NCBI RefSeq assembly: GCF_014334335.1
Contig: NZ_JACSEU010000001.1
Location: 310,001-374,000, forward strand
DNA: 64,000 bases
DNA from: Treponema sp. Marseille-Q3903
GTDB lineage: Bacteria > Spirochaetota > Spirochaetia > Treponematales > Treponemataceae
Direction: 5' to 3'
Position 1 is the stretch's first letter; every line of letters begins with the position of its first letter. A program made the position numbers and the translations under genes. Under the pieces are notes generated by a model, which saw only the letters and a list, made by a program, of their open reading frames with translations, had not been told where the DNA came from and did not search any database. Below are positions 1 to 64,000 of the stretch, piece by piece.

Positions 1-242
1 ACGGAGGATTTGTATTTCGTACAGGAAAAACAGGTTGGGAAAAAGAAAATAACAACATAATTGAATACAGCCTTAAACTCGACTCAAACCCTGCGTTTAC
101 TTCCAGCGTTATTGTGGCGTTTGCGCGAGCAATTTATAAAATGAAAAATGAAGGTCAGACAGGGTGTAAAACAGTTTTTGATATTGCACCTGCATATTTA
201 AGTCCGTTGAGCGGAGAAGAAATCAGAGCGCATTTGTTGTAG
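1..242 (+). CDS. ddh: meso-diaminopimelate D-dehydrogenase, C-terminal part
   Basis: This is the 3' end of a gene cut by the window start, read in frame 3 to the TAG at 240-242. The visible 79 residues include EYSLKLDSNP, an FARAIYKMKNEGQTG segment and FDIAPAYLSPLS, which match the C-terminus of NADPH-dependent diaminopimelate dehydrogenase (established family knowledge). That enzyme makes meso-diaminopimelate from tetrahydrodipicolinate in one step. It lies 57 bases before lysA on the same strand, consistent with a lysine/DAP pair. The N-terminal NADPH-binding part is outside the window, so integrity cannot be judged. Confidence 0.88.
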   Translation, partial: GGFVFRTGKTGWEKENNNIIEYSLKLDSNPAFTSSVIVAFARAIYKMKNEGQTGCKTVFDIAPAYLSPLSGEEIRAHLL

Positions 243-299
243 AATAGAGATTACACAACAAAAATAGCGTCGTCAGTGTGACAAAAACTTGGAGAAAAT

Positions 300-1574
300 A
301 TGAACTCATACATCAATCAATCAAACTTTTTTGAAGGTAGAAATCCAGAACAGATCGCTTCTGAATACGGAACTCCTCTTTATGTTTATAATGAACGCAT
401 TTTGCGAGATAGAATGGAAAAAGTTGCCAAAGTGATAACAAAATATCCGTATACGGCAAATTATTCCGTAAAGGCAAATTCAAATATACACATATTGAGA
501 TTAGCCATGCAGGAGGGAATCAATTGTGACGCGATGAGCGTCGGCGAAATTCAAATGCTTTTACGGGCAGGATTTCCGACTGACAGAATTTTTTTTGTTC
601 CAAACAACGTTTCCGATGAGCTTGTTTTTGCGGTAAAACATGGGATTATGACAAGTCTGGACAGTCTTGCGCAGCTTGAACTCTATGGGCAGATTTGCTG
701 CGACTTAGAATTGCCAAATGAAAAACGGAAGTGTGCCGTTCGCATAAATCCCGGAGTTGGAGCCGGGCACTGTGAAAAAGTTATAACTGGTGGAAAAAAA
801 ACTAAGTTTGGAATTGCAGAGGAAGATATTCCCAATATCTTTGAAATTGCAAAAAATTATAGCTTAAAAATTGTTGGAATCAATCAGCATATAGGTTCTC
901 TTTTTATGGATCCACAGCCTTATCTTGACGCAGTCACAAATCTTTTGAGAATCGCGCTTGGGTTTGAAAAACTTGAATTTATAGATTTTGGCGGTGGATA
1001 TGGAGTTCCTTATCATAAACTTGATGATGAAAAAGATTTTCCGATGGAAGAATTTAAAAGCAGGCTGGAGCCAATTCTCGATGATTTTGCTTCAAAATAT
1101 GGAAAAGTTCCTTTGTTTAAATCTGAACCGGGTCGTTACTGTGTTGCGGAAGGTGGCGTAATTCTTGGAAGAGTCCAAGCTGTAAAACAAAACAGCGGAA
1201 AGACTTTCGTTGGCACCGATGTAGGCATGAATGTCCTTGTCAGACCTAGTATGTACGGCAGCTGGCACGACATTGAAATAATAAGAAATGGAAACGTTGT
1301 ATTGCGTGAAGGAGAACATGCAGAACCTCTTTTTGAACAAACAGTCACAGGGAACATCTGCGAGTCCGGAGATATATTAGCAAAAGATAGAATGCTTCCG
1401 AAAACCGTTCGGGGAGACATTGTCTGCGTTCTCGATGCAGGAGCTTACGGTTGGAGTATGTGTTCAACTTACAACAGCCGTCCTCGTCCTGCAGAAATTT
1501 TAATCTGTAAAGATTCTTCCATTAAACTGATCCGTCGCCGTGAGACGATAGACGATTTGATGAAGTTATTTTGA
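300..1574 (+). CDS. lysA: diaminopimelate decarboxylase
   Basis: The 424-residue protein matches PLP-dependent, fold-III diaminopimelate decarboxylase, which converts meso-DAP to L-lysine in the cytoplasm. Motifs seen: NYSVKAN with the probable PLP lysine K58, QHIGS near 195-200, the glycine-rich GGGYG near 235, EPGRY near 277, and a C-terminal DAGAYG segment with the cysteine/tyrosine active-site region from the partner subunit. Start ATG 300 follows GGAG at 291-294. The upstream neighbour is ddh, so together they form a short DAP-to-lysine route. Other fold-III decarboxylases, such as carboxynorspermidine decarboxylase, are less likely because of length, motif order and context. Confidence 0.93.
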   Translation: MNSYINQSNFFEGRNPEQIASEYGTPLYVYNERILRDRMEKVAKVITKYPYTANYSVKANSNIHILRLAMQEGINCDAMSVGEIQMLLRAGFPTDRIFFVPNNVSDELVFAVKHGIMTSLDSLAQLELYGQICCDLELPNEKRKCAVRINPGVGAGHCEKVITGGKKTKFGIAEEDIPNIFEIAKNYSLKIVGINQHIGSLFMDPQPYLDAVTNLLRIALGFEKLEFIDFGGGYGVPYHKLDDEKDFPMEEFKSRLEPILDDFASKYGKVPLFKSEPGRYCVAEGGVILGRVQAVKQNSGKTFVGTDVGMNVLVRPSMYGSWHDIEIIRNGNVVLREGEHAEPLFEQTVTGNICESGDILAKDRMLPKTVRGDIVCVLDAGAYGWSMCSTYNSRPRPAEILICKDSSIKLIRRRETIDDLMKLF

Positions 1575-1640
1575 TTTTGAGGTTTTGCAACTTAATAAAC
1601 TGTTGTCATAGGGCTTAGTTCCTACAATCAGAAAAAAAGA

Positions 1641-1669
1641 TTTACTTTTTTCTTACGAAATTTTATACT
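1641..1669 (+). promoter_or_regulatory. promoter of mntP, almost no leader
   Basis: TTTACT (1641-1646) and TATACT (1664-1669) are separated by exactly 17 bases. Transcription would start near 1675-1677, only about 4-6 bases before the ATG at 1681. No Shine-Dalgarno sequence can be fitted in, so the mRNA is probably leaderless or nearly so. The more upstream in-frame TTG at 1669 overlaps the -10 box and is therefore an unlikely start. Confidence 0.7.
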
Positions 1670-1680
1670 TGTACTCCTTT

Positions 1681-2268
1681 ATGAGCTGGAGTTTAATATT
1701 TTTTATAAACAGCATCCTGCTTGGCGTTGGGCTTGCTATGGATGCTTTTTCTATCTCTATGGCAGATGGTCTGAACGAACCGAAAATGTGTATCAGGCGA
1801 ATGTTTTTGATCGCGGGCGTTTACGTTTTTTTTCAGTTTGCGATGCCTATGACCGGATGGGTTTTCATACACACTCTCGTTGTTCATTTTAATGCGTTTG
1901 ATAAAATCATTCCGGGTATTGCTTTAATACTTTTGATTTTTTGTGGCAGCAAAATGGTCATAGAGGGTACCAAATGTGACGAGGGGAGAGAAACTGATTT
2001 GCGACTTGGGGCAGGAACTCTTATGATTCAAGGTGTGGCAACTTCTATAGATGCGCTTTCTGTAGGAGTTACAATCGCCGACTACTGTTCTTTTATGGCC
2101 TTGGCAGCATCGTTGATTATCTCTGTTGTCACTTTTCTGATTTGTGTTACCGGCTTGATTATCGGGAAAAAAGCAGGAACAGCCTTGAGCAAAAAAGCGG
2201 CGATTTTTGGCGGAATTATCCTGATCTGTATTGGAATCGAAATTTTTATAAGAGGGGTTTTCTTTTAA
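1681..2268 (+). CDS. mntP: manganese efflux pump MntP
   Basis: A 195-residue, strongly hydrophobic protein with six predicted membrane segments in two repeated halves. The MntP/YebN family signature GLAMDAFSISMADGL is near residues 16-30 and its second-half counterpart SIDALSVGV is near 123-131. These acidic residues line the Mn(II) path in the family. The family exports excess manganese from the cytoplasm. The ATG at 1681 is preferred over the TTG at 1669 because the -10 box ends at 1669. In many bacteria mntP is preceded by a yybP-ykoY riboswitch; there is no room for one here. The gene converges on the EamA permease with only 5 bases between stop codons. Confidence 0.9.
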   Translation: MSWSLIFFINSILLGVGLAMDAFSISMADGLNEPKMCIRRMFLIAGVYVFFQFAMPMTGWVFIHTLVVHFNAFDKIIPGIALILLIFCGSKMVIEGTKCDEGRETDLRLGAGTLMIQGVATSIDALSVGVTIADYCSFMALAASLIISVVTFLICVTGLIIGKKAGTALSKKAAIFGGIILICIGIEIFIRGVFF

Positions 2269-2273
2269 TCTCT

Positions 2274-3203
2274 TTAATCACCGACGGAGACTGAAACATT
2301 CTCCGATTCGCAGTGTTTTTTTGTGTATATAAAGTTTAAAACGGCCATTGCGATTATTACGAAGTACCCTGTCAAACTTAAAAAATCTGGAATCTGACCA
2401 AAGAGGAAAAATCCAAAAATCATAGAAAATAAAATTTGAGTATAATCGTAAATTGAAATTTTATTAGGCGGAGCGTGATAATATGCAGCCGTCACCGAAA
2501 ATTGACCTCCCGCTGCGCAAATTCCTGCAAAAACAAGCATCAAAATTTGGAAAAATGACATCGGATTAAAATTTACAATCATATAAGGCACAGAAAGCGT
2601 CATAGAAAAAGCAGAGAAAAATAAAATGATGATTTTTCCATTGCATTTGAGGTAACTCAACTTTCGTACACTTGCGTATGCCAATCCTGCTCCAACGCCG
2701 CCCATGAATGCAGCTCCGGTCGGAAGCATCTGAGTAAAATTGAAAGATGGTTTTACTATCAGAATAGAACCTAAGAACGCTACGATTACACAGATAAGAG
2801 GAATAGGTTTTATTTTTTCCCCAATGATTATAAAACTGAAAATCAGTGTAAAAAATGGAGCCATTTTATTTAAGATAGTGGCATCTGCTAAAACGATTCT
2901 GTCGATCGCGTAAAAATTTCCAAAAATTCCAACAGACCCCGCGATTGCTCGCAAAATTAAAAAAAGCAATGCTCCTTTTGGAATAATGATTACGGATTTG
3001 CCTTTGGCTCTTATATCTCCAAAAGTTCCGCCTGCCGCAATTAAAAAAGCGACTGCATTTCTGAAAAATGCTTTTTGCACAAAGCTGATGTCTCCAGATA
3101 GCTTTACAAAGACCGCCATCAAAGCAAAGAAAAAAGCCGAACATATTAAAAATAAAATTCCTTTTGTAGTATCGGATTTATTGTGCAGTTTTTCCATTAT
3201 CAT
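2274..3203 (-). CDS. EamA-family (DMT superfamily) transporter
   Basis: A 309-residue integral membrane protein with about ten hydrophobic segments arranged as two EamA repeats (about residues 14-145 and 160-295), typical of drug/metabolite transporters such as RhtA or YdcZ relatives. The substrate cannot be read from sequence; amino acids, nucleotides and drugs are all possible. The start at 3203 has AAGG eight bases upstream on the minus strand; a second ATG lies at 3197. Two inward-facing tails (mntP and this gene) nearly touch. The C-terminal tail is short and polar, ending in NVSVSVGD. No operon partner is on this strand. Confidence 0.85.
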   Translation of the reverse strand: MIMEKLHNKSDTTKGILFLICSAFFFALMAVFVKLSGDISFVQKAFFRNAVAFLIAAGGTFGDIRAKGKSVIIIPKGALLFLILRAIAGSVGIFGNFYAIDRIVLADATILNKMAPFFTLIFSFIIIGEKIKPIPLICVIVAFLGSILIVKPSFNFTQMLPTGAAFMGGVGAGLAYASVRKLSYLKCNGKIIILFFSAFSMTLSVPYMIVNFNPMSFFQILMLVFAGICAAGGQFSVTAAYYHAPPNKISIYDYTQILFSMIFGFFLFGQIPDFLSLTGYFVIIAMAVLNFIYTKKHCESENVSVSVGD

Positions 3204-3384
3204 TATTAAAGCCTTGATAGATTATAATACAATTATATTATAACTGCAATTTTTCGGTAAAATGTGAGAGTTTTGAAAAAAAATAGCAGAAAGATGAGAG
3301 AGTTTTACTAAAAATGGCAATAAAATGAAAAAAAAATACATACTTTTTTGTATAAACGTACAATTTTTGTTTGGAATTAAAAAC

Positions 3385-3390
3385 TATAAT
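3385..3390 (+). promoter_or_regulatory. -10 box close to the MATE start codon
   Basis: A consensus TATAAT at 3385-3390 ends nine bases before ATG 3400, and there is no Shine-Dalgarno sequence between them. No good -35 is visible at the right distance. If used, this promoter gives an almost leaderless mRNA and excludes the upstream ATG at 3325 as the start. Confidence 0.5.
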
Positions 3391-3399
3391 CCACGATGT

Positions 3400-4737
3400 A
3401 TGAAAGAAAATACTTTAAATATGACAGAGGGAAACCCTGTCCGTTTGATTCTTATATTTTCAGTTCCAATGCTTGTTGGGAATATTTTTCAGCAATTGTA
3501 CAATCTTGCAGATTCGGTTATTGTTGGGCAGCTCATTGGCGCAGACGCTTTGGCTGCGATTGGCTCGACTGGTTCTATCACTTTCTTCTTTTTTGCGATT
3601 TGCAATGGGTTTGGTGCCGGAGGAGGAATTGTCGCTTCTCAATCTTTTGGAGAAGGGGATAAAGAAAAGGTAAAAAATTGCATAGCAAACGTTGCGTATC
3701 TTATGTTTTTAGTTCCTGCTGTAATCGGAACTATCGCCTTTTTTACAGCAGGTCAGATTCTTGTTCTTTTGAACACTCCTGAATCTATTTTGCCGGTCGC
3801 AAAAAGTTATATGCGGATTATGTGTTTAAGCATTATTTTTGTATCTTTATACAATTTTGTTTCATCTATGTTACGTGCGATTGGAGATTCGAAAACGCCT
3901 CTTTATTTTTTGATATTTTCTTGCTTTTTGAATGTCGGGCTTGATATTCTTTTTGTCCTTTATTTTAACATGGGCGTTTTTGGCGCAGGAGTTGCAACTT
4001 TGATTTCGCAGCTTATTTCCGGGGCACTTTGCCTGATTTATGCTATAAAATCAAATTCGTACTTTAAACTTAGTCGCCAAAACTTGAGGGTAAACTTCCT
4101 TTTAATGTGGAAATGTATAAAAATTGGAATCCCTCTTTCGCTCCAGTTTTCTCTGATTGCGATTTCGTGTATGGCGTTGCAACGCGTAGTTAACTCATTT
4201 GGAGCGGTTGCTGTTGCCGCTTTTGCAGCTACAAGCCGTGTAGAGCAGATTATTCACATGCCTTATCAGACATTGAGCGCCGCTCTTTCAACTTATTGTG
4301 GGCAAAATTTTGGTGCAAAAAAATATGACAGAATGATAAACGGCTATAGAAAAGCAATGTTGATGATGGCGACTTTTACGATTTGTATGATTCCTGTTGT
4401 TCAGATTTTCGGGCATGGAATTATACGAATGTTTGTAAAAGAAACTTCTGTTATCGAAATGGGAGCGAACGCTATCAAGATAACGAGCCTGTTTTATATA
4501 TTTCTTGGAATGATTTACACAGTTCGTGGCATTTTAAACGGCATGGGAGATTCTTTTTTTGCGATGTTCAACGGTATTGTCGAAGTGATTGGACGCTTTA
4601 CTGTGCCATTTATTTTGGTTGCAATTCCTGTAATTGGTGTTTGGGGAATATGGTGGTCTCTCGGGTTGGTATGGTTTATGGCTGGAACGACGGCATGGTG
4701 GCGATATCTGTATATGAAAAAAAAGATACTTAAATAA
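3400..4737 (+). CDS. MATE family multidrug efflux transporter
   Basis: About 445 residues with twelve predicted membrane helices. The N-terminus reads MKENTLNMTEGNP followed by IFSVPMLVGNIFQQLYNLAD, the usual beginning of NorM/DinF-type MATE proteins, with two MatE repeats (about residues 15-175 and 235-395). The family exports cationic drugs and metabolites using Na+ or H+ gradients. An upstream in-frame ATG at 3325 would add 25 residues that do not look like the family. The beginning of the family homology and a TATAAT at 3385-3390 both support ATG 3400. The substrate is unknown. It is a single gene followed by 220 bases without a gene. Confidence 0.9.
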   Translation: MKENTLNMTEGNPVRLILIFSVPMLVGNIFQQLYNLADSVIVGQLIGADALAAIGSTGSITFFFFAICNGFGAGGGIVASQSFGEGDKEKVKNCIANVAYLMFLVPAVIGTIAFFTAGQILVLLNTPESILPVAKSYMRIMCLSIIFVSLYNFVSSMLRAIGDSKTPLYFLIFSCFLNVGLDILFVLYFNMGVFGAGVATLISQLISGALCLIYAIKSNSYFKLSRQNLRVNFLLMWKCIKIGIPLSLQFSLIAISCMALQRVVNSFGAVAVAAFAATSRVEQIIHMPYQTLSAALSTYCGQNFGAKKYDRMINGYRKAMLMMATFTICMIPVVQIFGHGIIRMFVKETSVIEMGANAIKITSLFYIFLGMIYTVRGILNGMGDSFFAMFNGIVEVIGRFTVPFILVAIPVIGVWGIWWSLGLVWFMAGTTAWWRYLYMKKKILK

Positions 4738-4878
4738 TATTCGACTTTTTGCGATGAGGTTGTCTTTGTAATAACAAAAGAAATAATCTCAAGTATTCTT
4801 CCATAAATATAACAAAAGATACAACAAAATAACGGAGCCGGGTTCGTATTTTTTAAACTAACGGCAAAACAATCTCTA

Positions 4879-4907
4879 TTGACAAATTTTTTTACAAAAT
4901 ATATTAT
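4879..4907 (+). promoter_or_regulatory. strong promoter of the exporter/ECF operon
   Basis: TTGACA (4879-4884), a 17-base spacer and TATTAT (4902-4907) form a near-consensus sigma-70 promoter. Transcription should start near 4914. The palindromic operator at 4919-4934 lies just downstream of that start, a typical place for a repressor. Confidence 0.8.
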
Positions 4908-4918
4908 GACGCCAGTGT

Positions 4919-4934
4919 GTTAGCCTTAGCTAAC
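4919..4934 (+). promoter_or_regulatory. GTTAG-N6-CTAAC operator, site 1
   Basis: GTTAG at 4919-4923 and CTAAC at 4930-4934 are perfect inverted repeats; here the symmetry extends to GTTAGC/GCTAAC. The same 5-6-5 architecture recurs at 24866-24881, 24939-24954 and (one mismatch) 24791-24806. It resembles the core of DtxR/IdeR/MntR boxes (GTTAG..CTAAC), but no such regulator gene is in the window. Confidence 0.7.
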
Positions 4935-4957
4935 TCATTTTTTGCTTTGGAGATTTT

Positions 4958-6706
4958 ATGTTACAAAGATTTTTTGCATTATCTGATGCAGGAACGAGAA
5001 ATCTGCGCTCGTCTATTATGTTTGGAATTATCATCAATCTGTTTATTATGATACCGTTAGGGCTTTCTTTGTACGTGCTTCAATATTTTTTATCGCGCAT
5101 TATGCAGCAGAGTGCTACAGCTCCAAACATTTGGGCAATATCAGGAGCTGTCATTGCGCTTATCATCGTTTTATTTATCCTTGAAAAATTAAAATACGGC
5201 AAAATGTACAACGGCGCTTATGAAGAAGCTGCAAATGTCCGTATTTCTCTTGCAGAGTCGCTTCGAAAACTTCCTCTTGCATTTTTTGGCAGAAAAGATT
5301 TGTCTTATTTGACTTCAACTTTATTGAATGATGTTACAACGCTCGAAGAATCTCTTTCGAATGTTGTCCCTGAAAGTTTTAGCGGCATAATTTCTATTTT
5401 GATAGCATCTGCGCTTCTTGCTATTTTGGATTGGCGCATGACAATCGCTCTGTTCATTTGTGCATTTGCAGGCTTTTTTATCTTAGTCGGAAGCCGCAAA
5501 TTCTCCGAAAAAAAAATGAAAAAAGTTATCGTCAAAAGAGATGCGATATACGATTCTCTTCAGCAAATGATAGACAATATCAAAGTGCTAAAATCTTCCG
5601 ACAAAAAAGACTCTTATGTAAACGGTCTTAAAAAAGGTCTTTCGGAGATGAGCCGAGCTGCATTGAAAACTGAAGCATCATTAGGGGCTCTTACGTTTTG
5701 TGTGGCAATGTTTATCCGCTTTGGATTCCCTCTTGTTATTTCTTACGGTGCATATTTGTTTTCGCGCGGTCAGATAGAGCTTATGACTTATATAGTTTTT
5801 TTGCTAGTTTCTTGTCGCATTTTTGACCCTTTGACTACAGTTTTTATGCTTCTAAGTGAACTCTTTTATATGATGATTGCCGTTGAACGCAAACAGGCGA
5901 TTGTAAATTATCCAAAGCAGACAGGGAGCGAAACATTTAAACCGGACGGCTACGATATTTGCTATGATAATGTTTCATTTTCTTATAATCAGCAAAATAG
6001 CAGCTCGGACGAGGAAGTTATAAACGGAATCAGCTTTACTGCAAAACAAGGTGAAATTACAGCCCTCGTAGGGCATTCCGGCTGTGGGAAGTCTACAATC
6101 GCTCGTTTGGCGGCGCGTTTTTGGGATGCGACTGCTGGAAAAGTCAGTGTCGGTGGAGTAGACGTTTCTACTGTTGACCCTGAAACTCTGCTGAGCGCTT
6201 TTTCGATTGTTTTTCAAGATGTTGTATTGTTTAACGATACGCTCTACAACAACATTCTGATTGGCAACAGAAATGCCACACGCGAAGAAGTTTTTGCTGC
6301 AGCAAAAGCAGCTCAATGCGATTCATTTATTCAAAAATTGCCGAAAGGTTATGATACGGAAATCGGTGAAAACGGATATACTCTTTCCGGCGGAGAGCGG
6401 CAGCGGCTTTCTATTGCGCGCGCTCTTTTAAAAGACGCTCCAATCATCCTTTTGGACGAAGCGACAGCCGCCCTCGACCCTGAAAATGAAACGCTAATTC
6501 AAAAAGCTATCAGCACTCTGATAAAAAATAAAACTGTCATTGTAATCGCTCATCGCCTTCGCACTGTTGAAAATGCAGATAAGATTATTGTCCTGAACGA
6601 AGGAAAAATTGCGGAGAGCGGCACACACGCCGAGCTTATTGAAAAAGGCGGAATCTATCGGGAGATGTACAGATTGCAGCACGAAAGTGAGCAATGGAAA
6701 GTGTAA
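4958..6706 (+). CDS. half ABC transporter, exporter fold (YbtP/YbtQ-IrtAB-like), type B copy 1
   Basis: A 582-residue protein with an N-terminal six-helix membrane domain (about 1-320) and a C-terminal ATPase. It has Walker A GHSGCGKST near 370, signature LSGGERQR, Walker B IILLDEATAALD and H-loop IAHRL. It resembles the half transporters that carry metal-siderophore complexes inward despite an exporter fold (YbtPQ, IrtAB). It is the first gene after the operator-bearing promoter; GGAG lies upstream of ATG 4958. Its N-terminus (LSDAGTRNL) is related to that of the gene at 11533 (VTESGAKGI), so these two are the same subunit type. Direction of transport is inferred from context, not seen. Confidence 0.85.
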   Translation: MLQRFFALSDAGTRNLRSSIMFGIIINLFIMIPLGLSLYVLQYFLSRIMQQSATAPNIWAISGAVIALIIVLFILEKLKYGKMYNGAYEEAANVRISLAESLRKLPLAFFGRKDLSYLTSTLLNDVTTLEESLSNVVPESFSGIISILIASALLAILDWRMTIALFICAFAGFFILVGSRKFSEKKMKKVIVKRDAIYDSLQQMIDNIKVLKSSDKKDSYVNGLKKGLSEMSRAALKTEASLGALTFCVAMFIRFGFPLVISYGAYLFSRGQIELMTYIVFLLVSCRIFDPLTTVFMLLSELFYMMIAVERKQAIVNYPKQTGSETFKPDGYDICYDNVSFSYNQQNSSSDEEVINGISFTAKQGEITALVGHSGCGKSTIARLAARFWDATAGKVSVGGVDVSTVDPETLLSAFSIVFQDVVLFNDTLYNNILIGNRNATREEVFAAAKAAQCDSFIQKLPKGYDTEIGENGYTLSGGERQRLSIARALLKDAPIILLDEATAALDPENETLIQKAISTLIKNKTVIVIAHRLRTVENADKIIVLNEGKIAESGTHAELIEKGGIYREMYRLQHESEQWKV

Positions 6707-6731
6707 ACTATTTAATAAAAAGTTGTAAAAC

Positions 6732-6857
6732 AAAGGAGGTGTGCTAAAAATTACTTCCGTGTAATTTTTAGCACTAAAGTTTATTCGTGCGTTGCACTTC
6801 ATAAACTTTGATACAGCGCCTCCATGCGCTGCCGCTAACGCGGTGTTTTTATAGGAG
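6732..6857 (+). repeat. structured leader element 1, flanked by AGGAG repeats
   Basis: The element lies between two AGGAG copies (6734-6738 and 6853-6857). It opens with AAAGGAGGTGTGCTAAAAA and closes with GTTTTTATAGGAG; both ends are shared with the element at 27433-27655. Inside are a perfect 14-bp stem (6741-6754 with 6761-6774), a 9-bp stem (6776-6784 with 6801-6809) enclosing GTGC/GCAC, a CAGCGC/GCGCTG hairpin (6814-6819 with 6826-6831) and CCGC/GCGG (6832-6835 with 6840-6843) followed by TGTTTTT. The second AGGAG serves as the Shine-Dalgarno sequence of the ECF S component. It could be a regulatory RNA, an attenuator or a small mobile insertion. Confidence 0.6.
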
Positions 6858-6862
6858 TTTTT

Positions 6863-7471
6863 ATGGAACAAACACAAGTACAGTCAGGCGGGAAAAAACG
6901 CCTTGTGTTAAAGGATTTGGTTAATATCGGTATTTTCTCCGTTATTTATTTTGCCGGACTTTTCATCGTCGGCATGCCGTTCGGCTTTTTAGTAGTAACG
7001 TATTTGTTTTTCCCCTTTGCGGCAAGTTTGCTTTTGGGTATCGTTGCCTTGTTCTTTTTGGCTAAAACGCCGAAGCCCTTTGCACTGTTTATCTTTGCGG
7101 CCATTCCGGGCTGCCTTATGACACTGATGGGGCACACGCCGGTGGTAGCGGTTCACTCGCTTATCGTTGCAGCACTTGCAGAACTGGTACGCAAAGCAAT
7201 CGGCTATAAAACCGTCAAGGGGAGCATTGTAGGCTATGCGCTTATGTCTCTGGGGCTGTGCGGTGCTTTTTGGCAGATTTATATCTTAAAAGATCAATAC
7301 TATGCCCTGACCGAAAAGATGTTAGGAGCCGAATACGCAACGCAGCTTGTCAGCCTTCCGATATGGATTATGCCGCTGCTATACGCAAGCACTTTTATAG
7401 GCGGTCTTCTCGGCGGTTTTTTGGGCGCCAAGGTGTTAAAAAAGCATTTTGTGAAAGCGGGGCTGGTGTAA
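6863..7471 (+). CDS. ECF transporter S component, Trep_Strep/MptD-type family
   Basis: A 202-residue hydrophobic protein with about five or six membrane helices and a basic C-terminal segment (GAKVLKKHFVKAG). It corresponds to the Trep_Strep family known from Treponema and Streptococcus, the substrate-binding S component of an energy-coupling-factor importer. T and A components follow directly. The substrate is not established; neighbourhood with siderophore-type ABC proteins suggests a metal chelate or tetrapyrrole. Start ATG 6863 has AGGAG at 6853-6857. This gene, the next one and the first 300 bases of the ATPase gene are clearly richer in G+C than their neighbours. Confidence 0.82.
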   Translation: MEQTQVQSGGKKRLVLKDLVNIGIFSVIYFAGLFIVGMPFGFLVVTYLFFPFAASLLLGIVALFFLAKTPKPFALFIFAAIPGCLMTLMGHTPVVAVHSLIVAALAELVRKAIGYKTVKGSIVGYALMSLGLCGAFWQIYILKDQYYALTEKMLGAEYATQLVSLPIWIMPLLYASTFIGGLLGGFLGAKVLKKHFVKAGLV

Positions 7472-8179
7472 TTGGAACAACAGGTAAAACTCGTTCTTGA
7501 CCCGCGTACAAAACTTTTTTTGGTGCTGTGCATGGGGCTTTCGATTGCGCTTCCCGTTCCGATGTATGTTGAAGCGGTCAATATAACGTTTTTCGCTTGT
7601 TTGTTTTTCTTAAACGGACAGGCAAAAACGGCGGTAAAACTGCTACTCTTTTTCGGCGTACTGGCCGCGCTCTCGTATGTGCCGCAAGATGCAGGCTTTT
7701 TGGGCGGCATCGTATTGCCGGCGGCATTTATGGTACGGCGTTTTATGCTGCCAGTTATAGCGGGAAAATATCTTATCGATTCCACTCCTGTCGGGCTTTT
7801 GATGAGTGCGCTTGAAAAACTCAAAATGCCAAAAAGTATTGTCATCACGCTGTCTGTGATGTTCCGCTTTTTCCCCACGCTCGGCGAAGAATATCGCAAT
7901 ATCAAAAATGCGATGAAAATGCGCGGCATCGGGCTGAATGCGTTGAACATTATTTTGCATCCCTTGTTGACGCTCGAATACATGATGGTGCCGCTTTTGG
8001 CTTCGGCGTCCCGCATCGGAGAGGAGCTTGCAGCAGCAGGGCATACAAAAGGGGTCGATTCTCCGAACAAAAAAGTCCGCTATAAAACCGCCCGCTTCGG
8101 CATCGTAGATGTGTTTATGTTGTTGTATATTGCTGTAGGTATTTGTGTAGTCATCGGTGCGCGACTCTATGTGTGGTAA
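7472..8179 (+). CDS. ecfT: ECF transporter transmembrane (T) component
   Basis: A 235-residue membrane protein of the CbiQ/EcfT family. It starts at TTG 7472, directly after the TAA of the S component, so translation is probably coupled; the first residues MEQQVKLVLDPRTKLFL fit the EcfT start (DPRTK is the family's conserved opening). The coupling region has LEKLKMPKSI near 112-121 and NAMKMRGIG near 148-156, equivalent to the A-R-G motifs that contact the ATPases. It links the S component to the ATPase unit encoded next. Base composition is G+C-rich: 38 of 60 bases are G or C in 7981-8040. Confidence 0.87.
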   Translation: MEQQVKLVLDPRTKLFLVLCMGLSIALPVPMYVEAVNITFFACLFFLNGQAKTAVKLLLFFGVLAALSYVPQDAGFLGGIVLPAAFMVRRFMLPVIAGKYLIDSTPVGLLMSALEKLKMPKSIVITLSVMFRFFPTLGEEYRNIKNAMKMRGIGLNALNIILHPLLTLEYMMVPLLASASRIGEELAAAGHTKGVDSPNKKVRYKTARFGIVDVFMLLYIAVGICVVIGARLYVW

Positions 8180-8196
8180 ACGGGAGTGGATAAAAT

Positions 8197-9756
8197 ATGC
8201 GTGAAAATAATGTGGAAGACGGAATAATCGGGCAGAAAACTGCGCATACGGACACTCCGCCTGCCGTTCAGCTAAAAAATATTGTTTTTAACTATGCAGC
8301 AAAAAATGATGCTTCGGCGATAAACGACGTGTCGTTTCAGGTGCGCAAAGGCGAATGCCTTTTGCTGACGGGTCTTTCCGGTTGCGGCAAAACGAGCATC
8401 TTGCGGCTCTTGAACGGATTGATTCCGCGCTATTATGAAGGCGCTCTTTTTGGCAACGTTCTTATCAGGCACGAGGACATTGCAAATCTGCCTATTTATG
8501 AAGTGTCAAAAAAAGCTGCGACAGTGTTTCAAAATCCAAAATCACAGTTTTTCAATTTAGATACAACTTCCGAGATTCTTTTTTTTCTCGAGAATATGGG
8601 AACTCCGTTTGAAACAATGCAGAAGCGCCTCACCGAAGTATCATCATTTTTGCACATCGAACATTTGCTCGACCGCAACATTTTTAATCTTTCCGGCGGT
8701 GAAAAACAGCTGATAGCAATCGCTTCCGCTCTCGCTTCTGATACGGACATCATTTTGTTCGACGAGCCGACTTCAAATTTGGATGTGTTCTATATCGAAA
8801 AAATCGCTCAAGTTTTGAGAAAACTCAAGGCTGCCGGCAAAACAATCATCATAAGCGAACACCGCCTGTATTTTCTCAAAGAACTTGTAGACCGAGTTCT
8901 CATAATCAAAGACGGAAAGATTTCAAATTCGCTCTATTCCGAAGAGTTTTCTTGTTTATCAGAAAAAAAACGAAAAGAGCTGCTTTTGCGCCCTGTTACA
9001 TTCGACAGTCAAGTTTTTAAACGTGGAGACGTTCATACAGGAGATGGTGTTCCGTCGTCTTGTGAAAAGCTGTTTGTAGAAAATCTTATGTATCGGTTTC
9101 CAAAAGACAGAACTGTCATCGTCGATGTAGAAAACTTGTCTCTTTCTTTTGGAAAAATAACCGCACTTGTTGGAAAAAGCGGTCAAGGAAAAAGTACTTT
9201 TGCGCACTGCCTTTCAGGAATCACAAAATCTAACAAAGAGTGGGTTATTATTGGAAAAGAAAAAAAATCGGCATCAAAGAGATTGGAGATTTCTTATCTT
9301 GTCATGCAGGATGTTGGGTATCAACTTTTTGCCGAAAGCGTAGAAGATGAAATCGCACTTGGGAAAAATAAACACAATCAGAAAGTCGATATCGAAAAAC
9401 TCCTTTCTTCATTGAATTTGACAGAATTAAAAGACCGCCATCCGTTGAGCCTTTCGGGCGGACAAAAACAGAGAGTTTCTGTTGCGGCGGCAGTTGCTTC
9501 CGGTGCTAAGATTTTGATTTTTGACGAACCGACAAGTGGGATGGATTATTTTCACATGAAAGAGACTGCTGCTCTCATAAACTCCGTCCGTGCGCCCGAT
9601 AGGCTTATCCTCATCATAAGTCATGACTTTGAATTTTTGAGTATGGTTGCCGATGAATTGCTTTTGATGGAAAAAGGAAAAATTGTGCAGCAAACGGAAT
9701 ATAATGCCGTTCAAGCTGAAAAAGCTTTTGAATACATACGCTCGGAGATTGCATGA
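8197..9756 (+). CDS. ECF transporter ATPase with two fused nucleotide-binding domains
   Basis: A 519-residue protein with two complete ATPase domains, equivalent to EcfA1 and EcfA2 in one chain. Domain 1 (about 25-265): GLSGCGKTS, LSGGEKQ, IILFDEPTSNLD. Domain 2 (about 285-519): GKSGQGKST, LSGGQKQR, ILIFDEPTSGMD. It energises the S/T pair encoded just upstream. GGGAG precedes ATG 8197. Composition changes sharply within domain 1: 34 of 60 bases are G or C at 8341-8400 but only 18 of 60 at 8521-8580. This suggests a recombination joint inside the gene. The reading frame is intact across it. Confidence 0.88.
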   Translation: MRENNVEDGIIGQKTAHTDTPPAVQLKNIVFNYAAKNDASAINDVSFQVRKGECLLLTGLSGCGKTSILRLLNGLIPRYYEGALFGNVLIRHEDIANLPIYEVSKKAATVFQNPKSQFFNLDTTSEILFFLENMGTPFETMQKRLTEVSSFLHIEHLLDRNIFNLSGGEKQLIAIASALASDTDIILFDEPTSNLDVFYIEKIAQVLRKLKAAGKTIIISEHRLYFLKELVDRVLIIKDGKISNSLYSEEFSCLSEKKRKELLLRPVTFDSQVFKRGDVHTGDGVPSSCEKLFVENLMYRFPKDRTVIVDVENLSLSFGKITALVGKSGQGKSTFAHCLSGITKSNKEWVIIGKEKKSASKRLEISYLVMQDVGYQLFAESVEDEIALGKNKHNQKVDIEKLLSSLNLTELKDRHPLSLSGGQKQRVSVAAAVASGAKILIFDEPTSGMDYFHMKETAALINSVRAPDRLILIISHDFEFLSMVADELLLMEKGKIVQQTEYNAVQAEKAFEYIRSEIA

Positions 9757-9793
9757 AAATTGCATGAAAAAGAGAATAATTGTAGGAGGTTAT

Positions 9794-11530
9794 ATGAATA
9801 CGTATAAGAGGTTATTAAAATATACGCCAGAAAAAATTCACTGTGTGTATATTTCAATTATTTGTGCTGTGCTTGGAGTTGCGTCACAGATGGGGGCATT
9901 TTGGTTTTTATGGAAATTTTTATATGCCTTTTTAGTTACAAAAAATGTTACAGATGGAGCGACATACGCTACAGTGATTGTAGCACTTTTGGGAGGATAC
10001 GCAATCGTATACTTTCTTGCGCTATGGGCATCTCACGTGCTTGGTTTTAGGCTTGAGTCGAATTTGCGCAAAAAGGCGATAATACACATGATGAACGCTT
10101 CGTTTGCTTTTTTTGACATGAACCCGTCCGGAAAAATCCGCAAGCTTATAGATGACAATGCGCAAGACACACACATGTTGATAGCGCACTTAATTCCAGA
10201 CAATGTGTCAGCTATATTTACTCCACTTTTTATGTTTCTCATTGTTTTTGCAGTTGATGTTAAGCTTGGACTTTTGCTTGTGGCTATTACAATAATCGGC
10301 GGCGTGCAGATGATGTTTATGATGGGCAATAAAGGCTTTATGAAAAAGTATCAGGCAGCGCTGGAAAGGATGAATGCCGAAGCCGTTGAATATGTTCGCG
10401 GTATGCAGATTGTAAAGATTTTTAAAAGCACCGTTGAATCATTTAAGGCGTTTTATCAGGCGATTACAGACTACTCTGACTTGGCTTATAAATACACTCT
10501 CAGTTGCCGCACCCCTTATGTTATTTTCCAAGTGCTTTTTAATTTATTTGCGGTATTTACAATTCCTGCGGCAATTTACTTTATGAATAAAGGAGCTGAT
10601 GGAACACTTATCATTGCAAAGTGTGTATTTTTTATATGCATTGCAGGAGTTCTTTTTTCATCTTTTATGCGTGTTATGTATGTTGGAATGTATAACTTTC
10701 AGGCAAAAAGCGTTGTAGATAAGCTTGAAAATCTTTTTTCTGATATGGAAAAAGACAATCTGGAACACGGAACTGAAGAAACTTTTGATAATTTTGGAAT
10801 AGAATTTAAAAATGTTTCATTTGGGTATACAGAAGAAAAAATTTTAAAAGATGTCAGCCTTAAGTTGGCGCCGAACAAAACTTATGCGCTTGTTGGCTCT
10901 TCTGGTGGCGGAAAGTCGACTATCGCAAAACTCATTTCCGGGTTTTACAAAATAAATTCAGGTGAAATTTTAATCGGCGGAAAAAATATTTCATCATATT
11001 CAAGAAATGCTCTAATGCGCAGCATCGCGTTTGTTTTCCAGACATCAAAGCTTTTTAAAACAAGTATTTTTGAGAATGTCAGAATGGGAAACAAAGACGC
11101 AAGCTATGACCAAGTGATCAACGCGCTCAAACTCGCTCGATGTGAAGATATTCTCGAAAAATTTCCTGAACGAGAAAAGACAATGATTGGCTCTCATGGC
11201 GTACACTTGTCTGGAGGAGAAATTCAGAGAGTGGCAATCGCACGCGCTATTTTGAAAAACGCGAATATTATAATCTTGGACGAAGCTTCCGCCGCCGCAG
11301 ACCCTGAAAACGAATATGAGATTCAGCAGGCGTTTTCTAATTTGATGAAGGACAAAACTGTTATTATGATTGCGCACCGCTTAAGCTCTATTAAAAACGT
11401 AGATGAAATTCTCGTCGTAGAAGATGGAAATATTGTTGAGCGTGGAAGCCATGCAGAGCTTATGCAAAAAGCAGGAAAATATTATCACCTGCAAAAGCTT
11501 TATTCCAAGGCTAACGACTGGAGGGTCTAA
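9794..11530 (+). CDS. half ABC transporter, exporter fold (YbtP/IrtA-like), type A copy 1
   Basis: About 578 residues: an N-terminal ABC transmembrane domain (about 10-305) and an ATPase domain with GSSGGGKST, LSGGEIQR, Walker B IIILDEASAAAD and H-loop IAHRL. Start ATG 9794 has GTAGGAGG just upstream; the longer reading frame from 9683 would overlap the ECF ATPase gene and is rejected. The D-loop reads SAAAD instead of SALD, so one of the two ATP sites of the presumed heterodimer may be weakened. The partner is most likely the next gene, three bases downstream. It resembles the half transporters of siderophore import systems. Confidence 0.85.
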   Translation: MNTYKRLLKYTPEKIHCVYISIICAVLGVASQMGAFWFLWKFLYAFLVTKNVTDGATYATVIVALLGGYAIVYFLALWASHVLGFRLESNLRKKAIIHMMNASFAFFDMNPSGKIRKLIDDNAQDTHMLIAHLIPDNVSAIFTPLFMFLIVFAVDVKLGLLLVAITIIGGVQMMFMMGNKGFMKKYQAALERMNAEAVEYVRGMQIVKIFKSTVESFKAFYQAITDYSDLAYKYTLSCRTPYVIFQVLFNLFAVFTIPAAIYFMNKGADGTLIIAKCVFFICIAGVLFSSFMRVMYVGMYNFQAKSVVDKLENLFSDMEKDNLEHGTEETFDNFGIEFKNVSFGYTEEKILKDVSLKLAPNKTYALVGSSGGGKSTIAKLISGFYKINSGEILIGGKNISSYSRNALMRSIAFVFQTSKLFKTSIFENVRMGNKDASYDQVINALKLARCEDILEKFPEREKTMIGSHGVHLSGGEIQRVAIARAILKNANIIILDEASAAADPENEYEIQQAFSNLMKDKTVIMIAHRLSSIKNVDEILVVEDGNIVERGSHAELMQKAGKYYHLQKLYSKANDWRV

Positions 11531-11532
11531 AA

Positions 11533-13251
11533 ATGAAGAAATTACAAAATTTATTCGGAGTAACCGAATCTGGCGCAAAAGGAATAATAAAAGCGTCTGT
11601 ATGGTCTATGCTTGCAGATGTCTCGTTTATACTGCCAATGTTCTTAGCTATGTTTTTCTTTCAGAACTTTTTTGATGGCACACTGCGTTCCGCTTTGTTT
11701 TATGGAGGGCTGATAGTTGCTCTTGCTGTCGTTATGTATGTGCTTGTGCATATCAATTACAACACTTTGTATACGGCAACATTCAAGGAATGCAAGGAAC
11801 TGCGAGTAAATATTGCAGACCGCCTAAAGGCATTGCCTCTCGCGTATTTTTCAAAACACGATATTTCTGACTTGTCTCAAACAGTCATGACAGATGTCGC
11901 TACAATTGAGCATGCGCTAAGCCACGCAATTCCGCAGACTATCGGACTTGTTCTATATTTAATCATAATTGGCGTAATAATGATTGCGGCTCATCCAGGC
12001 TTGGGCTTGTGTATATTTGTGCCAATTATCATCAGTTTTATACTTCTTATTTTGTCTAAAAAAATTCAAATAAGAGAAACAACTAGAGATTTTCAGAAAC
12101 AGCGTGAACGCGCTGACTTTTTTCAGGAAGCGATAGAGCTTCAGCAGGAAATAAAAAGTTACGGACTGACAGAAGATACAGCTGCAAAATTGAACAAAAA
12201 TGTTGACGAGGCAGAAAGGCTTCACCTATCTGTGGAGGCTCATCAGGCGATTCCGCTCAATATCGCGTTATTTTTGCTCAAATTCTCGATTGGCTTTACC
12301 GTATTTTTTGGATTGAAAATGTATTTGGCAGGAACGGCGCCTCTTTTGTATTTTATTGGATATGTTATTGCAGCTTCTCGCATTACAGACGCAGTCGCTG
12401 GTGTTGAGTCAAACCTTACAGAATTGATGTATATAGATTCTCGTGTAAAGCGCATTAATGAGCTTCGCGAGACTCAGACTCAGCAAGGAGTGCCTGTCTC
12501 GTTAGAGCATTTTGGAATAAAATTTGAAAATGTTCAGTTTTCGTACAACGATGGACAAAAAGTTATAGACGGAATCTCTTTTGAGGCTGATCAAAATAAA
12601 GTTACAGCTCTTGTTGGTCCGTCAGGCTGTGGAAAGACAACTGTTCTTAGACTTGCCTCAAGGCTTTACGACTACAATAAAGGTCAAATTTTGATAGATG
12701 GCAAAGATATTGCAAAAATCGATACAGACAGCCTTTTTGACAAAATATCAATCGTTTTCCAGGATGTTGGACTTTTCAACACGACAATAATGGAGAACAT
12801 TCGGGTTGGAAACAAGGACGCTAGCGATGATGAAGTAAAAAAGGCAGCCAAACTTGCGAACTGTACAGAGTTTATTGAAGCGCAGCCGGAAGGCTTCAAT
12901 ACAGTCATCGGCGAAAACGGAAGCAGGCTTTCAGGTGGTGAGCGTCAGCGACTTTCTATTGCCCGAGCTTTCTTAAAAGATGCCCCTATCATAATCCTCG
13001 ACGAAATAAGCGCTTCTCTCGATGTTGAAAACGAGATGAAAATACAGGAAAGCTTAAATGCGCTGATAAAAAATAAAACAGTTATCATCATTTCGCATCG
13101 CCTAAAATCTATCGAAAATGTCGACAAAATCGTTGTGATGAACAAAGGAAAAATCGATGCTGAAGGCACTCACGCAGAGCTTCTCAAAGAGTCGCCTCTG
13201 TATCGCGATATGATTGAAAAATCAGGTTTGACGGAAACATATACTTACTAA
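11533..13251 (+). CDS. half ABC transporter, exporter fold (YbtQ/IrtB-like), type B copy 2
   Basis: A 572-residue half transporter with a six-helix membrane domain (about 15-305) and an ATPase domain: GPSGCGKTT, LSGGERQR, Walker B IIILDEISASLD and H-loop IISHRL. GGAGGG precedes ATG 11533, three bases after the stop of the preceding half transporter, which argues for co-translation and a heterodimer. It is closest in layout to the gene at 4958. The family includes YbtQ and IrtB, which import metal-siderophore complexes, but true exporters share the same fold; direction is an inference. Confidence 0.85.
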   Translation: MKKLQNLFGVTESGAKGIIKASVWSMLADVSFILPMFLAMFFFQNFFDGTLRSALFYGGLIVALAVVMYVLVHINYNTLYTATFKECKELRVNIADRLKALPLAYFSKHDISDLSQTVMTDVATIEHALSHAIPQTIGLVLYLIIIGVIMIAAHPGLGLCIFVPIIISFILLILSKKIQIRETTRDFQKQRERADFFQEAIELQQEIKSYGLTEDTAAKLNKNVDEAERLHLSVEAHQAIPLNIALFLLKFSIGFTVFFGLKMYLAGTAPLLYFIGYVIAASRITDAVAGVESNLTELMYIDSRVKRINELRETQTQQGVPVSLEHFGIKFENVQFSYNDGQKVIDGISFEADQNKVTALVGPSGCGKTTVLRLASRLYDYNKGQILIDGKDIAKIDTDSLFDKISIVFQDVGLFNTTIMENIRVGNKDASDDEVKKAAKLANCTEFIEAQPEGFNTVIGENGSRLSGGERQRLSIARAFLKDAPIIILDEISASLDVENEMKIQESLNALIKNKTVIIISHRLKSIENVDKIVVMNKGKIDAEGTHAELLKESPLYRDMIEKSGLTETYTY

Positions 13252-13263
13252 AAGAGGCAACTT

Positions 13264-13770
13264 ATGGAAAAAAAATCACAAGAACATCTCCCTCTGATGG
13301 GTGTCGGTCCGATTTGTATTGCGGTTATCTTTGCTTTTACTGTAGGCGGCATCGTCTTAAAAAAAATAGGGATGATTGCAAAAGGCGATATCGGAAATCC
13401 TGTAGTTTCGGCTATTTTTATAGTTGCCGGAGTTGCGCTTGTTGTCGGAGGAATTGCTCTTTGGTGTACTGCCGTATTGAAAGCAAGAATAGATGAAAAA
13501 ATAAAATCGAATCAGCTTGCGACAGAAGGAGTTTACGGGCTTGTGCGAAATCCTATCTATTCTGCCTTTTTGTTTTTGTGCACAGGTGTGCTTTTGTTCT
13601 GTAGAAATTGGGTTTTGCTGATTTTGCCTTTTATTTTTTGGGGATTTCTTACGGCGGTTATGAAGCTTACCGAAGAAAAATGGCTGAAAAACCTTTTTGG
13701 AGAAAGCTATGTTGCGTATTGCAAACGCGTAAACCGTTTTATTCCGTGGAAAAAAATCAAAAATGGATAG
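13264..13770 (+). CDS. isoprenylcysteine carboxyl methyltransferase-like membrane protein
   Basis: A 168-residue membrane protein with about four to five helices and the C-terminal signature of the ICMT/phospholipid N-methyltransferase (PEMT) superfamily: GVYGLVRNPIYSAF near 90-103 and LTEEKWLKNLFGESYVAYCKR near 138-158. These segments bind S-adenosylmethionine in the family. GAGG precedes ATG 13264. It sits between two half ABC transporters in the operon, so it may modify a lipid or hydrophobic substrate handled by the transporters, or may simply share regulation. The true substrate is unknown. Confidence 0.75.
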   Translation: MEKKSQEHLPLMGVGPICIAVIFAFTVGGIVLKKIGMIAKGDIGNPVVSAIFIVAGVALVVGGIALWCTAVLKARIDEKIKSNQLATEGVYGLVRNPIYSAFLFLCTGVLLFCRNWVLLILPFIFWGFLTAVMKLTEEKWLKNLFGESYVAYCKRVNRFIPWKKIKNG

Positions 13771-13803
13771 CATTTTATTTATAGAATTAAGAGGTATGTT
13801 TTT

Positions 13804-15636
13804 ATGACTGATAAAATTGATAATAAAAAAGACCAGGACAGAAACCCTGCAAAACAGGATGCCGTCAAGAGGCTTTTAAGTTATGCAGGAAATAGAAAAC
13901 CGCTTTTGTCGTTGTCGCTCCTATCTTCTGGGGTGAGTGCGCTTTTTAGTTTTGTGCCGTACATCATGGTATTTTTTGTAATGAGAGATGTTGTTTCTGC
14001 AGTTGTTGCAAAAGAGGCTGTCGATTATTCAGCACTTATGTATTACGGACTTTGGGCTGTAGGGTCTGCTGCAGGCGGCTTTGTTTTGTATTATATAGCT
14101 CTTTTGCTTTCGCATGCGACTGCTTTTGCAATTGAGGAAAACCTTTCTGTTTCGATTACACAAACTCTTGCAGACCTTCCAATCGGTTGGCATCTCACGC
14201 ATGAAAGCGGAAAAGTGCGCAAAGTGTTTGAAAAGAACATCAATCAGCTTGAAACTTTGATAGCACACAATCTGCCTGATGTTGCACAAAATATTGTATC
14301 TCCACTTGCGATTCTCGGGCTTATGCTTGTGTTTGATTGGAGGCTTGGGCTCATCGCTCTTTTGCCACTAGTGCTTGCATTTGTTATTCAAGCTATATTG
14401 ATGCAAGTCAGCGCAAATGCGGATTTCATGCGGAATTATGAAGACGCACTTGAACAGATGAACAGCGCAGGGACTGAATACGTACGCGGCATCTCTGTTG
14501 TCAAAACATTTAATCAGAGCGTATATTATTTTAAAAATTTTTATACGTCTATTATGAAGTACAAAGAATTTGTTCACAAATATTCTTTGTCGTGGGAAAA
14601 TTCATATTCGATTTTTTTGTCGTTGATCAAGCTTGGATTTTTATTTTTGCTTCCGGCAGCTCTTTTGCTTGCAGGAACTGCGACTCTTGACCTGCACTTT
14701 TTTTACAGTTTTGTATTTTATCTTGCATTTGCACCTGTTACATATTCAATGCTGATAAAAATAATGTATGCAAATACATTTCATCAGCGCTCTAACAATG
14801 CACTCAACCGCATTGAAGACATTTTGCATGCTTCTTTGACAAAAGAACCGGAAATCTCTATTTTGCCTAAAAAGTATGACATAGAATTTAAGGACGTGCG
14901 GTTTTCTTATAAGACACAATCAGAACCTGATGGAGAAAACAGGAATGCAATAGATGGAATTTCTCTAAAAATACCGGAGCATTCTCTTACGGCGCTTGTC
15001 GGTCCTTCCGGCGGCGGTAAAACAACACTTGCCAATCTGCTAGGACGCTTTTGGGAAATCGATTCAGGTTCTATTTCTGTAGGCGGAGTCGATATTCGTG
15101 ATGTAAAGACAACAGATTTGATGCATACTATCGGATTTGTATTTCAGGAAAATAAGCTATTCAAAGAAAGTATTTTTGAAAATATTCGTTATGGTAAAAA
15201 AGATGCGACTCGCGAAGAGGTGATGGAAGCTTTACAAAAGGCAGAATGCATGGATATCATTGAAAAGTTGCCGGAAGGAATCGATACTGTTTATGGCTCA
15301 AAGGGAACTTACGTTTCCGGCGGAGAAGCACAGCGGCTTGCAATTGCGAGAACACTTTTGCAGGATGCTCCGATCATTGTGCTTGACGAAGCGACCGCAT
15401 TTGCTGATGCCGAAAATGAATATAAAATAAAAAAGACATTTGATATTCTATTAAAAGATAAAACTGTTATAATGATTGCACACCGCCTTTCTTCTATCGT
15501 AAATGCCGACAAAATATGCGTCATCGACGAAGGAAAGATTGCAGAGCAGGGAACACACAATGAACTGCTCGAACGCAAAGGTTTGTACGCTGGTATGTGG
15601 AGCAATTTCCAAAAAGGAATAGAGTGGAAAGTGTAA
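13804..15636 (+). CDS. half ABC transporter, exporter fold (YbtP/IrtA-like), type A copy 2
   Basis: A 610-residue half transporter: a polar N-terminal leader (1-25), membrane domain (about 35-325), and an ATPase domain with GPSGGGKTT, a variant signature VSGGEAQR, Walker B IIVLDEATAFAD and H-loop IAHRL. Like the gene at 9794, its D-loop lacks the usual SALD, the pattern expected for the asymmetric partner of a heterodimer. Two type-A and two type-B half transporters in one operon allow two heterodimers; this one would pair with the product of 4958 or 11533. GAGG precedes ATG 13804. Confidence 0.85.
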   Translation: MTDKIDNKKDQDRNPAKQDAVKRLLSYAGNRKPLLSLSLLSSGVSALFSFVPYIMVFFVMRDVVSAVVAKEAVDYSALMYYGLWAVGSAAGGFVLYYIALLLSHATAFAIEENLSVSITQTLADLPIGWHLTHESGKVRKVFEKNINQLETLIAHNLPDVAQNIVSPLAILGLMLVFDWRLGLIALLPLVLAFVIQAILMQVSANADFMRNYEDALEQMNSAGTEYVRGISVVKTFNQSVYYFKNFYTSIMKYKEFVHKYSLSWENSYSIFLSLIKLGFLFLLPAALLLAGTATLDLHFFYSFVFYLAFAPVTYSMLIKIMYANTFHQRSNNALNRIEDILHASLTKEPEISILPKKYDIEFKDVRFSYKTQSEPDGENRNAIDGISLKIPEHSLTALVGPSGGGKTTLANLLGRFWEIDSGSISVGGVDIRDVKTTDLMHTIGFVFQENKLFKESIFENIRYGKKDATREEVMEALQKAECMDIIEKLPEGIDTVYGSKGTYVSGGEAQRLAIARTLLQDAPIIVLDEATAFADAENEYKIKKTFDILLKDKTVIMIAHRLSSIVNADKICVIDEGKIAEQGTHNELLERKGLYAGMWSNFQKGIEWKV

Positions 15637-15680
15637 ACTAAATGCTTGCAGCGTAAAACGTCAAAAAAGAAAGATGCAAG

Positions 15681-16166
15681 ATGGAAAACAGTGAAAAATT
15701 TTATAAAGACGGATTGAATTTTACTTGTGCTAAATGCTCGTTTTGCTGCGGGCATTCGCCTGGATTTGTGTATCTTTCAAAACGAGATTTGCTTGCACTC
15801 TGTGAATATAAAAATCTGCCGCTAAAAAGCTTCGTAGAGAAATATTGCCGTTGGGCAGATTATTATTACGGGACTCAAGTGCTGGCACTGATTGAAAAAA
15901 ATAATTACGATTGCGTTTTGTGGGAAAATGGCTGTTCCTGCTATCCTGCTCGCCCAATCCAATGTTCAACATATCCGTTTTGGACATGGATGATAAAAGA
16001 CAAAGAGACTTGGGAACAATGCGCAAAAGAGTGTCCCGGTATCAACAAAGGAGAATGCCATTCTGTCAGGGAGATTGAAAAAGCAAGTAAATTGTACAGC
16101 GAAAATCAGCCTTTGCATAAAGAAGATGTGCTTGAATTGATTAAAGCTGAAGAAAATCACGGATAA
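15681..16166 (+). CDS. YkgJ-type cysteine cluster protein
   Basis: A 161-residue soluble protein of the YkgJ/CxxCxxCC family, with nine or more cysteines: FTCAKCSFCCG near 14-24, YDCVLWENGCSCYP in the middle, QCSTYPFW, CAKECPGINKGEC near the end. The family is predicted to bind zinc or iron-sulphur clusters, and its function is unproven. It is the last gene of the transport operon before a convergent terminator, 44 bases after the last half transporter. A metal-handling role would suit the operon, but this is inference only. Confidence 0.78.
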   Translation: MENSEKFYKDGLNFTCAKCSFCCGHSPGFVYLSKRDLLALCEYKNLPLKSFVEKYCRWADYYYGTQVLALIEKNNYDCVLWENGCSCYPARPIQCSTYPFWTWMIKDKETWEQCAKECPGINKGECHSVREIEKASKLYSENQPLHKEDVLELIKAEENHG

Positions 16167-16252
16167 GGCAGAGCCGGGCAACCGCAAACGTGCAAACGCA
16201 ACCGTGCGGAAAGCAAACAAAACGCATAAACGCATTTTTGTTTGTCCTGCCT
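16166..16252. terminator. convergent terminator region between ykgJ-like gene and nrdG
   Basis: The 91 bases between two converging genes contain CAAACAAAA (16214-16222) paired with TTTTGTTTG (16236-16244), a 9-bp stem with A- and T-rich sides that could act in both directions. It is enclosed by AGGCAG (16166-16171) and CTGCCT (16247-16252). Confidence 0.6.
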
Positions 16253-16257
16253 AGCCC

Positions 16258-16776
16258 TTATTTTGCAACAAGAATAGAGTTTTTATTGATTTGACCGATT
16301 TTTAAAACTCTTTGATTCAGGCTGCCGCAGTATTGGAGAGAGATATCTTTTTTTTCGGCAATAAAAGGCCCGTCCACAAGAACATCTATGTTATTTATAA
16401 TTTCGTCTGTTATACCTTTGATGTATTTGCGTCCACCTTCTACTAAGTCTCTGTCGTAAACGTATCCTGTCCATGCCCAAATATCTTTTTGTGGAAATTC
16501 TTTTCTGACTCGCTGAATTATTTCAAGGACTTTAGGCTGGTTTTCCTCTTCCATTATTTCGCCCCCGAGAATCGAAAAACCTTTTATGTAGTCAGGTTTC
16601 AAAGCTTCAAGAATTTCATTCATCGTATCATCTGTAAATTCTTTGCCGTAAGTAAAACTCCATGTCTCTTTGTTGAAGCATCCCGGGCAGCGATTCCTAC
16701 ATCCGGAAACAAACAGAGATACTCTAACCCCATGACCATCTGCAATATCGCTCTTTTTTATTTTTCCGTAGTACAT
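16258..16776 (-). CDS. nrdG: anaerobic ribonucleotide reductase activating protein
   Basis: A 172-residue radical-SAM protein with the cluster motif CRNRCPGC (C26, C30, C33), followed by a GGE motif (SILGGE near 83-88) and WTGYVYD near 116-122. It binds a 4Fe-4S cluster and S-adenosylmethionine and puts the glycyl radical on NrdD. The start at 16776 has AAAGGAGGG just upstream. It lies 15 bases after nrdD on the same strand and is clearly co-transcribed. Length is usual for NrdG. It acts only under anaerobic conditions. Confidence 0.95.
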   Translation of the reverse strand: MYYGKIKKSDIADGHGVRVSLFVSGCRNRCPGCFNKETWSFTYGKEFTDDTMNEILEALKPDYIKGFSILGGEIMEEENQPKVLEIIQRVRKEFPQKDIWAWTGYVYDRDLVEGGRKYIKGITDEIINNIDVLVDGPFIAEKKDISLQYCGSLNQRVLKIGQINKNSILVAK

Positions 16777-16791
16777 TTTCCCTCCTTTTTA

Positions 16792-18963
16792 TTACAAGTG
16801 TAAAACCCTGTCGTGGATATCGCCCAATCGCCCTTGACTTGCACCGGTGCTCATGTCGCCAATATAACCGCATATTCGTCGTAAAATGCTCATCTTGTTT
16901 AAATCGCGGTTGTGACAGTTCGGGCATTCCCACAGAAATTTTCCGTTTTCTTTGGCAAGTTTTATCTCACCGTGAAGCCCACAAACATTGCAGATATCGG
17001 ATTTTATATTGCATTCTGCATACAAAATCGTGTTGTATATGTGATCGATAACGGAAAGCAAAGCCTCCCGATTTTTTTCCATATTCGGAAGTTCAACGTA
17101 AGATACAGCTCCTCCTGTTGAAAGTTTAAGGAATTCAGCCTCGTTCGAAAGTTTGCTGAAAGCATCGATTTGTTGCGCAGGATTGATGTGGTAAGAGTTT
17201 GTCACATAATCGTGGTCTGTAACCCCTTCGACAATTCCGAAATTTGCTTTTAGAGCGTTGCTGAATCGTGTCGTAGTCTGCTCTTCAGGAGTTCCGTAAG
17301 TAGAAGTGTTTAAATATGAATTTGAATCTCCTTCTACCATAAGGCGTTTGTGCCACTCGTCGTGTTTTTGATGGAAGAAATTCAATATGGAAATTGCAAA
17401 ATCCCTTCCTTCTTTATCTAGAAGTTTTTTTCCTGTCAGATAATATGTCGTTTCCCAAAGTCCAACGTAGCCTAAAGAGTATGTTGAGTAAGGTCCTGTG
17501 ATGACATCATCGATCGTGTCTTCCGCATTTTTTCTTGTAAGTCCGCCGTACATCCACAAAATTGGGGCAACTTTTGCTTTTGTCCCTTTTAGCGATTTAT
17601 AGCGTTCAACAAGACCTCGATAGCAGAGTTCCAACCTGTCATCAAGTATTCTCCAGAATTCGTCGATGTTGTGTTTGCTTTCAAGTGCAACAAAAGGAAG
17701 GTTGATTGTAACAACTCCGCAGTTAAAGCGGCCGTAGAACTTTTCTTTTCCGTTTTCTTTCCAGCCAGTTGTAAGGAATGAACGGCAGCCCATGCAAGGA
17801 TAAGGAGTGTCTACTTCTTTTATCTTTCGCTGTACTTTTGCAGATATAAAATCAGGAGCCATTCGTTTAGAAACGCATTCTGCGGCAAGTTCTGTAAGAT
17901 AATAATATTGTGATCCTTTTTCTGCGTTACATGTATCTAAAAAGTACAGAAGTTTCGGGAAAAGAGGGGCAACCCAATTGCCATTTTTGTCGAGGATACC
18001 TTTTATTCGTTGGCGTAAAACTTCGTCAATTACAATTGCAAGGTCTTTTTCCTGCTGTTCATTTTCGCACTCGTCAAAGTTCATCGCCATTGAAATAAAT
18101 GGAGACTGCCCATTTGTTCCGCTCAAAGATAGAATCTGATACTGAAAAGTCTGAACTCCATCGCATATCTCCTGACGAACTCGTTTTTCGACAATTTTAG
18201 ATATAAGAGGAGAATCTTCGCCAATTTCCGACTTTATGTCGCGGGTAATTTTTTGGCGAGAAACATCAACGTATTTTGCTATATGCGCCCAGGACATTGT
18301 CTGCCCACCGTACTGAGAACTGCTTACGTGGAGAGCGACCTGACTCGCCAAATTGCATGCAGTGCGGAAAGATTTTGGCTCTTCAATTGCAACAGAATTT
18401 AAAACAAATCCGTGTGCAAGCATGTCTTTCAGATTGACAAGGCAACAGTTGCTCATGTGTTGCAACGGAGAATAATCCATGTCATGAAAATGAATCTGCC
18501 CTTTTTCATGAGCTACGACGAGTTCTTTTGGCAAAATTTTTTTACCGATTGTTTTTGCCATAGTTCCCGCAATGTAGTCACGTTGTGTTGAGAGGAGAAC
18601 CGGATTTTTGTTTGAGTTATCCTGTTTGATATCTTCATCTCTGCCATTTACTATTGAAAGGATTTTTTCTTCAGACTCAGTAAATTTTTTCATATGGCGC
18701 TTTTTGTCACGGTAAAGAATATAAGATTTTGCGATTTCGTAGTGATTGTGAGAAAGCGCTTTTTCAACTTTATCTTGAACTGTTTCTACGCCAACTGTCG
18801 AAAACCCTTCAAGAGAGTTAAGAACTGCGATTACAATTTCATTGAGGGTATCTTGAGACATTCTGTAAATCTCTTCTACAGACATGTTTGCTTTTTGTAT
18901 AGCATTTTGTATCTTTGTAGCGTCGAAGTCTTGCTCTTCGCCGTTGCGTTTAATGAGTTTCAT
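16792..18963 (-). CDS. nrdD: anaerobic ribonucleoside-triphosphate reductase
   Basis: A 723-residue class III reductase that makes dNTPs anaerobically. It begins with an ATP-cone (KRNGEEQDFDATKIQNAIQKA near 4-24) that senses ATP/dATP, then the catalytic barrel, a C-terminal zinc site CNVCG...CPNC, and the glycyl-radical loop ICGYIGDMSTG close to the end. ATG 18963 is preferred to the upstream codon at 19032 because GGGTGGG precedes it and because the extension would run through two NrdR boxes. It is followed by nrdG, whose product activates it. Regulation by NrdR is strongly indicated. Confidence 0.95.
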   Translation of the reverse strand: MKLIKRNGEEQDFDATKIQNAIQKANMSVEEIYRMSQDTLNEIVIAVLNSLEGFSTVGVETVQDKVEKALSHNHYEIAKSYILYRDKKRHMKKFTESEEKILSIVNGRDEDIKQDNSNKNPVLLSTQRDYIAGTMAKTIGKKILPKELVVAHEKGQIHFHDMDYSPLQHMSNCCLVNLKDMLAHGFVLNSVAIEEPKSFRTACNLASQVALHVSSSQYGGQTMSWAHIAKYVDVSRQKITRDIKSEIGEDSPLISKIVEKRVRQEICDGVQTFQYQILSLSGTNGQSPFISMAMNFDECENEQQEKDLAIVIDEVLRQRIKGILDKNGNWVAPLFPKLLYFLDTCNAEKGSQYYYLTELAAECVSKRMAPDFISAKVQRKIKEVDTPYPCMGCRSFLTTGWKENGKEKFYGRFNCGVVTINLPFVALESKHNIDEFWRILDDRLELCYRGLVERYKSLKGTKAKVAPILWMYGGLTRKNAEDTIDDVITGPYSTYSLGYVGLWETTYYLTGKKLLDKEGRDFAISILNFFHQKHDEWHKRLMVEGDSNSYLNTSTYGTPEEQTTTRFSNALKANFGIVEGVTDHDYVTNSYHINPAQQIDAFSKLSNEAEFLKLSTGGAVSYVELPNMEKNREALLSVIDHIYNTILYAECNIKSDICNVCGLHGEIKLAKENGKFLWECPNCHNRDLNKMSILRRICGYIGDMSTGASQGRLGDIHDRVLHL

Positions 18964-18995
18964 AAATTGTATCCCACCCGTTATTTTTTTTTTTG

Positions 18996-19011
18996 TAACT
19001 ATATCTAGTGT
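18996..19011 (-). promoter_or_regulatory. NrdR box 2 (downstream)
   Basis: TAACTATATCTAGTGT matches the NrdR consensus ACACWATATATWGTGT at 13 of 16 positions. It lies in the nrdD leader, 43 bases centre to centre from box 1, close to four helical turns, which fits cooperative binding by the NrdR repressor. Confidence 0.8.
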
Positions 19012-19038
19012 ATTCGGTCGTCGTTTAATCAACTAGTT

Positions 19039-19054
19039 ACACTACATATAGTAG
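19039..19054 (-). promoter_or_regulatory. NrdR box 1 overlapping the nrdD -10
   Basis: ACACTACATATAGTAG matches the NrdR consensus at 13 of 16 positions and covers the minus-strand -10 hexamer TACTAT (19048-19053). NrdR binding here would block RNA polymerase directly. The nrdR gene is not in the window. Confidence 0.8.
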
Positions 19055-19076
19055 ACATAAACGGGAGGTTTGTCAA
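19048..19076 (-). promoter_or_regulatory. promoter of nrdDG
   Basis: Read on the minus strand: TTGACA (19076-19071), a 17-base spacer and TACTAT (19053-19048). Transcription would begin near 19041, giving a leader of nearly 80 bases before ATG 18963. Confidence 0.8.
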
Positions 19077-19093
19077 TCGCAGATATTAAATTT

Positions 19094-19975
19094 TTATTTT
19101 GAGATTTCCGAAACTGCTTTTACAATTCCGGCAAGGTTTTGGAAATCTGCCGGAACAATGATTTTTGTTGCCTGACCGTTTGCAGCTTTTTCCATAGTTT
19201 CGAGGCTTCTGTATTTTATCATCGTTTCGTCAAGGTTGACGTCTTTTATCATTTTGAGCCCGTTTGCGGTAGCTTTTTGAATCTCGAGAATCGCTTCAGC
19301 TTCTCCTTGTGCTTTACAGATTGCCGCAGCTTTCTGAGCCTCAGCCTCAAGGATCATCGATTGTTTTTTACCTTCAGCAACGAGAATTTGAGACTGCTTT
19401 TCGCCTTCCGCCACAAGAATTTTTTCACGTCGTTCTCGCTCGGCTCGCATCTGTTTTTCCATCGCTTCACGGATTGCTTCAGGCGGCTGAATGTTTTTTA
19501 CTTCAACTCTGTTTACTTTAATTCCCCAAGGGTCAGTCGCTTCATCAAGGATAGAACGCATTTTTGTATTTATGACATCGCGGCTTGTGAGGGTGGCGTC
19601 GAGATCTAGCTCACCGATAATGTTACGAAGTGTAGTTGCTGTCAACGTCTCAATAGCGAGCATCGGTCTTTCAACTCCGTAAGTATACAATTTTGGATCT
19701 GTAATTTGCATGTAAACTACAGTGTCGATATTCATTGTAACATTATCTTTTGTGATTACAGGTTGTGGCGGAAAGTCTAAAACTTGTTCCTTAAGAGTAA
19801 CTCTATTTGCCAATCGATCAATAAACGGAATTTTTACATGCAAGCCGGTTTGCCATGTATTTTCATAAGCACCGAGCCGCTCAATAATCACTGCGTTCGA
19901 CTGTGTAACAATGCGAATATTTGTAATGAAAAGGAGCATTACAATAACAAGAACTACGATAATTGCGTATAACAT
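19094..19975 (-). CDS. SPFH/Band 7 (stomatin-like, QmcA-type) membrane protein
   Basis: A 293-residue protein with one N-terminal membrane helix (about 2-18), an SPFH domain (about 20-190: QSNAVIIERLGAYENTW, YMQITDPKLYTYGV) and a long charged alanine/glutamate-rich coiled coil (about 175-245, with two AEGEKQSQ/AEGKKQSM repeats). Such proteins form large membrane-associated ring oligomers linked to lipid organisation and protease control. The gene directly follows the NfeD gene; NfeD-SPFH pairs are a conserved bacterial operon. The start at 19975 fits the beginning of the membrane helix. Confidence 0.92.
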   Translation of the reverse strand: MLYAIIVVLVIVMLLFITNIRIVTQSNAVIIERLGAYENTWQTGLHVKIPFIDRLANRVTLKEQVLDFPPQPVITKDNVTMNIDTVVYMQITDPKLYTYGVERPMLAIETLTATTLRNIIGELDLDATLTSRDVINTKMRSILDEATDPWGIKVNRVEVKNIQPPEAIREAMEKQMRAERERREKILVAEGEKQSQILVAEGKKQSMILEAEAQKAAAICKAQGEAEAILEIQKATANGLKMIKDVNLDETMIKYRSLETMEKAANGQATKIIVPADFQNLAGIVKAVSEISK

Positions 19976-20015
19976 ATTTTTCCTCTCTATATCTATCAGG
20001 TCATCATCTGACTTT

Positions 20016-20468
20016 TTAATTTCTCTTTACGTAGGCTGTGACGCCTTCGACATCTTCTACTGTGCACGTGCTGCCTTTTTCAAGGATAACATCGCCATGA
20101 ACGGAAGCCGACCATTCTATACCGTTGATTTTGATTGCTCCCTTTTCTAATGCTGTAATTTTTTTTGTAACTACAGCAGTCTTGCCGATTATTCTTTCGT
20201 AATTTGTTGCAATCTTTTTTTTATCAACTTTATTTTTAATTACAGGTCTTGTAAAAATCAAAAGCACTAAAGATATTGCGACAAAAATAAACAATTGTGC
20301 AGCAAATGGAATCGGAATAAAGGCAAGAAAAACCATAATAACGCCGCCGATTGCAAACCAAATTGTAGTCAACGTCAGAGTAAATGTTTCTATGACAATG
20401 CAGACGATTGCCACAGCGAGCCAAACCCATGGAAGATTGTTATTTAAAAAGGAGATGACATTTCCCAC
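20016..20468 (-). CDS. NfeD-like membrane protein with OB-fold domain
   Basis: A 150-residue protein of the short NfeD type: about three membrane helices (residues 10-85) followed by a soluble OB-fold domain (about 95-150: IIGKTAVVTKKITALEKGAIKINGIEW). The start is taken as GTG 20468, since GGAGG lies eight bases upstream and the family begins there; a longer frame reaching 20633 adds a cysteine-rich stretch unlike the family. It is partner of the SPFH protein downstream (40 bases). The pair is thought to help assemble SPFH rings; there is no protease domain in this short form. Confidence 0.88.
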   Translation of the reverse strand: MGNVISFLNNNLPWVWLAVAIVCIVIETFTLTLTTIWFAIGGVIMVFLAFIPIPFAAQLFIFVAISLVLLIFTRPVIKNKVDKKKIATNYERIIGKTAVVTKKITALEKGAIKINGIEWSASVHGDVILEKGSTCTVEDVEGVTAYVKRN

Positions 20469-20675
20469 TTTTGCGCCTCCGCAATAAAATAGTAATTCAT
20501 TAATTACTATTTGTAAACGGTGAAGATTGTTATATTTGTGACGACGGAAGTTTTGGACAGCACGAAAATATTTGCACCAACGACAAATTTTGCACAGAGC
20601 GATAAAATCCGCACCTCGCATAAAATTTAGCATAATGGCGATTGCTTTTATGTGTGACTTTTGACATTTTTAGTT

Positions 20676-20681
20676 TATAAT
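20676..20681 (+). promoter_or_regulatory. -10 box close to the kinase start codon
   Basis: TATAAT at 20676-20681 ends eight bases before ATG 20690, with TGTGAC at 20653-20658 (17-base spacer) as a poor -35. A TTGACA at 20661-20666 is too close to serve this -10. No Shine-Dalgarno sequence is present, so the mRNA may be leaderless. Confidence 0.5.
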
Positions 20682-20689
20682 TATTTACG

Positions 20690-22570
20690 ATGTTAGATTT
20701 TAAAGTTTACAAAAATACTAGAAGATTAAAAGCTGCAATGTCTGTAATTTTTGCTACGACATTGATTCTTATCGCTGTCGTTACTTTTGCCAGCACAGAA
20801 CTAAAGGGGATTTTCTATAAAAACACACTTGATATAAAGCGAGAATTTTACAAAGATTCTGTCGAAAATTTAAAAATTGAGATAGATGCTATGCGAACGC
20901 AGCTTAAAAATGCGAATCCGAATATTACTTTTACCGAAGAAAAAAAAGCGGTTGAAAAGTTTTTGCGAGAAATATTTTATTCAGCGAACCTTGAAGATGA
21001 ATCTTATATGTGGGTTCAAGAGATAAAAAATTATAATGGCGGAGATGATTATGCAGTTCGTCTGATTCATCCGAATTTGAGAGATACGGAAGGTCTTCTG
21101 CTTTCCACAAATTCTGACGATGGGGTTGGAAACTTTCCTTTTAAAAGAGAACTGGAAGGAATAAACAAAAAAGGTTTTGTTTTCTTTACATATCAATTTC
21201 AAACGATGAATTCAGATAGCAAAACTATGAAGATAACATATTCGTCTCTTTATAAAGATTTTGACTGGACTATCTCGCGAGGAATCACTTTGCGAAAAAT
21301 CGATGAATCTGTTTCTCAAGTTTTAACCCAGTATCGGCACATTATATTTATTATTTTTTTTATTTACGTGTTTGGAGTGATCATCATAGTGATGTATGCA
21401 CTTGCGTTGACAGAAAAATCAGAAGATCTCGGCACTGCAAATAAATCAAAAAGCATGTTTCTTTTTAATATGTCTCACGATATTAGAACGCCAATGAATG
21501 CTGTTATCGGGTTTACAACGCTCGCTCTAAAAGACGTTTCAAACGCAGCAAAAGTCAAAGACTATCTTACAAAAGTAAAAACTTCCAGCGAATATATGAT
21601 GACAATTTTAAATGATATTCTTGAGATGGCTAGAATTGAAAACGGAAAGCTTGACATTGAAAGTGCGCCTGTAAATCTCCTTGAGGGGACAGAAAATATT
21701 AAAACAATATTAGGAGAAATGGCTGAATCAAAAAAAATTAAGCTGGAGCTGATAGATAATATTGAACATCCCGTTGTGTATTCAGATAAGTTGCACATAA
21801 TGCAGATTACGCTGAATCTCCTTTCTAATTCAATAAAGTATACAAATGAAGGAGGTCATGTTTCGCGCGTTTGGACAGAAACTCCGAGTGACAAACCAGG
21901 TTGGGCAAATTACACGGCGATAGTGCGGGATAACGGGATAGGAATGGCTCCCGAATTTGTAGAAAAGATATTTGATATTTTTGAGCGAGAAAGAACTGAC
22001 GCTACAACAGGTGTTCAGGGGACAGGACTTGGGATGAGCATTGTAAAACGTCTTGTTGACGCTATGAACGGCAAAATAGAGATTAAAAGTGAAAAAAACA
22101 AAGGCACGGAAATTTCTGTAACAATTCCAATGAAGATTGTCGAGGAAAATGTTGCAAATCATAAAGACGATGAAATACCTTTTGATTTATCGGGAAAACG
22201 AGTGCTCCTCGTAGAAGACAACTTGTTCAATAGAGAAATTGCATTTGAATTGCTAGAAGACAGAGGTCTAACTGTTGAAACTGCAAATGACGGTTCAGTT
22301 GCCATCGAGAAAATAAAAAATAGCGAAGCAGGAACATTCGATTTTATCTTAATGGACGTTCAGATGCCGGTTATGGATGGTTATGCGGCGACACAAATTA
22401 TCCGAAATTTATCAGATAAGAAGAAAGCGAATATACCAATCATAGCGATGACAGCAAATGCATTTGAAGAAGACAAGAAAGCTGCGCTGAAGGTGGGGAT
22501 GAACGCCCATGTTTCAAAACCGATCGATATGGATGTTTTGTGCAAAATCATAGCTACGATAATATGTTAG
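20690..22570 (+). CDS. hybrid sensor histidine kinase with receiver domain
   Basis: A 626-residue membrane kinase. Membrane helix 1 is about residues 16-34, an extracytoplasmic Cache-like sensor about 40-210, helix 2 about 218-240, a HisKA domain with MSHDIRTPMN and phospho-acceptor H263, an ATPase domain with NLLSNSIKY, DNGIGM and GTGLGMS (about 378-450), and a C-terminal receiver (about 504-622) with D556 in LMDVQMP and K610 in SKP. It phosphorylates itself in response to an unknown ligand and passes phosphate to its own receiver. No separate response regulator lies nearby, so the output is unknown. The -10 box lies eight bases before the start codon. Confidence 0.92.
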   Translation: MLDFKVYKNTRRLKAAMSVIFATTLILIAVVTFASTELKGIFYKNTLDIKREFYKDSVENLKIEIDAMRTQLKNANPNITFTEEKKAVEKFLREIFYSANLEDESYMWVQEIKNYNGGDDYAVRLIHPNLRDTEGLLLSTNSDDGVGNFPFKRELEGINKKGFVFFTYQFQTMNSDSKTMKITYSSLYKDFDWTISRGITLRKIDESVSQVLTQYRHIIFIIFFIYVFGVIIIVMYALALTEKSEDLGTANKSKSMFLFNMSHDIRTPMNAVIGFTTLALKDVSNAAKVKDYLTKVKTSSEYMMTILNDILEMARIENGKLDIESAPVNLLEGTENIKTILGEMAESKKIKLELIDNIEHPVVYSDKLHIMQITLNLLSNSIKYTNEGGHVSRVWTETPSDKPGWANYTAIVRDNGIGMAPEFVEKIFDIFERERTDATTGVQGTGLGMSIVKRLVDAMNGKIEIKSEKNKGTEISVTIPMKIVEENVANHKDDEIPFDLSGKRVLLVEDNLFNREIAFELLEDRGLTVETANDGSVAIEKIKNSEAGTFDFILMDVQMPVMDGYAATQIIRNLSDKKKANIPIIAMTANAFEEDKKAALKVGMNAHVSKPIDMDVLCKIIATIIC

Positions 22571-22605
22571 CCGTTGTAAAAATTAAAAAAGTCTGAGGGT
22601 GTTAT

Positions 22606-23799
22606 ATGCAGTTTAGAAAAGACAAATATGGCAAAGGATTGTCGATTTTAGGGATGGTTGTATGCGCTTTACCAAAAAAGGCGGCGTGATTGACATAAAC
22701 AAAGCTGAAAAAGAAATAATGGCTGCATACAGTGCAGGCATAAATTATTACGATACAGCGTATATCTATCCGGGAAGCGAAGCTGTTCTCGGCGAAATTC
22801 TCGAAAGAAACAAAATTCGTAAAAATGTAAATATCGCAACAAAATTGCCGCAGTATTTAATCCGCGATAAAATGCTATAGAGCGATATTTTAAAGAAGAG
22901 CTTTCTCGTCTTAGAACTGATTATATAGATTATTATTTAATGCATCATTTGACAGATATAGAGATGTGGGAAAAACTGAAGCGAATCGGGATAGAAGACT
23001 GGATCAAGCAGAAAAAAAAAGCGGACAGATTCACAACATCGGGTTTTCTTACCATGGAAATTCTGATGGCTTTGTAAACATTTTGAACAGCTATGATTGG
23101 GATTTTTGCATGATACAGTACAATTATCTTGATGAAGTTTCCCAAGCAGGAGTTGTTGGGGTAAAAGCCGCTGCAAAAAAAGGAATTCCTGTGATAATTA
23201 TGGAACCTCTGCGCGGAGGTAAACTTGTAAACATGCTCCCTGAAAAAGCAAAAAAATTGTTTGCAGAAAGTGAACATGGCAAAAAACGAGGCTGGACTCC
23301 GGCTGAATTGGCGTTTCGCCGGCTTTATAACCAACCGGAAATAACAACAGTCTTATCGGGGATGAATTCTTTGGAGATGGTTGAAGAAAATGTTCGCATT
23401 GCAGATGAGATAAAAGTTGGAATGTTTGAACAGGCCGATTTTAATCTTCTTAAAGAAGTTACGGCTGCAATTAAGGAAAACGAACGCATCGGTTGCACGG
23501 ACTTCCGATATTGTATGCCTTGTCCCAAAGGAGTAGATATTCCGGGAATTTTCGGGTGCTGGAACACTATGTATACCGAAAAAAAGAAGAGCGGTCGTCT
23601 GCAATTTTTTCAAACAGTCGCCTTTACAAAAGAACCGTCTTTTGCGACTTTGTGCAGAGGCTGCGGGATATGTGAAAAACATTGTCCACAGAATCTGCCT
23701 ATCATTAAAAAATTAAAGGAAGCAGATAAAGAACTTCGTCCGCTTCCTTTTAAAATTGTAATAGATTTAGCTCGCAAGCTGATGTATCACAGTCTATAG
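22606..23799 (+). pseudogene. aldo/keto reductase with C-terminal Fe-S domain, frameshifted three times
   Basis: The homology runs MQFRKDKYGKGLSILG, then MRFTKKGGVIDINKAEKE.., then AIERYFKEELSRLRTDYIDYYLMHH, then SGQIHNIGFSYHGN through to CRGCGICEKHC (4Fe-4S ligands) and the TAG at 23797-23799. Each join needs one added base: near 22650-22660, in the A-run 22869-22872, and in the nine-A run 23012-23020. All three are apparent one-base deletions, two in homopolymers, so either the gene is decaying or the sequence has errors. If intact it would be about 398 residues, an NAD(P)H-linked oxidoreductase fused to a ferredoxin-like domain. It converges on flavodoxin with a 6-base overlap. Confidence 0.82.
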
Positions 23800-24207
23800 A
23801 GCTTTTTTAGCCCATTCCTGGCATTTAGAAATATCATCACCTTCTGGAGTTAAATGAACCATAAGGCTTTCTGTAACTGTTGCACCGGCAGCTTTTGCTC
23901 TTTCTTCCCAATCTCTGAGCCACTGACCGTCACCCCAGTCGTAAGAACCAAAAAGCCCAACTTTTTTGCCTGAAAGACCACTTTCAATACCTGTATAAAA
24001 AGCTTCCATTGTGTCTTCCAAAACTTCATCGCCCATTGCAGGACTTCCAAGCAGTATAACATCGCTAGATGTAACAGATGATGCGTCAGCATTGTCGGCA
24101 GTTCCAAAAACAACTTCAGCACCTGTTGAAGCAACAGCTTCTTTGATTGAGTTTGCCATTGCCTCTGTGTTTCCTGTTGTGCTGGCATAAATAATAGATA
24201 CTTTCAT
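23794..24207 (-). CDS. flavodoxin
   Basis: A 137-residue short-chain flavodoxin. The FMN phosphate loop is STTGNTE (9-15); the flavin-stacking regions are near LGSPAMGDE (53-61) and GSYDWGDGQWL (86-96). It is a low-potential one-electron carrier that commonly replaces ferredoxin when iron is scarce (established). It lies seven bases downstream of a DUF3793-like gene and shares its promoter, which carries a GTTAG-N6-CTAAC site at the start codon. Its stop overlaps the 3' end of the opposing reductase. The regulatory context supports metal-dependent expression. Confidence 0.93.
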   Translation of the reverse strand: MKVSIIYASTTGNTEAMANSIKEAVASTGAEVVFGTADNADASSVTSSDVILLGSPAMGDEVLEDTMEAFYTGIESGLSGKKVGLFGSYDWGDGQWLRDWEERAKAAGATVTESLMVHLTPEGDDISKCQEWAKKAL

Positions 24208-24214
24208 TTTGACC

Positions 24215-24799
24215 TCACGCGGCTTTTTTAGCCATTTCTTTATATTTTTTGATTATCTGAGGAATAGAAAACCCCTCAGAAAACCATTGATTACACATTT
24301 GACTGCACTGCTTATAACGTTCACAGCACCGTTTTGCTTCTTCCGGATTGCAGTAAGATTTCCAGTATCCGCAGTATTTAGAAGACTTTCCCTGATTTTT
24401 TTCAAAACCGATAACGTCTTCTATCGGGTAGCCCAAAAAAATACCGACCTCGTGTGGGAAATTTTTATTAGTCTGAAGACGATAGAATAATTCACGAAGA
24501 GTTTTTGTAGTGTCAAAAAGGTTTGAAAACCCTTTACTGCACAGATACGCTTGGACAAATGAATCTTCAAGAATTTTTCCAATCCAGACAATGTTATAAA
24601 TAAAAATCATCGTTATGTTTGATGAGCTTTTGAATGCGGAGATAGATATCCCTTGTCTGTTTGCAAGAACTTCCCAATTTTCAAGCGCAGATTTTGAAAA
24701 CTGCTGTGATGGAATTGTGAATAGATTTGCAGGTTTTATTCCGCACATTGTATGAGACGAACACCGAAGAAAAAGTTGATTGATATCAATATTAGTCAT
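24215..24799 (-). CDS. DUF3793-like protein
   Basis: A 194-residue soluble protein, rich in cysteine near the C-terminus (CCERYKQCSQMCNQWF), with YPIEDVIGF and KYCGYWKSY segments. It resembles the DUF3793 family of anaerobes, whose function is unknown and which often sits beside flavodoxin or iron-uptake genes; the family assignment is from memory of such motifs. ATG 24799 is chosen over TTG 24808 because AAGG lies about nine bases upstream and an operator-like palindrome overlaps the ATG. TTGACT and TTTAAT upstream on the minus strand form a possible promoter. It is followed closely by flavodoxin. Confidence 0.7.
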   Translation of the reverse strand: MTNIDINQLFLRCSSHTMCGIKPANLFTIPSQQFSKSALENWEVLANRQGISISAFKSSSNITMIFIYNIVWIGKILEDSFVQAYLCSKGFSNLFDTTKTLRELFYRLQTNKNFPHEVGIFLGYPIEDVIGFEKNQGKSSKYCGYWKSYCNPEEAKRCCERYKQCSQMCNQWFSEGFSIPQIIKKYKEMAKKAA

Positions 24800-24806
24800 A
24801 ACTAAC
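24791..24806 (-). promoter_or_regulatory. operator site 4 (one mismatch) at the DUF3793 start codon
   Basis: ATTAG (24791-24795), six bases, CTAAC (24802-24806) differs from GTTAG-N6-CTAAC at one position. It overlaps the ATG at 24799, downstream of the likely minus-strand promoter, a position where a repressor would act as a roadblock. Confidence 0.5.
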
Positions 24807-24865
24807 AACCTTAAAACAAAAATTAAATGATTTTCTAAAACAAGTCAATAGATTTTCAGAAAAAA

Positions 24866-24881
24866 GTTAGTTAGTGCTAAC
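24866..24881. promoter_or_regulatory. GTTAG-N6-CTAAC operator, site 2
   Basis: GTTAG (24866-24870), TTAGTG, CTAAC (24877-24881) is a perfect copy of the 5-6-5 palindrome. It lies just before TATAAA (24888-24893), which could be the -10 of the rightward importer promoter, so it would cover the -35 region. It is also about 20 bases upstream of the leftward -35. Confidence 0.65.
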
Positions 24882-24938
24882 AATGTGTATAAAATTTAAA
24901 AAACCAACAAATTTGTTGCATAAGCAACAGTTTACCGG

Positions 24939-24954
24939 GTTAGCTTTCACTAAC
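24939..24954. promoter_or_regulatory. GTTAG-N6-CTAAC operator, site 3
   Basis: GTTAG (24939-24943), CTTTCA, CTAAC (24950-24954) is another perfect copy of the palindrome, 52 bases before the start codon of the ABC substrate-binding protein. Confidence 0.65.
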
Positions 24955-24963
24955 ATGTATATG

Positions 24964-24979
24964 AAACTTAGTTAAGTTT
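24964..24979. promoter_or_regulatory. 7-bp palindrome AAACTTA-N2-TAAGTTT
   Basis: A perfect inverted repeat with a two-base centre lies between operator site 3 and the AGGAGG (24994-24999) of the substrate-binding protein gene. It may be a second regulator site or a degenerate extra half-site of the same operator (it contains TTAGTTAA). Confidence 0.4.
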
Positions 24980-25006
24980 ACAAACCAAAATAAAGGAGGT
25001 TTCCAG

Positions 25007-25966
25007 ATGAAAAAATCAGTTTTTATGGCAGTTTTCGCATGCATGGCGTTGTCTGTGTTTGCAGCTTCCAAAAAATCAAAGGAAACAGTGATACGAGTAG
25101 GTATCCCAAAGGCTCCACCGGCATTGCCAATCATTCGGATGATTGAGACAAATGCTCTTGGAGATGACGCAAAAGTTGAATTCTCTGTGTGGAATTCACC
25201 TGAACAGTTGATCGCAATGATTCAGGGAAAAGAACAGGATATGTTCGCATTCCCTCTTACTGTTGTGGGCAAACTTTACAACAAAGGAATGCCTTTAATG
25301 TTGACCAATGTAAACACATGGGGAGTAACTTATTTTCTTACATCAGACCCAGATTACAAAGATTGGGCAGATTTGAAGGGAAAAACAGTTTACGTTCCAT
25401 TGCGGTCTTCTCCGCCTGACGCTTTGACCCAATTTTTTATTGGAAAAGCAGGGCTTGTTGTTGGAAAAGACGTTGAACTGATATACGCTTCTATCCCGGA
25501 AGTTACGCAGCTTGTTGTAAGTGGAAAAGCAATTTATGCAACTCAGATAGAACCTCAAGTTACAGCTTGTCTAATGCAGAATAAAAGCGTACGTGTTGCT
25601 ACAAGTTTTGAAAACGAGTGGAAAAAAGTAACAGATGACGGGTCTATCATTCCTAACGCAGGTTTTGGAGGTCGTAAAAGTTTTATCAAGAAGAACGCAG
25701 AAGTTGTTGCAAAGTTTGAAGCAGAATATGAAAAAGCTCTGAATTGGGTTTTGGAAAATCCTGAGGAAGCCGGAATTTTGGCAGAAAAATATCTTGGTTT
25801 GAAAGCCGGATTGATAAAAAACGCAATTCCGAGAATGGGATTGTATTATAAAAATGCTTACGATGCAAAAAAAGATTTGGATCAGCTATACAGGATTCTC
25901 AATGATTTTGACAAAACAATGGTAGGCGGAAAAATTCCTAATGAAGGCATGCTTTATAAGAAATAA
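25007..25966 (+). CDS. ABC transporter substrate-binding protein, NMT1/NitT-TauT-like
   Basis: A 319-residue exported protein. Residues 1-19 form a signal peptide (MKKSVFMAVFACMALSVFA), followed by an NMT1/SsuA-like fold: IRVGIPKAPPALP, then the hinge strands and PLRSSPPDALTQFF. It captures a small ligand outside the membrane for the permease and ATPase encoded directly downstream. Family substrates include taurine, nitrate, sulphonates and pyrimidine precursors; the ligand here is unknown. AGGAGG lies seven bases before ATG 25007. The operators upstream tie it to the flavodoxin and exporter/ECF genes, so a metal- or sulphur-linked substrate is possible. Confidence 0.87.
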   Translation: MKKSVFMAVFACMALSVFAASKKSKETVIRVGIPKAPPALPIIRMIETNALGDDAKVEFSVWNSPEQLIAMIQGKEQDMFAFPLTVVGKLYNKGMPLMLTNVNTWGVTYFLTSDPDYKDWADLKGKTVYVPLRSSPPDALTQFFIGKAGLVVGKDVELIYASIPEVTQLVVSGKAIYATQIEPQVTACLMQNKSVRVATSFENEWKKVTDDGSIIPNAGFGGRKSFIKKNAEVVAKFEAEYEKALNWVLENPEEAGILAEKYLGLKAGLIKNAIPRMGLYYKNAYDAKKDLDQLYRILNDFDKTMVGGKIPNEGMLYKK

Positions 25967-26714
25967 AATTCTTTCTGCATCCGTTTTTGTACTGATTTGG
26001 TGGGTTTTGAGTTTAATCTACCCACCGATTGTAATACCGTCGATCCCTTCGGTTATCAAGTCGATTGGTCAGATTTTTGTTTCAAAAACAATGTGGCTGG
26101 AAATCGGAAGAACATTTTACAGGCTGTTTTTCGGCTTGTTTTTCGGTGTTCTTTTTGGGGGAGTCGTCGGATTCTTTTGTGGTACAAACAAAGTATTTCG
26201 CCAGCTCTGCATAAGTTTTATAAATGTCTTGCAAGTTGTTCCGCCTGTTTCCATTTTAATTCTTACAATTATTTGGCTTGGATACAACGGAAAACCTGCG
26301 ATTGCGATTTCTGCCGTTGCGATTTTTCCGACAATCGTAATATGCGTTCAGGACGCAATTTTAAATCTTGATAAAAAACTTTTAGAAATGGCAAAAGTAT
26401 TTAAGTTTTCAAAGTCAAAGCAGATAAAAAAAATAATCTGGCCGTCTATCAAACCGCAGGTTTATTCAGCTTTGAAAATCGCGGTGGGAACTGCCTCAAA
26501 AACTATCGTGATGGGAGAAGTTTTGACGACAGTTTCGGGAATCGGGGGGCAAATTGTCACAGCGAGATTGAATATTGAAAGTGAAATGATAATTGCGTGG
26601 ACGGTTGTGGCAGTTGCCATGTATTTTGTTTACGACAAAGTTTGCGCTTTATTTTTTGATGATAAAAAACGAATGAGGACAAATGCAGATGGTAAGAGTT
26701 CAAAATCTTCGTAA
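25941..26714 (+). CDS. ABC transporter permease, NitT/TauT family
   Basis: A 257-residue membrane protein with about six helices and the BPD-type permease loop EMAKVFKFSKSKQIKKIIWPS (about 146-165, the EAA motif that docks on the ATPase). It starts at ATG 25941, overlapping the substrate-binding gene by 26 bases, a sign of coupled translation. It forms the channel of the importer with the adjacent ATPase. The closest known types are SsuC/TauC/NrtB-like. No residues that define the substrate can be read. Confidence 0.87.
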   Translation: MKACFIRNKILSASVFVLIWWVLSLIYPPIVIPSIPSVIKSIGQIFVSKTMWLEIGRTFYRLFFGLFFGVLFGGVVGFFCGTNKVFRQLCISFINVLQVVPPVSILILTIIWLGYNGKPAIAISAVAIFPTIVICVQDAILNLDKKLLEMAKVFKFSKSKQIKKIIWPSIKPQVYSALKIAVGTASKTIVMGEVLTTVSGIGGQIVTARLNIESEMIIAWTVVAVAMYFVYDKVCALFFDDKKRMRTNADGKSSKSS

Positions 26715-27372
26715 ATACTATAATCATAAAAAAATTCTTTCTGATATTTCTTTTGAAGTTGAAGACAATCAGATTGTTGCGGTTGTCGGGCCGAGCGGAT
26801 GCGGAAAGACAACTTTGTTGAATATTCTCTCGGGGCTAACTTCCGACTACACGGGTTTTGTCGAAAGTGATTTTCATAAAGTCGGATATGTCTTTCAGGA
26901 AGACAGGATTCTTCCTTGGTTGACAGTTTTTGAAAACATAAAGATTGTCCGCGAAGATGGAAGCAATCAGGAAGTCAATCGGTTTATTGAGATGGCAGGC
27001 TTAAAAAATTATGAAAATTATTTTCCCGAAGAGCTCAGCGGTGGGATGAAACAGCGTTGTTCTATTGCAAGAGCTTTGTATTTCGGATGCGATTTTCTTC
27101 TTATGGACGAGCCGTTCAAATCTCTCGATTATATCTTGAAGCAGCAGATGTTGGTTGACTTAAAGAAGATTCAGGCGCAACAGAAAAACTCTATTTTGTT
27201 TGTGACTCACGATATTGAAGAAGCGCTTTCGATAGCGGATAAGATTCTTGTTTTACAGAAAAACCCTTGCAAGATTGCTAAGAAAATCTGTCTTACAGAA
27301 AAAACAAGAACAGGAATTGGAAAAGATTTACTGAGAGATGAAATCTTTAGACTGATAAAGGGCTTATCTTAA
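26683..27372 (+). CDS. ABC transporter ATP-binding protein, NitT/TauT family
   Basis: A 229-residue ATPase: Walker A GPSGCGKTT (36-44), a Q-loop in VGYVFQEDRILPW, signature ELSGGMKQR, Walker B LLMDEPFKSLD and H-loop VTHDIEEAL. It overlaps the permease gene by 32 bases. ATG 26683 has GAGG just upstream; a second ATG follows at 26689. It powers the importer encoded by the two preceding genes. The three-gene order (binding protein, permease, ATPase) is the standard one. Length and motifs are complete. Confidence 0.88.
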   Translation: MQMVRVQNLRKYYNHKKILSDISFEVEDNQIVAVVGPSGCGKTTLLNILSGLTSDYTGFVESDFHKVGYVFQEDRILPWLTVFENIKIVREDGSNQEVNRFIEMAGLKNYENYFPEELSGGMKQRCSIARALYFGCDFLLMDEPFKSLDYILKQQMLVDLKKIQAQQKNSILFVTHDIEEALSIADKILVLQKNPCKIAKKICLTEKTRTGIGKDLLRDEIFRLIKGLS

Positions 27373-27432
27373 GCCTTTAATACGGCGAAGTCGCAGGTTT
27401 GAGCGTAACGAGCCTCTACTTGACGTATTTAG

Positions 27433-27655
27433 AAAGGAGGTGTGATAAAAAGTGTCGTCTGAAATATCGCCGATACTTTTTATCTCGAGTTTGCCTGGAT
27501 GTTTGCAGAAGACGTGTATACGTGTCGTTTCGATAAAAATCAAATGAATACGATACGCTTTATTTTGCAAACTCGACTATTGAACGTGTGCGCTCTTGCG
27601 CACGGCTAAAAACTTTTTCGGAAATTGCTATTTCCTGCAAAAGTTTTTATAGGAG
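27433..27655 (+). repeat. structured leader element 2, flanked by AGGAG repeats
   Basis: AGGAG at 27435-27439 and 27651-27655 enclose 211 bases. The ends, AAAGGAGGTGTGATAAAAA and GTTTTTATAGGAG, match element 1 (6732-6857). Stems: 14 bp with one G-U pair (27444-27457 with 27471-27484), 10 bp (27485-27494 with 27567-27576) around an inner arm, GTGCGC/GCGCAC (27588-27593 with 27598-27603) and an 11-bp stem (27607-27617 with 27639-27649) capped by GGAAAT/ATTTCC. Order and size of the first stems agree with element 1 although the bases differ. The last AGGAG is the Shine-Dalgarno sequence of the cupin gene. Confidence 0.6.
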
Positions 27656-27661
27656 AATAGA

Positions 27662-28345
27662 ATGTTTTTTTCAAAACTCCCCATTGGAGAAGTTTTTAAT
27701 TTGTGCGACTTTATTGCGGTAAAGCCGCAGATGGTGATAAGTAAAAATGTCTGCGCGCAATCATATTTTGATATGACTCTCTATTCTTTTGGAGCCGGTG
27801 AAAGCATCACATGGCAGGTAATTCCCGGCGATGTTTTGCTTCTCGTCCTTGAAGGCGAAGTTTTTCTAGAAGTCAAGCAAAGCGGCATTGCAAAAGGAGC
27901 TTCTGCAATTGCAGGAAAATGTCTTTTTGTAAAAGGCGGGAACGAGTTTCAGATAAGCGGAAATAAACCATACAAGATGGCTTTTATGGTTGTAAATAAA
28001 TTTGGAGGAAAGGATATGTTTATTAAAAATTTTGAACAAGGAAAGGTCGTTACTCTCAAAGACCAAATTGACGTTGAAAGTGGAACAATTGCAAGCAAAA
28101 CTCTTGTAAACAGCGAGGCTATGACAATGACGATTTTTGCGTTTGATGCAGGACAAGGAGTTAGCACACATTCAGCTTCGGGAGATGCTTTTGTCTGCTG
28201 TCTTGAAGGTAAAGCAGAAATTGAATTGAGCGGTGAAAAATTGACAATTAATGCGGGAGAGGCGTTGATCATGCCTGCAAATGCTCCTCACGCAGTAAAA
28301 GCAATTGAACCATACAAGATGCTGCTTACAGTAGTAAAGAAATAG
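27662..28345 (+). CDS. double-cupin domain protein
   Basis: A 227-residue cytoplasmic protein with two cupin beta-barrels. The second has the clearer motif: FDAGQGVSTHSASGDAFVCCLEGKAEI then ALIMPANAPHAV (about 158-215), with histidines that could bind a metal. The first half (about 40-110) lacks most metal ligands and may be structural. Such proteins range from enzymes to ligand sensors, and the activity cannot be told. The next gene, a giant acyl-CoA dehydratase activase relative, begins within ten bases of its stop, so the two are probably co-expressed. The structured leader element directly precedes it. Confidence 0.8.
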   Translation: MFFSKLPIGEVFNLCDFIAVKPQMVISKNVCAQSYFDMTLYSFGAGESITWQVIPGDVLLLVLEGEVFLEVKQSGIAKGASAIAGKCLFVKGGNEFQISGNKPYKMAFMVVNKFGGKDMFIKNFEQGKVVTLKDQIDVESGTIASKTLVNSEAMTMTIFAFDAGQGVSTHSASGDAFVCCLEGKAEIELSGEKLTINAGEALIMPANAPHAVKAIEPYKMLLTVVKK

Positions 28346-28354
28346 GTGTATGAA

Positions 28355-31300
28355 ATGGATTATGGCTTGCCTTTGAGCATTGGAATCGATGCAGGAAACT
28401 CTTCGATTAAGATTGCCGTATGTGACAAAGATAACAAAATCATCTATTCCGACTATAAGATTCATCAGAGTAAAATAAGTGATTGCTATAATCAGATAAT
28501 TTCTGGAATTCCTGAAAAAATTGCAGCTGAAATCTCTTACGGAGCTGCCAGCGGTGTTTTTTCAGGGTTGATATCTGATTCAAGTGAGAATTCTATAGAA
28601 TCTTTGGTAAAAGGAGTAAAGGCAATCTGTCCGAACGCGGCTTCTGTTGTTGAGATGGGAAGTCATAATTCGCAGTACATCACAGGTCTTCAAAATGGAA
28701 ACATTCAGTTATCCGCTAACAAAAATTGTGCGGCAGGGACAGGCTCTTTTTTTGAAGACCAGATGACGCGGCTTGGTACAAAAATCGAAGATTATTCGGA
28801 TTATGTTTCAAAAGCGACTTCAATCCCTCGCATTGCGGGACGTTGTTCTGTTTTTGCAAAGACCGATATAATCCATCGCCAGCAAGATGGCGAAAAGATT
28901 GAAAACATATTAAAAGGTCTTACGTATTCCATGGTTGCCAACTTCAAAGGGACAATCATGTCAAAGCTTCCGTTAGAAAAGCCCGTTTTTTTAGCCGGCG
29001 GATGCAGCAAAAATATCGGCGTTATTATGGCTTTTGAAGATTATCTTCATTTGGGAAAAGATTTTATCGTCCTTCCAGAAAGCCCAGTAGCTCAAGCAGC
29101 CGGGACCGCAATTTTAGCTAAAGAAAAACTGATTGCGTGGAAAGAAACTCTGCTCAATAGTAAAAAAGAACTTTGTGTTTCTGTCTCGGATTCATGCGCA
29201 GATGCGGATCTGTCAACGTTAAAAGATGATTATCCTGGAGAAGAGCTTCATAAAACTTATCAGTTTGCGCCGGGCGTTCCTGTTTTCCTTGGAATAGACG
29301 TCGGTTCTACAAGCACAAATTTTGTTTTAGTCGACGAGAAAAATCATGTATTAGACTATCAATATTTTAAAACGCTCGGAGATTCTGCGGCGGCGGTGCA
29401 AAAAGGTTTTGAAAGTCTAAAACAGCGGTTCTCCGGCAAACTGAATGTTGTGTACAGCGGAGTTACAGGTTCCGGGCGAATTGCAATCGGCGAAAAATTC
29501 AACATTCCTGTAGTGAAAGACGAAATAACGGCGCAATCTGCCGGAACTTTATTTTTGAACCCTGAATGTGACACTATTTTTGAGATTGGTGGTCAGGATG
29601 CAAAATATATTAAATGCGAAGGCGGAAAAACAGTTGATTTTACAATGAATAAAGTTTGTTCCGCCGGGACAGGTTCTTTTATAGAAGAACAGGCAGGTCG
29701 GCTTGGCATTACAGCATTCGAGCTCGGAATGAAAGCGTTTGAATCGAAAAAGCCTGCTAATCTTGACCAGCGTTGTACTGTTTTTATGAAAACCAGCATA
29801 GAAAATCTGCTTGCACAGGGAGATTCTCTTGAAAATATATGTGCGGGTGTTTGTTATTCAGTTGTAAAAAATTATATAAACAAAGTTGTAGGCGGAAAAT
29901 CGATAGGAAATAGAATCTGCTTTCAAGGAGGGTTAGCTTACAACCACGGAATTGTTGCCGTGTTCAAAAAAATATTCGGGAACAGACTCTCAATAACTCC
30001 GTATTTTAGTGTTACCGGTGCTTTAGGAATGGCACTGCTGGCAAAGGACGCATTTTATCAATCGAAAGAAAAAAAAGTAGACAGAGAGATTGTTGAGCTG
30101 AACAGACATCTGTTTGAAAATATCCAGAAAACGACATTCGGAATGTATACAGAAGATTTTGAGCCTTCTAAGAAAACTGTTGGAATTCCCCGCTCTCTGA
30201 TGATTTATAAATTATTTCCTTTTGCATATAATTATTTTAAAGAGCTCGGATTCAACGTCGTGCTTTCTCAGCGAACAGATGAAGAGATCGTCCGTCTCAG
30301 CCAAAATCTTGTAAAAGAAGAGACTTGTTTCCCTATAAAATTGATGCATGGGCACATGCAGGAACTTGTAGATGCCAGTGTCGATTACATTTTTATGCCA
30401 TCTGTGTACACGATGCAACATGCGCTTTCCAATCTCAAACACAACTACGGATGCGTTTATATGCAAAGTGCTGCCCGTCTCGTTGCCGACGTCTTAGGAT
30501 TTGAAGAAAAAGGAATAAAACTTTTGAATCCGGTTTTACAGATGGATATGGGAGCCCCTCACATGGCGCTGGAGATGGTGAAAATAGGACTTCGGCTCGG
30601 GAAAAACCCTATACAATGTAAGAATGCTCTTTTAAAATCAGGAAAAGCGCTCAAAATGGCTCAAAAAATTCAGGAAAGCGACGGCAAAAAACTTCTGGAA
30701 AAGATTCCTGAAAATGAAAAAGTTCTTGTTTTGATTACGAGAACTTACGGATTGATAGACGGTTTGCTCAATATGGGGCTTCCTGATTTGCTTTTGGAAC
30801 GCGGTTGTACAGTTATCACTTTGGGAAACCTCGAAGGGCACTGCGTAGACATTTCAAAAGACTATAAAAATCTTTATTGGCCTTTCAGCCAGCATATTCT
30901 GAGCGGGGCAAAAATAATAAAAGAAAATCAGAACTTGTATGCCGTTTACCTTACAAACCATGGGTGCGGTCCGGACTCGATGATAAACCACCTCTTTGCG
31001 GAAGTTATGGGGAAAAAACCGTACCTTCAGATTGAAGTTGACGAGCATTATTCAAAAACAGGCCTGCTCACAAGGATAGAAGCATTCCTATCAAATCTCG
31101 AAAAAAATGAAAATAAAATTTATAAAGATAATTCAGTGCATGGATTTTTATCCGATGATTTTGACAAAGTAGATAAATCTCTTCCTCTTTATATTCCTCA
31201 TTATGACTTTATAAGTAGCAAAATCTGTACGCAATTGAAAACACTTGGCTACAATGCAAAAGTACTTGAGCCGACTAGCAGAAAATCGCTCACTTTGGGA

Positions 31301-32137
31301 AAAGACAGCACGACTTCTAAAGAATATGTAACGTTCGTAAGCCTTTTAGGTGATGTCTTGCTTTTTGAAAAAGAAAATCCGAAATCCGAAGATATAAAAC
31401 AGTTGCTTTTATTCCAGACAGAAGGGTCAGAAACAGATGGATTTTATGCCACAGTAATTCGTTCAAAACTTGATTCGATTGGCAGAAGCGACATACACAT
31501 CATCGCTCCTAAACTCGAGCAAATCATTTATCAAAAAAAAGAATATTTTGATGTTTTTTGGAATGCCGTCTGTTATGCAGACAAAATGTTTGAAAAAAAC
31601 GGTTTTGAAAATAATCAAAATAATCAAAGCGCTGAAACATTTTATGTAACAGGAAATCCGCAAATTATTTTAAACAGGATTTGCAACAGTCATTTTTTTG
31701 AATATTTGAAAGAAAAACGAATGAATTTTAAGTGCCAGTCATTTAAGGAATATTATCTTTTTATGTGGATGGAAAAAATCAGACAAGAAAAAAACACTTC
31801 GTCTGAAATAAAAAAACGCTTAAAAAAACTGATAAAAAGGACGGAGATAAAAAGATTACGAAAAATTGCAGACAAAAAAGTCAAATTGCTTACGGGAACA
31901 AATCTTCGGTACAGATATGCAGAAAGGACAATTTTTCATAAAGGCTGCGATGCGACTATTGAGCTTGTTCCGATGTATGAAAATGGAACATCAATTCTGA
32001 ACATGATGAAAACTGAGAAAAAGTGCAAAACGCCTTTGTTTCAGATGCAGTTTGACGGAAAAGAAAACAAAACTGATTTTGAAATGCTCGATTCTTTTAT
32101 AAAACTCATCAACCGGGACGCTAATCAATCGCAGTGA
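28355..32137 (+). CDS. double BadF/HgdC-type ATPase with DUF2229-like domain
   Basis: About 1260 residues. Domain 1 (about 1-260) is an ASKHA-fold activase (GIDAGNSSIKIAV; cysteine motifs NCAAGTGSF and AGRCSVFAKTD). Domain 2 (about 305-575) is a second activase (GIDVGSTSTNF; VCSAGTGSF and QRCTVFMKT). Then comes a DUF2229-like region (about 600-830: GIPRSLMIYKLFPF, EETCFPIKLMHGHM) and a third part with NHGCGPDS and EVDEHYSKTG. In 2-hydroxyacyl-CoA dehydratases the activase injects electrons with ATP hydrolysis through a 4Fe-4S cluster held by these cysteines. No dehydratase subunits are nearby, so the target is unknown. ATG 28355 follows AGGTG; a GTG at 28346 is an alternative start. Confidence 0.85.
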   Translation: MDYGLPLSIGIDAGNSSIKIAVCDKDNKIIYSDYKIHQSKISDCYNQIISGIPEKIAAEISYGAASGVFSGLISDSSENSIESLVKGVKAICPNAASVVEMGSHNSQYITGLQNGNIQLSANKNCAAGTGSFFEDQMTRLGTKIEDYSDYVSKATSIPRIAGRCSVFAKTDIIHRQQDGEKIENILKGLTYSMVANFKGTIMSKLPLEKPVFLAGGCSKNIGVIMAFEDYLHLGKDFIVLPESPVAQAAGTAILAKEKLIAWKETLLNSKKELCVSVSDSCADADLSTLKDDYPGEELHKTYQFAPGVPVFLGIDVGSTSTNFVLVDEKNHVLDYQYFKTLGDSAAAVQKGFESLKQRFSGKLNVVYSGVTGSGRIAIGEKFNIPVVKDEITAQSAGTLFLNPECDTIFEIGGQDAKYIKCEGGKTVDFTMNKVCSAGTGSFIEEQAGRLGITAFELGMKAFESKKPANLDQRCTVFMKTSIENLLAQGDSLENICAGVCYSVVKNYINKVVGGKSIGNRICFQGGLAYNHGIVAVFKKIFGNRLSITPYFSVTGALGMALLAKDAFYQSKEKKVDREIVELNRHLFENIQKTTFGMYTEDFEPSKKTVGIPRSLMIYKLFPFAYNYFKELGFNVVLSQRTDEEIVRLSQNLVKEETCFPIKLMHGHMQELVDASVDYIFMPSVYTMQHALSNLKHNYGCVYMQSAARLVADVLGFEEKGIKLLNPVLQMDMGAPHMALEMVKIGLRLGKNPIQCKNALLKSGKALKMAQKIQESDGKKLLEKIPENEKVLVLITRTYGLIDGLLNMGLPDLLLERGCTVITLGNLEGHCVDISKDYKNLYWPFSQHILSGAKIIKENQNLYAVYLTNHGCGPDSMINHLFAEVMGKKPYLQIEVDEHYSKTGLLTRIEAFLSNLEKNENKIYKDNSVHGFLSDDFDKVDKSLPLYIPHYDFISSKICTQLKTLGYNAKVLEPTSRKSLTLGKDSTTSKEYVTFVSLLGDVLLFEKENPKSEDIKQLLLFQTEGSETDGFYATVIRSKLDSIGRSDIHIIAPKLEQIIYQKKEYFDVFWNAVCYADKMFEKNGFENNQNNQSAETFYVTGNPQIILNRICNSHFFEYLKEKRMNFKCQSFKEYYLFMWMEKIRQEKNTSSEIKKRLKKLIKRTEIKRLRKIADKKVKLLTGTNLRYRYAERTIFHKGCDATIELVPMYENGTSILNMMKTEKKCKTPLFQMQFDGKENKTDFEMLDSFIKLINRDANQSQ

Positions 32138-32489
32138 CGACAGGATACACGGTATTGTCCTGCTGCAAAAAATCGTTCAGAACGTTGAGTTTTTCCATGA
32201 GTCTTTGCGGCAACGAAGATTTTTCCAAAATGGAGATAACAGCCTTTATATCATTTTTGTTGATGTCGCAGATTGCGTTTTGGTTTTGAAAAACAGAAAA
32301 TAAATTGTAAGTTTGTGCGGGCATAAAAAAAAGTGCCTGCTTGTGTTTATCTTTGATTGAGTTTTGCATTTTTGTGATTTTTTCAATCAAACTTGCTGAT
32401 TTTTCCGTTGTTTCTGAAAGGGCGGTTTTGATTGTGCAAAGTTCATCAGCAGTGTATAGTTCATTTTTTTTTGATTCTATATATGCCAT
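32121..32489 (-). CDS. small hypothetical protein
   Basis: A 122-residue acidic/lysine-rich soluble protein, mostly helical, with no membrane segment or known motif that I recognise. The start at 32489 has GGAGATT just upstream on the minus strand, which supports translation. Its last 17 bases overlap the 3' end of the activase gene on the other strand. It stands alone between convergent and divergent neighbours. Because it is short and unrecognised, it could still be a chance frame. Confidence 0.5.
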   Translation of the reverse strand: MAYIESKKNELYTADELCTIKTALSETTEKSASLIEKITKMQNSIKDKHKQALFFMPAQTYNLFSVFQNQNAICDINKNDIKAVISILEKSSLPQRLMEKLNVLNDFLQQDNTVYPVVTAID

Positions 32490-32608
32490 AAATAATCTCC
32501 GAAAGAATGTCTATATTTTAACATAATTTCACAGACAGATAAAATGCCTGCAATGTTTCTGAAAGTTTGCTGCAAAGGTCTATCGTAAGCAAAGAAAACA
32601 TCAGACGA

Positions 32609-32637
32609 ATGACAAACACAAATTATTTATGTAAAAT
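32609..32637 (+). promoter_or_regulatory. promoter of pyrF, leaderless
   Basis: ATGACA (32609-32614), a 17-base spacer and TAAAAT (32632-32637) end seven bases before ATG 32645. No Shine-Dalgarno sequence is present. The predicted start of transcription therefore falls at or within a base or two of the start codon. Confidence 0.6.
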
Positions 32638-32644
32638 CAAACTT

Positions 32645-33571
32645 ATGAATAAACACAATATGCAAATTTTGCAGGAGCTTTCTTTTAAAAACGGACCTTT
32701 GTGCGTTGGTTTGGACACAGACCCTTCTTATATTCCCGAAAATATTTTGAAGCAATATGAAGCGCCGGCTTTGGCTGTTCTCGATTACAACAAAGAGATT
32801 ATCGACAGGATTTCTGATGCCGGCTCTGCCTGCTGTTTTAAAGTTCAAATTGCGTATTACGAAGCGATGGGCATTGAAGGAATGAAAGTTTTCTCTGAGA
32901 CTTTGAAACTGATCAGAAAGAGCGGTCTCATTGCAATTTCAGATATAAAGCGCGGAGATATCGGCGCAACGTCGGACGCGTATGCAAAAGCGCACTTCTC
33001 AGGCGATTTTGAAACAGACATTATAACAATAAATCCTTACATGGGTTTTGACACTTTGGTTCCGTTCTGTAAATATTCTTTACCGGAAATGGGCGGGAAA
33101 GGTGCCTTTGTTTTGCTCTGCACATCGAACCCCGGAATGACAGATATTGAACATCAGGAGCTTGCGGGAGGCGGATTGCTTTTGGAACGCATAGGAGACG
33201 AAATTGCTCGAATCGGTGATGAATACAAACAGTTTTATGCAGAGCAAACTTGTGGGGTATTTGGAGCTGTTGTCGGTGCAACTCAGGAAAAAGATGCCAG
33301 AGCGCTTCGGGATAAGTACAAAGATACTTTCTTTTTGATTCCCGGTTACGGGGCGCAAGGGGGCGCTGCAAAAATAGCTGCGACATTGCTGGACAAAGCC
33401 GGTGGTACTGTGAATTCAAGTCGAGGAATTTTGTGTGCATGGAAAAATGATGAAAAAATTGCGACAGCGCGCAAAAACGGAACGCTTACTATGAAAGATA
33501 TTGCCGATTCAGCTGCCGCAAATGCGTTGTTCAGCAAAAATGATTTACTGAAAGCAAAAGCGATTGTGTAA
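32645..33571 (+). CDS. pyrF: orotidine 5'-phosphate decarboxylase (long form)
   Basis: A 308-residue enzyme of the longer PyrF group (subfamily 2). Motifs: PLCVGLDTDPSYIP near 18-31, the catalytic SDIKRGDIG near 98-106 with the Lys-Asp pair, ADIITINPYMG equivalent TDIITINPYMG, and PGYGAQGG near 234-241. It makes UMP from OMP. ATG 32645 is chosen over a frame reaching 32567 because the family begins at MNKHNMQILQEL and a promoter ends just before it. The pyrK-pyrD fusion follows 39 bases downstream, making a two-gene pyrimidine operon. Confidence 0.92.
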   Translation: MNKHNMQILQELSFKNGPLCVGLDTDPSYIPENILKQYEAPALAVLDYNKEIIDRISDAGSACCFKVQIAYYEAMGIEGMKVFSETLKLIRKSGLIAISDIKRGDIGATSDAYAKAHFSGDFETDIITINPYMGFDTLVPFCKYSLPEMGGKGAFVLLCTSNPGMTDIEHQELAGGGLLLERIGDEIARIGDEYKQFYAEQTCGVFGAVVGATQEKDARALRDKYKDTFFLIPGYGAQGGAAKIAATLLDKAGGTVNSSRGILCAWKNDEKIATARKNGTLTMKDIADSAAANALFSKNDLLKAKAIV

Positions 33572-33610
33572 CGGACGAGCCGGTTATCTAACTTATAGAA
33601 GAGGTATTTC

Positions 33611-35473
33611 ATGGTAAAAGATTGTGAAGGGGTTCCGTATCCTGTATATTCTGTTGGAGAAGTTATCTGCTGTTCGCGCGTAAAAGGAGCAGTCCCTGCA
33701 GGCAGTGTTTTTGAACTAAAAATTTCAATCGGTATCAGTCGTGAAAATCCGCCGCAGTTGGAGACCTCCGCTGCAGAACCTGTTGCAGGTCAATTTTACA
33801 TGCTCCACGCCGTTCATTCAAATGTCTTGCTCGGGCGACCTATCAGTGTATTTCTTTCTAAAAAGATGGACGACGGCTCTGTTGAATTATCTTTTCTCAT
33901 TCTCTTAAAAGGAACAGGGACTGCTGAATTATGCGAGCTCCGCAGCGGCGACAAAATCAATTTGCTCGGACCTTGTGGAAATCGTTTTCCGTTGCCGACT
34001 TCTGTCAATTGTTCCAAAAGTTTAAAATTTTCATGTTCAAAAGTTCTTATCATTGGAGGCGGGATTGGAGTTGCCCCTGTCGCAGGATTTGCTTCAACAT
34101 TGCCCGAAAACTCTTACGATTTTTATGCGTCTTTTAAAAGCGGTTCATACGCTCTTGAAAATCTTAAAGCCGATAAACTCGTGATCACAACAGATGACGG
34201 TTCTGTAGGAATCAAAGGAATGCTTCCTGCGGCTCTCACAGAACTTGTTTTGAGAGAAGGAAAATACGAGGCAGTTTATGCGTGTGGTCCGACCCCAATG
34301 CTCGCATACGTTCAAAAGATATGCAAAACAGTCGGGGTAAAGTGCTGGTTGAGCATGGAATCGCGAATGGCGTGTGGGGTCGGAGCATGTCTCGGCTGTG
34401 TAATCGACACTACAGAAGGAAAAAAACGTTGCTGTAAAGAAGGACCTGTATTTGACGGCGATATTCTTCAAATTCCGCTCCCGCCTATAGAGGTTGCAGG
34501 TATAAAAGCTCAGCCGCCCCGCGAGCCTTTAAAAACAGAACCTGATATTTCTGTAAATATCGCCGGAGTCCACTTTCAAAACCCTGTGATAGGATGCTCC
34601 GGGACGTTTGGATTTGGCGATGAATATAAAACTGTGTTTGATGTAAACAGGCTAGGCGGTATTTCAAGCAAAGGGTTGACATTGGAACCGCGTCAGGGAA
34701 ATAATGGAATTCGCCTTCATGAAATTCCATCGGGTCTTATGAACTCGATTGGACTTCAGAATCCGGGAATTCCGCACTTTATTGAACACGAATTGCCGCA
34801 GATGCTCGCTCTAAAACCTGTTGCGATTGCAAACTTAAGCGGAAGCACTTTGGAAACATATGTTGAAGGTGCAAATCTGTTAGATAAGACTGAAATTCCG
34901 ATGATAGAACTAAACATCTCTTGCCCAAACGTGAGTGCCGGCGGAGCTTCTTGGGGAATGAGCTGCACGGCTGCGGGGCAAGTTGTAAAAGCTGTCCGTG
35001 CTGTTACAAAAAAGCCTCTTGTCGTAAAACTCACCCCTCAGTCGCCGGAACTGAATAAAGTTGCCCTAGCTTGCATAGAAGCGGGAGCGGAGGGAATAAG
35101 TTTGTGCAATTCGTTTCAGGGAATCGCAATCGATGTCGAGAGAGGAGTTCCCGTTTTCAACAATCTTAAAGCCGGCGTCGGCGGACCTGCCGTTCGACCA
35201 ATCGCCGTTCGCCTAGTCTACGAACTCGTTGAAGCAATCAACGCTTTGCAAAAGGAAAAACGAGTGCCTGTGATTGCGATAGGCGGCATCGGAACATGGC
35301 GAGATGCAGTTGAGTTCATCATGGCAGGGGCGTCCGCGATTCAAGTTGGAACAGCGACCTTCGCAAATCCTAAAGCGATGATTGAAATTATAGACGGCAT
35401 CAGCGCATTTATGAAACGAAAAGGATATCGCAATATTGAAGAGATGCGAGGGCTTATCCAGAAAAATGTATAA
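33611..35473 (+). CDS. pyrDK: dihydroorotate dehydrogenase PyrK-PyrD fusion
   Basis: A 620-residue natural fusion. Residues about 1-295 are the electron-transfer subunit PyrK: FAD/NAD domain (GPCGNRFPL, IIGGGIGVAPV) and a 2Fe-2S site CGVGACLGC followed by a distal CC pair. Residues about 310-620 are PyrD of class 1B: FQNPVIGCSGTFGFG, a catalytic loop ELNISCPN with the base cysteine, and FMN-phosphate site GGIGTWRDA. The two-subunit class 1B enzyme oxidises dihydroorotate and reduces NAD+; here both halves are one chain. GAGG precedes ATG 33611. The frame is open throughout with a short linker near 296-310. Confidence 0.92.
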   Translation: MVKDCEGVPYPVYSVGEVICCSRVKGAVPAGSVFELKISIGISRENPPQLETSAAEPVAGQFYMLHAVHSNVLLGRPISVFLSKKMDDGSVELSFLILLKGTGTAELCELRSGDKINLLGPCGNRFPLPTSVNCSKSLKFSCSKVLIIGGGIGVAPVAGFASTLPENSYDFYASFKSGSYALENLKADKLVITTDDGSVGIKGMLPAALTELVLREGKYEAVYACGPTPMLAYVQKICKTVGVKCWLSMESRMACGVGACLGCVIDTTEGKKRCCKEGPVFDGDILQIPLPPIEVAGIKAQPPREPLKTEPDISVNIAGVHFQNPVIGCSGTFGFGDEYKTVFDVNRLGGISSKGLTLEPRQGNNGIRLHEIPSGLMNSIGLQNPGIPHFIEHELPQMLALKPVAIANLSGSTLETYVEGANLLDKTEIPMIELNISCPNVSAGGASWGMSCTAAGQVVKAVRAVTKKPLVVKLTPQSPELNKVALACIEAGAEGISLCNSFQGIAIDVERGVPVFNNLKAGVGGPAVRPIAVRLVYELVEAINALQKEKRVPVIAIGGIGTWRDAVEFIMAGASAIQVGTATFANPKAMIEIIDGISAFMKRKGYRNIEEMRGLIQKNV

Positions 35474-35522
35474 AAGTGGAAAAAAATCAAAAACCGTGAT
35501 ATATTAAAATAGATACAATAAA

Positions 35523-35554
35523 ATGGGTCTGAGACTTCAGACCCATATTTTTTT
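35523..35554 (+). terminator. intrinsic terminator or attenuator before deoC
   Basis: A perfect 10-bp stem (35523-35532 with 35537-35546, loop GACT) is followed by ATTTTTTT. It can end the pyr operon. A possible promoter, TGGAAA (35477-35482) with a 17-base spacer and TATATT (35500-35505), lies upstream of it; if that promoter drives deoC the hairpin would be an attenuator in the deoC leader. Confidence 0.8.
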
Positions 35555-35568
35555 ACAGGAGTTTAAAT

Positions 35569-36207
35569 ATGAAAACATCAAAGTATATTGATCACACAAT
35601 TCTTAAGCCTGAAGCACAAAAGGCAGACATTGAACGCATCTGTAAAGAAGCTGTTGAGCATGATTTTGCATCGGTTATGGTAAATCCTTGCTGGATTCCT
35701 TTTGTAAAAGAGCAGATAAAAGGCAGCGATGTTTTGGCAGCTTGTGTTGTTGGGTTTCCTCTCGGGGCTAATTCGACAGCTGTAAAAGTTTTTGAAGTAA
35801 AAGACGCAATCGCCAATGGAGCTGATGAAGTTGACATGGTTATAAATATCGGGCAGCTTAAAGACGGAAATGATGAATATGTGACAGACGAGATACGTCA
35901 GTTAAAGGCAGCAGCAGGAAACAAGACGCTTAAAGTCATCATTGAAACTTGCCTTCTTACAGATGACGAAAAAATCAGGGCATGTAAAGATGTTATTGCT
36001 GCCGGTGCGGATTTTGTAAAGACAAGCACAGGTTTTTCAACAGGTGGGGCAACAGTATCAGATGTAAAACTCATGAAAGAAGCAGTGAAAGGGTCTTCTG
36101 TAAAAGTAAAAGCGTCAGGCGGTGTCAGAAGTCCCGAAGATTTTAAGGCAATGATTGAAGCAGGAGCGGAAAGAATAGGAACGAGTTCCGGCTGTAAACT
36201 TGTTTAA
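35569..36207 (+). CDS. deoC: deoxyribose-phosphate aldolase
   Basis: A 212-residue class I aldolase that splits 2-deoxyribose-5-phosphate to glyceraldehyde-3-phosphate and acetaldehyde. Motifs: MKTSKYIDHTILKP at the start, DEVDMVINIGQ near 87-97, KVIIETCLL near 122-130, the Schiff-base lysine in FVKTSTGFSTGGAT near 146-158, and KASGGVRS near 177-184. AGGAG precedes ATG 35569 by seven bases. It is a single gene between a terminator-like hairpin and a 13-bp inverted repeat. Role: salvage of deoxynucleosides. Confidence 0.95.
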   Translation: MKTSKYIDHTILKPEAQKADIERICKEAVEHDFASVMVNPCWIPFVKEQIKGSDVLAACVVGFPLGANSTAVKVFEVKDAIANGADEVDMVINIGQLKDGNDEYVTDEIRQLKAAAGNKTLKVIIETCLLTDDEKIRACKDVIAAGADFVKTSTGFSTGGATVSDVKLMKEAVKGSSVKVKASGGVRSPEDFKAMIEAGAERIGTSSGCKLV

Positions 36208-36220
36208 AATGCCATTCACA

Positions 36221-36297
36221 CAGATAGCGCTGATGGCACGAGAGTTTATACAAAATAAAAATTTAATACAAACCACAAGGCAAGTCAGCGCTATCTG
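36221..36297. repeat. 13-bp perfect inverted repeat between deoC and GH120 gene
   Basis: CAGATAGCGCTGA (36221-36233) and TCAGCGCTATCTG (36285-36297) are exact inverted copies separated by 51 bases. The left arm also takes part in an alternative hairpin TGCCAT/ATGGCA. There is no T-run, so it is not a standard terminator; it may still end both converging transcripts or be the remnant of a small inserted element. Confidence 0.6.
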
Positions 36298-36328
36298 CAT
36301 CAATCTTTAGAAAAACAAAGCGTTAAAA

Positions 36329-38356
36329 CTAAAACAGCCGGGTTTTAAGTTCTTTTTCATCGGCAAAAGGTCCTGCGATTGGGTTTTCGTCGCGTTTTTG
36401 ACCTAAGAAATCAGTATCAAAAGTGATAGGTGTTCCATCAGGATTTTCATAGTTTTCTTCAGGTTCAAAAGCCGGAGGAATATCTGCCGTATGCATCAAT
36501 TTGCATTTTGTCTTTGGAAGGAACTCATATAGATTTGTTTTAAGAGTTATCTTTCCGTCTTTTTCCTCATAACTGATTTCTACATTGTTCTTTGTGTCGA
36601 CATAAGCGTCTTTTTCTTTAGACATCGGTTTTGCCCCGTTGAAGTAGATGTTTCCTCCAGCCCAAACAGGGAGTTCCGAATAATAACGGTCTGTAGCCAC
36701 TGAGCCCATTCCGCAGTAGCCTTCAAACATTTTATCCCACTCTTCAAAAGAAGGATATTTTTCAAATTTGAATGTACCGACTTCAATATTTCCATCGTCC
36801 CAGCAATTCGGCTCTTTTTTAAATTGCTCCATTGCTGCTTTTAGTACCGGTCTCATAGGCTGCTGGATGAAAATGTTGTTGTAAAATTTATTATCACCGT
36901 GAAGAATCGTCATAAATCCTGCAATCTCTGTCCTGTGATTCATGTGGTATGGAGTATAGCGCGGAGAAATACGTCCGGGAGCCCCGTTATCAGTACCGAT
37001 TCCAACGGAAACAAAACCTCCCGCGATGATATTGTGAATCATTGCAACGCCTTGTGTAGCAAGTTTAACAGCCCTGTCAGAAAGGAAAATGTTGTTGTCG
37101 AGCAAAGTCGGACCGTGAGAAACTTCTATGAATAAGTCTTCAGCGCAGCCTCCCATGCTCTCTTTATTTTGATTGTATTCTTTTGGAAGGGCGTTGTCGT
37201 GGAACAAATTTTGAGTTACACGTGTTCCTTGTGCCTGCCAGTCGAGCCAAATTCCGCGAGTACAGTGGTGAATATGGTTCCGGCGATAGATGCAGTCGAT
37301 TGCCGCATGCATTTTAATGCCGCCGATCTCTGCCCCCGCAAGGTTCTGTTTGTTATTGATGTGATGAATGTGATTGTCTTCGATTACAGAGAATACCCCT
37401 CCAAGATGCCCAACAATTCCTGTCTGTCCACAATTATGGATATTGCAGCGACGGATTGTGTGCGAGCCTACATTGTCTTTAGACCATCCTTCTAGCTGAG
37501 CCTGACAGATACAATCGCGTTCAGTCTGAGTTCCGTCTTTGTATTTTGTTTTGAGCCACTTGTTGTCGTTGTTTGCTTGTCGGTATTTGCCGAGGGATAT
37601 TCCCGAACATTTTGCTTCATAGATTTCACAATCTTCAATTATCCAGCCTTTAGACCAGTGTGGACCAACCATTCCTTCCTGATAAGCTGTCGGAGGCGCC
37701 CACTGGCTCGCTGCCTGTGAAATTTTAAATCCGGAAAGAGTGATGTACCCGATTCGTTCCGCTTCGGGATAAAAACAGCTTTTGCGCACTGAAATTTCTA
37801 CATTTTCTTTGTTTGGATCTTTGCCCTGAAAGTTTGCATAAAAAACAGTTTCGTCTTTTTCTTCATCCTGTTCGCACATCCATTTATAAACGGAAAATTC
37901 CTGATCCCACGAAGGAATAAAAATTTCAGCTTTTTTTACTTCTTCAAGTGTTTGAACTTCATACATCGATTTTTCATTAAGGTAAACATCTCCAAGATGT
38001 GCAGTCATGTAGGCAATGAACCAGTCGCCGCTTACCAATTTTGTGTACGGATTAAAATCACCGAAAATCGAATTCGGAACACGAGCTGTCCAAACATTTC
38101 CTTCGAGTTTAGTCCAACCAGAGAGAATTTCGGCACCTGTGATGTGAGCCCCAAGCATTTTTTCCGAGCGGAAAACAACAGGCTTATCTGGAGTCCCCGG
38201 ATTTTTTGGATTCACCGCTTCGCGATATGTCCCGGGAGCAACGATAATTTCGTCTCCTGCCGCTGCGACATCTGCCGCATATTGAATTTTATTAAACGGT
38301 TTTTCTTTAGAGCCATCTCCGCCTTTTCTTGCAGAGGAATTAACATAGTATTCCAT
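36329..38356 (-). CDS. GH120 beta-xylosidase
   Basis: A 675-residue right-handed beta-helix enzyme closely resembling the GH120 xylosidase XylC of Thermoanaerobacterium: it starts MEYYVNSSARKGGDG, and has YANFQGKDPNKENVEISVR, SCFYPE, QWAPPTAYQ, SKGWIIED, IVGHLGGVFS and WLDWQAQGTR. By comparison with XylC the nucleophile is D372 in WLDWQ and the acid/base is E411 in FIEVSHGP. It removes xylose from xylo-oligosaccharides. AGGAG lies six bases before ATG 38356; the longer frame to 38386 is rejected. There is no signal peptide, so it works in the cytoplasm after oligosaccharide uptake. TATAAT lies upstream on the minus strand near 38389-38394. Confidence 0.88.
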   Translation of the reverse strand: MEYYVNSSARKGGDGSKEKPFNKIQYAADVAAAGDEIIVAPGTYREAVNPKNPGTPDKPVVFRSEKMLGAHITGAEILSGWTKLEGNVWTARVPNSIFGDFNPYTKLVSGDWFIAYMTAHLGDVYLNEKSMYEVQTLEEVKKAEIFIPSWDQEFSVYKWMCEQDEEKDETVFYANFQGKDPNKENVEISVRKSCFYPEAERIGYITLSGFKISQAASQWAPPTAYQEGMVGPHWSKGWIIEDCEIYEAKCSGISLGKYRQANNDNKWLKTKYKDGTQTERDCICQAQLEGWSKDNVGSHTIRRCNIHNCGQTGIVGHLGGVFSVIEDNHIHHINNKQNLAGAEIGGIKMHAAIDCIYRRNHIHHCTRGIWLDWQAQGTRVTQNLFHDNALPKEYNQNKESMGGCAEDLFIEVSHGPTLLDNNIFLSDRAVKLATQGVAMIHNIIAGGFVSVGIGTDNGAPGRISPRYTPYHMNHRTEIAGFMTILHGDNKFYNNIFIQQPMRPVLKAAMEQFKKEPNCWDDGNIEVGTFKFEKYPSFEEWDKMFEGYCGMGSVATDRYYSELPVWAGGNIYFNGAKPMSKEKDAYVDTKNNVEISYEEKDGKITLKTNLYEFLPKTKCKLMHTADIPPAFEPEENYENPDGTPITFDTDFLGQKRDENPIAGPFADEKELKTRLF

Positions 38357-38589
38357 GGGATCTCCTGTAAATATGATATTTGACATAATTATATAGTTAA
38401 TTTGTTTAAAAAGTATAAAAAAAGTATTCTAATATTGTAGAATTTCATTTATGTCGTTTTCACAGCCGATTCATAGTCGAAAGCTTATTTGACGTTGTGA
38501 GAGGTTTTGTCATGTAGAGAAACTTTATATTGATTTTTTACAGCTTTTAGTTTTGCTTCGCCGCAATTGTTCGAGTTTTTTGCATTATC

Positions 38590-39207
38590 TTAATCAGCGT
38601 AAATCGGTTCAAAATCATCTGCCGGGTGCCCACAGATTGGGCAAACAAAATCAGAAGGAAGATTCGATTCATTTAGTTCGTACCCGCAGATTTTGCATCT
38701 CCAGCCGATAATCTTTTTGTCGGTTTGTACTTTTGTTTTCGGCTTAATATCTTTTTGGTAATCTGCGTATGTGATAGGAGCTTTATCGCTCATCACTTTT
38801 GCATCTTGAACTTCTGCGATAAAAAGAGAATGAGTTCCAAGGTCAGTAGAGCTGATAATTTTGCAAGTCAACAAAGAACAAATCTGCTTTTTGATGTAAG
38901 GATTTTTGTTGGCGTCGAGTTCGTATGCAAAATCTGCAAATTTATCTACGTTGCGACCGCTTTGGTATCCGAAATGTTTGATTGTATCAAAGGTTGTATC
39001 TTTATCCAGAACAGAAAGAGAGAATGTCCCGGACTTTTTTATCATTTCGCAAGTCAGGTTTGTATTGATTGCAGCAATTGCAATACGAGTTGGGTCATTT
39101 GCAACTTGCATACAAGTGTTCGTAATGCATGCGTTGATTTTTCCATCTAAATTAGCACCGAGAACAAAAACTCCATAAGATAAATTAAAAAAAGCTTTTT
39201 CTTCCAT
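38590..39207 (-). CDS. flavin reductase-rubredoxin fusion (high molecular weight rubredoxin type)
   Basis: A 205-residue protein: an FMN-binding flavin-reductase-like domain (about 1-155: FNLSYGVFVLGANLDGKINACITN) and a C-terminal rubredoxin (about 165-200) with CKICG and CPICG iron ligands. The layout is that of Hrb of acetogens, which passes electrons from NAD(P)H to flavodiiron proteins that reduce O2 or NO. No flavodiiron gene is in the window. Start ATG 39207 has CAGGAG seven bases upstream; a longer frame reaching 39252 is rejected. Role inferred: oxygen or nitric-oxide defence in an anaerobe. Confidence 0.88.
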   Translation of the reverse strand: MEEKAFFNLSYGVFVLGANLDGKINACITNTCMQVANDPTRIAIAAINTNLTCEMIKKSGTFSLSVLDKDTTFDTIKHFGYQSGRNVDKFADFAYELDANKNPYIKKQICSLLTCKIISSTDLGTHSLFIAEVQDAKVMSDKAPITYADYQKDIKPKTKVQTDKKIIGWRCKICGYELNESNLPSDFVCPICGHPADDFEPIYAD

Positions 39208-39384
39208 AAAAGTAACTCCTGAAAATGTCGTAGAAGACAAATTCTCAAACACTTGATTTTAAAAATTTACAAAAGCAAATCTTCAACCTTAATTATATTT
39301 TAGAATTTGATCGAATTCAAACAATATTTTATAGCTTGCTGGCGGTTCTTCCGGTTCTTGCCCCAAATCGTATTGCCATAAAAT

Positions 39385-39413
39385 TTGACCTTAAATAAAA
39401 CCTGTGTTATATT
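39385..39413 (+). promoter_or_regulatory. promoter of tatD
   Basis: TTGACC (39385-39390), a 17-base spacer and TATATT (39408-39413). Transcription should begin near 39420, giving a normal leader of about 67 bases that contains an A/T-only inverted repeat and ends with AGGAAG before ATG 39488. Confidence 0.75.
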
Positions 39414-39487
39414 TAACATAATTTATTAGGAATATTTTAAATAATATTTATTAAGAAAGAATCTACCCATCTGTAGGAAGTAATGCC

Positions 39488-40264
39488 ATGAAATTTTTTG
39501 ATACTCACGCTCACATCGGGCTTATATATGATGACCCTATTGAACAATTACGCGTGATTCAGCAAGCAAAACAGGCTGGAGTTACTCGCATCGTAAGCAT
39601 CAATAACAGTCTCTATGATTTTAACAGAGTTTATCCAAATTTAAAGTCAATTTCTGGAATTTATCACGCCGTTGGAGTTGCTCCGTCAGAAGTTACAAAC
39701 CCTGGAGCAGACTGGATCAATACAATCGAAAAAAGTCTTGAGTTGCCGAATGTTGTCGCAGTAGGAGAAACCGGATTAGATTATTTTAAACAATTTGGAG
39801 ACAAGCGTTCACAGATTGAATTGTTCATCACTCAGTTAGAGATAGCTCAAGCTCACAAAGTCCCTGTAATAATTCACAACCGTGATGCAGGGCGCGACCT
39901 CTATGATATTTTAACAGAAAGAATCCCCGATGCTGGTGCAATTCTTCATTGTTATTCAGAAGATGCGGCATTTGCAAAAAAATGTCTCGAAAAAAACATC
40001 TGGTTTAGCTTTGCCGGCAATCTCACTTATCGCAATGCGCGCAATCTTCATGAAACTGTGTTGAACATTCCTGTTGACCGTATTTTGATTGAAACAGAAA
40101 GCCCGTTTATGATTCCTGCAGAATTCCGTGACCGAAAAAGAACGATGCCTGCATATCTTCCTTCGACTGCAAAATTCCTTGCAGAAATGCTTGACATGGA
40201 TCTTGAAGTTCTGAGTGAGCAGTTGTGGAAAAACAGCTGCAAAGCGTTTAATCTGCCTGAATAA
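39488..40264 (+). CDS. tatD: TatD family metal-dependent deoxyribonuclease
   Basis: A 258-residue amidohydrolase-fold protein. Metal ligands are visible in FDTHAHIG (4-11), GETGLDYF (94-101), VIIHNRDA near 128-135, and ILHCYSEDA near 153-161. TatD proteins are 3'-5' nucleases linked to repair of oxidised DNA. It is followed 21 bases downstream by a tRNA-dihydrouridine synthase. Length and motif order are usual. One deviation: the late conserved motif is ILIETESPFM where TatD typically has LETDAP; the acidic position is kept as E, so activity should be retained. Confidence 0.9.
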   Translation: MKFFDTHAHIGLIYDDPIEQLRVIQQAKQAGVTRIVSINNSLYDFNRVYPNLKSISGIYHAVGVAPSEVTNPGADWINTIEKSLELPNVVAVGETGLDYFKQFGDKRSQIELFITQLEIAQAHKVPVIIHNRDAGRDLYDILTERIPDAGAILHCYSEDAAFAKKCLEKNIWFSFAGNLTYRNARNLHETVLNIPVDRILIETESPFMIPAEFRDRKRTMPAYLPSTAKFLAEMLDMDLEVLSEQLWKNSCKAFNLPE

Positions 40265-40285
40265 CTTGATAAAATTGTTTCCAAA

Positions 40286-41272
40286 ATGGAAAGCTTGTAT
40301 CACCCTGTAAAAATTGGAAATGTTGAATTAAAAGGAAATCTCTTTTTGGCGCCGGTCGCAGGTTATAGTGATGCGGCGTTTCGTTCTGTCTGCATAGAAA
40401 ATGGAGCTTGCTTTACTTACACAGAAATGGTGAGTGCCGAAGCTCTTGTACGAAAAAATCTTAAGACAGAAACTTTGATGAAACGTGCCTGCAACGAAAA
40501 AGCGTATGCCGTTCAGATTTTTGGTGGAGAGCCGGAAATCATGGCACAAGCGGCAAAAATTGTTGTTGAAAAAACACACTGCGAAGTGATCGATATCAAT
40601 TGTGGCTGTCCTGTCCCTAAAATTATTAAAACAGGAGCAGGTTCTGCTTTAACTCGTGAGCCCGAAATGCTATTCAAAATTGCAAAAGCGGTTGTAGAAG
40701 CTGTGGAGTCAACCCCTGTAACTGTAAAAATCCGTTCAGGGTGGGAACAAAAACAGATTACATGGAGAGAAGCGGCTCAAGCAGCGTTGGATGCCGGCGT
40801 TAGTGCGATAACAATTCATCCTAGAACGCGTGCACAAGGGTATGAAGGTCATTCCGATTGGAGCGTTATGAAAGAACTTGTCAAAATGGTCAACAATCGA
40901 GTTCCTGTTTTCGGTTCAGGTGACCTTTTCAAACCTGAAGATGCCAGAGATATGCTTTTACAGACGGGAGTCAGCGGAGTAATGTTTGCGCGTGGAGCGA
41001 TGGGAAATCCTTTTATATTTAAAGATGCGACATCGCTTTTGACTGATGGGGCTTATCAGCCTGTTCCGCCTGATGTCCGCGTGAAAACAGGATTTATAGA
41101 GCTCGAGCGACTTGTAGCAGAGACAAACGAAAAGCATGCTTGCATGGAAATGAGGAAACGTTTTTCTGCATATTCTAAAGGAATTCAAAACGGAGCTTTG
41201 CTGCGGGCAAAAATTGTTCACGCTGCAACTGTTCAGGATTATGCAGACATTTTCGCAGACTTTTTACACTGA
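40286..41272 (+). CDS. dusB: tRNA-dihydrouridine synthase
   Basis: A 328-residue FMN enzyme that reduces uridines in the tRNA D-loop. Motifs: FLAPVAGYSDAAFR near 20-33, QIFGGEPEIMAQAAKIV near 78-94, DINCGCPVPKI near 100-110 with the catalytic cysteine, VTVKIRSGW near 145-153, ITIHPRTRAQGYEGHSDW near 180-197 and GSGDLFKPEDA. It belongs to the DusB/NifR3-like group. No Shine-Dalgarno sequence precedes ATG 40286; TAAAAT at 40270-40275 could be a -10 within the 3' end of tatD, giving a nearly leaderless transcript in addition to read-through. Confidence 0.92.
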   Translation: MESLYHPVKIGNVELKGNLFLAPVAGYSDAAFRSVCIENGACFTYTEMVSAEALVRKNLKTETLMKRACNEKAYAVQIFGGEPEIMAQAAKIVVEKTHCEVIDINCGCPVPKIIKTGAGSALTREPEMLFKIAKAVVEAVESTPVTVKIRSGWEQKQITWREAAQAALDAGVSAITIHPRTRAQGYEGHSDWSVMKELVKMVNNRVPVFGSGDLFKPEDARDMLLQTGVSGVMFARGAMGNPFIFKDATSLLTDGAYQPVPPDVRVKTGFIELERLVAETNEKHACMEMRKRFSAYSKGIQNGALLRAKIVHAATVQDYADIFADFLH

Positions 41273-41363
41273 TGAGACTTTCTTCAGCCGGACACTGATG
41301 CCTTTCCATGCAGCAGCATTTTGCCGTTTCTTCGATTAGATTTAACGTGGTGCAATGCGCAGT

Positions 41364-41392
41364 TTGTCAAAATAGCATTTTTCTGTTAGAAT
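41364..41392 (+). promoter_or_regulatory. promoter of the gene at 41409
   Basis: TTGTCA (41364-41369), a 17-base spacer and TAGAAT (41387-41392). Transcription would begin near 41399, about ten bases before ATG 41409, and the ten bases show no Shine-Dalgarno sequence. Confidence 0.7.
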
Positions 41393-41408
41393 AACTCAAA
41401 TTATTGCG

Positions 41409-42998
41409 ATGAATTTTATTAAGACAATATCAGAAATTTTTAATTCTATATTTAGAAGATCCTCTCCCGAAGTTCAGAAAAAACAGCAGATAAAGAAATT
41501 AGAAAATGAAATTAGAGAAATTCAACCTGCTATCTGTCGTAATGGTATGCTTTTACCAAATTTTGGAGAAGCTCTTTTTGCTCTTTATAAAAACACGCGT
41601 AATCTCGACAATCTTTTTTCACAGACAATCAGTTTGAACAACTTGCCGCGCCAGCATCGTTTTGAAGCTCAGCTGATTATGACTGGATATTCGATTGATG
41701 ATCAAGAAATAATAGAATCGCTTTCATTTGAAAGGCGCAAACAAGAAGTCCTTGAAGAAGAACAGAATCCCGACCGCGTTTACATACATCAGAGAAAGCA
41801 ACTTGAAACTGTCTTAAAAGAACTAAATACAGAACCGTTCAAAAAAATGGACAGCGATATATTAAATCTTCGTCAATTTGTAGAATTCTGCCATTACAAT
41901 TATACTCCTTTTTTGCAGTCATTCGATTCAAACTTTCTATCTGGCGATATGCTCTATAAACCTTCTTACAAGGAGCTTCCCGCCACAAAAGCTCTCAATC
42001 TTCTTGAAGATTTATATTACCAAACAAGCGGATTAAAAATTACAACTTCTACAGCAGATGCAGTACTTGCTCTTGCAAGGCTCAAAAAAGGAAGCGATTT
42101 AACGGAATCGGAACAAAAAAATTATGTAGAAAATATCAAAAAAATTAATTATGTGCTAAATAAATTGCTTTCTCCCGAAAAACTTAAACTTTTAATCAGA
42201 TATTGTAAACAAGACGGCACTTACGAACCTCAAGTTGCAAAATATTCAGGCTCTCCTCGTCAGGACTTTGCAAACATGCTTCAATCGCGCTTTTCGGCAG
42301 ATGAACAGCGAATTAAGTCAGAGATTCAAGATGAGACAATTTCGGAAGAAGTACATGCCCTCTTTCCTGAAAGATCTCTAGAAGAGGTCGGCTCTTATAA
42401 TCAAGTTATGAATTCATTGCTTCAGACAGAAGTTTCAATGTCGTTCAAATGGATTTTGCCGCTGAGAATATTAAAAACTTTTTTGAAAGTCTATGTTACA
42501 GATCAGACAAAATCTCTTCTCGACGACCTTGTGATAGAAGGGTTTTTCAATAACCCCGCTTATAAAACGACTTTTTCTTCAATTGTGTATTCAGCTATAA
42601 ATGCAGATAAATCGATCGCCGCTTTTGAAGAGACGTTTGTACAAGGGCAAAAAAATAGCATCTCTGTATTGGAAAGCTATATTCACGACAGCAAAAAAGA
42701 TAAAGATTTTTTTAAACGCCTTGAAAAAATGGTTCAAGAAATCAACGATGACGCTCACAAAGTTCTCCAGCAACAAGTTACAAATCTTCTTTCTCTTTAC
42801 CGGCAGGTTGGGGAACTTCTTGAAGATTCTAAAAAAACTTCGTGTGAAATTATTTCTAACTTAAAAGCGCTGATGATGTCTTCTCGCAACAGGGATAAGA
42901 CAAATTTCTTAGAGCAAAAATACCCAAGTTGGAATATTTTTTTTGAAATTATGAAAAACTATGTTATTATTACAAATGGGGAACTTTCTCATGAGTAA
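41409..42998 (+). CDS. conserved spirochaete-type protein of unknown function
   Basis: A 529-residue soluble protein with no signal peptide or clear membrane helix. It looks largely alpha-helical, with charged heptad-like stretches near 18-40 (VQKKQQIKKLENEIREIQ) and around 420-475 (HDSKKDKDFFKRLEKMVQEIN). I do not recognise a catalytic motif; it resembles unannotated proteins I associate with treponemes, without a firm family. Its stop overlaps the start of the diguanylate cyclase gene by eight bases (ATGAGTAA), so both are translated together. A possible link to c-di-GMP signalling rests only on this context. Confidence 0.8.
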   Translation: MNFIKTISEIFNSIFRRSSPEVQKKQQIKKLENEIREIQPAICRNGMLLPNFGEALFALYKNTRNLDNLFSQTISLNNLPRQHRFEAQLIMTGYSIDDQEIIESLSFERRKQEVLEEEQNPDRVYIHQRKQLETVLKELNTEPFKKMDSDILNLRQFVEFCHYNYTPFLQSFDSNFLSGDMLYKPSYKELPATKALNLLEDLYYQTSGLKITTSTADAVLALARLKKGSDLTESEQKNYVENIKKINYVLNKLLSPEKLKLLIRYCKQDGTYEPQVAKYSGSPRQDFANMLQSRFSADEQRIKSEIQDETISEEVHALFPERSLEEVGSYNQVMNSLLQTEVSMSFKWILPLRILKTFLKVYVTDQTKSLLDDLVIEGFFNNPAYKTTFSSIVYSAINADKSIAAFEETFVQGQKNSISVLESYIHDSKKDKDFFKRLEKMVQEINDDAHKVLQQQVTNLLSLYRQVGELLEDSKKTSCEIISNLKALMMSSRNRDKTNFLEQKYPSWNIFFEIMKNYVIITNGELSHE

Positions 42999-44112
42999 AA
43001 GCAGAGCTAAAAAGACTGAGCAACAGAACACAAACTTTCATAAAGTTGAGATTCCATCTCACGGCGAATTTGAAAACCACATTCAATATGAAAAAAGAAT
43101 TTACGACCTTGAGCAATTGCTTGATATTGCGCGGTCGTTTTGTCAAAATCTTGATTTCAGCAATCTTCTTGAATCTATTGTTTATATTTGTATGGCGCAG
43201 ATGCACGTACTTGGTGCAGAAATTTTTGTCCGAGACCTTATAACAAATGAAAGTTTTATACTTGAAACCGGAAAAATATTTTCTGATGACCATAAAATTA
43301 CAATTCCTGTAAAATCGCCAATCACAACAACTTTGCTTGAACTTAAAAAACCTGTAACTCCTGATGAGTTGGAATGTGAAGTGGGAGACTGCCAGTATCT
43401 TGAAGAAATAAAAAAATTAAATCCGACGTTGATAGTTCCGCTTATCCAAAAAAAACATTTGAATGGAATTCTAATACTTCAGGAACGGCTCACATTTGAA
43501 GAAAATCAAGTTTATACGGAATATGAACAACAGCAGATTATGGGTATTGCTGCCCTCGCTGCCGTTGCAATCAACAATGCGGTCCTAATTGAAATGTCAT
43601 CGACAGATATGATGACACATCTTAAATTGAAATATTATTTCTTTAACTTGCTGACTCAAGCGATAGATTCTGCGTTTTTAAACAATCAGAATATAGCTGT
43701 CCTGATGTTCGATATTGATTTTTTTAAAAATTTTAACGATACGTATGGGCATGAATGTGGAGACATGGTTTTGATAGACGTTGCAGAAATCATCAAAAAT
43801 AGTCTCCGTGAAGCAGATATTGCAAGCCGTTACGGTGGAGAGGAATTTACAGTACTTTTGTATGATACCGGGAAAAAAGAAGCTATGATTGTTTCTGAAA
43901 GAATCCGTTCGGCAATCGAAAAGCATGATTTTCTTTATAACAATCAACATCTTCATGTGACAATTTCTTGCGGAGTTTCTGTTTTTGACGCCGAAAAAAA
44001 TCTTGTTAATTCGCCAAATGAATTTGTAAATCAGGCGGATCAAGCGCTGTACATATCAAAAAATGAAGGAAGAAACAAGGTGACATATTTTGAGCCAAAG
44101 AAAAAAAAATAA
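42991..44112 (+). CDS. diguanylate cyclase with GAF-like sensor domain
   Basis: About 373 residues. A GAF-like sensor covers about 30-200 (LLDIARSFCQNLDFSNLLESI, then IVPLIQKKHLNGILIL), and a GGDEF domain about 205-370. The active-site motif is GGEEF in SRYGGEEFTVLL, with the metal site FDIDFFKNFNDTYGHECGD and an RxxD inhibitory site (READ) exactly five residues before GGEEF. It should make c-di-GMP and be product-inhibited. ATG 42991 follows GGGGAA and overlaps the previous stop; the upstream frame from 42961 is rejected. The rhomboid gene overlaps its end by 23 bases. Confidence 0.92.
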   Translation: MSKSRAKKTEQQNTNFHKVEIPSHGEFENHIQYEKRIYDLEQLLDIARSFCQNLDFSNLLESIVYICMAQMHVLGAEIFVRDLITNESFILETGKIFSDDHKITIPVKSPITTTLLELKKPVTPDELECEVGDCQYLEEIKKLNPTLIVPLIQKKHLNGILILQERLTFEENQVYTEYEQQQIMGIAALAAVAINNAVLIEMSSTDMMTHLKLKYYFFNLLTQAIDSAFLNNQNIAVLMFDIDFFKNFNDTYGHECGDMVLIDVAEIIKNSLREADIASRYGGEEFTVLLYDTGKKEAMIVSERIRSAIEKHDFLYNNQHLHVTISCGVSVFDAEKNLVNSPNEFVNQADQALYISKNEGRNKVTYFEPKKKK

Positions 44113-44758
44113 GTTTATTTTACGCCGTCCTTTTAAATATAGGTACACGCATTCAACTTTGTTTTTAATATTTTTGAATTTTATTGTATACGGGGCGTGC
44201 TATCTTTTTCCAAAAGTCTATCAGTATGTTCATTATTACGGGGCAATGAATGTTGTTCTTGTTGAACGCGAGCGCATGTACTGGCAGTTTTTGACTTACA
44301 TGTTTGTCCACCAAAATATTTCACACGTTTTTTTTAACATGCTTGGACTTCTTGTTTTTGGATTGCAGATTGAACGTGCAATCGGTTCAACGGAGTTTAA
44401 ACTCTTTTATTTTGTATGTGGCATTCTCAGCGGATTTTTTTCTTTTCTGCTTTACAAATTTACTGGAAATTATAGAACTTTTTTGCTCGGTGCAAGCGGG
44501 GCGATTTATGCAGTATTATTTGCGTATGCGGTGTTTTTCCCACGTTCAATAATCATGATTTGGGGAATTATTCCTGTTCCGTCTCCTGTTCTTGTTTTTA
44601 TATATGCAATTATCGAGATTGTCAGTCAACTTATGGGAACCGGCGGAAACGTTGCGCACATGACTCACTTGTTTGGGTTTCTTGCAGCGTGGCTTTACTT
44701 TGTAATCAGAATGGGGATTCATCCTGTAAAGATTTGGAAAAAAACTTACAGCAGATGA
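44090..44758 (+). CDS. rhomboid family intramembrane serine protease
   Basis: A 222-residue membrane protein with six helices. The rhomboid motifs are complete: HQNISHVFFN in helix 2 (H74, H79, N83), the nucleophile S136 in LGASGA, and the catalytic H193 in HMTHLFGF. It cuts membrane proteins within the bilayer; its substrate is unknown. It begins at TTG 44090, with AAGGTG upstream, and overlaps the end of the cyclase gene by 23 bases, so translation is likely coupled. It completes a tight three-gene unit with the unknown protein and the cyclase. Confidence 0.9.
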   Translation: MSQRKKNKFILRRPFKYRYTHSTLFLIFLNFIVYGACYLFPKVYQYVHYYGAMNVVLVERERMYWQFLTYMFVHQNISHVFFNMLGLLVFGLQIERAIGSTEFKLFYFVCGILSGFFSFLLYKFTGNYRTFLLGASGAIYAVLFAYAVFFPRSIIMIWGIIPVPSPVLVFIYAIIEIVSQLMGTGGNVAHMTHLFGFLAAWLYFVIRMGIHPVKIWKKTYSR

Positions 44759-44769
44759 CGATATTGTAG

Positions 44770-45510
44770 ATGATGAAAACTTTTTCTAAAAAGACAGCAA
44801 AATCGTTTTTCATTTGCTCGCTTTTTACGGCATATTGCATACATTTTCTTGCAGCGCAAACTCCATCGGTAATAGAAAATGTGAGGATTCCACTTTGGGC
44901 AGACCTCGATGCGTATCCCGAAGTTTCGGCAGAAAATCAAAAAAAAATTGACAGAGACACTGATGCAAATTCTTTGATTGCTCAATATAAATATCCGATT
45001 GAGCGAATGAAAGAGACTGCCCCTTTTATTATAAACGGAATGGTTTACGGCTGGAGTTTTGTTTATACTCCCAAAGACAATATACGAAAAGTCGAAGAAT
45101 ATCTTGAAGTAGAAGAGATTTCATCATCTGATTTAGTCAGGCGAAATATAAATTATTCGTCACCTTGGATAGAGAATAACCGTTTCAACTGCTGGTGCGA
45201 ATACACAAGGACTGACGCTCAAATTCAGAATTACAATCTGTGGAGTTCAATTCAAAACCCTATAATTTCGGGACGAGGCTATGGAGCTGTTTCAAAGGGG
45301 TTTGAAGGTCTTCGTGAAGCCGCCCAAGATGCTCTAAGAACTGCAATCCGTTCCTATTATAGAAATCTGATAAAAAATAAACCAAAACAAATCACAGGCT
45401 CTGTCCTTGTGCGAAATATCCCAACAATCGGAGTTGATTCAGGGCGTTATGTAATTAACCTTGATTTTTTTCTTGAATCGGGTAAAATAACACAGTATAA
45501 TGTTTACTAA
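44770..45510 (+). CDS. exported protein of unknown function
   Basis: A 246-residue protein with an N-terminal signal peptide (KKTAKSFFICSLFTAYCIHF, cleavage probably after LAA near residue 29). The mature part contains many aromatic residues and ends in a pattern suited to a beta-rich periplasmic domain (RYVINLDFFLESGKITQYN). No known domain recognised. It starts 11 bases after the rhomboid gene and is followed after 17 bases by a second exported protein, so the two form the end of the same operon. Two ATG codons (44770 and 44773) are possible starts. Confidence 0.78.
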   Translation: MMKTFSKKTAKSFFICSLFTAYCIHFLAAQTPSVIENVRIPLWADLDAYPEVSAENQKKIDRDTDANSLIAQYKYPIERMKETAPFIINGMVYGWSFVYTPKDNIRKVEEYLEVEEISSSDLVRRNINYSSPWIENNRFNCWCEYTRTDAQIQNYNLWSSIQNPIISGRGYGAVSKGFEGLREAAQDALRTAIRSYYRNLIKNKPKQITGSVLVRNIPTIGVDSGRYVINLDFFLESGKITQYNVY

Positions 45511-45527
45511 ATAGAGAGGTTGTATAT

Positions 45528-45941
45528 ATGAAGAAGCTTATAACTTTTGTAACTTGCTTGACGCTGTTTTGTGCAGGAATGTTTGCAGCTCCTGTTGAAA
45601 ATACACTAGATAATGTCGATGCCGTAGAAAAATACGATAAAACTAAGACAACAACAGAGACAATTATACCTGAAAATCAACATGTAACAGATAAGAATGC
45701 GACTGTAAAAATTGAATATGAACCGATGTACGATCAAGCTCGTATTTATTATGAGACGCTTTACGTAACTTATGATCGCGGTGAAGCTATGAACACTGTG
45801 ATTGCAGTTCTTCAGGATTTCCAGAAAGAACGCAAATATTATTCATATCACTATATAAAAGATGACACTGTAAAATTTTATAAAGATGATAGAGGACAGA
45901 GAAAAGCTGTTTATTCTTCGAAAGTAAAATTTACACGCTAA
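45528..45941 (+). CDS. small exported protein of unknown function
   Basis: A 137-residue protein with a clear signal peptide (MKKLITFVTCLTLFCAGMFAA, about 1-20) and a mature part of about 116 residues rich in lysine, tyrosine and aspartate (YYETLYVTYDRGEAMN, YKDDRGQRKAVY). No domain recognised. GAGAGG precedes ATG 45528. It is the last gene before a strong terminator at 45979-46010, and its partner is the exported protein 17 bases upstream. It may be periplasmic. Confidence 0.78.
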   Translation: MKKLITFVTCLTLFCAGMFAAPVENTLDNVDAVEKYDKTKTTTETIIPENQHVTDKNATVKIEYEPMYDQARIYYETLYVTYDRGEAMNTVIAVLQDFQKERKYYSYHYIKDDTVKFYKDDRGQRKAVYSSKVKFTR

Positions 45942-45978
45942 ACTATTTAGTATTTGTAAAAAATTTAGTACAATAAAG

Positions 45979-46010
45979 ACCGGTATTTCTTTAGAGAAGC
46001 CGGTTTTTTT
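45979..46010 (+). terminator. intrinsic terminator after the exported-protein genes
   Basis: ACCGG (45979-45983) pairs with CCGGT (46000-46004) around an inner TTTCT/AGAA stem and is followed by seven or eight T residues up to 46010. It closes the operon that ends at 45941. Confidence 0.88.
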
Positions 46011-46105
46011 ATTATTGGTTTATAATTTTATTAAAACCAATAAAAATGTTGGGTCATGCCTTTTTATAAAATCATCGCGTGGTCTGATTTATAAGGATAT
46101 TAAAA

Positions 46106-47662
46106 ATGGATATCAAAAACACAATTAAAAATCTTCATCCGCTCGAAATCAAAGTTTTATTGAAGTATTCGGAAAAAGATGAACTTACGTCAGAAAAATT
46201 GCAGAAAGATTTGTCTTACAAAGAAGGTCATGCTAATCAGGCATTTTCTTGGCTTTCAGGGAAATCTCTTCTAAAAGAAATTAGGCGCACGCCTCACACA
46301 TATTTTGAAATTACAGATTATGGTCGTTCAATCGCAAAAACCGGGACTGTTGAAGAGCGAATGGTAAATTTTCTGAAAGACAACGGGGCGCATCTGATGC
46401 CGGAAATTGCTACAGGAATCGGGCTTGAACAAAAAGATGTCGGTTCTGCATTTGGGCCTTTGGTTAAAGAGGGCGTTCTAAAAATGAATGCTGAAAAGAA
46501 AGTTGAATATACAGGTTCTGCTCTTCCGGCTCGAATAACTATCACTTCTGCTTTGATAAAAAAAGCGATGGCTGAAGAAAACGGTCAACTGAACAAAGAT
46601 GACCTTTCTGCTGCTGAATTAGAAGCGATGAATGGTCTTGCAAAAAAACGAGGTGCAGCTGATTCTCCTTTTAAAATTATTGAGCGCGAGACTGTGTTCT
46701 ATAGATTGAGCTCAGAGTTTGAGAAAATTCGCGATGAACTTAAAAAAGCCGGAGTTACAGGGAACGAAATCGGTGAAATTACACCAAAAATGCTCGCAAC
46801 CGGTGAATGGAAAAACGGAACTTTCCGAGGTTATAACATTGCAATTCCACCTGCACGCATCATTCAGGGACGAACAAACCCTTATGTACAGTTCCTTGAG
46901 TCTGTAAAAGATAAACTCTGCTCTCTCGGATTTCAGGAATTTGATGGACCGCTTGTAGAAACAGAGTTCTGGAACGGAGACGCATTGTTTATGCCTCAGT
47001 TCCATGCAGCACGCGATATTCACGACGTTTACCGACTAAAAAATCCTACACACGCTAAGATGATTGAAGAACCGTATTTGAGCAGCGTAAAAGCCGTTCA
47101 CGAAAACGGTGGCAAGACTGGCAGCCGTGGATGGAATTACACATTTGATAATGAATTTACACGCCGTCTTATATTGCGCTCACAGGGGACTGTTTTGTCT
47201 GCGCATCAGCTTCATAAGGCGGAAGTTCCTGGAAAATATTTTGGTATTGTTCGTTGTTTCCGTTATGACAAAGTAGATGCAACGCACCTCTCGGACTTTT
47301 ATCAGACAGAAGGTATTATTGCCGGCAACGATGTTACATTGCGAGATCTACTCGGTATGCTCAAGATGTTTGCCACAGAAATCGCAGGTGCTACAGAGGT
47401 AAAATACGTACCCGGCTATTTTCCTTTTACAGAACCTTCAATCGAAGTTCACATCAAACATCCTGTTCTAGGTTGGTTTGAGCTTGGCGGCTCTGGAATA
47501 TTCCGTCCTGAAGTTACAAAAGCTATGGGGCTCGACTGCCCTGTTTTGGCATGGGGTATCGGTATCGATCGCATGGCGCTTATGGCTCTTGGATTAAACG
47601 ACTTGCGCCAGCTGTTCTGCGAAGATATAGAGCAGGTAAGGCTTAGAAAAGCAAAATTCTAG
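46106..47662 (+). CDS. pheS: phenylalanyl-tRNA synthetase alpha subunit, archaeal/spirochaete type
   Basis: A 518-residue class II synthetase subunit, much longer than the roughly 330-residue typical bacterial PheS. The N-terminal 170 residues form winged-helix domains (KVLLKYSEKDELTSEKLQ), as in archaeal and eukaryotic enzymes. The catalytic part shows motif 2 (FDGPLVETEFWNGDALFMPQFHAARD), HQLHKAE, FRYDKVDATHLSDFYQTEG and a C-terminal motif 3, AWGIGIDRMALMALG. It attaches Phe to tRNA with PheT, which is not in the window. AAGGA precedes ATG 46106. Upstream lies a hairpin (46014-46041) of unclear role. Confidence 0.95.
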   Translation: MDIKNTIKNLHPLEIKVLLKYSEKDELTSEKLQKDLSYKEGHANQAFSWLSGKSLLKEIRRTPHTYFEITDYGRSIAKTGTVEERMVNFLKDNGAHLMPEIATGIGLEQKDVGSAFGPLVKEGVLKMNAEKKVEYTGSALPARITITSALIKKAMAEENGQLNKDDLSAAELEAMNGLAKKRGAADSPFKIIERETVFYRLSSEFEKIRDELKKAGVTGNEIGEITPKMLATGEWKNGTFRGYNIAIPPARIIQGRTNPYVQFLESVKDKLCSLGFQEFDGPLVETEFWNGDALFMPQFHAARDIHDVYRLKNPTHAKMIEEPYLSSVKAVHENGGKTGSRGWNYTFDNEFTRRLILRSQGTVLSAHQLHKAEVPGKYFGIVRCFRYDKVDATHLSDFYQTEGIIAGNDVTLRDLLGMLKMFATEIAGATEVKYVPGYFPFTEPSIEVHIKHPVLGWFELGGSGIFRPEVTKAMGLDCPVLAWGIGIDRMALMALGLNDLRQLFCEDIEQVRLRKAKF

Positions 47663-47722
47663 ATATCAGGTTTCGAAAAACACCCGAACGGAAAATTGCC
47701 GAAAAAACGGAATATGATTTTG

Positions 47723-48316
47723 TCACATTTTAATTGAGTCGACAACAGTGTTGAGTGCGTTGTCGATTTCGGAAATGTTGTTTTGGTTGAGTACGGCAAT
47801 TCTGAACATCCCAGCTTCTAGAAGTCCGTAAAGGATTTCATTTAAATCTTTCACATTCAAATCTTTAAACTCTTTGTTTTGAATGCCTTTTATCAAAATT
47901 GTACTCATGAGGTGACGCAGGCGAATCGTCCGTCTGCGAACGCGTTCGTTTGTGTCTATCCCTGATTTTTTGAGCTGCATAAGGTAATTTAAAAGGACAT
48001 TGTAGAGTTTTTTATTTTCTTCACAAGAAGCTGCTAGCAACCTTAGGACTTTTCTCAACAGCACTTCTGCACTAAGGGTTTCATCTTTCATTATCGATTT
48101 CAGTTTGATTTCGAGGTCTGAAAGCAGCGCTTTGATGCTGCCTAAGAAAATTTCGTGCTTGTTTTTAAAATAAATGTATAAAGTTGTTCGCGTGATTCCG
48201 CAGCGGTCTGCAATTTTTTGAAAAGTTGCATCTTCGTAACCTTCATCTATAAAGACATCGAGAGATTTTTGGAGAATTTCGTGTTTGCGTTTGTCGTGTT
48301 CAACTACGATGGCCAT
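47723..48316 (-). CDS. TetR/AcrR family transcriptional regulator
   Basis: A 197-residue repressor-type protein: an N-terminal helix-turn-helix (about 10-60, IADRCGITRTTLYIYFKNKHEIF) and an all-helical ligand-binding domain. The target and ligand are unknown. Its ATG begins immediately after the TAA of the RNA methyltransferase on the same strand, so both are translated from one mRNA. The unusual pairing says little about function. No self-operator can be identified, because the promoter lies upstream of the methyltransferase. Confidence 0.9.
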   Translation of the reverse strand: MAIVVEHDKRKHEILQKSLDVFIDEGYEDATFQKIADRCGITRTTLYIYFKNKHEIFLGSIKALLSDLEIKLKSIMKDETLSAEVLLRKVLRLLAASCEENKKLYNVLLNYLMQLKKSGIDTNERVRRRTIRLRHLMSTILIKGIQNKEFKDLNVKDLNEILYGLLEAGMFRIAVLNQNNISEIDNALNTVVDSIKM

Positions 48317-49480
48317 TTATTTACCTCTCCTGTAAATATAAAAAGATGTATCGAGATTTCCTGCTTTGATTTTTTTTATGCTGCCGGTCTTATGTCCAAA
48401 TGTTTCCATGAAGTTCGGGTTAGATGTGATTATTCCAAGATCCCAATTTTCAAAGTCTGTCCAGAGGCTTCTCATTTTTTTGTAAAGAGAGCGAGCTTCT
48501 TCATCATCTCCGAGCCTTTCTCCATAAGGCGGATTGCAGAGAATCAGTCCGTTTTCATACGGGGCAGAAAGGTCCGAAAAATCAGACTGGATAAAATCAG
48601 GTCGCTGGATGTGGCTGTTTATCCCTATTGATTTTAATGCACGGCCTGCCATGACGCATGCGTGTTCAGCATTTTGTTTTGCTCTGGAAACTGCTTTGTC
48701 ATCGATATCCGAACCTGTGATACGGACTTCAACATCTGTGCGGATTTGTCCAGCCTCTCTTGCCTTTATCTCCTCTGCGCGTGCGGCATTGAAAATTGGA
48801 AGATTTTCGAGAGCGAATCGGCGTCCAAAACCCGGGGCAACGTTGTAAGCGTAAAGGGCTGCTTCAATCGCAATTGTTCCGGAACCGCAAAACGGATCAT
48901 GCAATGGAGTTTTTCGTCGCCACATCATTTCTTGAAGGAGAACTGCCGCCGTAGTCTCGCGGAGCGGTGCGATGCCTCCGTCAGTGCGGTATCCTCGCTT
49001 GTGCAACGGAAGCCCGGACAAATCTAGCAGAACAGAAACATTGTTATCTTCCACATAAACTCTGACGTTGTTTTCTTCCCCTGTCTCAGGAAGGTTCGAT
49101 ATGTGCCAAACATCTCCGAGCTTTGAATAAATAGCTTTGTGAATAATTCCTTGAATTGAATGTTCCGAGTTTAATTTACTGCGCGATGTTCTTATCTTGT
49201 CTACAATTATTCTGGAATCTTTTTTTAAAAAGTCCTGCCAATTGACAGAATAAGCTCCGTCATATAATTCATCAAAATTAAAAGCTTCGTATTTTGCAAG
49301 TTGAAGGTAAACTCTATCTGCCGTGCGTAGGCAAAGGTTTGAACGGAACAATGCGTCGTCATCACCGTAAAAAGCGACACGACCGGGAGCATTCCCCGCC
49401 GGTTTATATCCTAAATGTTTAATTTCATTGCCAAGAATTTTTTCAGCACCGATTGCACATAACGCTACAAGAGTATTCAT
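48317..49480 (-). CDS. THUMP-domain RNA methyltransferase (RlmL/YcbY N-terminal-like)
   Basis: A 387-residue methyltransferase: an N-terminal ferredoxin-like/THUMP region (about 1-155: YLQLAKYEAFNFDELYDGAYSVNWQDFL) and a class I SAM-dependent domain (about 160-380) with PFCGSGTIAIEAAL, TGSDIDDKAV and the N6-adenine/guanine-type motif NPPYGERLG. It corresponds to enzymes that make m2G in 23S rRNA or tRNA. The exact target base is unproven. A TetR regulator follows with no gap. Start 49480 fits the family's beginning (MNTLVALCAIGAEKILGNEI). Confidence 0.9.
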   Translation of the reverse strand: MNTLVALCAIGAEKILGNEIKHLGYKPAGNAPGRVAFYGDDDALFRSNLCLRTADRVYLQLAKYEAFNFDELYDGAYSVNWQDFLKKDSRIIVDKIRTSRSKLNSEHSIQGIIHKAIYSKLGDVWHISNLPETGEENNVRVYVEDNNVSVLLDLSGLPLHKRGYRTDGGIAPLRETTAAVLLQEMMWRRKTPLHDPFCGSGTIAIEAALYAYNVAPGFGRRFALENLPIFNAARAEEIKAREAGQIRTDVEVRITGSDIDDKAVSRAKQNAEHACVMAGRALKSIGINSHIQRPDFIQSDFSDLSAPYENGLILCNPPYGERLGDDEEARSLYKKMRSLWTDFENWDLGIITSNPNFMETFGHKTGSIKKIKAGNLDTSFYIYRRGK

Positions 49481-49582
49481 CGCATTAAATTAACATTTTC
49501 TCAAAAAATGTTCAATTGTCATGGAAAACGTCGAAGGGCTGTTTGTTTTTGTCGGAGAGTTGCCCCGATACATGAAAATAAC

Positions 49583-50449
49583 TCAATGTGAAATTTTTCT
49601 TGAGTAATCTAGCCCGTTTGAGCCATTTAATGATGGGATCACAATCGTTGTGATTCCGTGTTCAAATGTGATAGGAGTTGGCTCTGTAAAGGAAATTCGT
49701 TTGCACACAAGTTTATTTTCAGGGATTGGATTTCCGTCACTGTCGACAGTCGCAACGTATTCCTTTTTTTGTGCAAGTAGTCCTGTGATTTTAATCTCTT
49801 TATCAAGAAATATATCTGGAAGTTTATCGCGCAGAGTAATCTCCGTCATTGAAGCGACAGAATCAACAGGAAAAAGCTGAATGTCTTTAGAATTTGAAAC
49901 GATAATCATCGGGGAATATTCGGAAAAATCATCGTTGTTAGGCAAAAGCATACTTCCTTCAATTTTGATAGAATAATTTGCGCTGTTATAAATAAATTTT
50001 ACACCTTCTGCCTGATAGTGGAAAGTTCGGGAAGCATCATAACCTTTTTTTACTTCTTTTGGGTCAGACCATTCTGTTTTATAATTTCCGTCCGGCATGC
50101 TATAACGGAGCATGTATTTGTATTTGTGATTTTTATATACGAGAGAGTCCGGGAACGGATATCCGTTTTTGAATTTTTCATTCGGAACTTCATTCATCTG
50201 TTTTGGAAAAAGAACGCCGATATTTACGATTTCCGATTCTTTGTTTGGAATTGTCACATCTTGACGGTAGACGTTTATGTATTTTGTATCGGCACTTTTT
50301 ACAGGGATTGAAACTATCAGGTTATCGTTTTCGTAGTAAATATCAGGAGCGTCCCAGTTTTCGCCAATAACGATTCCGGTTTTACAACTGTTAAAAATAA
50401 TAAAAGAAAATAAAAAAATTGATAAGGAATTCGAAATGTTCTTTTTCAT
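49583..50449 (-). CDS. putative lipoprotein of unknown function
   Basis: A 288-residue protein with a lipoprotein signal: a hydrophobic stretch and FNSC, with the cysteine near 22 as lipidation site. The mature part is rich in beta-strand residues (IYYENDNLIVSIPVKSADTKYINVYRQ) and might contain immunoglobulin-like folds; no catalytic motif. It is probably anchored in the inner or outer membrane. It stands alone between the RNA methyltransferase and the divergently read acyltransferase. Beyond export, the function is unknown. Confidence 0.78.
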   Translation of the reverse strand: MKKNISNSLSIFLFSFIIFNSCKTGIVIGENWDAPDIYYENDNLIVSIPVKSADTKYINVYRQDVTIPNKESEIVNIGVLFPKQMNEVPNEKFKNGYPFPDSLVYKNHKYKYMLRYSMPDGNYKTEWSDPKEVKKGYDASRTFHYQAEGVKFIYNSANYSIKIEGSMLLPNNDDFSEYSPMIIVSNSKDIQLFPVDSVASMTEITLRDKLPDIFLDKEIKITGLLAQKKEYVATVDSDGNPIPENKLVCKRISFTEPTPITFEHGITTIVIPSLNGSNGLDYSRKISH

Positions 50450-50591
50450 ATAAACCGCCTTTACAAGTTATCGGCAGAAAAGCTGTATTCCTTTAGCCTG
50501 CTTAAAACGTATAGCAAATAACAAAAAAATAATTTATACTATAAAAAGTTTACTTAATAAAAATATTCTTAACATTTTTGGAGAAGCTGAT

Positions 50592-51497
50592 ATGGGAATC
50601 ACATTAAGAGAAAAATTCGGTAGCGTTATTGGTGACATTATGAAACTCTCACGTGCTGCTGCAAAAATTGACGAGACAAAAGTTTACGAAGAGGCAAATC
50701 TCGGAACAAGAAAGTACATGTATGGACTTTTGGACGAAACTTTTTCAAAAGATTCGCAACTTGGAAATATTGAAAATTTTAAAGAGTTTTATGATGATGT
50801 GGCAAAAAACGGCAAAACCGGGCTTATCCTGATGGAGCATTACACAAACCTCGACCTGCCAGGTATCATTTATCTTTTAGAAAAATATGGAGAAGAATGG
50901 GCTAAAGATTTTTCTTCGAGAATTGTTGCTGTTGCAGGGATGAAGCTAAATGAATCAAACCCGGGCGTTCGGGCATTCTCTGAAGGGTTTACACGTGTTG
51001 TAATATATCCGACGCGCAGTTTGAATTCTGTTGAATCAAAAGACATCTCTGAAGAAGAAAAAAAGGCTGAGGAGCAAAAAGCCCGCAAGATTAACTTTGC
51101 CGCAATGCGCCAGATGGATATATGCAAAAAAAGAGGTCAAATTATTCTTGTTTTCCCAAGCGGCACGCGTTACAGACCTGGTCAGCCGGAAACTAAAAGA
51201 GGTCTTCGTGAAATAGACAGTTATCTTCGACTTTTTGATAAAATGCTTCTCGTTTCAATCAACGGAAATTGCCTTCGCATCAATCCCGAAAATCCGAACG
51301 ATATGCTTTCCGATATTCTTGAGCCTGGAAAAGTTTCTTACACGGCGGCTCCTGTGCTCGATTGCAAACAGTTTAGAGATGATGTTCTTGCAAAACTTCC
51401 ACCTGATGATCCTGATCCAAAGCAAAAAACAGTAGATGAAGTTATGAAAATCCTTGAAAACCTTCACGATGAAGTTGAAGCGAAAGATTCAAAATAG
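50592..51497 (+). CDS. 1-acylglycerol-3-phosphate O-acyltransferase-like protein
   Basis: A 301-residue protein of the PlsC/GPAT acyltransferase superfamily. The catalytic H-x4-D motif is seen in MEHYTNLDLPG near 80-90, and the substrate motif in VFPSGTRYRPG near 187-197. It is likely to acylate a glycerolipid precursor at the membrane, although no strong membrane helix is present. GGAGAAG precedes ATG 50592. The IMP cyclohydrolase gene follows after 17 bases, so the two are co-transcribed although their pathways differ. It is more like the soluble GPAT-type than short PlsC. Confidence 0.82.
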   Translation: MGITLREKFGSVIGDIMKLSRAAAKIDETKVYEEANLGTRKYMYGLLDETFSKDSQLGNIENFKEFYDDVAKNGKTGLILMEHYTNLDLPGIIYLLEKYGEEWAKDFSSRIVAVAGMKLNESNPGVRAFSEGFTRVVIYPTRSLNSVESKDISEEEKKAEEQKARKINFAAMRQMDICKKRGQIILVFPSGTRYRPGQPETKRGLREIDSYLRLFDKMLLVSINGNCLRINPENPNDMLSDILEPGKVSYTAAPVLDCKQFRDDVLAKLPPDDPDPKQKTVDEVMKILENLHDEVEAKDSK

Positions 51498-51514
51498 TCA
51501 AAAAAGAGATTAAA

Positions 51515-52231
51515 ATGAAAATTGTCGATTTAAAAACAGAACTTTCAAGCACAACTTATCCCGGACGCGGAATTGTCGTTGGTAAATCTGAAGATGGAAA
51601 ACACGCTGTCGCTGCTTATTGGACGATGGGGCGCAGTGCAGGAAGCCGCAACAGAGTTTTTGTTGAAGATGGAGACGGAATTAGAACGCAGGCTTTTAAT
51701 CCGGCTTTAATCGCAGGAGACGCAAGCCTTATCATTTATTCTGCTGTTCGCATTTTTAAAAACAAGACGATTGTTACAAACGGCGATCAGACGGATACGA
51801 TTTTTGAAGGGCTCTCAAAAGGGCTTTCATTTGAACAATCTCTTTGTTCACGAAAATACGAACACGACGCTCCTAATTATACACCGCGAATATCTTCAAT
51901 TTTAAATTTTGATTCGGGAAAATATGACTATGCTCTTTCGATTCTAAAAAGCGATGCGGGAAATCCAGAAAATACTTTGCGGTTTACTTACGCTTACGAC
52001 AATCCTGTAAATGGACAAGGTCATTACATTCACACTTATATGGGAGATGGAAATCCTCTTCCCAGCTTTGAAGGAGAGCCTGTAAAAGTAAAAATCTCCG
52101 GAAAAATCGACGAATTTGCAGACGAAATCTGGAATTCTCTGAATGAAGAAAATAAAGTTTCACTTTTTGTAAGATACATAGATATTGGAAGCGGCAAGTG
52201 GGATTCTCGCATCATCAATAAAAATAAATAG
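51515..52231 (+). CDS. IMP cyclohydrolase, PurO-like
   Basis: A 238-residue protein of the IMP_cyclohyd family: TTYPGRGIVVGKSEDGKHAV, WTMGRSAGSRNRVF, and YTPRISSILN. Members close the purine ring, turning FAICAR into IMP, a step done in most bacteria by the N-terminal half of PurH. A stand-alone AICAR transformylase is encoded at 53482, so the two last steps of IMP synthesis are split between separate proteins here. AGAG precedes ATG 51515. The pairing with that enzyme strongly supports the assignment. Confidence 0.87.
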   Translation: MKIVDLKTELSSTTYPGRGIVVGKSEDGKHAVAAYWTMGRSAGSRNRVFVEDGDGIRTQAFNPALIAGDASLIIYSAVRIFKNKTIVTNGDQTDTIFEGLSKGLSFEQSLCSRKYEHDAPNYTPRISSILNFDSGKYDYALSILKSDAGNPENTLRFTYAYDNPVNGQGHYIHTYMGDGNPLPSFEGEPVKVKISGKIDEFADEIWNSLNEENKVSLFVRYIDIGSGKWDSRIINKNK

Positions 52232-52275
52232 ACTAGAGCGCAACGCTGCTTGTAAACGTTTGGAGACGGTGAAAA

Positions 52276-53385
52276 ATGAGAAAAAATGGCGGAATGTATT
52301 TTTTTATATCATTCTCGTTGCTTTCTTTTTTTGCAGCCTTGTTTGTCTCATGTGCTCAAATTGAAAATCAAAAATGGGACAATGATGCTGTTGTCATCGA
52401 TAAAAAGTACAAGGATTTTGCTTTTGACGTAGATTCGTACCTTGAAACAAAACATTTTCGCGGGGCAATCCTCGTCGGGAAAAAAGGCAAAATCATCTAC
52501 GCTAAGGGCTACGGTTTACGCGATAAAAAATCAAAAAAAAACTATGAAAATGGAATAAACTCCGTCTTTGAGGTGGGGTCAATCACAAAGCAGATGACTG
52601 CAGCTGCTGTTATGCAGCTTGCCCAGCAAAAAAAAATATCTTTAGATGACAACATTTCGAAGTATTTTTTTCAATATAAATACGGCGATGATATAACAAT
52701 CAGGATGCTTTTGAGCATGCGTTCGGGGCTTACAGACCACATCAACGCTTCTGAAGATTTTTTTCCGAAAGATGTAAACCGTTATATTCAAGAAAGGCAA
52801 CTTGCTTGCAAACCGATAAACGATAGGCTTGTTGAAGATTTTTTTTACGATGCCCCGCTTCTTACAAAGCCGAACACTACATATTTTTATTGTAATACAA
52901 ATTATTACATTTTGGCGCGAATTATAGAAAAAGTCAGCGGAATGTCTTATCACAAATATATGGAAAAAAACATATTTAAAAAGTGCGGAATGGACAATAC
53001 GAATCAAGAATTTCAAAAAACAGATACGCGAGGGTATGATTACAAAGGAAGGTATTTTAGCATTCCATCAGAGATAGCGTTTGGCTGCGGAGATGTAAAT
53101 TCAAGCGTGATAGACCTTTTTAAATGGAACAATTGCCTTACCGGCGGAAAAGTTGTAAGCAAAAAATCATTTAAAAAAATGATAAATACACAGTCTTACG
53201 GATTTGGAGTTTATCGCCGTGAAGATTCAATGTTCCACGCGGGGATGACAAATGTTTTTAATTCTTATGACGGCTATTATTTTGATGAAAAACTCTCTGT
53301 CATTGTGCTTACGAACTGCCCAATCAATGAAGTAAACGCAACTTTGGTCGCACGGCATATAAAAAAAATATTCGATGGGAAATAA
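52276..53385 (+). CDS. serine beta-lactamase-like lipoprotein (penicillin-binding fold)
   Basis: A 369-residue serine hydrolase of the class C beta-lactamase/esterase fold. The nucleophile motif is SITK in FEVGSITKQMT near 98-101, and the second motif is YCN in TYFYCNTNYYIL near 198. N-terminal residues up to VSCAQ contain a lipobox with the cysteine near 26, so it is a lipoprotein. A KTG-like third motif is not obvious; HAG in MFHAGMTN could take its place. Possible roles are D-amino-acid peptidase, esterase or lactamase. Context is purine genes, with no clear link. GGAG precedes ATG 52276. Confidence 0.85.
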   Translation: MRKNGGMYFFISFSLLSFFAALFVSCAQIENQKWDNDAVVIDKKYKDFAFDVDSYLETKHFRGAILVGKKGKIIYAKGYGLRDKKSKKNYENGINSVFEVGSITKQMTAAAVMQLAQQKKISLDDNISKYFFQYKYGDDITIRMLLSMRSGLTDHINASEDFFPKDVNRYIQERQLACKPINDRLVEDFFYDAPLLTKPNTTYFYCNTNYYILARIIEKVSGMSYHKYMEKNIFKKCGMDNTNQEFQKTDTRGYDYKGRYFSIPSEIAFGCGDVNSSVIDLFKWNNCLTGGKVVSKKSFKKMINTQSYGFGVYRREDSMFHAGMTNVFNSYDGYYFDEKLSVIVLTNCPINEVNATLVARHIKKIFDGK

Positions 53386-53446
53386 AGTTGATTTAAAAAC
53401 TTATCAGATTGGCGTGGTGTGAGCCGGATTCAGAACCGCAATCAGA

Positions 53447-53475
53447 TTGAAAAAACAATACATATTTTGTAATAT
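53447..53475 (+). promoter_or_regulatory. promoter of the AICAR transformylase gene, leaderless
   Basis: TTGAAA (53447-53452), a 17-base spacer and TAATAT (53470-53475). ATG 53482 lies six bases after the -10, so transcription would start at the A of the start codon. GGAAG lies only three bases before ATG, too close for a normal Shine-Dalgarno sequence. The -35 overlaps the second copy of a 9-base direct repeat (53403-53411 and 53441-53449). Confidence 0.6.
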
Positions 53476-53481
53476 GGAAGA

Positions 53482-54654
53482 ATGAAAGAACTTCAATTAA
53501 AGTATGGTTGCAATCCAAACCAAAAACCTGCAAGGGTTTTTATGGAAAAAGGCGATTTACCGATTACTGTTGTCAACGGTAACCCGGGATACATCAACTT
53601 GCTCGATGCATTGAACGGCTGGCAGCTTGTAAAAGAATTGAAATTGGCGACTGGGCTTCCGTCAGCAACTTCGTTTAAACACGTTTCGCCTGCCGGTGCT
53701 GCCGTAGGGCTTCCTCTTTCAGATACGCTCAAAAAGATTTATTTTACAGACAATGTTGAACTTTCTCCGCTCGCAGCTGCTTATGCAAGAGCGAGAGGTG
53801 CCGATAGAATGTCTTCATTTGGAGACTTTGTTGCGCTCAGCGATGAATGTGACGAGGCGACTGCGCTTTTGATTAAAAAAGAAGTCTCGGACGGTGTTAT
53901 TGCACCCGGTTTTTCACAAAAAGCTTTGGAAATCTTAAAAGCTAAGAAAAATGGCAACTATTGTATAATTCAAATAGAGCCAAACTATGTCCCTGAAGAA
54001 TTGGAACGAAAACAGGTTTTTGGCGTTACTTTTGAGCAGGGGCACAACTTTCTCAAAATTGATGACAGTGCGCTTTCAAACATCGTTACAAAAAATAAAA
54101 AACTTACAGAAGAGCAAAAACGCAATCTGATTATCTCACTGATTGTTTTAAAATATACACAGTCCAACTCCGTTTGTTTTGTAAAAGACGGTCAGGCAAT
54201 CGGAATTGGGGCGGGACAGCAATCTAGGGTGCACTGCACACGTCTTGCAGGGCAAAAGGCTGATAACTGGTGGCTTCGTCAGAGCCCAAAAGTCCTTGCC
54301 CTTGAGTTTGTAGAAGGAATCAGACGTGCGGACCGCGACAATGCAATCGATGTCTACATTGGCGAAGAATATATGGATGTTCTTGCAGATGGAAAATGGC
54401 AGAACATTTTTAAAGTAAAACCCGAAGTTTTCTCTCGTGAAGAAAAAACAGAATGGATTTCGAAAAACACAGATGTTGCGCTTGGCTCAGACGCATTTTT
54501 CCCGTTCGGCGACAACATTGATCGCGCAAAAAAGTCTGGAGTGACAGCGATTGCCCAGCCGGGAGGCTCTGTCCGCGACGATTTAGTTATAAAAGCTGCC
54601 GACGACTACAACATGGTGATGTGCTTCAACGGAATCAGGCTGTTCCATCATTGA
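53482..54654 (+). CDS. stand-alone AICAR transformylase (PurH C-terminal type)
   Basis: A 390-residue protein with only the AICAR formyltransferase domains: LKYGCNPNQKPA at the start, TSFKHVSPAGAA with the Lys-His pair near 71-72, YARARGADRMSSFGDF, IGIGAGQQSRVHCTRLAG and FFPFGDN. It transfers a formyl group from 10-formyl-THF to AICAR. The MGS-like IMP cyclohydrolase half of ordinary PurH is missing; that step is presumably done by the PurO-like protein encoded at 51515. Length (390) fits the single-function form seen in some bacteria and archaea. The promoter gives a transcript that begins at or near the start codon. Confidence 0.9.
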   Translation: MKELQLKYGCNPNQKPARVFMEKGDLPITVVNGNPGYINLLDALNGWQLVKELKLATGLPSATSFKHVSPAGAAVGLPLSDTLKKIYFTDNVELSPLAAAYARARGADRMSSFGDFVALSDECDEATALLIKKEVSDGVIAPGFSQKALEILKAKKNGNYCIIQIEPNYVPEELERKQVFGVTFEQGHNFLKIDDSALSNIVTKNKKLTEEQKRNLIISLIVLKYTQSNSVCFVKDGQAIGIGAGQQSRVHCTRLAGQKADNWWLRQSPKVLALEFVEGIRRADRDNAIDVYIGEEYMDVLADGKWQNIFKVKPEVFSREEKTEWISKNTDVALGSDAFFPFGDNIDRAKKSGVTAIAQPGGSVRDDLVIKAADDYNMVMCFNGIRLFHH

Positions 54655-54736
54655 TTGATAAATTTTATTTTTTGATACATAAAAAAGTAGATATAGCAAA
54701 AGTTCAAACTAAACAGAATTCTCAGGAGAAATTAGT

Positions 54737-56014
54737 ATGAAATTTGAGACGAAAGTTTTGCACAGCGGTTATAAACCGGAAAATGGCGGACCCGGAACTA
54801 TTCCAATCGTTCAGAGTACAACTTACAGATTTGACAGCTGTGATCATGTTGCTGCCCTTTTTGATAAACCGACCGAGTTTATGTATTCACGATTTGCAAA
54901 CCCCACATGCGATGCTGTTGAAAAGAAAATCGCTGATTTGGAAGGTGGAGTCGGCTGTATGCTTACATCATCCGGGCAAGCAGCAAGTTTAATTTCTATT
55001 TTGAACTTGTGTCAGAGTGGTGATAGTTTCATAGCGTCTTCTTCGATTTATGGAGGAACAATAAACCTTTTTGGTTTTACTCTTAAAAAACTTGGAATTG
55101 AATGTATTTGGGTCGATGTAAATTCTTCTTATGATGAAATTGAAAAAGCTTTTAAGCCAAACACAAAATGTGTCTTCGGTGAAACGATTTCAAATCCATC
55201 TCTCACAGTGTTTGATATTGAAACTTGGGCAAAAGCCGCACATGCTAAAAACGTTCCTTTAATCGTCGATAATACGTTTGCAACACCGTTTTTGTGCCGT
55301 CCGTTTGAATGGGGTGCAGATATCGTTGTTCATTCAACGACAAAATATATGGATGGACACGCAGTCCAGGGCGGCGGCGCAATCGTAGACAGCGGAAATT
55401 TTGACTGGGAATCTACGTTCAAAAAAACAGGCAAATTTGCTGATATGGTAGAACCTGATGAAAGTTACCATGGGCTGTGTTATGTCAAAGATTTTGGAAA
55501 AGCCGCTTACATTGTAAAAGCCCGCACTCAGCTTATGAGAGACTTCGGTTGTTATCCTTCAGCTCAGAGTGCATTTTATTTGAACTTGGGGCTTGAGACG
55601 CTCCCGATAAGAATGGAACGCTATTGCCAAAATGCGATGAAAGTTGCAGAGTTCTTAAAATCATCAGATAAGATTGCAAAAATTTCTTATCCGGCGCTCA
55701 AAGAAGATGCGTATCACGCACTTGCACAAAAGTATTTGCCGAAAGGAACTTGTGGCGTGATTGCAATCAGCATGAAAGGTGGACGCACTGCGGCAGTTCG
55801 TTTTATGGATGCCTTGAAACTTTCTTCGGACGAAGTGCATGTAGCAGATATCAGAACATGTGTTCTTCATCCGGCAAGTGCAACGCACCGTCAGCTTACA
55901 GACGAACAGCTTGTTGCCGCAGGAATAGATGGAGGAATGGTGCGCGTTTCAGTTGGGCTCGAAAACGTTGAAGATATAATCGAAGATTTGAAATTAGGAT
56001 TGGCTGCAATCTGA
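54737..56014 (+). CDS. O-acetylhomoserine sulfhydrylase (MetY-type PLP enzyme)
   Basis: A 425-residue PLP enzyme of the Cys/Met metabolism family. Motifs: KPENGGPGTIPIVQSTTY near 13-30, the SSGQAA turn, VDNTFATPF near 177-185, and the PLP lysine in HSTTKYMDGH near 200. The long form, with residues near 240-260 inserted relative to cystathionine gamma-synthase, fits O-acetylhomoserine aminocarboxypropyltransferase; methionine gamma-lyase is a real alternative. It would make homocysteine from O-acetylhomoserine and sulphide. AGGAG precedes ATG 54737. The hexomutase gene follows after 12 bases. Confidence 0.85.
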   Translation: MKFETKVLHSGYKPENGGPGTIPIVQSTTYRFDSCDHVAALFDKPTEFMYSRFANPTCDAVEKKIADLEGGVGCMLTSSGQAASLISILNLCQSGDSFIASSSIYGGTINLFGFTLKKLGIECIWVDVNSSYDEIEKAFKPNTKCVFGETISNPSLTVFDIETWAKAAHAKNVPLIVDNTFATPFLCRPFEWGADIVVHSTTKYMDGHAVQGGGAIVDSGNFDWESTFKKTGKFADMVEPDESYHGLCYVKDFGKAAYIVKARTQLMRDFGCYPSAQSAFYLNLGLETLPIRMERYCQNAMKVAEFLKSSDKIAKISYPALKEDAYHALAQKYLPKGTCGVIAISMKGGRTAAVRFMDALKLSSDEVHVADIRTCVLHPASATHRQLTDEQLVAAGIDGGMVRVSVGLENVEDIIEDLKLGLAAI

Positions 56015-56026
56015 TTGGAGTGTTTT

Positions 56027-57544
56027 ATGGACTTAAAAAAACTTCAAAACGGAAGTGATATACGCGGAGTTGCATGCGAAGGCGTCGAGGGAGAATCTGT
56101 CAACTTTACGGCGCAGAATGCAAAACAGATTGGTTGTGCTTATATAAGCTGGCTTTCTAAAAAACTCAATCAAGAACCTCATGCTCTTCACGTTGGAGTT
56201 GGCAGGGATTCTCGCATAACAGGCAAGGAATTTGCAGATGCGCTTATGGACGGTATGATAAGTGCCGGCGCTACTGCTATTGATTGTGGAATGGCAACGA
56301 CCCCTGCAATGTTTATGTCTATCATCTTCCCTGAAACAAACTTTGAAGGCGCTGCAATGATAACTGCGAGCCATCTTCCTTTCAACAGAAACGGAATAAA
56401 GTTTTTTGATCAGGATGGCGGTCTTGAGCACGAAGATATCACAGAGATTTTAACCCTTGCAAATCTGTTAAACCCACAGCATATTCAGCAGGAAATTCCT
56501 TGCTGCGATTTGGTAGATATCTATTCAGAATACATGAAAACAAAAATCATAGATGAACTTAAACCGCTTGGAAAAGGGGAAAAACCGCTTGAAGGGCTTC
56601 ACATTGTTGTAGACAGCGGGAACGGTGCGTCAGGTTTTTTTGTAGATAGAATTTTAAAACCGCTTGGGGCAGATACAACGGGAAGTCAGTTTCTTGAGCC
56701 TGATGGAAGATTTCCGAATCACGTTCCGAATCCGGAAAATAAAGCTGCAATGGAAGCAATACGCAGCGCTGTTTTGAAAAATAAAGCTGACTTGGGCTTG
56801 ATTTTTGATACTGATGTTGACCGAATGTCTGCCGTTTTGAGCGATGGGAGAGAAATCAACCGCGACTCGATTATCGCAATGATTGCTGCAATTCTCGCGC
56901 CGAAATATCCCGGCTCTACAATTATCACTGACTCAGTTACTTCTGACCGTTTGACTTACTTTTTACAAGACGTCTTGGGACTTAAACATTTGCGTTATAT
57001 GCGCGGCTACAAAAATGTAATAAACAAACAAAAAGAATTGAACGCTTCAGGGATAGTTGCTCCTTTGGCAATGGAAACTTCCGGGCACGGTGCATTAAAA
57101 GACAATTATTTTCTCGATGACGGGGCATTTCTCGGCGTAAAGCTTGTGATAGCCCTTGCTCAGGCAGCTGCAAAAGGAAAGAAACTCGACAGCTTGATTG
57201 AAAAACTTCCGCCTCTTGTTGAAGAAAATGAATATAGGTTTAAAATTTCAGGAGAAGACTTTAAAGAATACGGAAAATCAGTCCTTGAAGAATTCAAAAA
57301 GAGAGCGGTTGCGGCAGGTTATGAAATGCCACAATCTTACGAAGGTGTCAGGCTTTCATTTAAACCCGGTAAATCGAGTGCCGGGGACGTTGAAGGCTGG
57401 ATGCTTTTGAGATTGAGTCTGCACGATCCTGTAATGGCGTTAAACATCGAAGGTGGGCGCAAAGGCGACCTCGCAAAACTTGTAAAAATTGCAAAAGAAC
57501 TCACCGACGGTTTTGAAAAACTTGACAGGAGTTTGCTTAAATAA
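56027..57544 (+). CDS. phosphoglucomutase/phosphomannomutase family protein
   Basis: A 505-residue alpha-D-phosphohexomutase. The active-site serine lies in TASHLPFNRNGIKFF near 117, the metal-binding loop is DTDVDRMS near 264-271, the sugar-binding loop region is METSGHGALKDN near 350-361, and the phosphate-binding C-terminal region covers LRLSLHDPVMALNIEG. It interconverts sugar-1- and sugar-6-phosphates. ATG 56027 has TTGGAGTG upstream; the frame from TTG 56015 starts directly at the previous stop and is less likely. The specific sugar is not determined (glucose, mannose or glucosamine). Confidence 0.88.
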   Translation: MDLKKLQNGSDIRGVACEGVEGESVNFTAQNAKQIGCAYISWLSKKLNQEPHALHVGVGRDSRITGKEFADALMDGMISAGATAIDCGMATTPAMFMSIIFPETNFEGAAMITASHLPFNRNGIKFFDQDGGLEHEDITEILTLANLLNPQHIQQEIPCCDLVDIYSEYMKTKIIDELKPLGKGEKPLEGLHIVVDSGNGASGFFVDRILKPLGADTTGSQFLEPDGRFPNHVPNPENKAAMEAIRSAVLKNKADLGLIFDTDVDRMSAVLSDGREINRDSIIAMIAAILAPKYPGSTIITDSVTSDRLTYFLQDVLGLKHLRYMRGYKNVINKQKELNASGIVAPLAMETSGHGALKDNYFLDDGAFLGVKLVIALAQAAAKGKKLDSLIEKLPPLVEENEYRFKISGEDFKEYGKSVLEEFKKRAVAAGYEMPQSYEGVRLSFKPGKSSAGDVEGWMLLRLSLHDPVMALNIEGGRKGDLAKLVKIAKELTDGFEKLDRSLLK

Positions 57545-57566
57545 TCGCACGAAGACATCAGATAAA

Positions 57567-57603
57567 ACAGAATTTGTCAGCAAAGATTGTCGGCAAATTC
57601 TGT
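57567..57603. terminator. 10-bp inverted repeat between converging genes
   Basis: ACAGAATTTG (57567-57576) and CAAATTCTGT (57594-57603) form a perfect stem with a 17-base loop between the hexomutase gene (plus) and the acyl-CoA ligase gene (minus). It may serve as a bidirectional terminator, though no long T-run follows. Confidence 0.55.
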
Positions 57604-57617
57604 CGAACATGAAAAAT

Positions 57618-59390
57618 TTACTTGTATACTTTTGCAACAAAATTTCGTTTTACTTTTTGCGAAGTTGTCATTTCAAGAGGCTCTTTGAGCAAAGTGATTT
57701 TTGTAATTTGAGAATAAGGCTGCAATGTTTTGTTTACTTTGTTGACTGCCGATTTTATTCTTTCGAGCACCTCTTCCTGAATAAACTCGTTGTTCCTTTC
57801 GCACCCGATCTCTTTGAATAGAGAATCGCTAGGATAGATGAGCGCTTCAATCTCTTCTGATGTAGGCTCATTTTCAGGATGATAAGCCCGAACAGTTACT
57901 TGCTGAACATCGGGAATCAACTGGAAGCTGTCTTCAATCTCTTCTGGATATACATTTTTACCACCGGCAGTGACTATTAGGTTTTTTGCGCGTCCGCACA
58001 ACATGATGTAGTTTTCTTTGTCCATCCAACCTAAGTCTCCGGTTTTAAGATATCCGTCTTCAGTGAACATAGCTTTTGTCTCTTCCGGCATATTGTAGTA
58101 GCCTTGCATAACCATCGGACCTTTTACTGCGATTTCGCCGACTTTTTGGAAACCTTTTCTTGTAAGCATCATTTCACCGTTTATGATTTTTACATCTTCA
58201 TAAGGATAGAATGAACGTCCGACACTTCTGATTTTAAAATGTTCCAGAGGATTTAAGGCGATGATAGGCGAAGTTTCTGTAAGCCCATATCCTTGAATAA
58301 AATCTATCCCCATTTCATTGTACTGCTTGAAGACAGAGGAAGCCAAAGGTCCTCCACCGCAGATTGCAACTCTAAGCGTGTATATGTTTGCCTGTTGCAA
58401 AATCGCTTTGAACATTGATTTTCCAATGTTGTATCCTGTCATTGTTTTTACAAAAAATGAAATGCCGCGCATCAAAGCAACGACGCCCTCTACGATTTTC
58501 CCTTTAGATTTGATTCCGTTTCTTATTCCGAATAAAAGTTTGTTGTAAAGGAGAGGAACGCCGAGCATGATTGTGATTTTTCCTTCTTTTAATTCTCTCA
58601 TCAGTTTTGAAACTGCAAGGCTTTTTCCGAACACAATTTCAGCTCCTGTCTGAATTGGAACAATAAATGCGGCTTGCATTGTGTAAGCGTGGTGAATAGG
58701 AAGCAGTGCGTAGAAAACGTCTGTGTTGTAAATTGTGAGGTTTGTCTGAGCGATAAAACCGTCCGACATGAGGTTTTTGTGAGACAGCATTACTCCTTTT
58801 GGCTTTCCTGTCGTCCCTGATGTGAACAAAAGCGCTGCTGTGTCGTTTTCTTCGGGAGCTTCGTTTGGGGTGATTTTTTTGTCTGTCTTGAGGTTGTAAA
58901 CAAATAAATCGCCGGCACTCCTGTTGAGTGAGAGAATTTTTATATCTTTGAAATTCTTTTCGTAGAAAGGTTTTTTGTCATCGTCGCAAAAAACAAATTT
59001 TGGGCTTGAAGTATTTATGATGTTTACAACATCAGGCTCGTGAAGCCCGTTGTCAATCGGAACTATGATTCCACTTGCATAAAGTACGCCGAGGTAGACA
59101 GTTGCCCATTCGGGAGAGTTTTTTCCCATCACGGCTACGCGGTCTCCTTTTTTTAACCCGTTTGCCGTAAGCCATTTAGCAAGAGTTTGAACATTTTCTA
59201 AAACTTCTTTAAAAGTCTTTGTCTGTTTTGATTCATTCGGACCGTCAAAATCTGTAAAAAACGGTCTGTCCCCATTTCGTTTTACCTGAATGTCTAGCAT
59301 TTGGGGGAATGTAGGCCATTCACCAAAAAAATCTTTGTTGCGGAATTCATCAAGATAAGCCCATGGAGTTTGTGTTTTGCTTTTTTTCAT
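57618..59390 (-). CDS. long-chain acyl-CoA synthetase (AMP-binding family)
   Basis: A 590-residue adenylating enzyme. Motifs: LLFTSGTTGKPKGVMLSH near 182-199 (P-loop), GYGLTETSP near 360-368, and KTGDLGW with the adenylate-binding Asp near 460-466, then a C-terminal domain near 480-590. It activates fatty acids as acyl-AMP and then acyl-CoA at the membrane. ATG 59390 is chosen because GGGAGAA lies upstream, and the frame to 59435 has no such support. TATAAT lies further upstream on the minus strand. It stands alone. Confidence 0.92.
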   Translation of the reverse strand: MKKSKTQTPWAYLDEFRNKDFFGEWPTFPQMLDIQVKRNGDRPFFTDFDGPNESKQTKTFKEVLENVQTLAKWLTANGLKKGDRVAVMGKNSPEWATVYLGVLYASGIIVPIDNGLHEPDVVNIINTSSPKFVFCDDDKKPFYEKNFKDIKILSLNRSAGDLFVYNLKTDKKITPNEAPEENDTAALLFTSGTTGKPKGVMLSHKNLMSDGFIAQTNLTIYNTDVFYALLPIHHAYTMQAAFIVPIQTGAEIVFGKSLAVSKLMRELKEGKITIMLGVPLLYNKLLFGIRNGIKSKGKIVEGVVALMRGISFFVKTMTGYNIGKSMFKAILQQANIYTLRVAICGGGPLASSVFKQYNEMGIDFIQGYGLTETSPIIALNPLEHFKIRSVGRSFYPYEDVKIINGEMMLTRKGFQKVGEIAVKGPMVMQGYYNMPEETKAMFTEDGYLKTGDLGWMDKENYIMLCGRAKNLIVTAGGKNVYPEEIEDSFQLIPDVQQVTVRAYHPENEPTSEEIEALIYPSDSLFKEIGCERNNEFIQEEVLERIKSAVNKVNKTLQPYSQITKITLLKEPLEMTTSQKVKRNFVAKVYK

Positions 59391-59507
59391 TAAGTTCTCC
59401 CATTGAGTTGTATGTATATTTTTTATATTATACAACTGAATTGGAAAAAGTAAAAAAAGAAATAAAATTGGATAACAATCAAAAAAATCTTACGAAGATA
59501 GAGATAT

Positions 59508-60620
59508 ATGGATATAAAATACTTAGACAGTGTCCCTAAACGGATTCTTTTTGCACTTTTATTGATCTTCATATCATGCTGTTTTAGGCTTTGTGCGCAA
59601 GATATTACGCCTGCCCAAGCGCAAGTTACCCGTGAAAAATTTGTTGCCGAATCAAAAAAATATGTTGGGTGTCGGTACGTTTTGGGAGGCGTTGGTCCTG
59701 ATACGTTTGACTGCTCCGGGCTAATCTATTACGTTGCTCGTCAGGCAATTCAAGTTCAACTTCCAAGAACTTCTCGTGCGCTTTACAGTTATTGCCGCAT
59801 TGTCCCTGATGATAAACGGGAAATCGGAGATCTTCTTTTTTTTAAAACAAATAATTCTGCGCCGATAACACATGTCGGAATCTACATAGGAAACAGTCAG
59901 TTTATTTCGGCAATCAGCGACGGACCAAATTCTGGGGTAATCATTTCTTCTTTGAATCAACCTTATTGGAAACCAAAGTATGTTGCATGCGGTCAGTTTA
60001 TAAAATCAGGCAGAACAAGCAAACGTTCTGATACAAATTCGGTTTCTGATTATGGATTTGAGGAAGAGGAATTTGACGAGAGTTCTGTTGAGAAGTTTTC
60101 TAAAAGCAGCAATGTTTTTTTTGATTCTCTTGTAGCTGATGCGGCTGTATTTTGCGACTGGGCATTTATCTCGCCAGATTCATTTATGCTGCAATTTCGG
60201 GGGATAGATATTCAATCAAATGTAAGATATACAGATTTTTCTCTTCAACCTGGAATCGGATTTGCGATTCGTTATAACCATGGTGTTGGAATCTTCCAAA
60301 TACCGATTTTGTTCAGCACAACTCCGAACGATTTTGTGAGAATTTATGCAGGTCCTGTTTTTTCTGTTGGGACAGCCCGCATGATAAATAGCGGAGATGA
60401 AATCAGTCTATCTATATTTCCGGGAATTCTCGGCGTAAGTTTTTCAACTCCATATTTTAATATTGCTCATGCAAAAGTCCAGGTTGTCCAAGATATAAGC
60501 TACACTGTTTTCAATAAAGCAGACAATTCGGCGCTTCCTTTTGTTCAGTCGGTTGCCGCAGGACTTGTGTTTTGCACGGGAATCAGAGTTTCGATTGGGT
60601 TAAAATCATTCTTGAGATAA
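59508..60620 (+). CDS. NlpC/P60 (C40) cell-wall hydrolase with C-terminal beta-rich domain
   Basis: A 370-residue exported protein. Residues about 11-31 form a hydrophobic signal (KRILFALLLIFISCC). The NlpC/P60 domain covers about 40-165: the catalytic C69 in DTFDCSGLIYY, the His in THVGIYIG and a third residue in SAISDG. It cuts peptide bonds in peptidoglycan stems. Residues about 200-370 form a beta-rich part that may be an outer-membrane-like barrel (repeated alternating strands ending in FLR). The gene is followed after 30 bases by a lipoprotein gene. Confidence 0.87.
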   Translation: MDIKYLDSVPKRILFALLLIFISCCFRLCAQDITPAQAQVTREKFVAESKKYVGCRYVLGGVGPDTFDCSGLIYYVARQAIQVQLPRTSRALYSYCRIVPDDKREIGDLLFFKTNNSAPITHVGIYIGNSQFISAISDGPNSGVIISSLNQPYWKPKYVACGQFIKSGRTSKRSDTNSVSDYGFEEEEFDESSVEKFSKSSNVFFDSLVADAAVFCDWAFISPDSFMLQFRGIDIQSNVRYTDFSLQPGIGFAIRYNHGVGIFQIPILFSTTPNDFVRIYAGPVFSVGTARMINSGDEISLSIFPGILGVSFSTPYFNIAHAKVQVVQDISYTVFNKADNSALPFVQSVAAGLVFCTGIRVSIGLKSFLR

Positions 60621-60650
60621 AATTGCTTTTATAAATATTTTCGAGGTTTT

Positions 60651-61259
60651 ATGCGTAAGTCTATTTTTATTGTTTCTATTTTAGCGTCATTTGTTTTATT
60701 TTTTTCCTGCACGGCAGATATAACTCTCACTGAGCAAAAAGACGGCTCTGTAAAAGTTTTATTTTCCGGAAGGGCTGGAGATGAATTCAATAAACTTATC
60801 AACGGAAATAATGAAGGAAGTCTGATAGATGTAAAACAGATTTCGTATCAGCTTGAAAAAGCAGGATTTTCTGATGTCAAAGTGACAAACGATGATATAA
60901 AAGATGTAAAAATTTCAATGCTCGATAAATCAAAATCTTCGTATATATTTACTTCAGGGATAGTTTCTTCAAAAATGGATTTGAATATAAACAAGGAAAA
61001 TCTTCGCAAATTTTACGAAGAAGCGGACGAGCAGACTCGGTTGATTTTAGATTTGTTAATCGCTCCAATTTTTAACGGCGAAGAGATGAGTGCAGATGAA
61101 TATGTTGAGCTTTTGTCTTCGGTTTACGGTTCGGCAGTTGCGGAGGAAGTTCAAAAAGGTTTTGTAAATATCTCTTTGGTAAACTCTTCAGGGAAAAAAA
61201 GCAGCGTAAAAATCCCTGTGGCAGACTTGCTCTGTGGGAATGCGGAGATTACTTTTTAA
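60651..61259 (+). CDS. putative lipoprotein of unknown function
   Basis: A 202-residue protein beginning with a hydrophobic segment and a lipobox FFSC (cysteine near 20). The mature part is rich in lysine, aspartate and serine (DITLTEQKDGSVKVLFSGRAGDEF) without a known domain. GAGG precedes ATG 60651. It is 30 bases after the NlpC/P60 gene and probably co-transcribed. A role at the cell envelope is likely; the function is unknown. Confidence 0.8.
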   Translation: MRKSIFIVSILASFVLFFSCTADITLTEQKDGSVKVLFSGRAGDEFNKLINGNNEGSLIDVKQISYQLEKAGFSDVKVTNDDIKDVKISMLDKSKSSYIFTSGIVSSKMDLNINKENLRKFYEEADEQTRLILDLLIAPIFNGEEMSADEYVELLSSVYGSAVAEEVQKGFVNISLVNSSGKKSSVKIPVADLLCGNAEITF

Positions 61260-61316
61260 TTTATAAAAATAACCAATTACCATATACTTTTATTCAATTA
61301 TTGTTTTCGGCGACTG

Positions 61317-61322
61317 TATAAT
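61317..61322 (+). promoter_or_regulatory. -10 box close to the GH9 start codon
   Basis: A consensus TATAAT at 61317-61322 ends nine bases before ATG 61332, with no Shine-Dalgarno sequence. No good -35 is visible at 17 bases. The transcript would be leaderless or have a leader of only two or three bases. Confidence 0.5.
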
Positions 61323-61331
61323 ATCATACTC

Positions 61332-62897
61332 ATGAAAGAGTCGGAAATTTTTATCAACCAAGTCGGATATTTGCCTGGAGACGAGAAAACTGTGTTTGTC
61401 AGCGGGGCGTGTAAATGTTCTGCTGTAGAATTTGTTGTTCGGGATCGCTCTTCTAAAAAAGATGTTTTTACGGGGAAACTTTATCAGGCTCCTGATGACA
61501 AAGCTGTTGGAGAACCTGTCTTTAAAGGAGATTTTTCTTCACTCAAAGATGATGGAGAATATGTTGTCTGCATAAATGGCTCTGAAAGCTTTCCGTTCAA
61601 AATCTCTTTAAATATTTACGACGAAGTTTGCGATTCTGCACTCCAATATTTTAAAGAGGCGCGGTGTGGGCAGGGAAAGTGCCACGCTGCCACAGCAGAA
61701 ATCTACGGCACTAAAGAGAAAAAAAATGTTCAGGGCGGTTGGCATGACGCCGGTGACTACGGACGCTATGTGATTACAGGAGCAAAATCTGTGATGGATT
61801 TGCTTCTTGCTTACAGACAGACAGGCGGAAAGTTTACAAATTTTAATTTACTCGATGAAGTCCGCTTTGAACTTGAATGGATGTTGCAGCTTCAGCGTGA
61901 TGACGGTGGCGTTTACCATAAAATTTCGTGCTACAATTTTTGCGGCTTTATAATGCCTGAAGGAGAAAAGGAACAGCTTGTGATAGCCCCTGTCTCTACC
62001 TGTGCTACAGCAGATTTTGCCGGCTGCCTTGCGTATGCTTCAACTTTTTACAAAAATACAGATACTGCTTTTGCAAAGAAACTTGTTGAAGCTGCCGTAA
62101 AAGCTCAAAATTATCTTTTTTTACATGATGATGAACTTTATATAAATCCACCGGAAATCACAACAGGAGGATACGGAGACAGCGATGTTTCTGATGAGCG
62201 TTATTTTGCTCTCTGTTCACTTTGGGCTGTAACCGGAGAAGAAAAATACATTGCGCACGCTTTAAAAATTCGGGAGGAAAAGAAAAAAGAAATTCCTGAT
62301 TTGGAACAACCTTGGAAAGGCGGATGGCGTGAAGATTTTAGCTGGTCGAGCGTCGCAGGGTACGGTACAGAAATCCTCCTTGAAAACGCAGATAAACTCG
62401 ATAGGAAAGTTCTCGAAGAAATAAAAAACGACATCATCGTTCAGGCGGAAAAGGCTTTGCAGACCGCTAGAAAATCAGCATTCGGGTATTGTTCAAATTT
62501 TATTTCTTGGGGAAGCAATGGGGCAATTTGCGATTCTGGTCATTTAATGATTATGGCTTACGACATCACAAAACGTAAAGATTTTTTTATTGCAGCAAAA
62601 CAGCAGATAGATTACATACTCGGTTGCAACCCGTTGAATTACTGCTATGTAACAGGCGAGGGAACTAAAAACCCCGTCAATCCTCATCATAGACCAAGCA
62701 TAGCAAGAAAAAAAATCTATCGGGGAATGCTCGTTGGCGGGCCTTGTGCTGAACTTCAGGACACTTATGCAAAAGAACATCTTGAAGGCATGCCGGCTCT
62801 CAAATGTTATGTAGACGCCGTCCCAAGCTATAGCACAAATGAAGTTGCAATATATTGGAATTCTGCATTTATATACATTTTGTCACGTGTAAAATAA
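61332..62897 (+). CDS. glycoside hydrolase family 9 protein, cytoplasmic
   Basis: A 521-residue protein with an N-terminal immunoglobulin-like CelD domain (about 1-90, INQVGYLPGDEKTVFV) and a GH9 (alpha/alpha)6 barrel (about 95-521). Catalytic-base aspartates D139 and D142 lie in GWHDAGDYGRY and the proton donor E504 in YSTNEVAIYWN; HHRPS near the end of the barrel is the usual GH9 signature. There is no signal peptide, so it should act inside the cell on cello-oligosaccharides or related beta-glucans rather than on solid cellulose. A TATAAT box lies nine bases before the start codon. Confidence 0.9.
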   Translation: MKESEIFINQVGYLPGDEKTVFVSGACKCSAVEFVVRDRSSKKDVFTGKLYQAPDDKAVGEPVFKGDFSSLKDDGEYVVCINGSESFPFKISLNIYDEVCDSALQYFKEARCGQGKCHAATAEIYGTKEKKNVQGGWHDAGDYGRYVITGAKSVMDLLLAYRQTGGKFTNFNLLDEVRFELEWMLQLQRDDGGVYHKISCYNFCGFIMPEGEKEQLVIAPVSTCATADFAGCLAYASTFYKNTDTAFAKKLVEAAVKAQNYLFLHDDELYINPPEITTGGYGDSDVSDERYFALCSLWAVTGEEKYIAHALKIREEKKKEIPDLEQPWKGGWREDFSWSSVAGYGTEILLENADKLDRKVLEEIKNDIIVQAEKALQTARKSAFGYCSNFISWGSNGAICDSGHLMIMAYDITKRKDFFIAAKQQIDYILGCNPLNYCYVTGEGTKNPVNPHHRPSIARKKIYRGMLVGGPCAELQDTYAKEHLEGMPALKCYVDAVPSYSTNEVAIYWNSAFIYILSRVK

Positions 62898-62968
62898 TAC
62901 CAAGTAAAACAATTGAATTTTTTCACCATCTCGATTAGGATTTATAGCAAATTATTGCGAGGTTCAGA

Positions 62969-63715
62969 ATGTTTACAATTAAAAATGTTTCAAAATCATA
63001 TAACAAAAATGGCGAAAAAGCCGTAGATTCATTAAATCTTACAGTAAATAACGGTGAAATATTTGGTTTTCTTGGACCCAATGGAGCCGGAAAAACTACT
63101 TCAATCAAAATAGTAACAGGAATTCTTAAGCCTGATGAAGGCGATGTTTTTCTTGACGACATTTCAATCAAAGAGCGTCCAATTGCGGCAAAAAGGCAGT
63201 TTGCGTTTGTTCCTGACAATCCCGAGACATTCTCCCGTTTGAGAGCGATAGAATACCTGAACTTTATTGGAGACGTCTATAAAATCTCCTCTCAGGATAG
63301 AAAGCGGCGTATTGAATATTTTTGCCAGAAATTTGGACTTAAAGAAGTTTTGAACAACAGAATCAATTCGTTCAGCCACGGAATGAAGCAAAAATTGTTT
63401 TTGATTGCAAGCCTTATAACAGACCCCCAAAACTGGATTCTTGATGAGCCGATGGTCGGGCTTGACCCCGAAGCTGCGTTTATCATAAAAGAAATTATGC
63501 GTGAACGCACTGTCGCTGGTAAATCAGTTTTCTTTTCTACGCACGTAATGGAAGTCGCTGAAAAACTATGCGACAAAATTGGAATTATAAAGCGCGGTAA
63601 GTTGATTTTTGTAGGCACCATGGAAGACCTTAAACAAAAGCACAGTCAAGAAGGCAAATCACTAGAAGATATCTTCCTTTCACTGATTGGCAGCGATGTA
63701 AAGAAAACGGAATAA
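62969..63715 (+). CDS. ABC transporter ATP-binding protein
   Basis: A 248-residue ATPase of the ABC-2 type: Walker A GPNGAGKTT (34-42), a Q-loop region in FVPDNPETFSR, signature FSHGMKQKL, Walker B WILDEPMVGLD and H-loop STHVMEVA. GAGG precedes ATG 62969. It is 13 bases before a membrane-protein gene that continues past the window end, which is its probable permease. The substrate is unknown; such pairs export drugs, peptides or lipids. Confidence 0.9.
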   Translation: MFTIKNVSKSYNKNGEKAVDSLNLTVNNGEIFGFLGPNGAGKTTSIKIVTGILKPDEGDVFLDDISIKERPIAAKRQFAFVPDNPETFSRLRAIEYLNFIGDVYKISSQDRKRRIEYFCQKFGLKEVLNNRINSFSHGMKQKLFLIASLITDPQNWILDEPMVGLDPEAAFIIKEIMRERTVAGKSVFFSTHVMEVAEKLCDKIGIIKRGKLIFVGTMEDLKQKHSQEGKSLEDIFLSLIGSDVKKTE

Positions 63716-63728
63716 GGTGGCTGGCGTC

Positions 63729-64000
63729 ATGTACTTTAAGTTATTTAAAATTTTTGCGTCTAACATATTTTCCTTTTCAAATTTTTGGGACGGTTTTAAA
63801 AAGGGACCTAAAGGCATTGTAAAAAGCATTTTGCTTTTGCTTCTTTTTATTTATGTAATAGCCGCTTTTGGGGTTATGTATGTAGGGTATATGCTAGTTG
63901 CCTACAAAACGCTTCAAAACGCAGGAAACACAGAGCTTATGCCTTTTATTACAACGCTTTTATCTCTTTGTGTGATTTTTTTCTTTGGATTTACCTCTGT
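63729..64000 (+). CDS. membrane protein, probable ABC-2 permease, 5' part
   Basis: A reading frame starting at ATG 63729 is open to the window end (about 90 codons). It begins MYFKLFKIFASN, then has a hydrophobic helix LLLLLFIYVIAAFGVMYVGYM and a further helix PFITTLLSLCVIFFFGF. This is typical of an ABC-2 permease or a related membrane subunit of the ATPase gene just upstream. Only the start is visible, so the family remains open. Confidence 0.7.
   Translation, partial: MYFKLFKIFASNIFSFSNFWDGFKKGPKGIVKSILLLLLFIYVIAAFGVMYVGYMLVAYKTLQNAGNTELMPFITTLLSLCVIFFFGFTS

Follow-up and report, generated by a model that had tools for sequence, protein, structure and literature searches.

Two intergenic segments in the window, i.e. 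the whole stretch of 64,000 nucleotides that was analysed (G000:C1:310001–374000 of a 2.51 Mb treponeme genome that is 98.66% complete, here called the own genome), are very probably small non-autonomous mobile DNA elements of treponemes that are found at the GGAG of Shine-Dalgarno sequences and may be joined there in trans by way of their end hairpins. Their mobile nature, with a putative insertion at a Shine-Dalgarno GGAG that leaves a GGAG near the start codon, is strongly supported. The element at 6735–6857 belongs to a family of about 120 nt termed SHORT and that at 27436–27655 to a family of about 217 nt termed LONG. Each spans a GGAG to the next GGAG, and a start codon is found just 3′ of the second one. 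The boundaries of SHORT and LONG are approximate, and all end coordinates are to be read in this way. The features are as follows.

6735–6738, + strand: left GGAG of SHORT, taken as the original Shine-Dalgarno sequence (from the sequence, the left GGAG being family-wide)
6739–6853, + strand: interior of SHORT (TD-2-related), GTGTG...TTTTTATA
6741–6774, + strand: SHORT hairpin H1, 14 bp, loop TTCCGT (from the fold)
6776–6809, + strand: SHORT hairpin H2 with an inner arm
6814–6831, + strand: SHORT hairpin H3, CTCC in the loop
6832–6843, + strand: SHORT hairpin H4, CCGC-TAAC-GCGG, followed by a T run
6854–6857, + strand: right GGAG of SHORT, at the Shine-Dalgarno position for the gene at 6863
6863–7471, + strand: gene behind SHORT, 202 aa, Pfam Trep_Strep integral membrane protein
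27436–27439, + strand: left GGAG of LONG (from the sequence)
27440–27651, + strand: interior of LONG (TD-1-related), 11 genome copies of 98–100% identity
27444–27484, + strand: LONG hairpin H1, 14 bp, mostly beyond the Rfam TD-1 match
27486–27575, + strand: LONG H2, CGAGTTTGC...GCAAACTCG around a long inner arm (from the TD-1 alignment; the single-sequence fold pairs this region differently)
27588–27603, + strand: LONG H3, GTGCGC-TCTT-GCGCAC
27608–27648, + strand: LONG H4, inner part GGAAAT-TGCT-ATTTCC
27652–27655, + strand: right GGAG of LONG, at the Shine-Dalgarno position for the gene at 27662
27662–28345, + strand: gene behind LONG, 227 aa, Pfam Cupin_2 domain

The sequence AAAGGAGGTGTGNTAAAAA is found at 6732 and 27433, which are the sole matches in the window when up to three mismatches are allowed; two or more matches were obtained in 2 of 100 shuffles. 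GTTTTTATAGGAG is present exactly at 6845–6857 and 27643–27655, and seven more matches in the window carry two mismatches. These exact matches confirm the end boxes and positions given in a preliminary description of this DNA, and the sequence together with the open reading frames bears out its placement of both elements directly before start codons, the ATG being at 6863 and 27662. The leaders fold better than shuffled sequences (z-scores of −4.85 and −5.79, with none of 200 shuffles equally good). The preliminary description had also seen a like order of stems in the two elements and had offered covarying stems as one reading. The ends and the 14-bp first hairpin are indeed common to both, but the interiors belong to two families and are not covarying versions of one another. 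No gene was seen inside the elements. A reading frame of six or seven codons, earlier offered as a possible leader peptide, is present in both elements but finds no support as a trait of the families: in several LONG relatives the start codon is replaced by GTACG, and in SHORT an RTG is common, yet it begins 1–2 nt past GGAGG.

A further short stretch with the look of a repeat (ACGGCGAAGTC...CTTGACGTATTT) occupies positions 27373–27430, immediately 5′ of LONG. To judge by eye, H2 of SHORT copies at L294 and L327 is interrupted by a relative, apparently with TATTT on both sides, and a relative is also seen before obg at L101 and L103. A long TTCG microsatellite is present just 5′ of LONG insertions in two other genomes, G119 and G108 (L081 and L067).

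A search with the left box, allowing up to two mismatches, gives 23 sites, compared with 5 for the reversed pattern. In the own genome, LONG is represented by 11 full copies that are 98–100% identical and are located at unrelated loci. SHORT is found at 14 loci, where the copies are 82–90% identical to the window copy apart from one of 74% and one that is truncated; tandem arrays are present, the largest having three 121-nt units. An open reading frame starts directly behind the element at all 25 insertion loci (11 LONG and 14 SHORT, with each array counted once and the starts at L046, L048, L049 and L050 set by eye). The left GGAG is present at all 11 LONG loci and at 10 of the 14 SHORT loci. 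A Pfam search of the two window genes and six further genes of the own genome places the elements before members of the Trep_Strep, cupin, Obg, Mur-ligase, SSB, dCMP-deaminase, amino-acid-kinase and malic-enzyme families. Searches of plasmid and phage collections gave no match, and neither did a genome-contig search with the protein of the gene at 27662.

Out of 353 GGAG sites in the window, 21 are in Shine-Dalgarno position and 8 more are non-coding, with genes called roughly from open reading frames, so that the finding of all 25 insertions at Shine-Dalgarno sequences is mostly explained by loss of insertions into coding sequence. The residual bias toward Shine-Dalgarno sites amounts to 0.72 to the 25th power, or 3e-4, on small numbers.

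As proposed in the preliminary description, orthologous loci with and without the insert were sought, and filled and empty sites were found in relatives. Ten insertions were rejoined at the GGAG with the element removed, and the joined sequences were searched in 200 genomes of the genus. The junction between hslV and hslU, whose proteins are assigned by Pfam to the proteasome-type and AAA_2 families, is filled in G132 and empty in G107 (98% identity over 240 of 240 positions) and G142 (96%, also 240 of 240). The net gain of the filled site is one element plus one GGAG. The insertion in G132 alters the end of hslV from EEA to EEVR, and the GGAG of the next gene comes from the right end of the element. 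At a second locus G119 carries the element, in a copy that lacks one base before the GGAG, and the site is empty in G107 and G132. At a third locus (L065; G107 compared with G142) the empty site is unclean, with a target of 251 nt instead of 240. The murD-like locus of the own genome is empty in G138 at 74% identity, where the sequence is AAGG and not GGAG. A relB-like locus is filled in G108 and G048 and has unfilled homologues in G001 and G004; G108 contains both a filled and an unfilled relB-like locus, thus the comparisons with G001 and G004 may be with paralogues. The other five joined insertions (L064, L066, L068, L091 and L025) gave no aligned empty site; for L025, the dCMP-deaminase-family locus of the own genome, some of the matches listed cross the junction. 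The obg gene of the own genome is filled. Upstream sequence of 28 orthologues was read by eye for about 170 nt and the element was seen in none of them; a 29th, L111, with 1 nt upstream only, was left out.

At the empty sites the left box corresponds to the Shine-Dalgarno sequence of the uninterrupted gene. The earlier proposal, insertion of a small mobile element into Shine-Dalgarno sequences, is strongly supported by the near-identical LONG copies at unrelated loci, the 14 SHORT loci and the empty sites. The accompanying proposal of bounding and duplication by AGGAG needs correction. In the one clean case, hslV-hslU, A-GGAG stands at the empty site and G-GGAG at the right end of the filled one, so that at most GGAG is repeated and not AGGAG; a duplication at hslU could cover GGAG only. 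The right GGAG may be a duplicated target or may be borne by the element, and both fit. From its position we infer that translation would proceed from the right GGAG.

Further copies in related genomes, the search for which had also been suggested, are many. A covariance model of SHORT, built from 15 copies of the own genome, matches 120 of 196 genomes of the same genus, with up to 17 candidates scored per genome. A DNA search with LONG gives matches in 17 of 146 genomes of the genus, many of them short and partial. The H1 pattern, which includes neither end of the element, was scanned over 84,980 named species genomes and gave at least 124 distinct matches in at least 120 loci. The 80 loci listed are all from Treponema or other spirochaetes, including T. 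berlinense, T. porcinum, T. ruminis and metagenome genomes. A GGAG is found within 10 nt to the left in 107 of the 120 with flanking sequence. Enough downstream sequence is present for 111 H1 matches. In 87 of them a GGAG-like right box is followed at 3–12 nt (mode 7) by an open reading frame start, and in 17 the next feature is a further element; 2 are broken up by a different repeat, and 5 show neither outcome by script. The elements are in one orientation between the two GGAG boxes. No autonomous copy was seen: 67 of the 83 H1 matches in the 80 loci have a recognisable right end, the other 16 being accounted for by contig ends, a variant H4 or interruption (by eye), and of four wide left-right pairs in the retrieved loci, one of which was inspected, none is convincing as an autonomous copy.

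In some arrays neighbouring copies have right-end peculiarities in common. At L164, L171, L250, L286 and L295 the right GGAG of SHORT abuts a TD-1-like hairpin (TGTAAGATAAAACCGCTAAAATAGCG), which indicates that the two families stack on each other's GGAG. A SHORT copy is also located before a start codon in an IMG/VR contig (L369, about 4205–4340) among genes that we presume to be phage-structural, thus the element may enter virus-like DNA. The TD-1 right-end pattern gave no match in viral contigs.

No Rfam family matches the window at gathering scores. Below them, LONG aligns with the full TD-1 model (model positions 1–120) on the same strand at 52.8 bits (E-value about 2e-6; gathering score 64.5). 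Three of the four SHORT loci tried align with TD-2 over its whole length of 98 positions, on the strand opposite to the gene and with scores of 38.3, 31.6 and 29.0 bits (gathering score 48.7; L006 gave no match). The TD-1 match omits most of the first hairpin of LONG, and the TD-2 match omits H4 and the right end of SHORT. TD-1 (RF03155) is filed in Rfam as cis-regulatory and TD-2 (RF03162) as sRNA, both in clan CL00124. Within the family, 97 of 245 genomes have a TD-1 match, spread over 12 of 20 genera; 38 exceed the gathering score, and the 14 control genomes gave no match. Judged from these alignments, the sequences themselves are not wholly new but are sub-threshold relatives of TD-1 and TD-2. 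What appears to be new is their nature as mobile DNA and their target, the Shine-Dalgarno sequence, which they enter and restore. The families reportedly stem from a 2017 paper by Weinberg in NAR; among the literature matches listed, which did not cover that source paper, there is no description of TD-1 or TD-2 as mobile.

Two loci of the own genome exceed the TD-1 gathering score, G000:C1:721690–721815 and 2109077–2109191 (89.6 and 77.9 bits in the two loci); the former (L350) has a TGAAC-like box on both sides instead of GGAG. By eye, seven TD-1-type loci (L087, L350, L353, L354, L355, L358 and L359) have GAAC- or GGAA-like boxes and not GGAG. L087 and L359 have no close ATG, two run into another element and the rest are ambiguous or before an ATG. 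This is a weak hint of a target preference rather than of an RNA tied to translation.

Rfam treats TD-1 and TD-2 as RNAs, whereas the relatives described here behave as mobile DNA. The elements could be cis-acting regulatory RNA leaders whose hairpins work at the level of the mRNA, where they might mask the right Shine-Dalgarno sequence, and the Rfam matches, the constant position before genes and the strong folding are in keeping with such leaders. However, near-identical copies precede functionally unrelated genes, empty sites exist and all three TD-2 matches of SHORT are on the strand opposite to the gene. The stems bear on this question as well, since an RNA that is read on one strand should favour G-U over A-C. 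The stems of SHORT were counted over 95 distinct rows, aligned with a model in which G-U is allowed: 3086 pairs are Watson-Crick, 28 are G-U and 32 are A-C, and there are 77 mismatches of other kinds, some of which result from misalignment of H3. The 15 copies of the own genome have 9 G-U and 12 A-C. All four Watson-Crick pairs occur in the stems and H2 is the most variable. Compensatory changes, which also speak for an RNA, are present in 10 of 35 stem pairs; the RNAalifold covariation term is small (−0.24). The near equality of G-U and A-C indicates that the pairing of SHORT looks kept as DNA rather than as RNA read from one strand. By comparison, 15 tRNAs have 23 G-U and no A-C among the ARAGORN pairs, a biased control because ARAGORN accepts G-U. 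An unbiased stem finder gives 1:1 on the same tRNAs and 7:10 on SHORT, and thus has little power as a strand test; with LONG, this low-power finder gives G-U to A-C ratios of 21:15, of 38:17 when short stems are counted (a ratio on the side of an RNA) and of 4:6 family-wide. Template-switch correction of imperfect palindromes could also keep stems perfect without selection. A regulatory leader seems improbable. The earlier alternative of a new cis-acting RNA is weakened for SHORT by the lack of strand bias but may still hold for LONG; given the TD-1 and TD-2 relatives, it would not be wholly new.

The H1 and H3 loops of SHORT mostly read ANGGA on the opposite strand, a sequence that we assume to resemble CsrA binding sites.

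The ends of the elements, GGAG/GUGYG...AU, presumably resemble those of group II introns. A degenerate or trans-spliced intron of this kind, whose removal from the transcript would protect the gene, has in its favour the GTGTG and AT boundary letters of some copies and an H3 loop with CTCC that could pair with GGAG. In other copies, however, the end letters drift to GTACG, GTATG or ATGTG, the own genome has no reverse transcriptase match (RVT_1/PF00078), and no Rfam intron match was found in the window and five loci tried. An intron is very hard to credit. Pairing of the CTCC or ATCC of the H3 loop with the flanking GGAG was followed by eye in the 15 copies of the own genome, where ATCC loops occur with GGAG ends; with no such covariation, the pairing is only a weak lead.

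For mobile DNA at Shine-Dalgarno sequences, the following process is proposed. An enzyme acting in trans would recognise the end hairpins as DNA, either single-stranded or extruded, and would join the element at GGAG, much as happens with IS200/IS605 or REP-type elements. The GGAG at the right end would leave the gene with a ribosome-binding site, which would allow insertion before important genes to be tolerated. Tandem arrays would arise when copies insert beside each other and are amplified. No host function is needed in this explanation. By analogy, chemistry like that of IS200/IS605 or REP elements (PMC6006769, PMC8266576), with hairpin recognition and joining at GGAG in trans, is a serious possibility that falls a little short of probable. 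What speaks against it is that the own genome has no Y1, reverse transcriptase or IS110 match and that Y1 shows no association with SHORT.

SHORT and LONG share end hairpins, a short fixed target and a fixed orientation with these systems. REP/BIME sequences with their RAYT (TnpA-REP) transposases are likewise multicopy short intergenic palindromes with a tetranucleotide near the hairpin foot (PMC6006769, PMC8266576, PMC3733652). The REP tetranucleotide is GTAG or GTGG in place of GGAG, and REPs measure 20–65 nt, whereas the units here have four hairpins, two defined ends and a length of about 120 or 217 nt. IS200/IS605 elements and their non-autonomous derivatives have hairpins near both ends, a fixed orientation beside a short target and a tetranucleotide at the right end (PMC6006769). 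Here the left and right boxes are both GGAG, and no complementary guide was seen by eye at the hairpin feet. In contrast to both systems, the own genome has no Y1 match (Y1_Tnp/PF01797). The pneumococcal BOX, RUP and SPRITE repeats, and MITEs in general, are also small interspersed repeats, non-autonomous and found inserted in each other (PMC3049150); the insertions here differ in being at the Shine-Dalgarno GGAG. By eye, terminal inverted repeats, a trait of DDE-type MITEs, are absent; the ends have only ATAAAAA in common, at unequal distances from GGAG.

Y1 and IS110 enzymes were considered as mobilisers and found no support. The own genome has no match to the IS110 transposase (PF01548, DEDD) either, and over 196 genomes there is no association of Y1 with SHORT (40/80/21/55, Fisher p 0.43, the same 196 genomes being assumed for both). 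A history in which a Y1 (REP-type) transposase first spread the repeat and afterwards disappeared, many copies being fossils kept by tandem amplification and gene conversion, would fit the Y1 matches in 61 of the 196 genus genomes, the three internal stops in the Y1 of G119, the divergence of the SHORT copies and the shared right-end peculiarities of array neighbours. Against such a loss, the 11 LONG loci are near-identical in a genome without a Y1 match, and 23 of the 38 genomes with at least 10 SHORT matches have none, in addition to the missing association. This history is therefore considered unlikely, if less so than a regulatory leader.

An element that enters and restores a ribosome-binding site could precede important genes without silencing them. 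Integrative elements that restore the 3′ ends of tRNA genes follow a similar strategy. Under the mobile reading, two families that Rfam lists as RNAs would have to be seen as mobile DNA, and covarying stems would be explained without an RNA function. This reading also raises the question of the mover in a genome that has no match to the three enzyme families tested. A wider reading, tentative and rather doubtful at present, is that TD-1 and TD-2 may form one superfamily of mobile DNA that is specialised in entering and rebuilding Shine-Dalgarno sequences, is moved by a new class of enzyme and has spread through the treponeme family.
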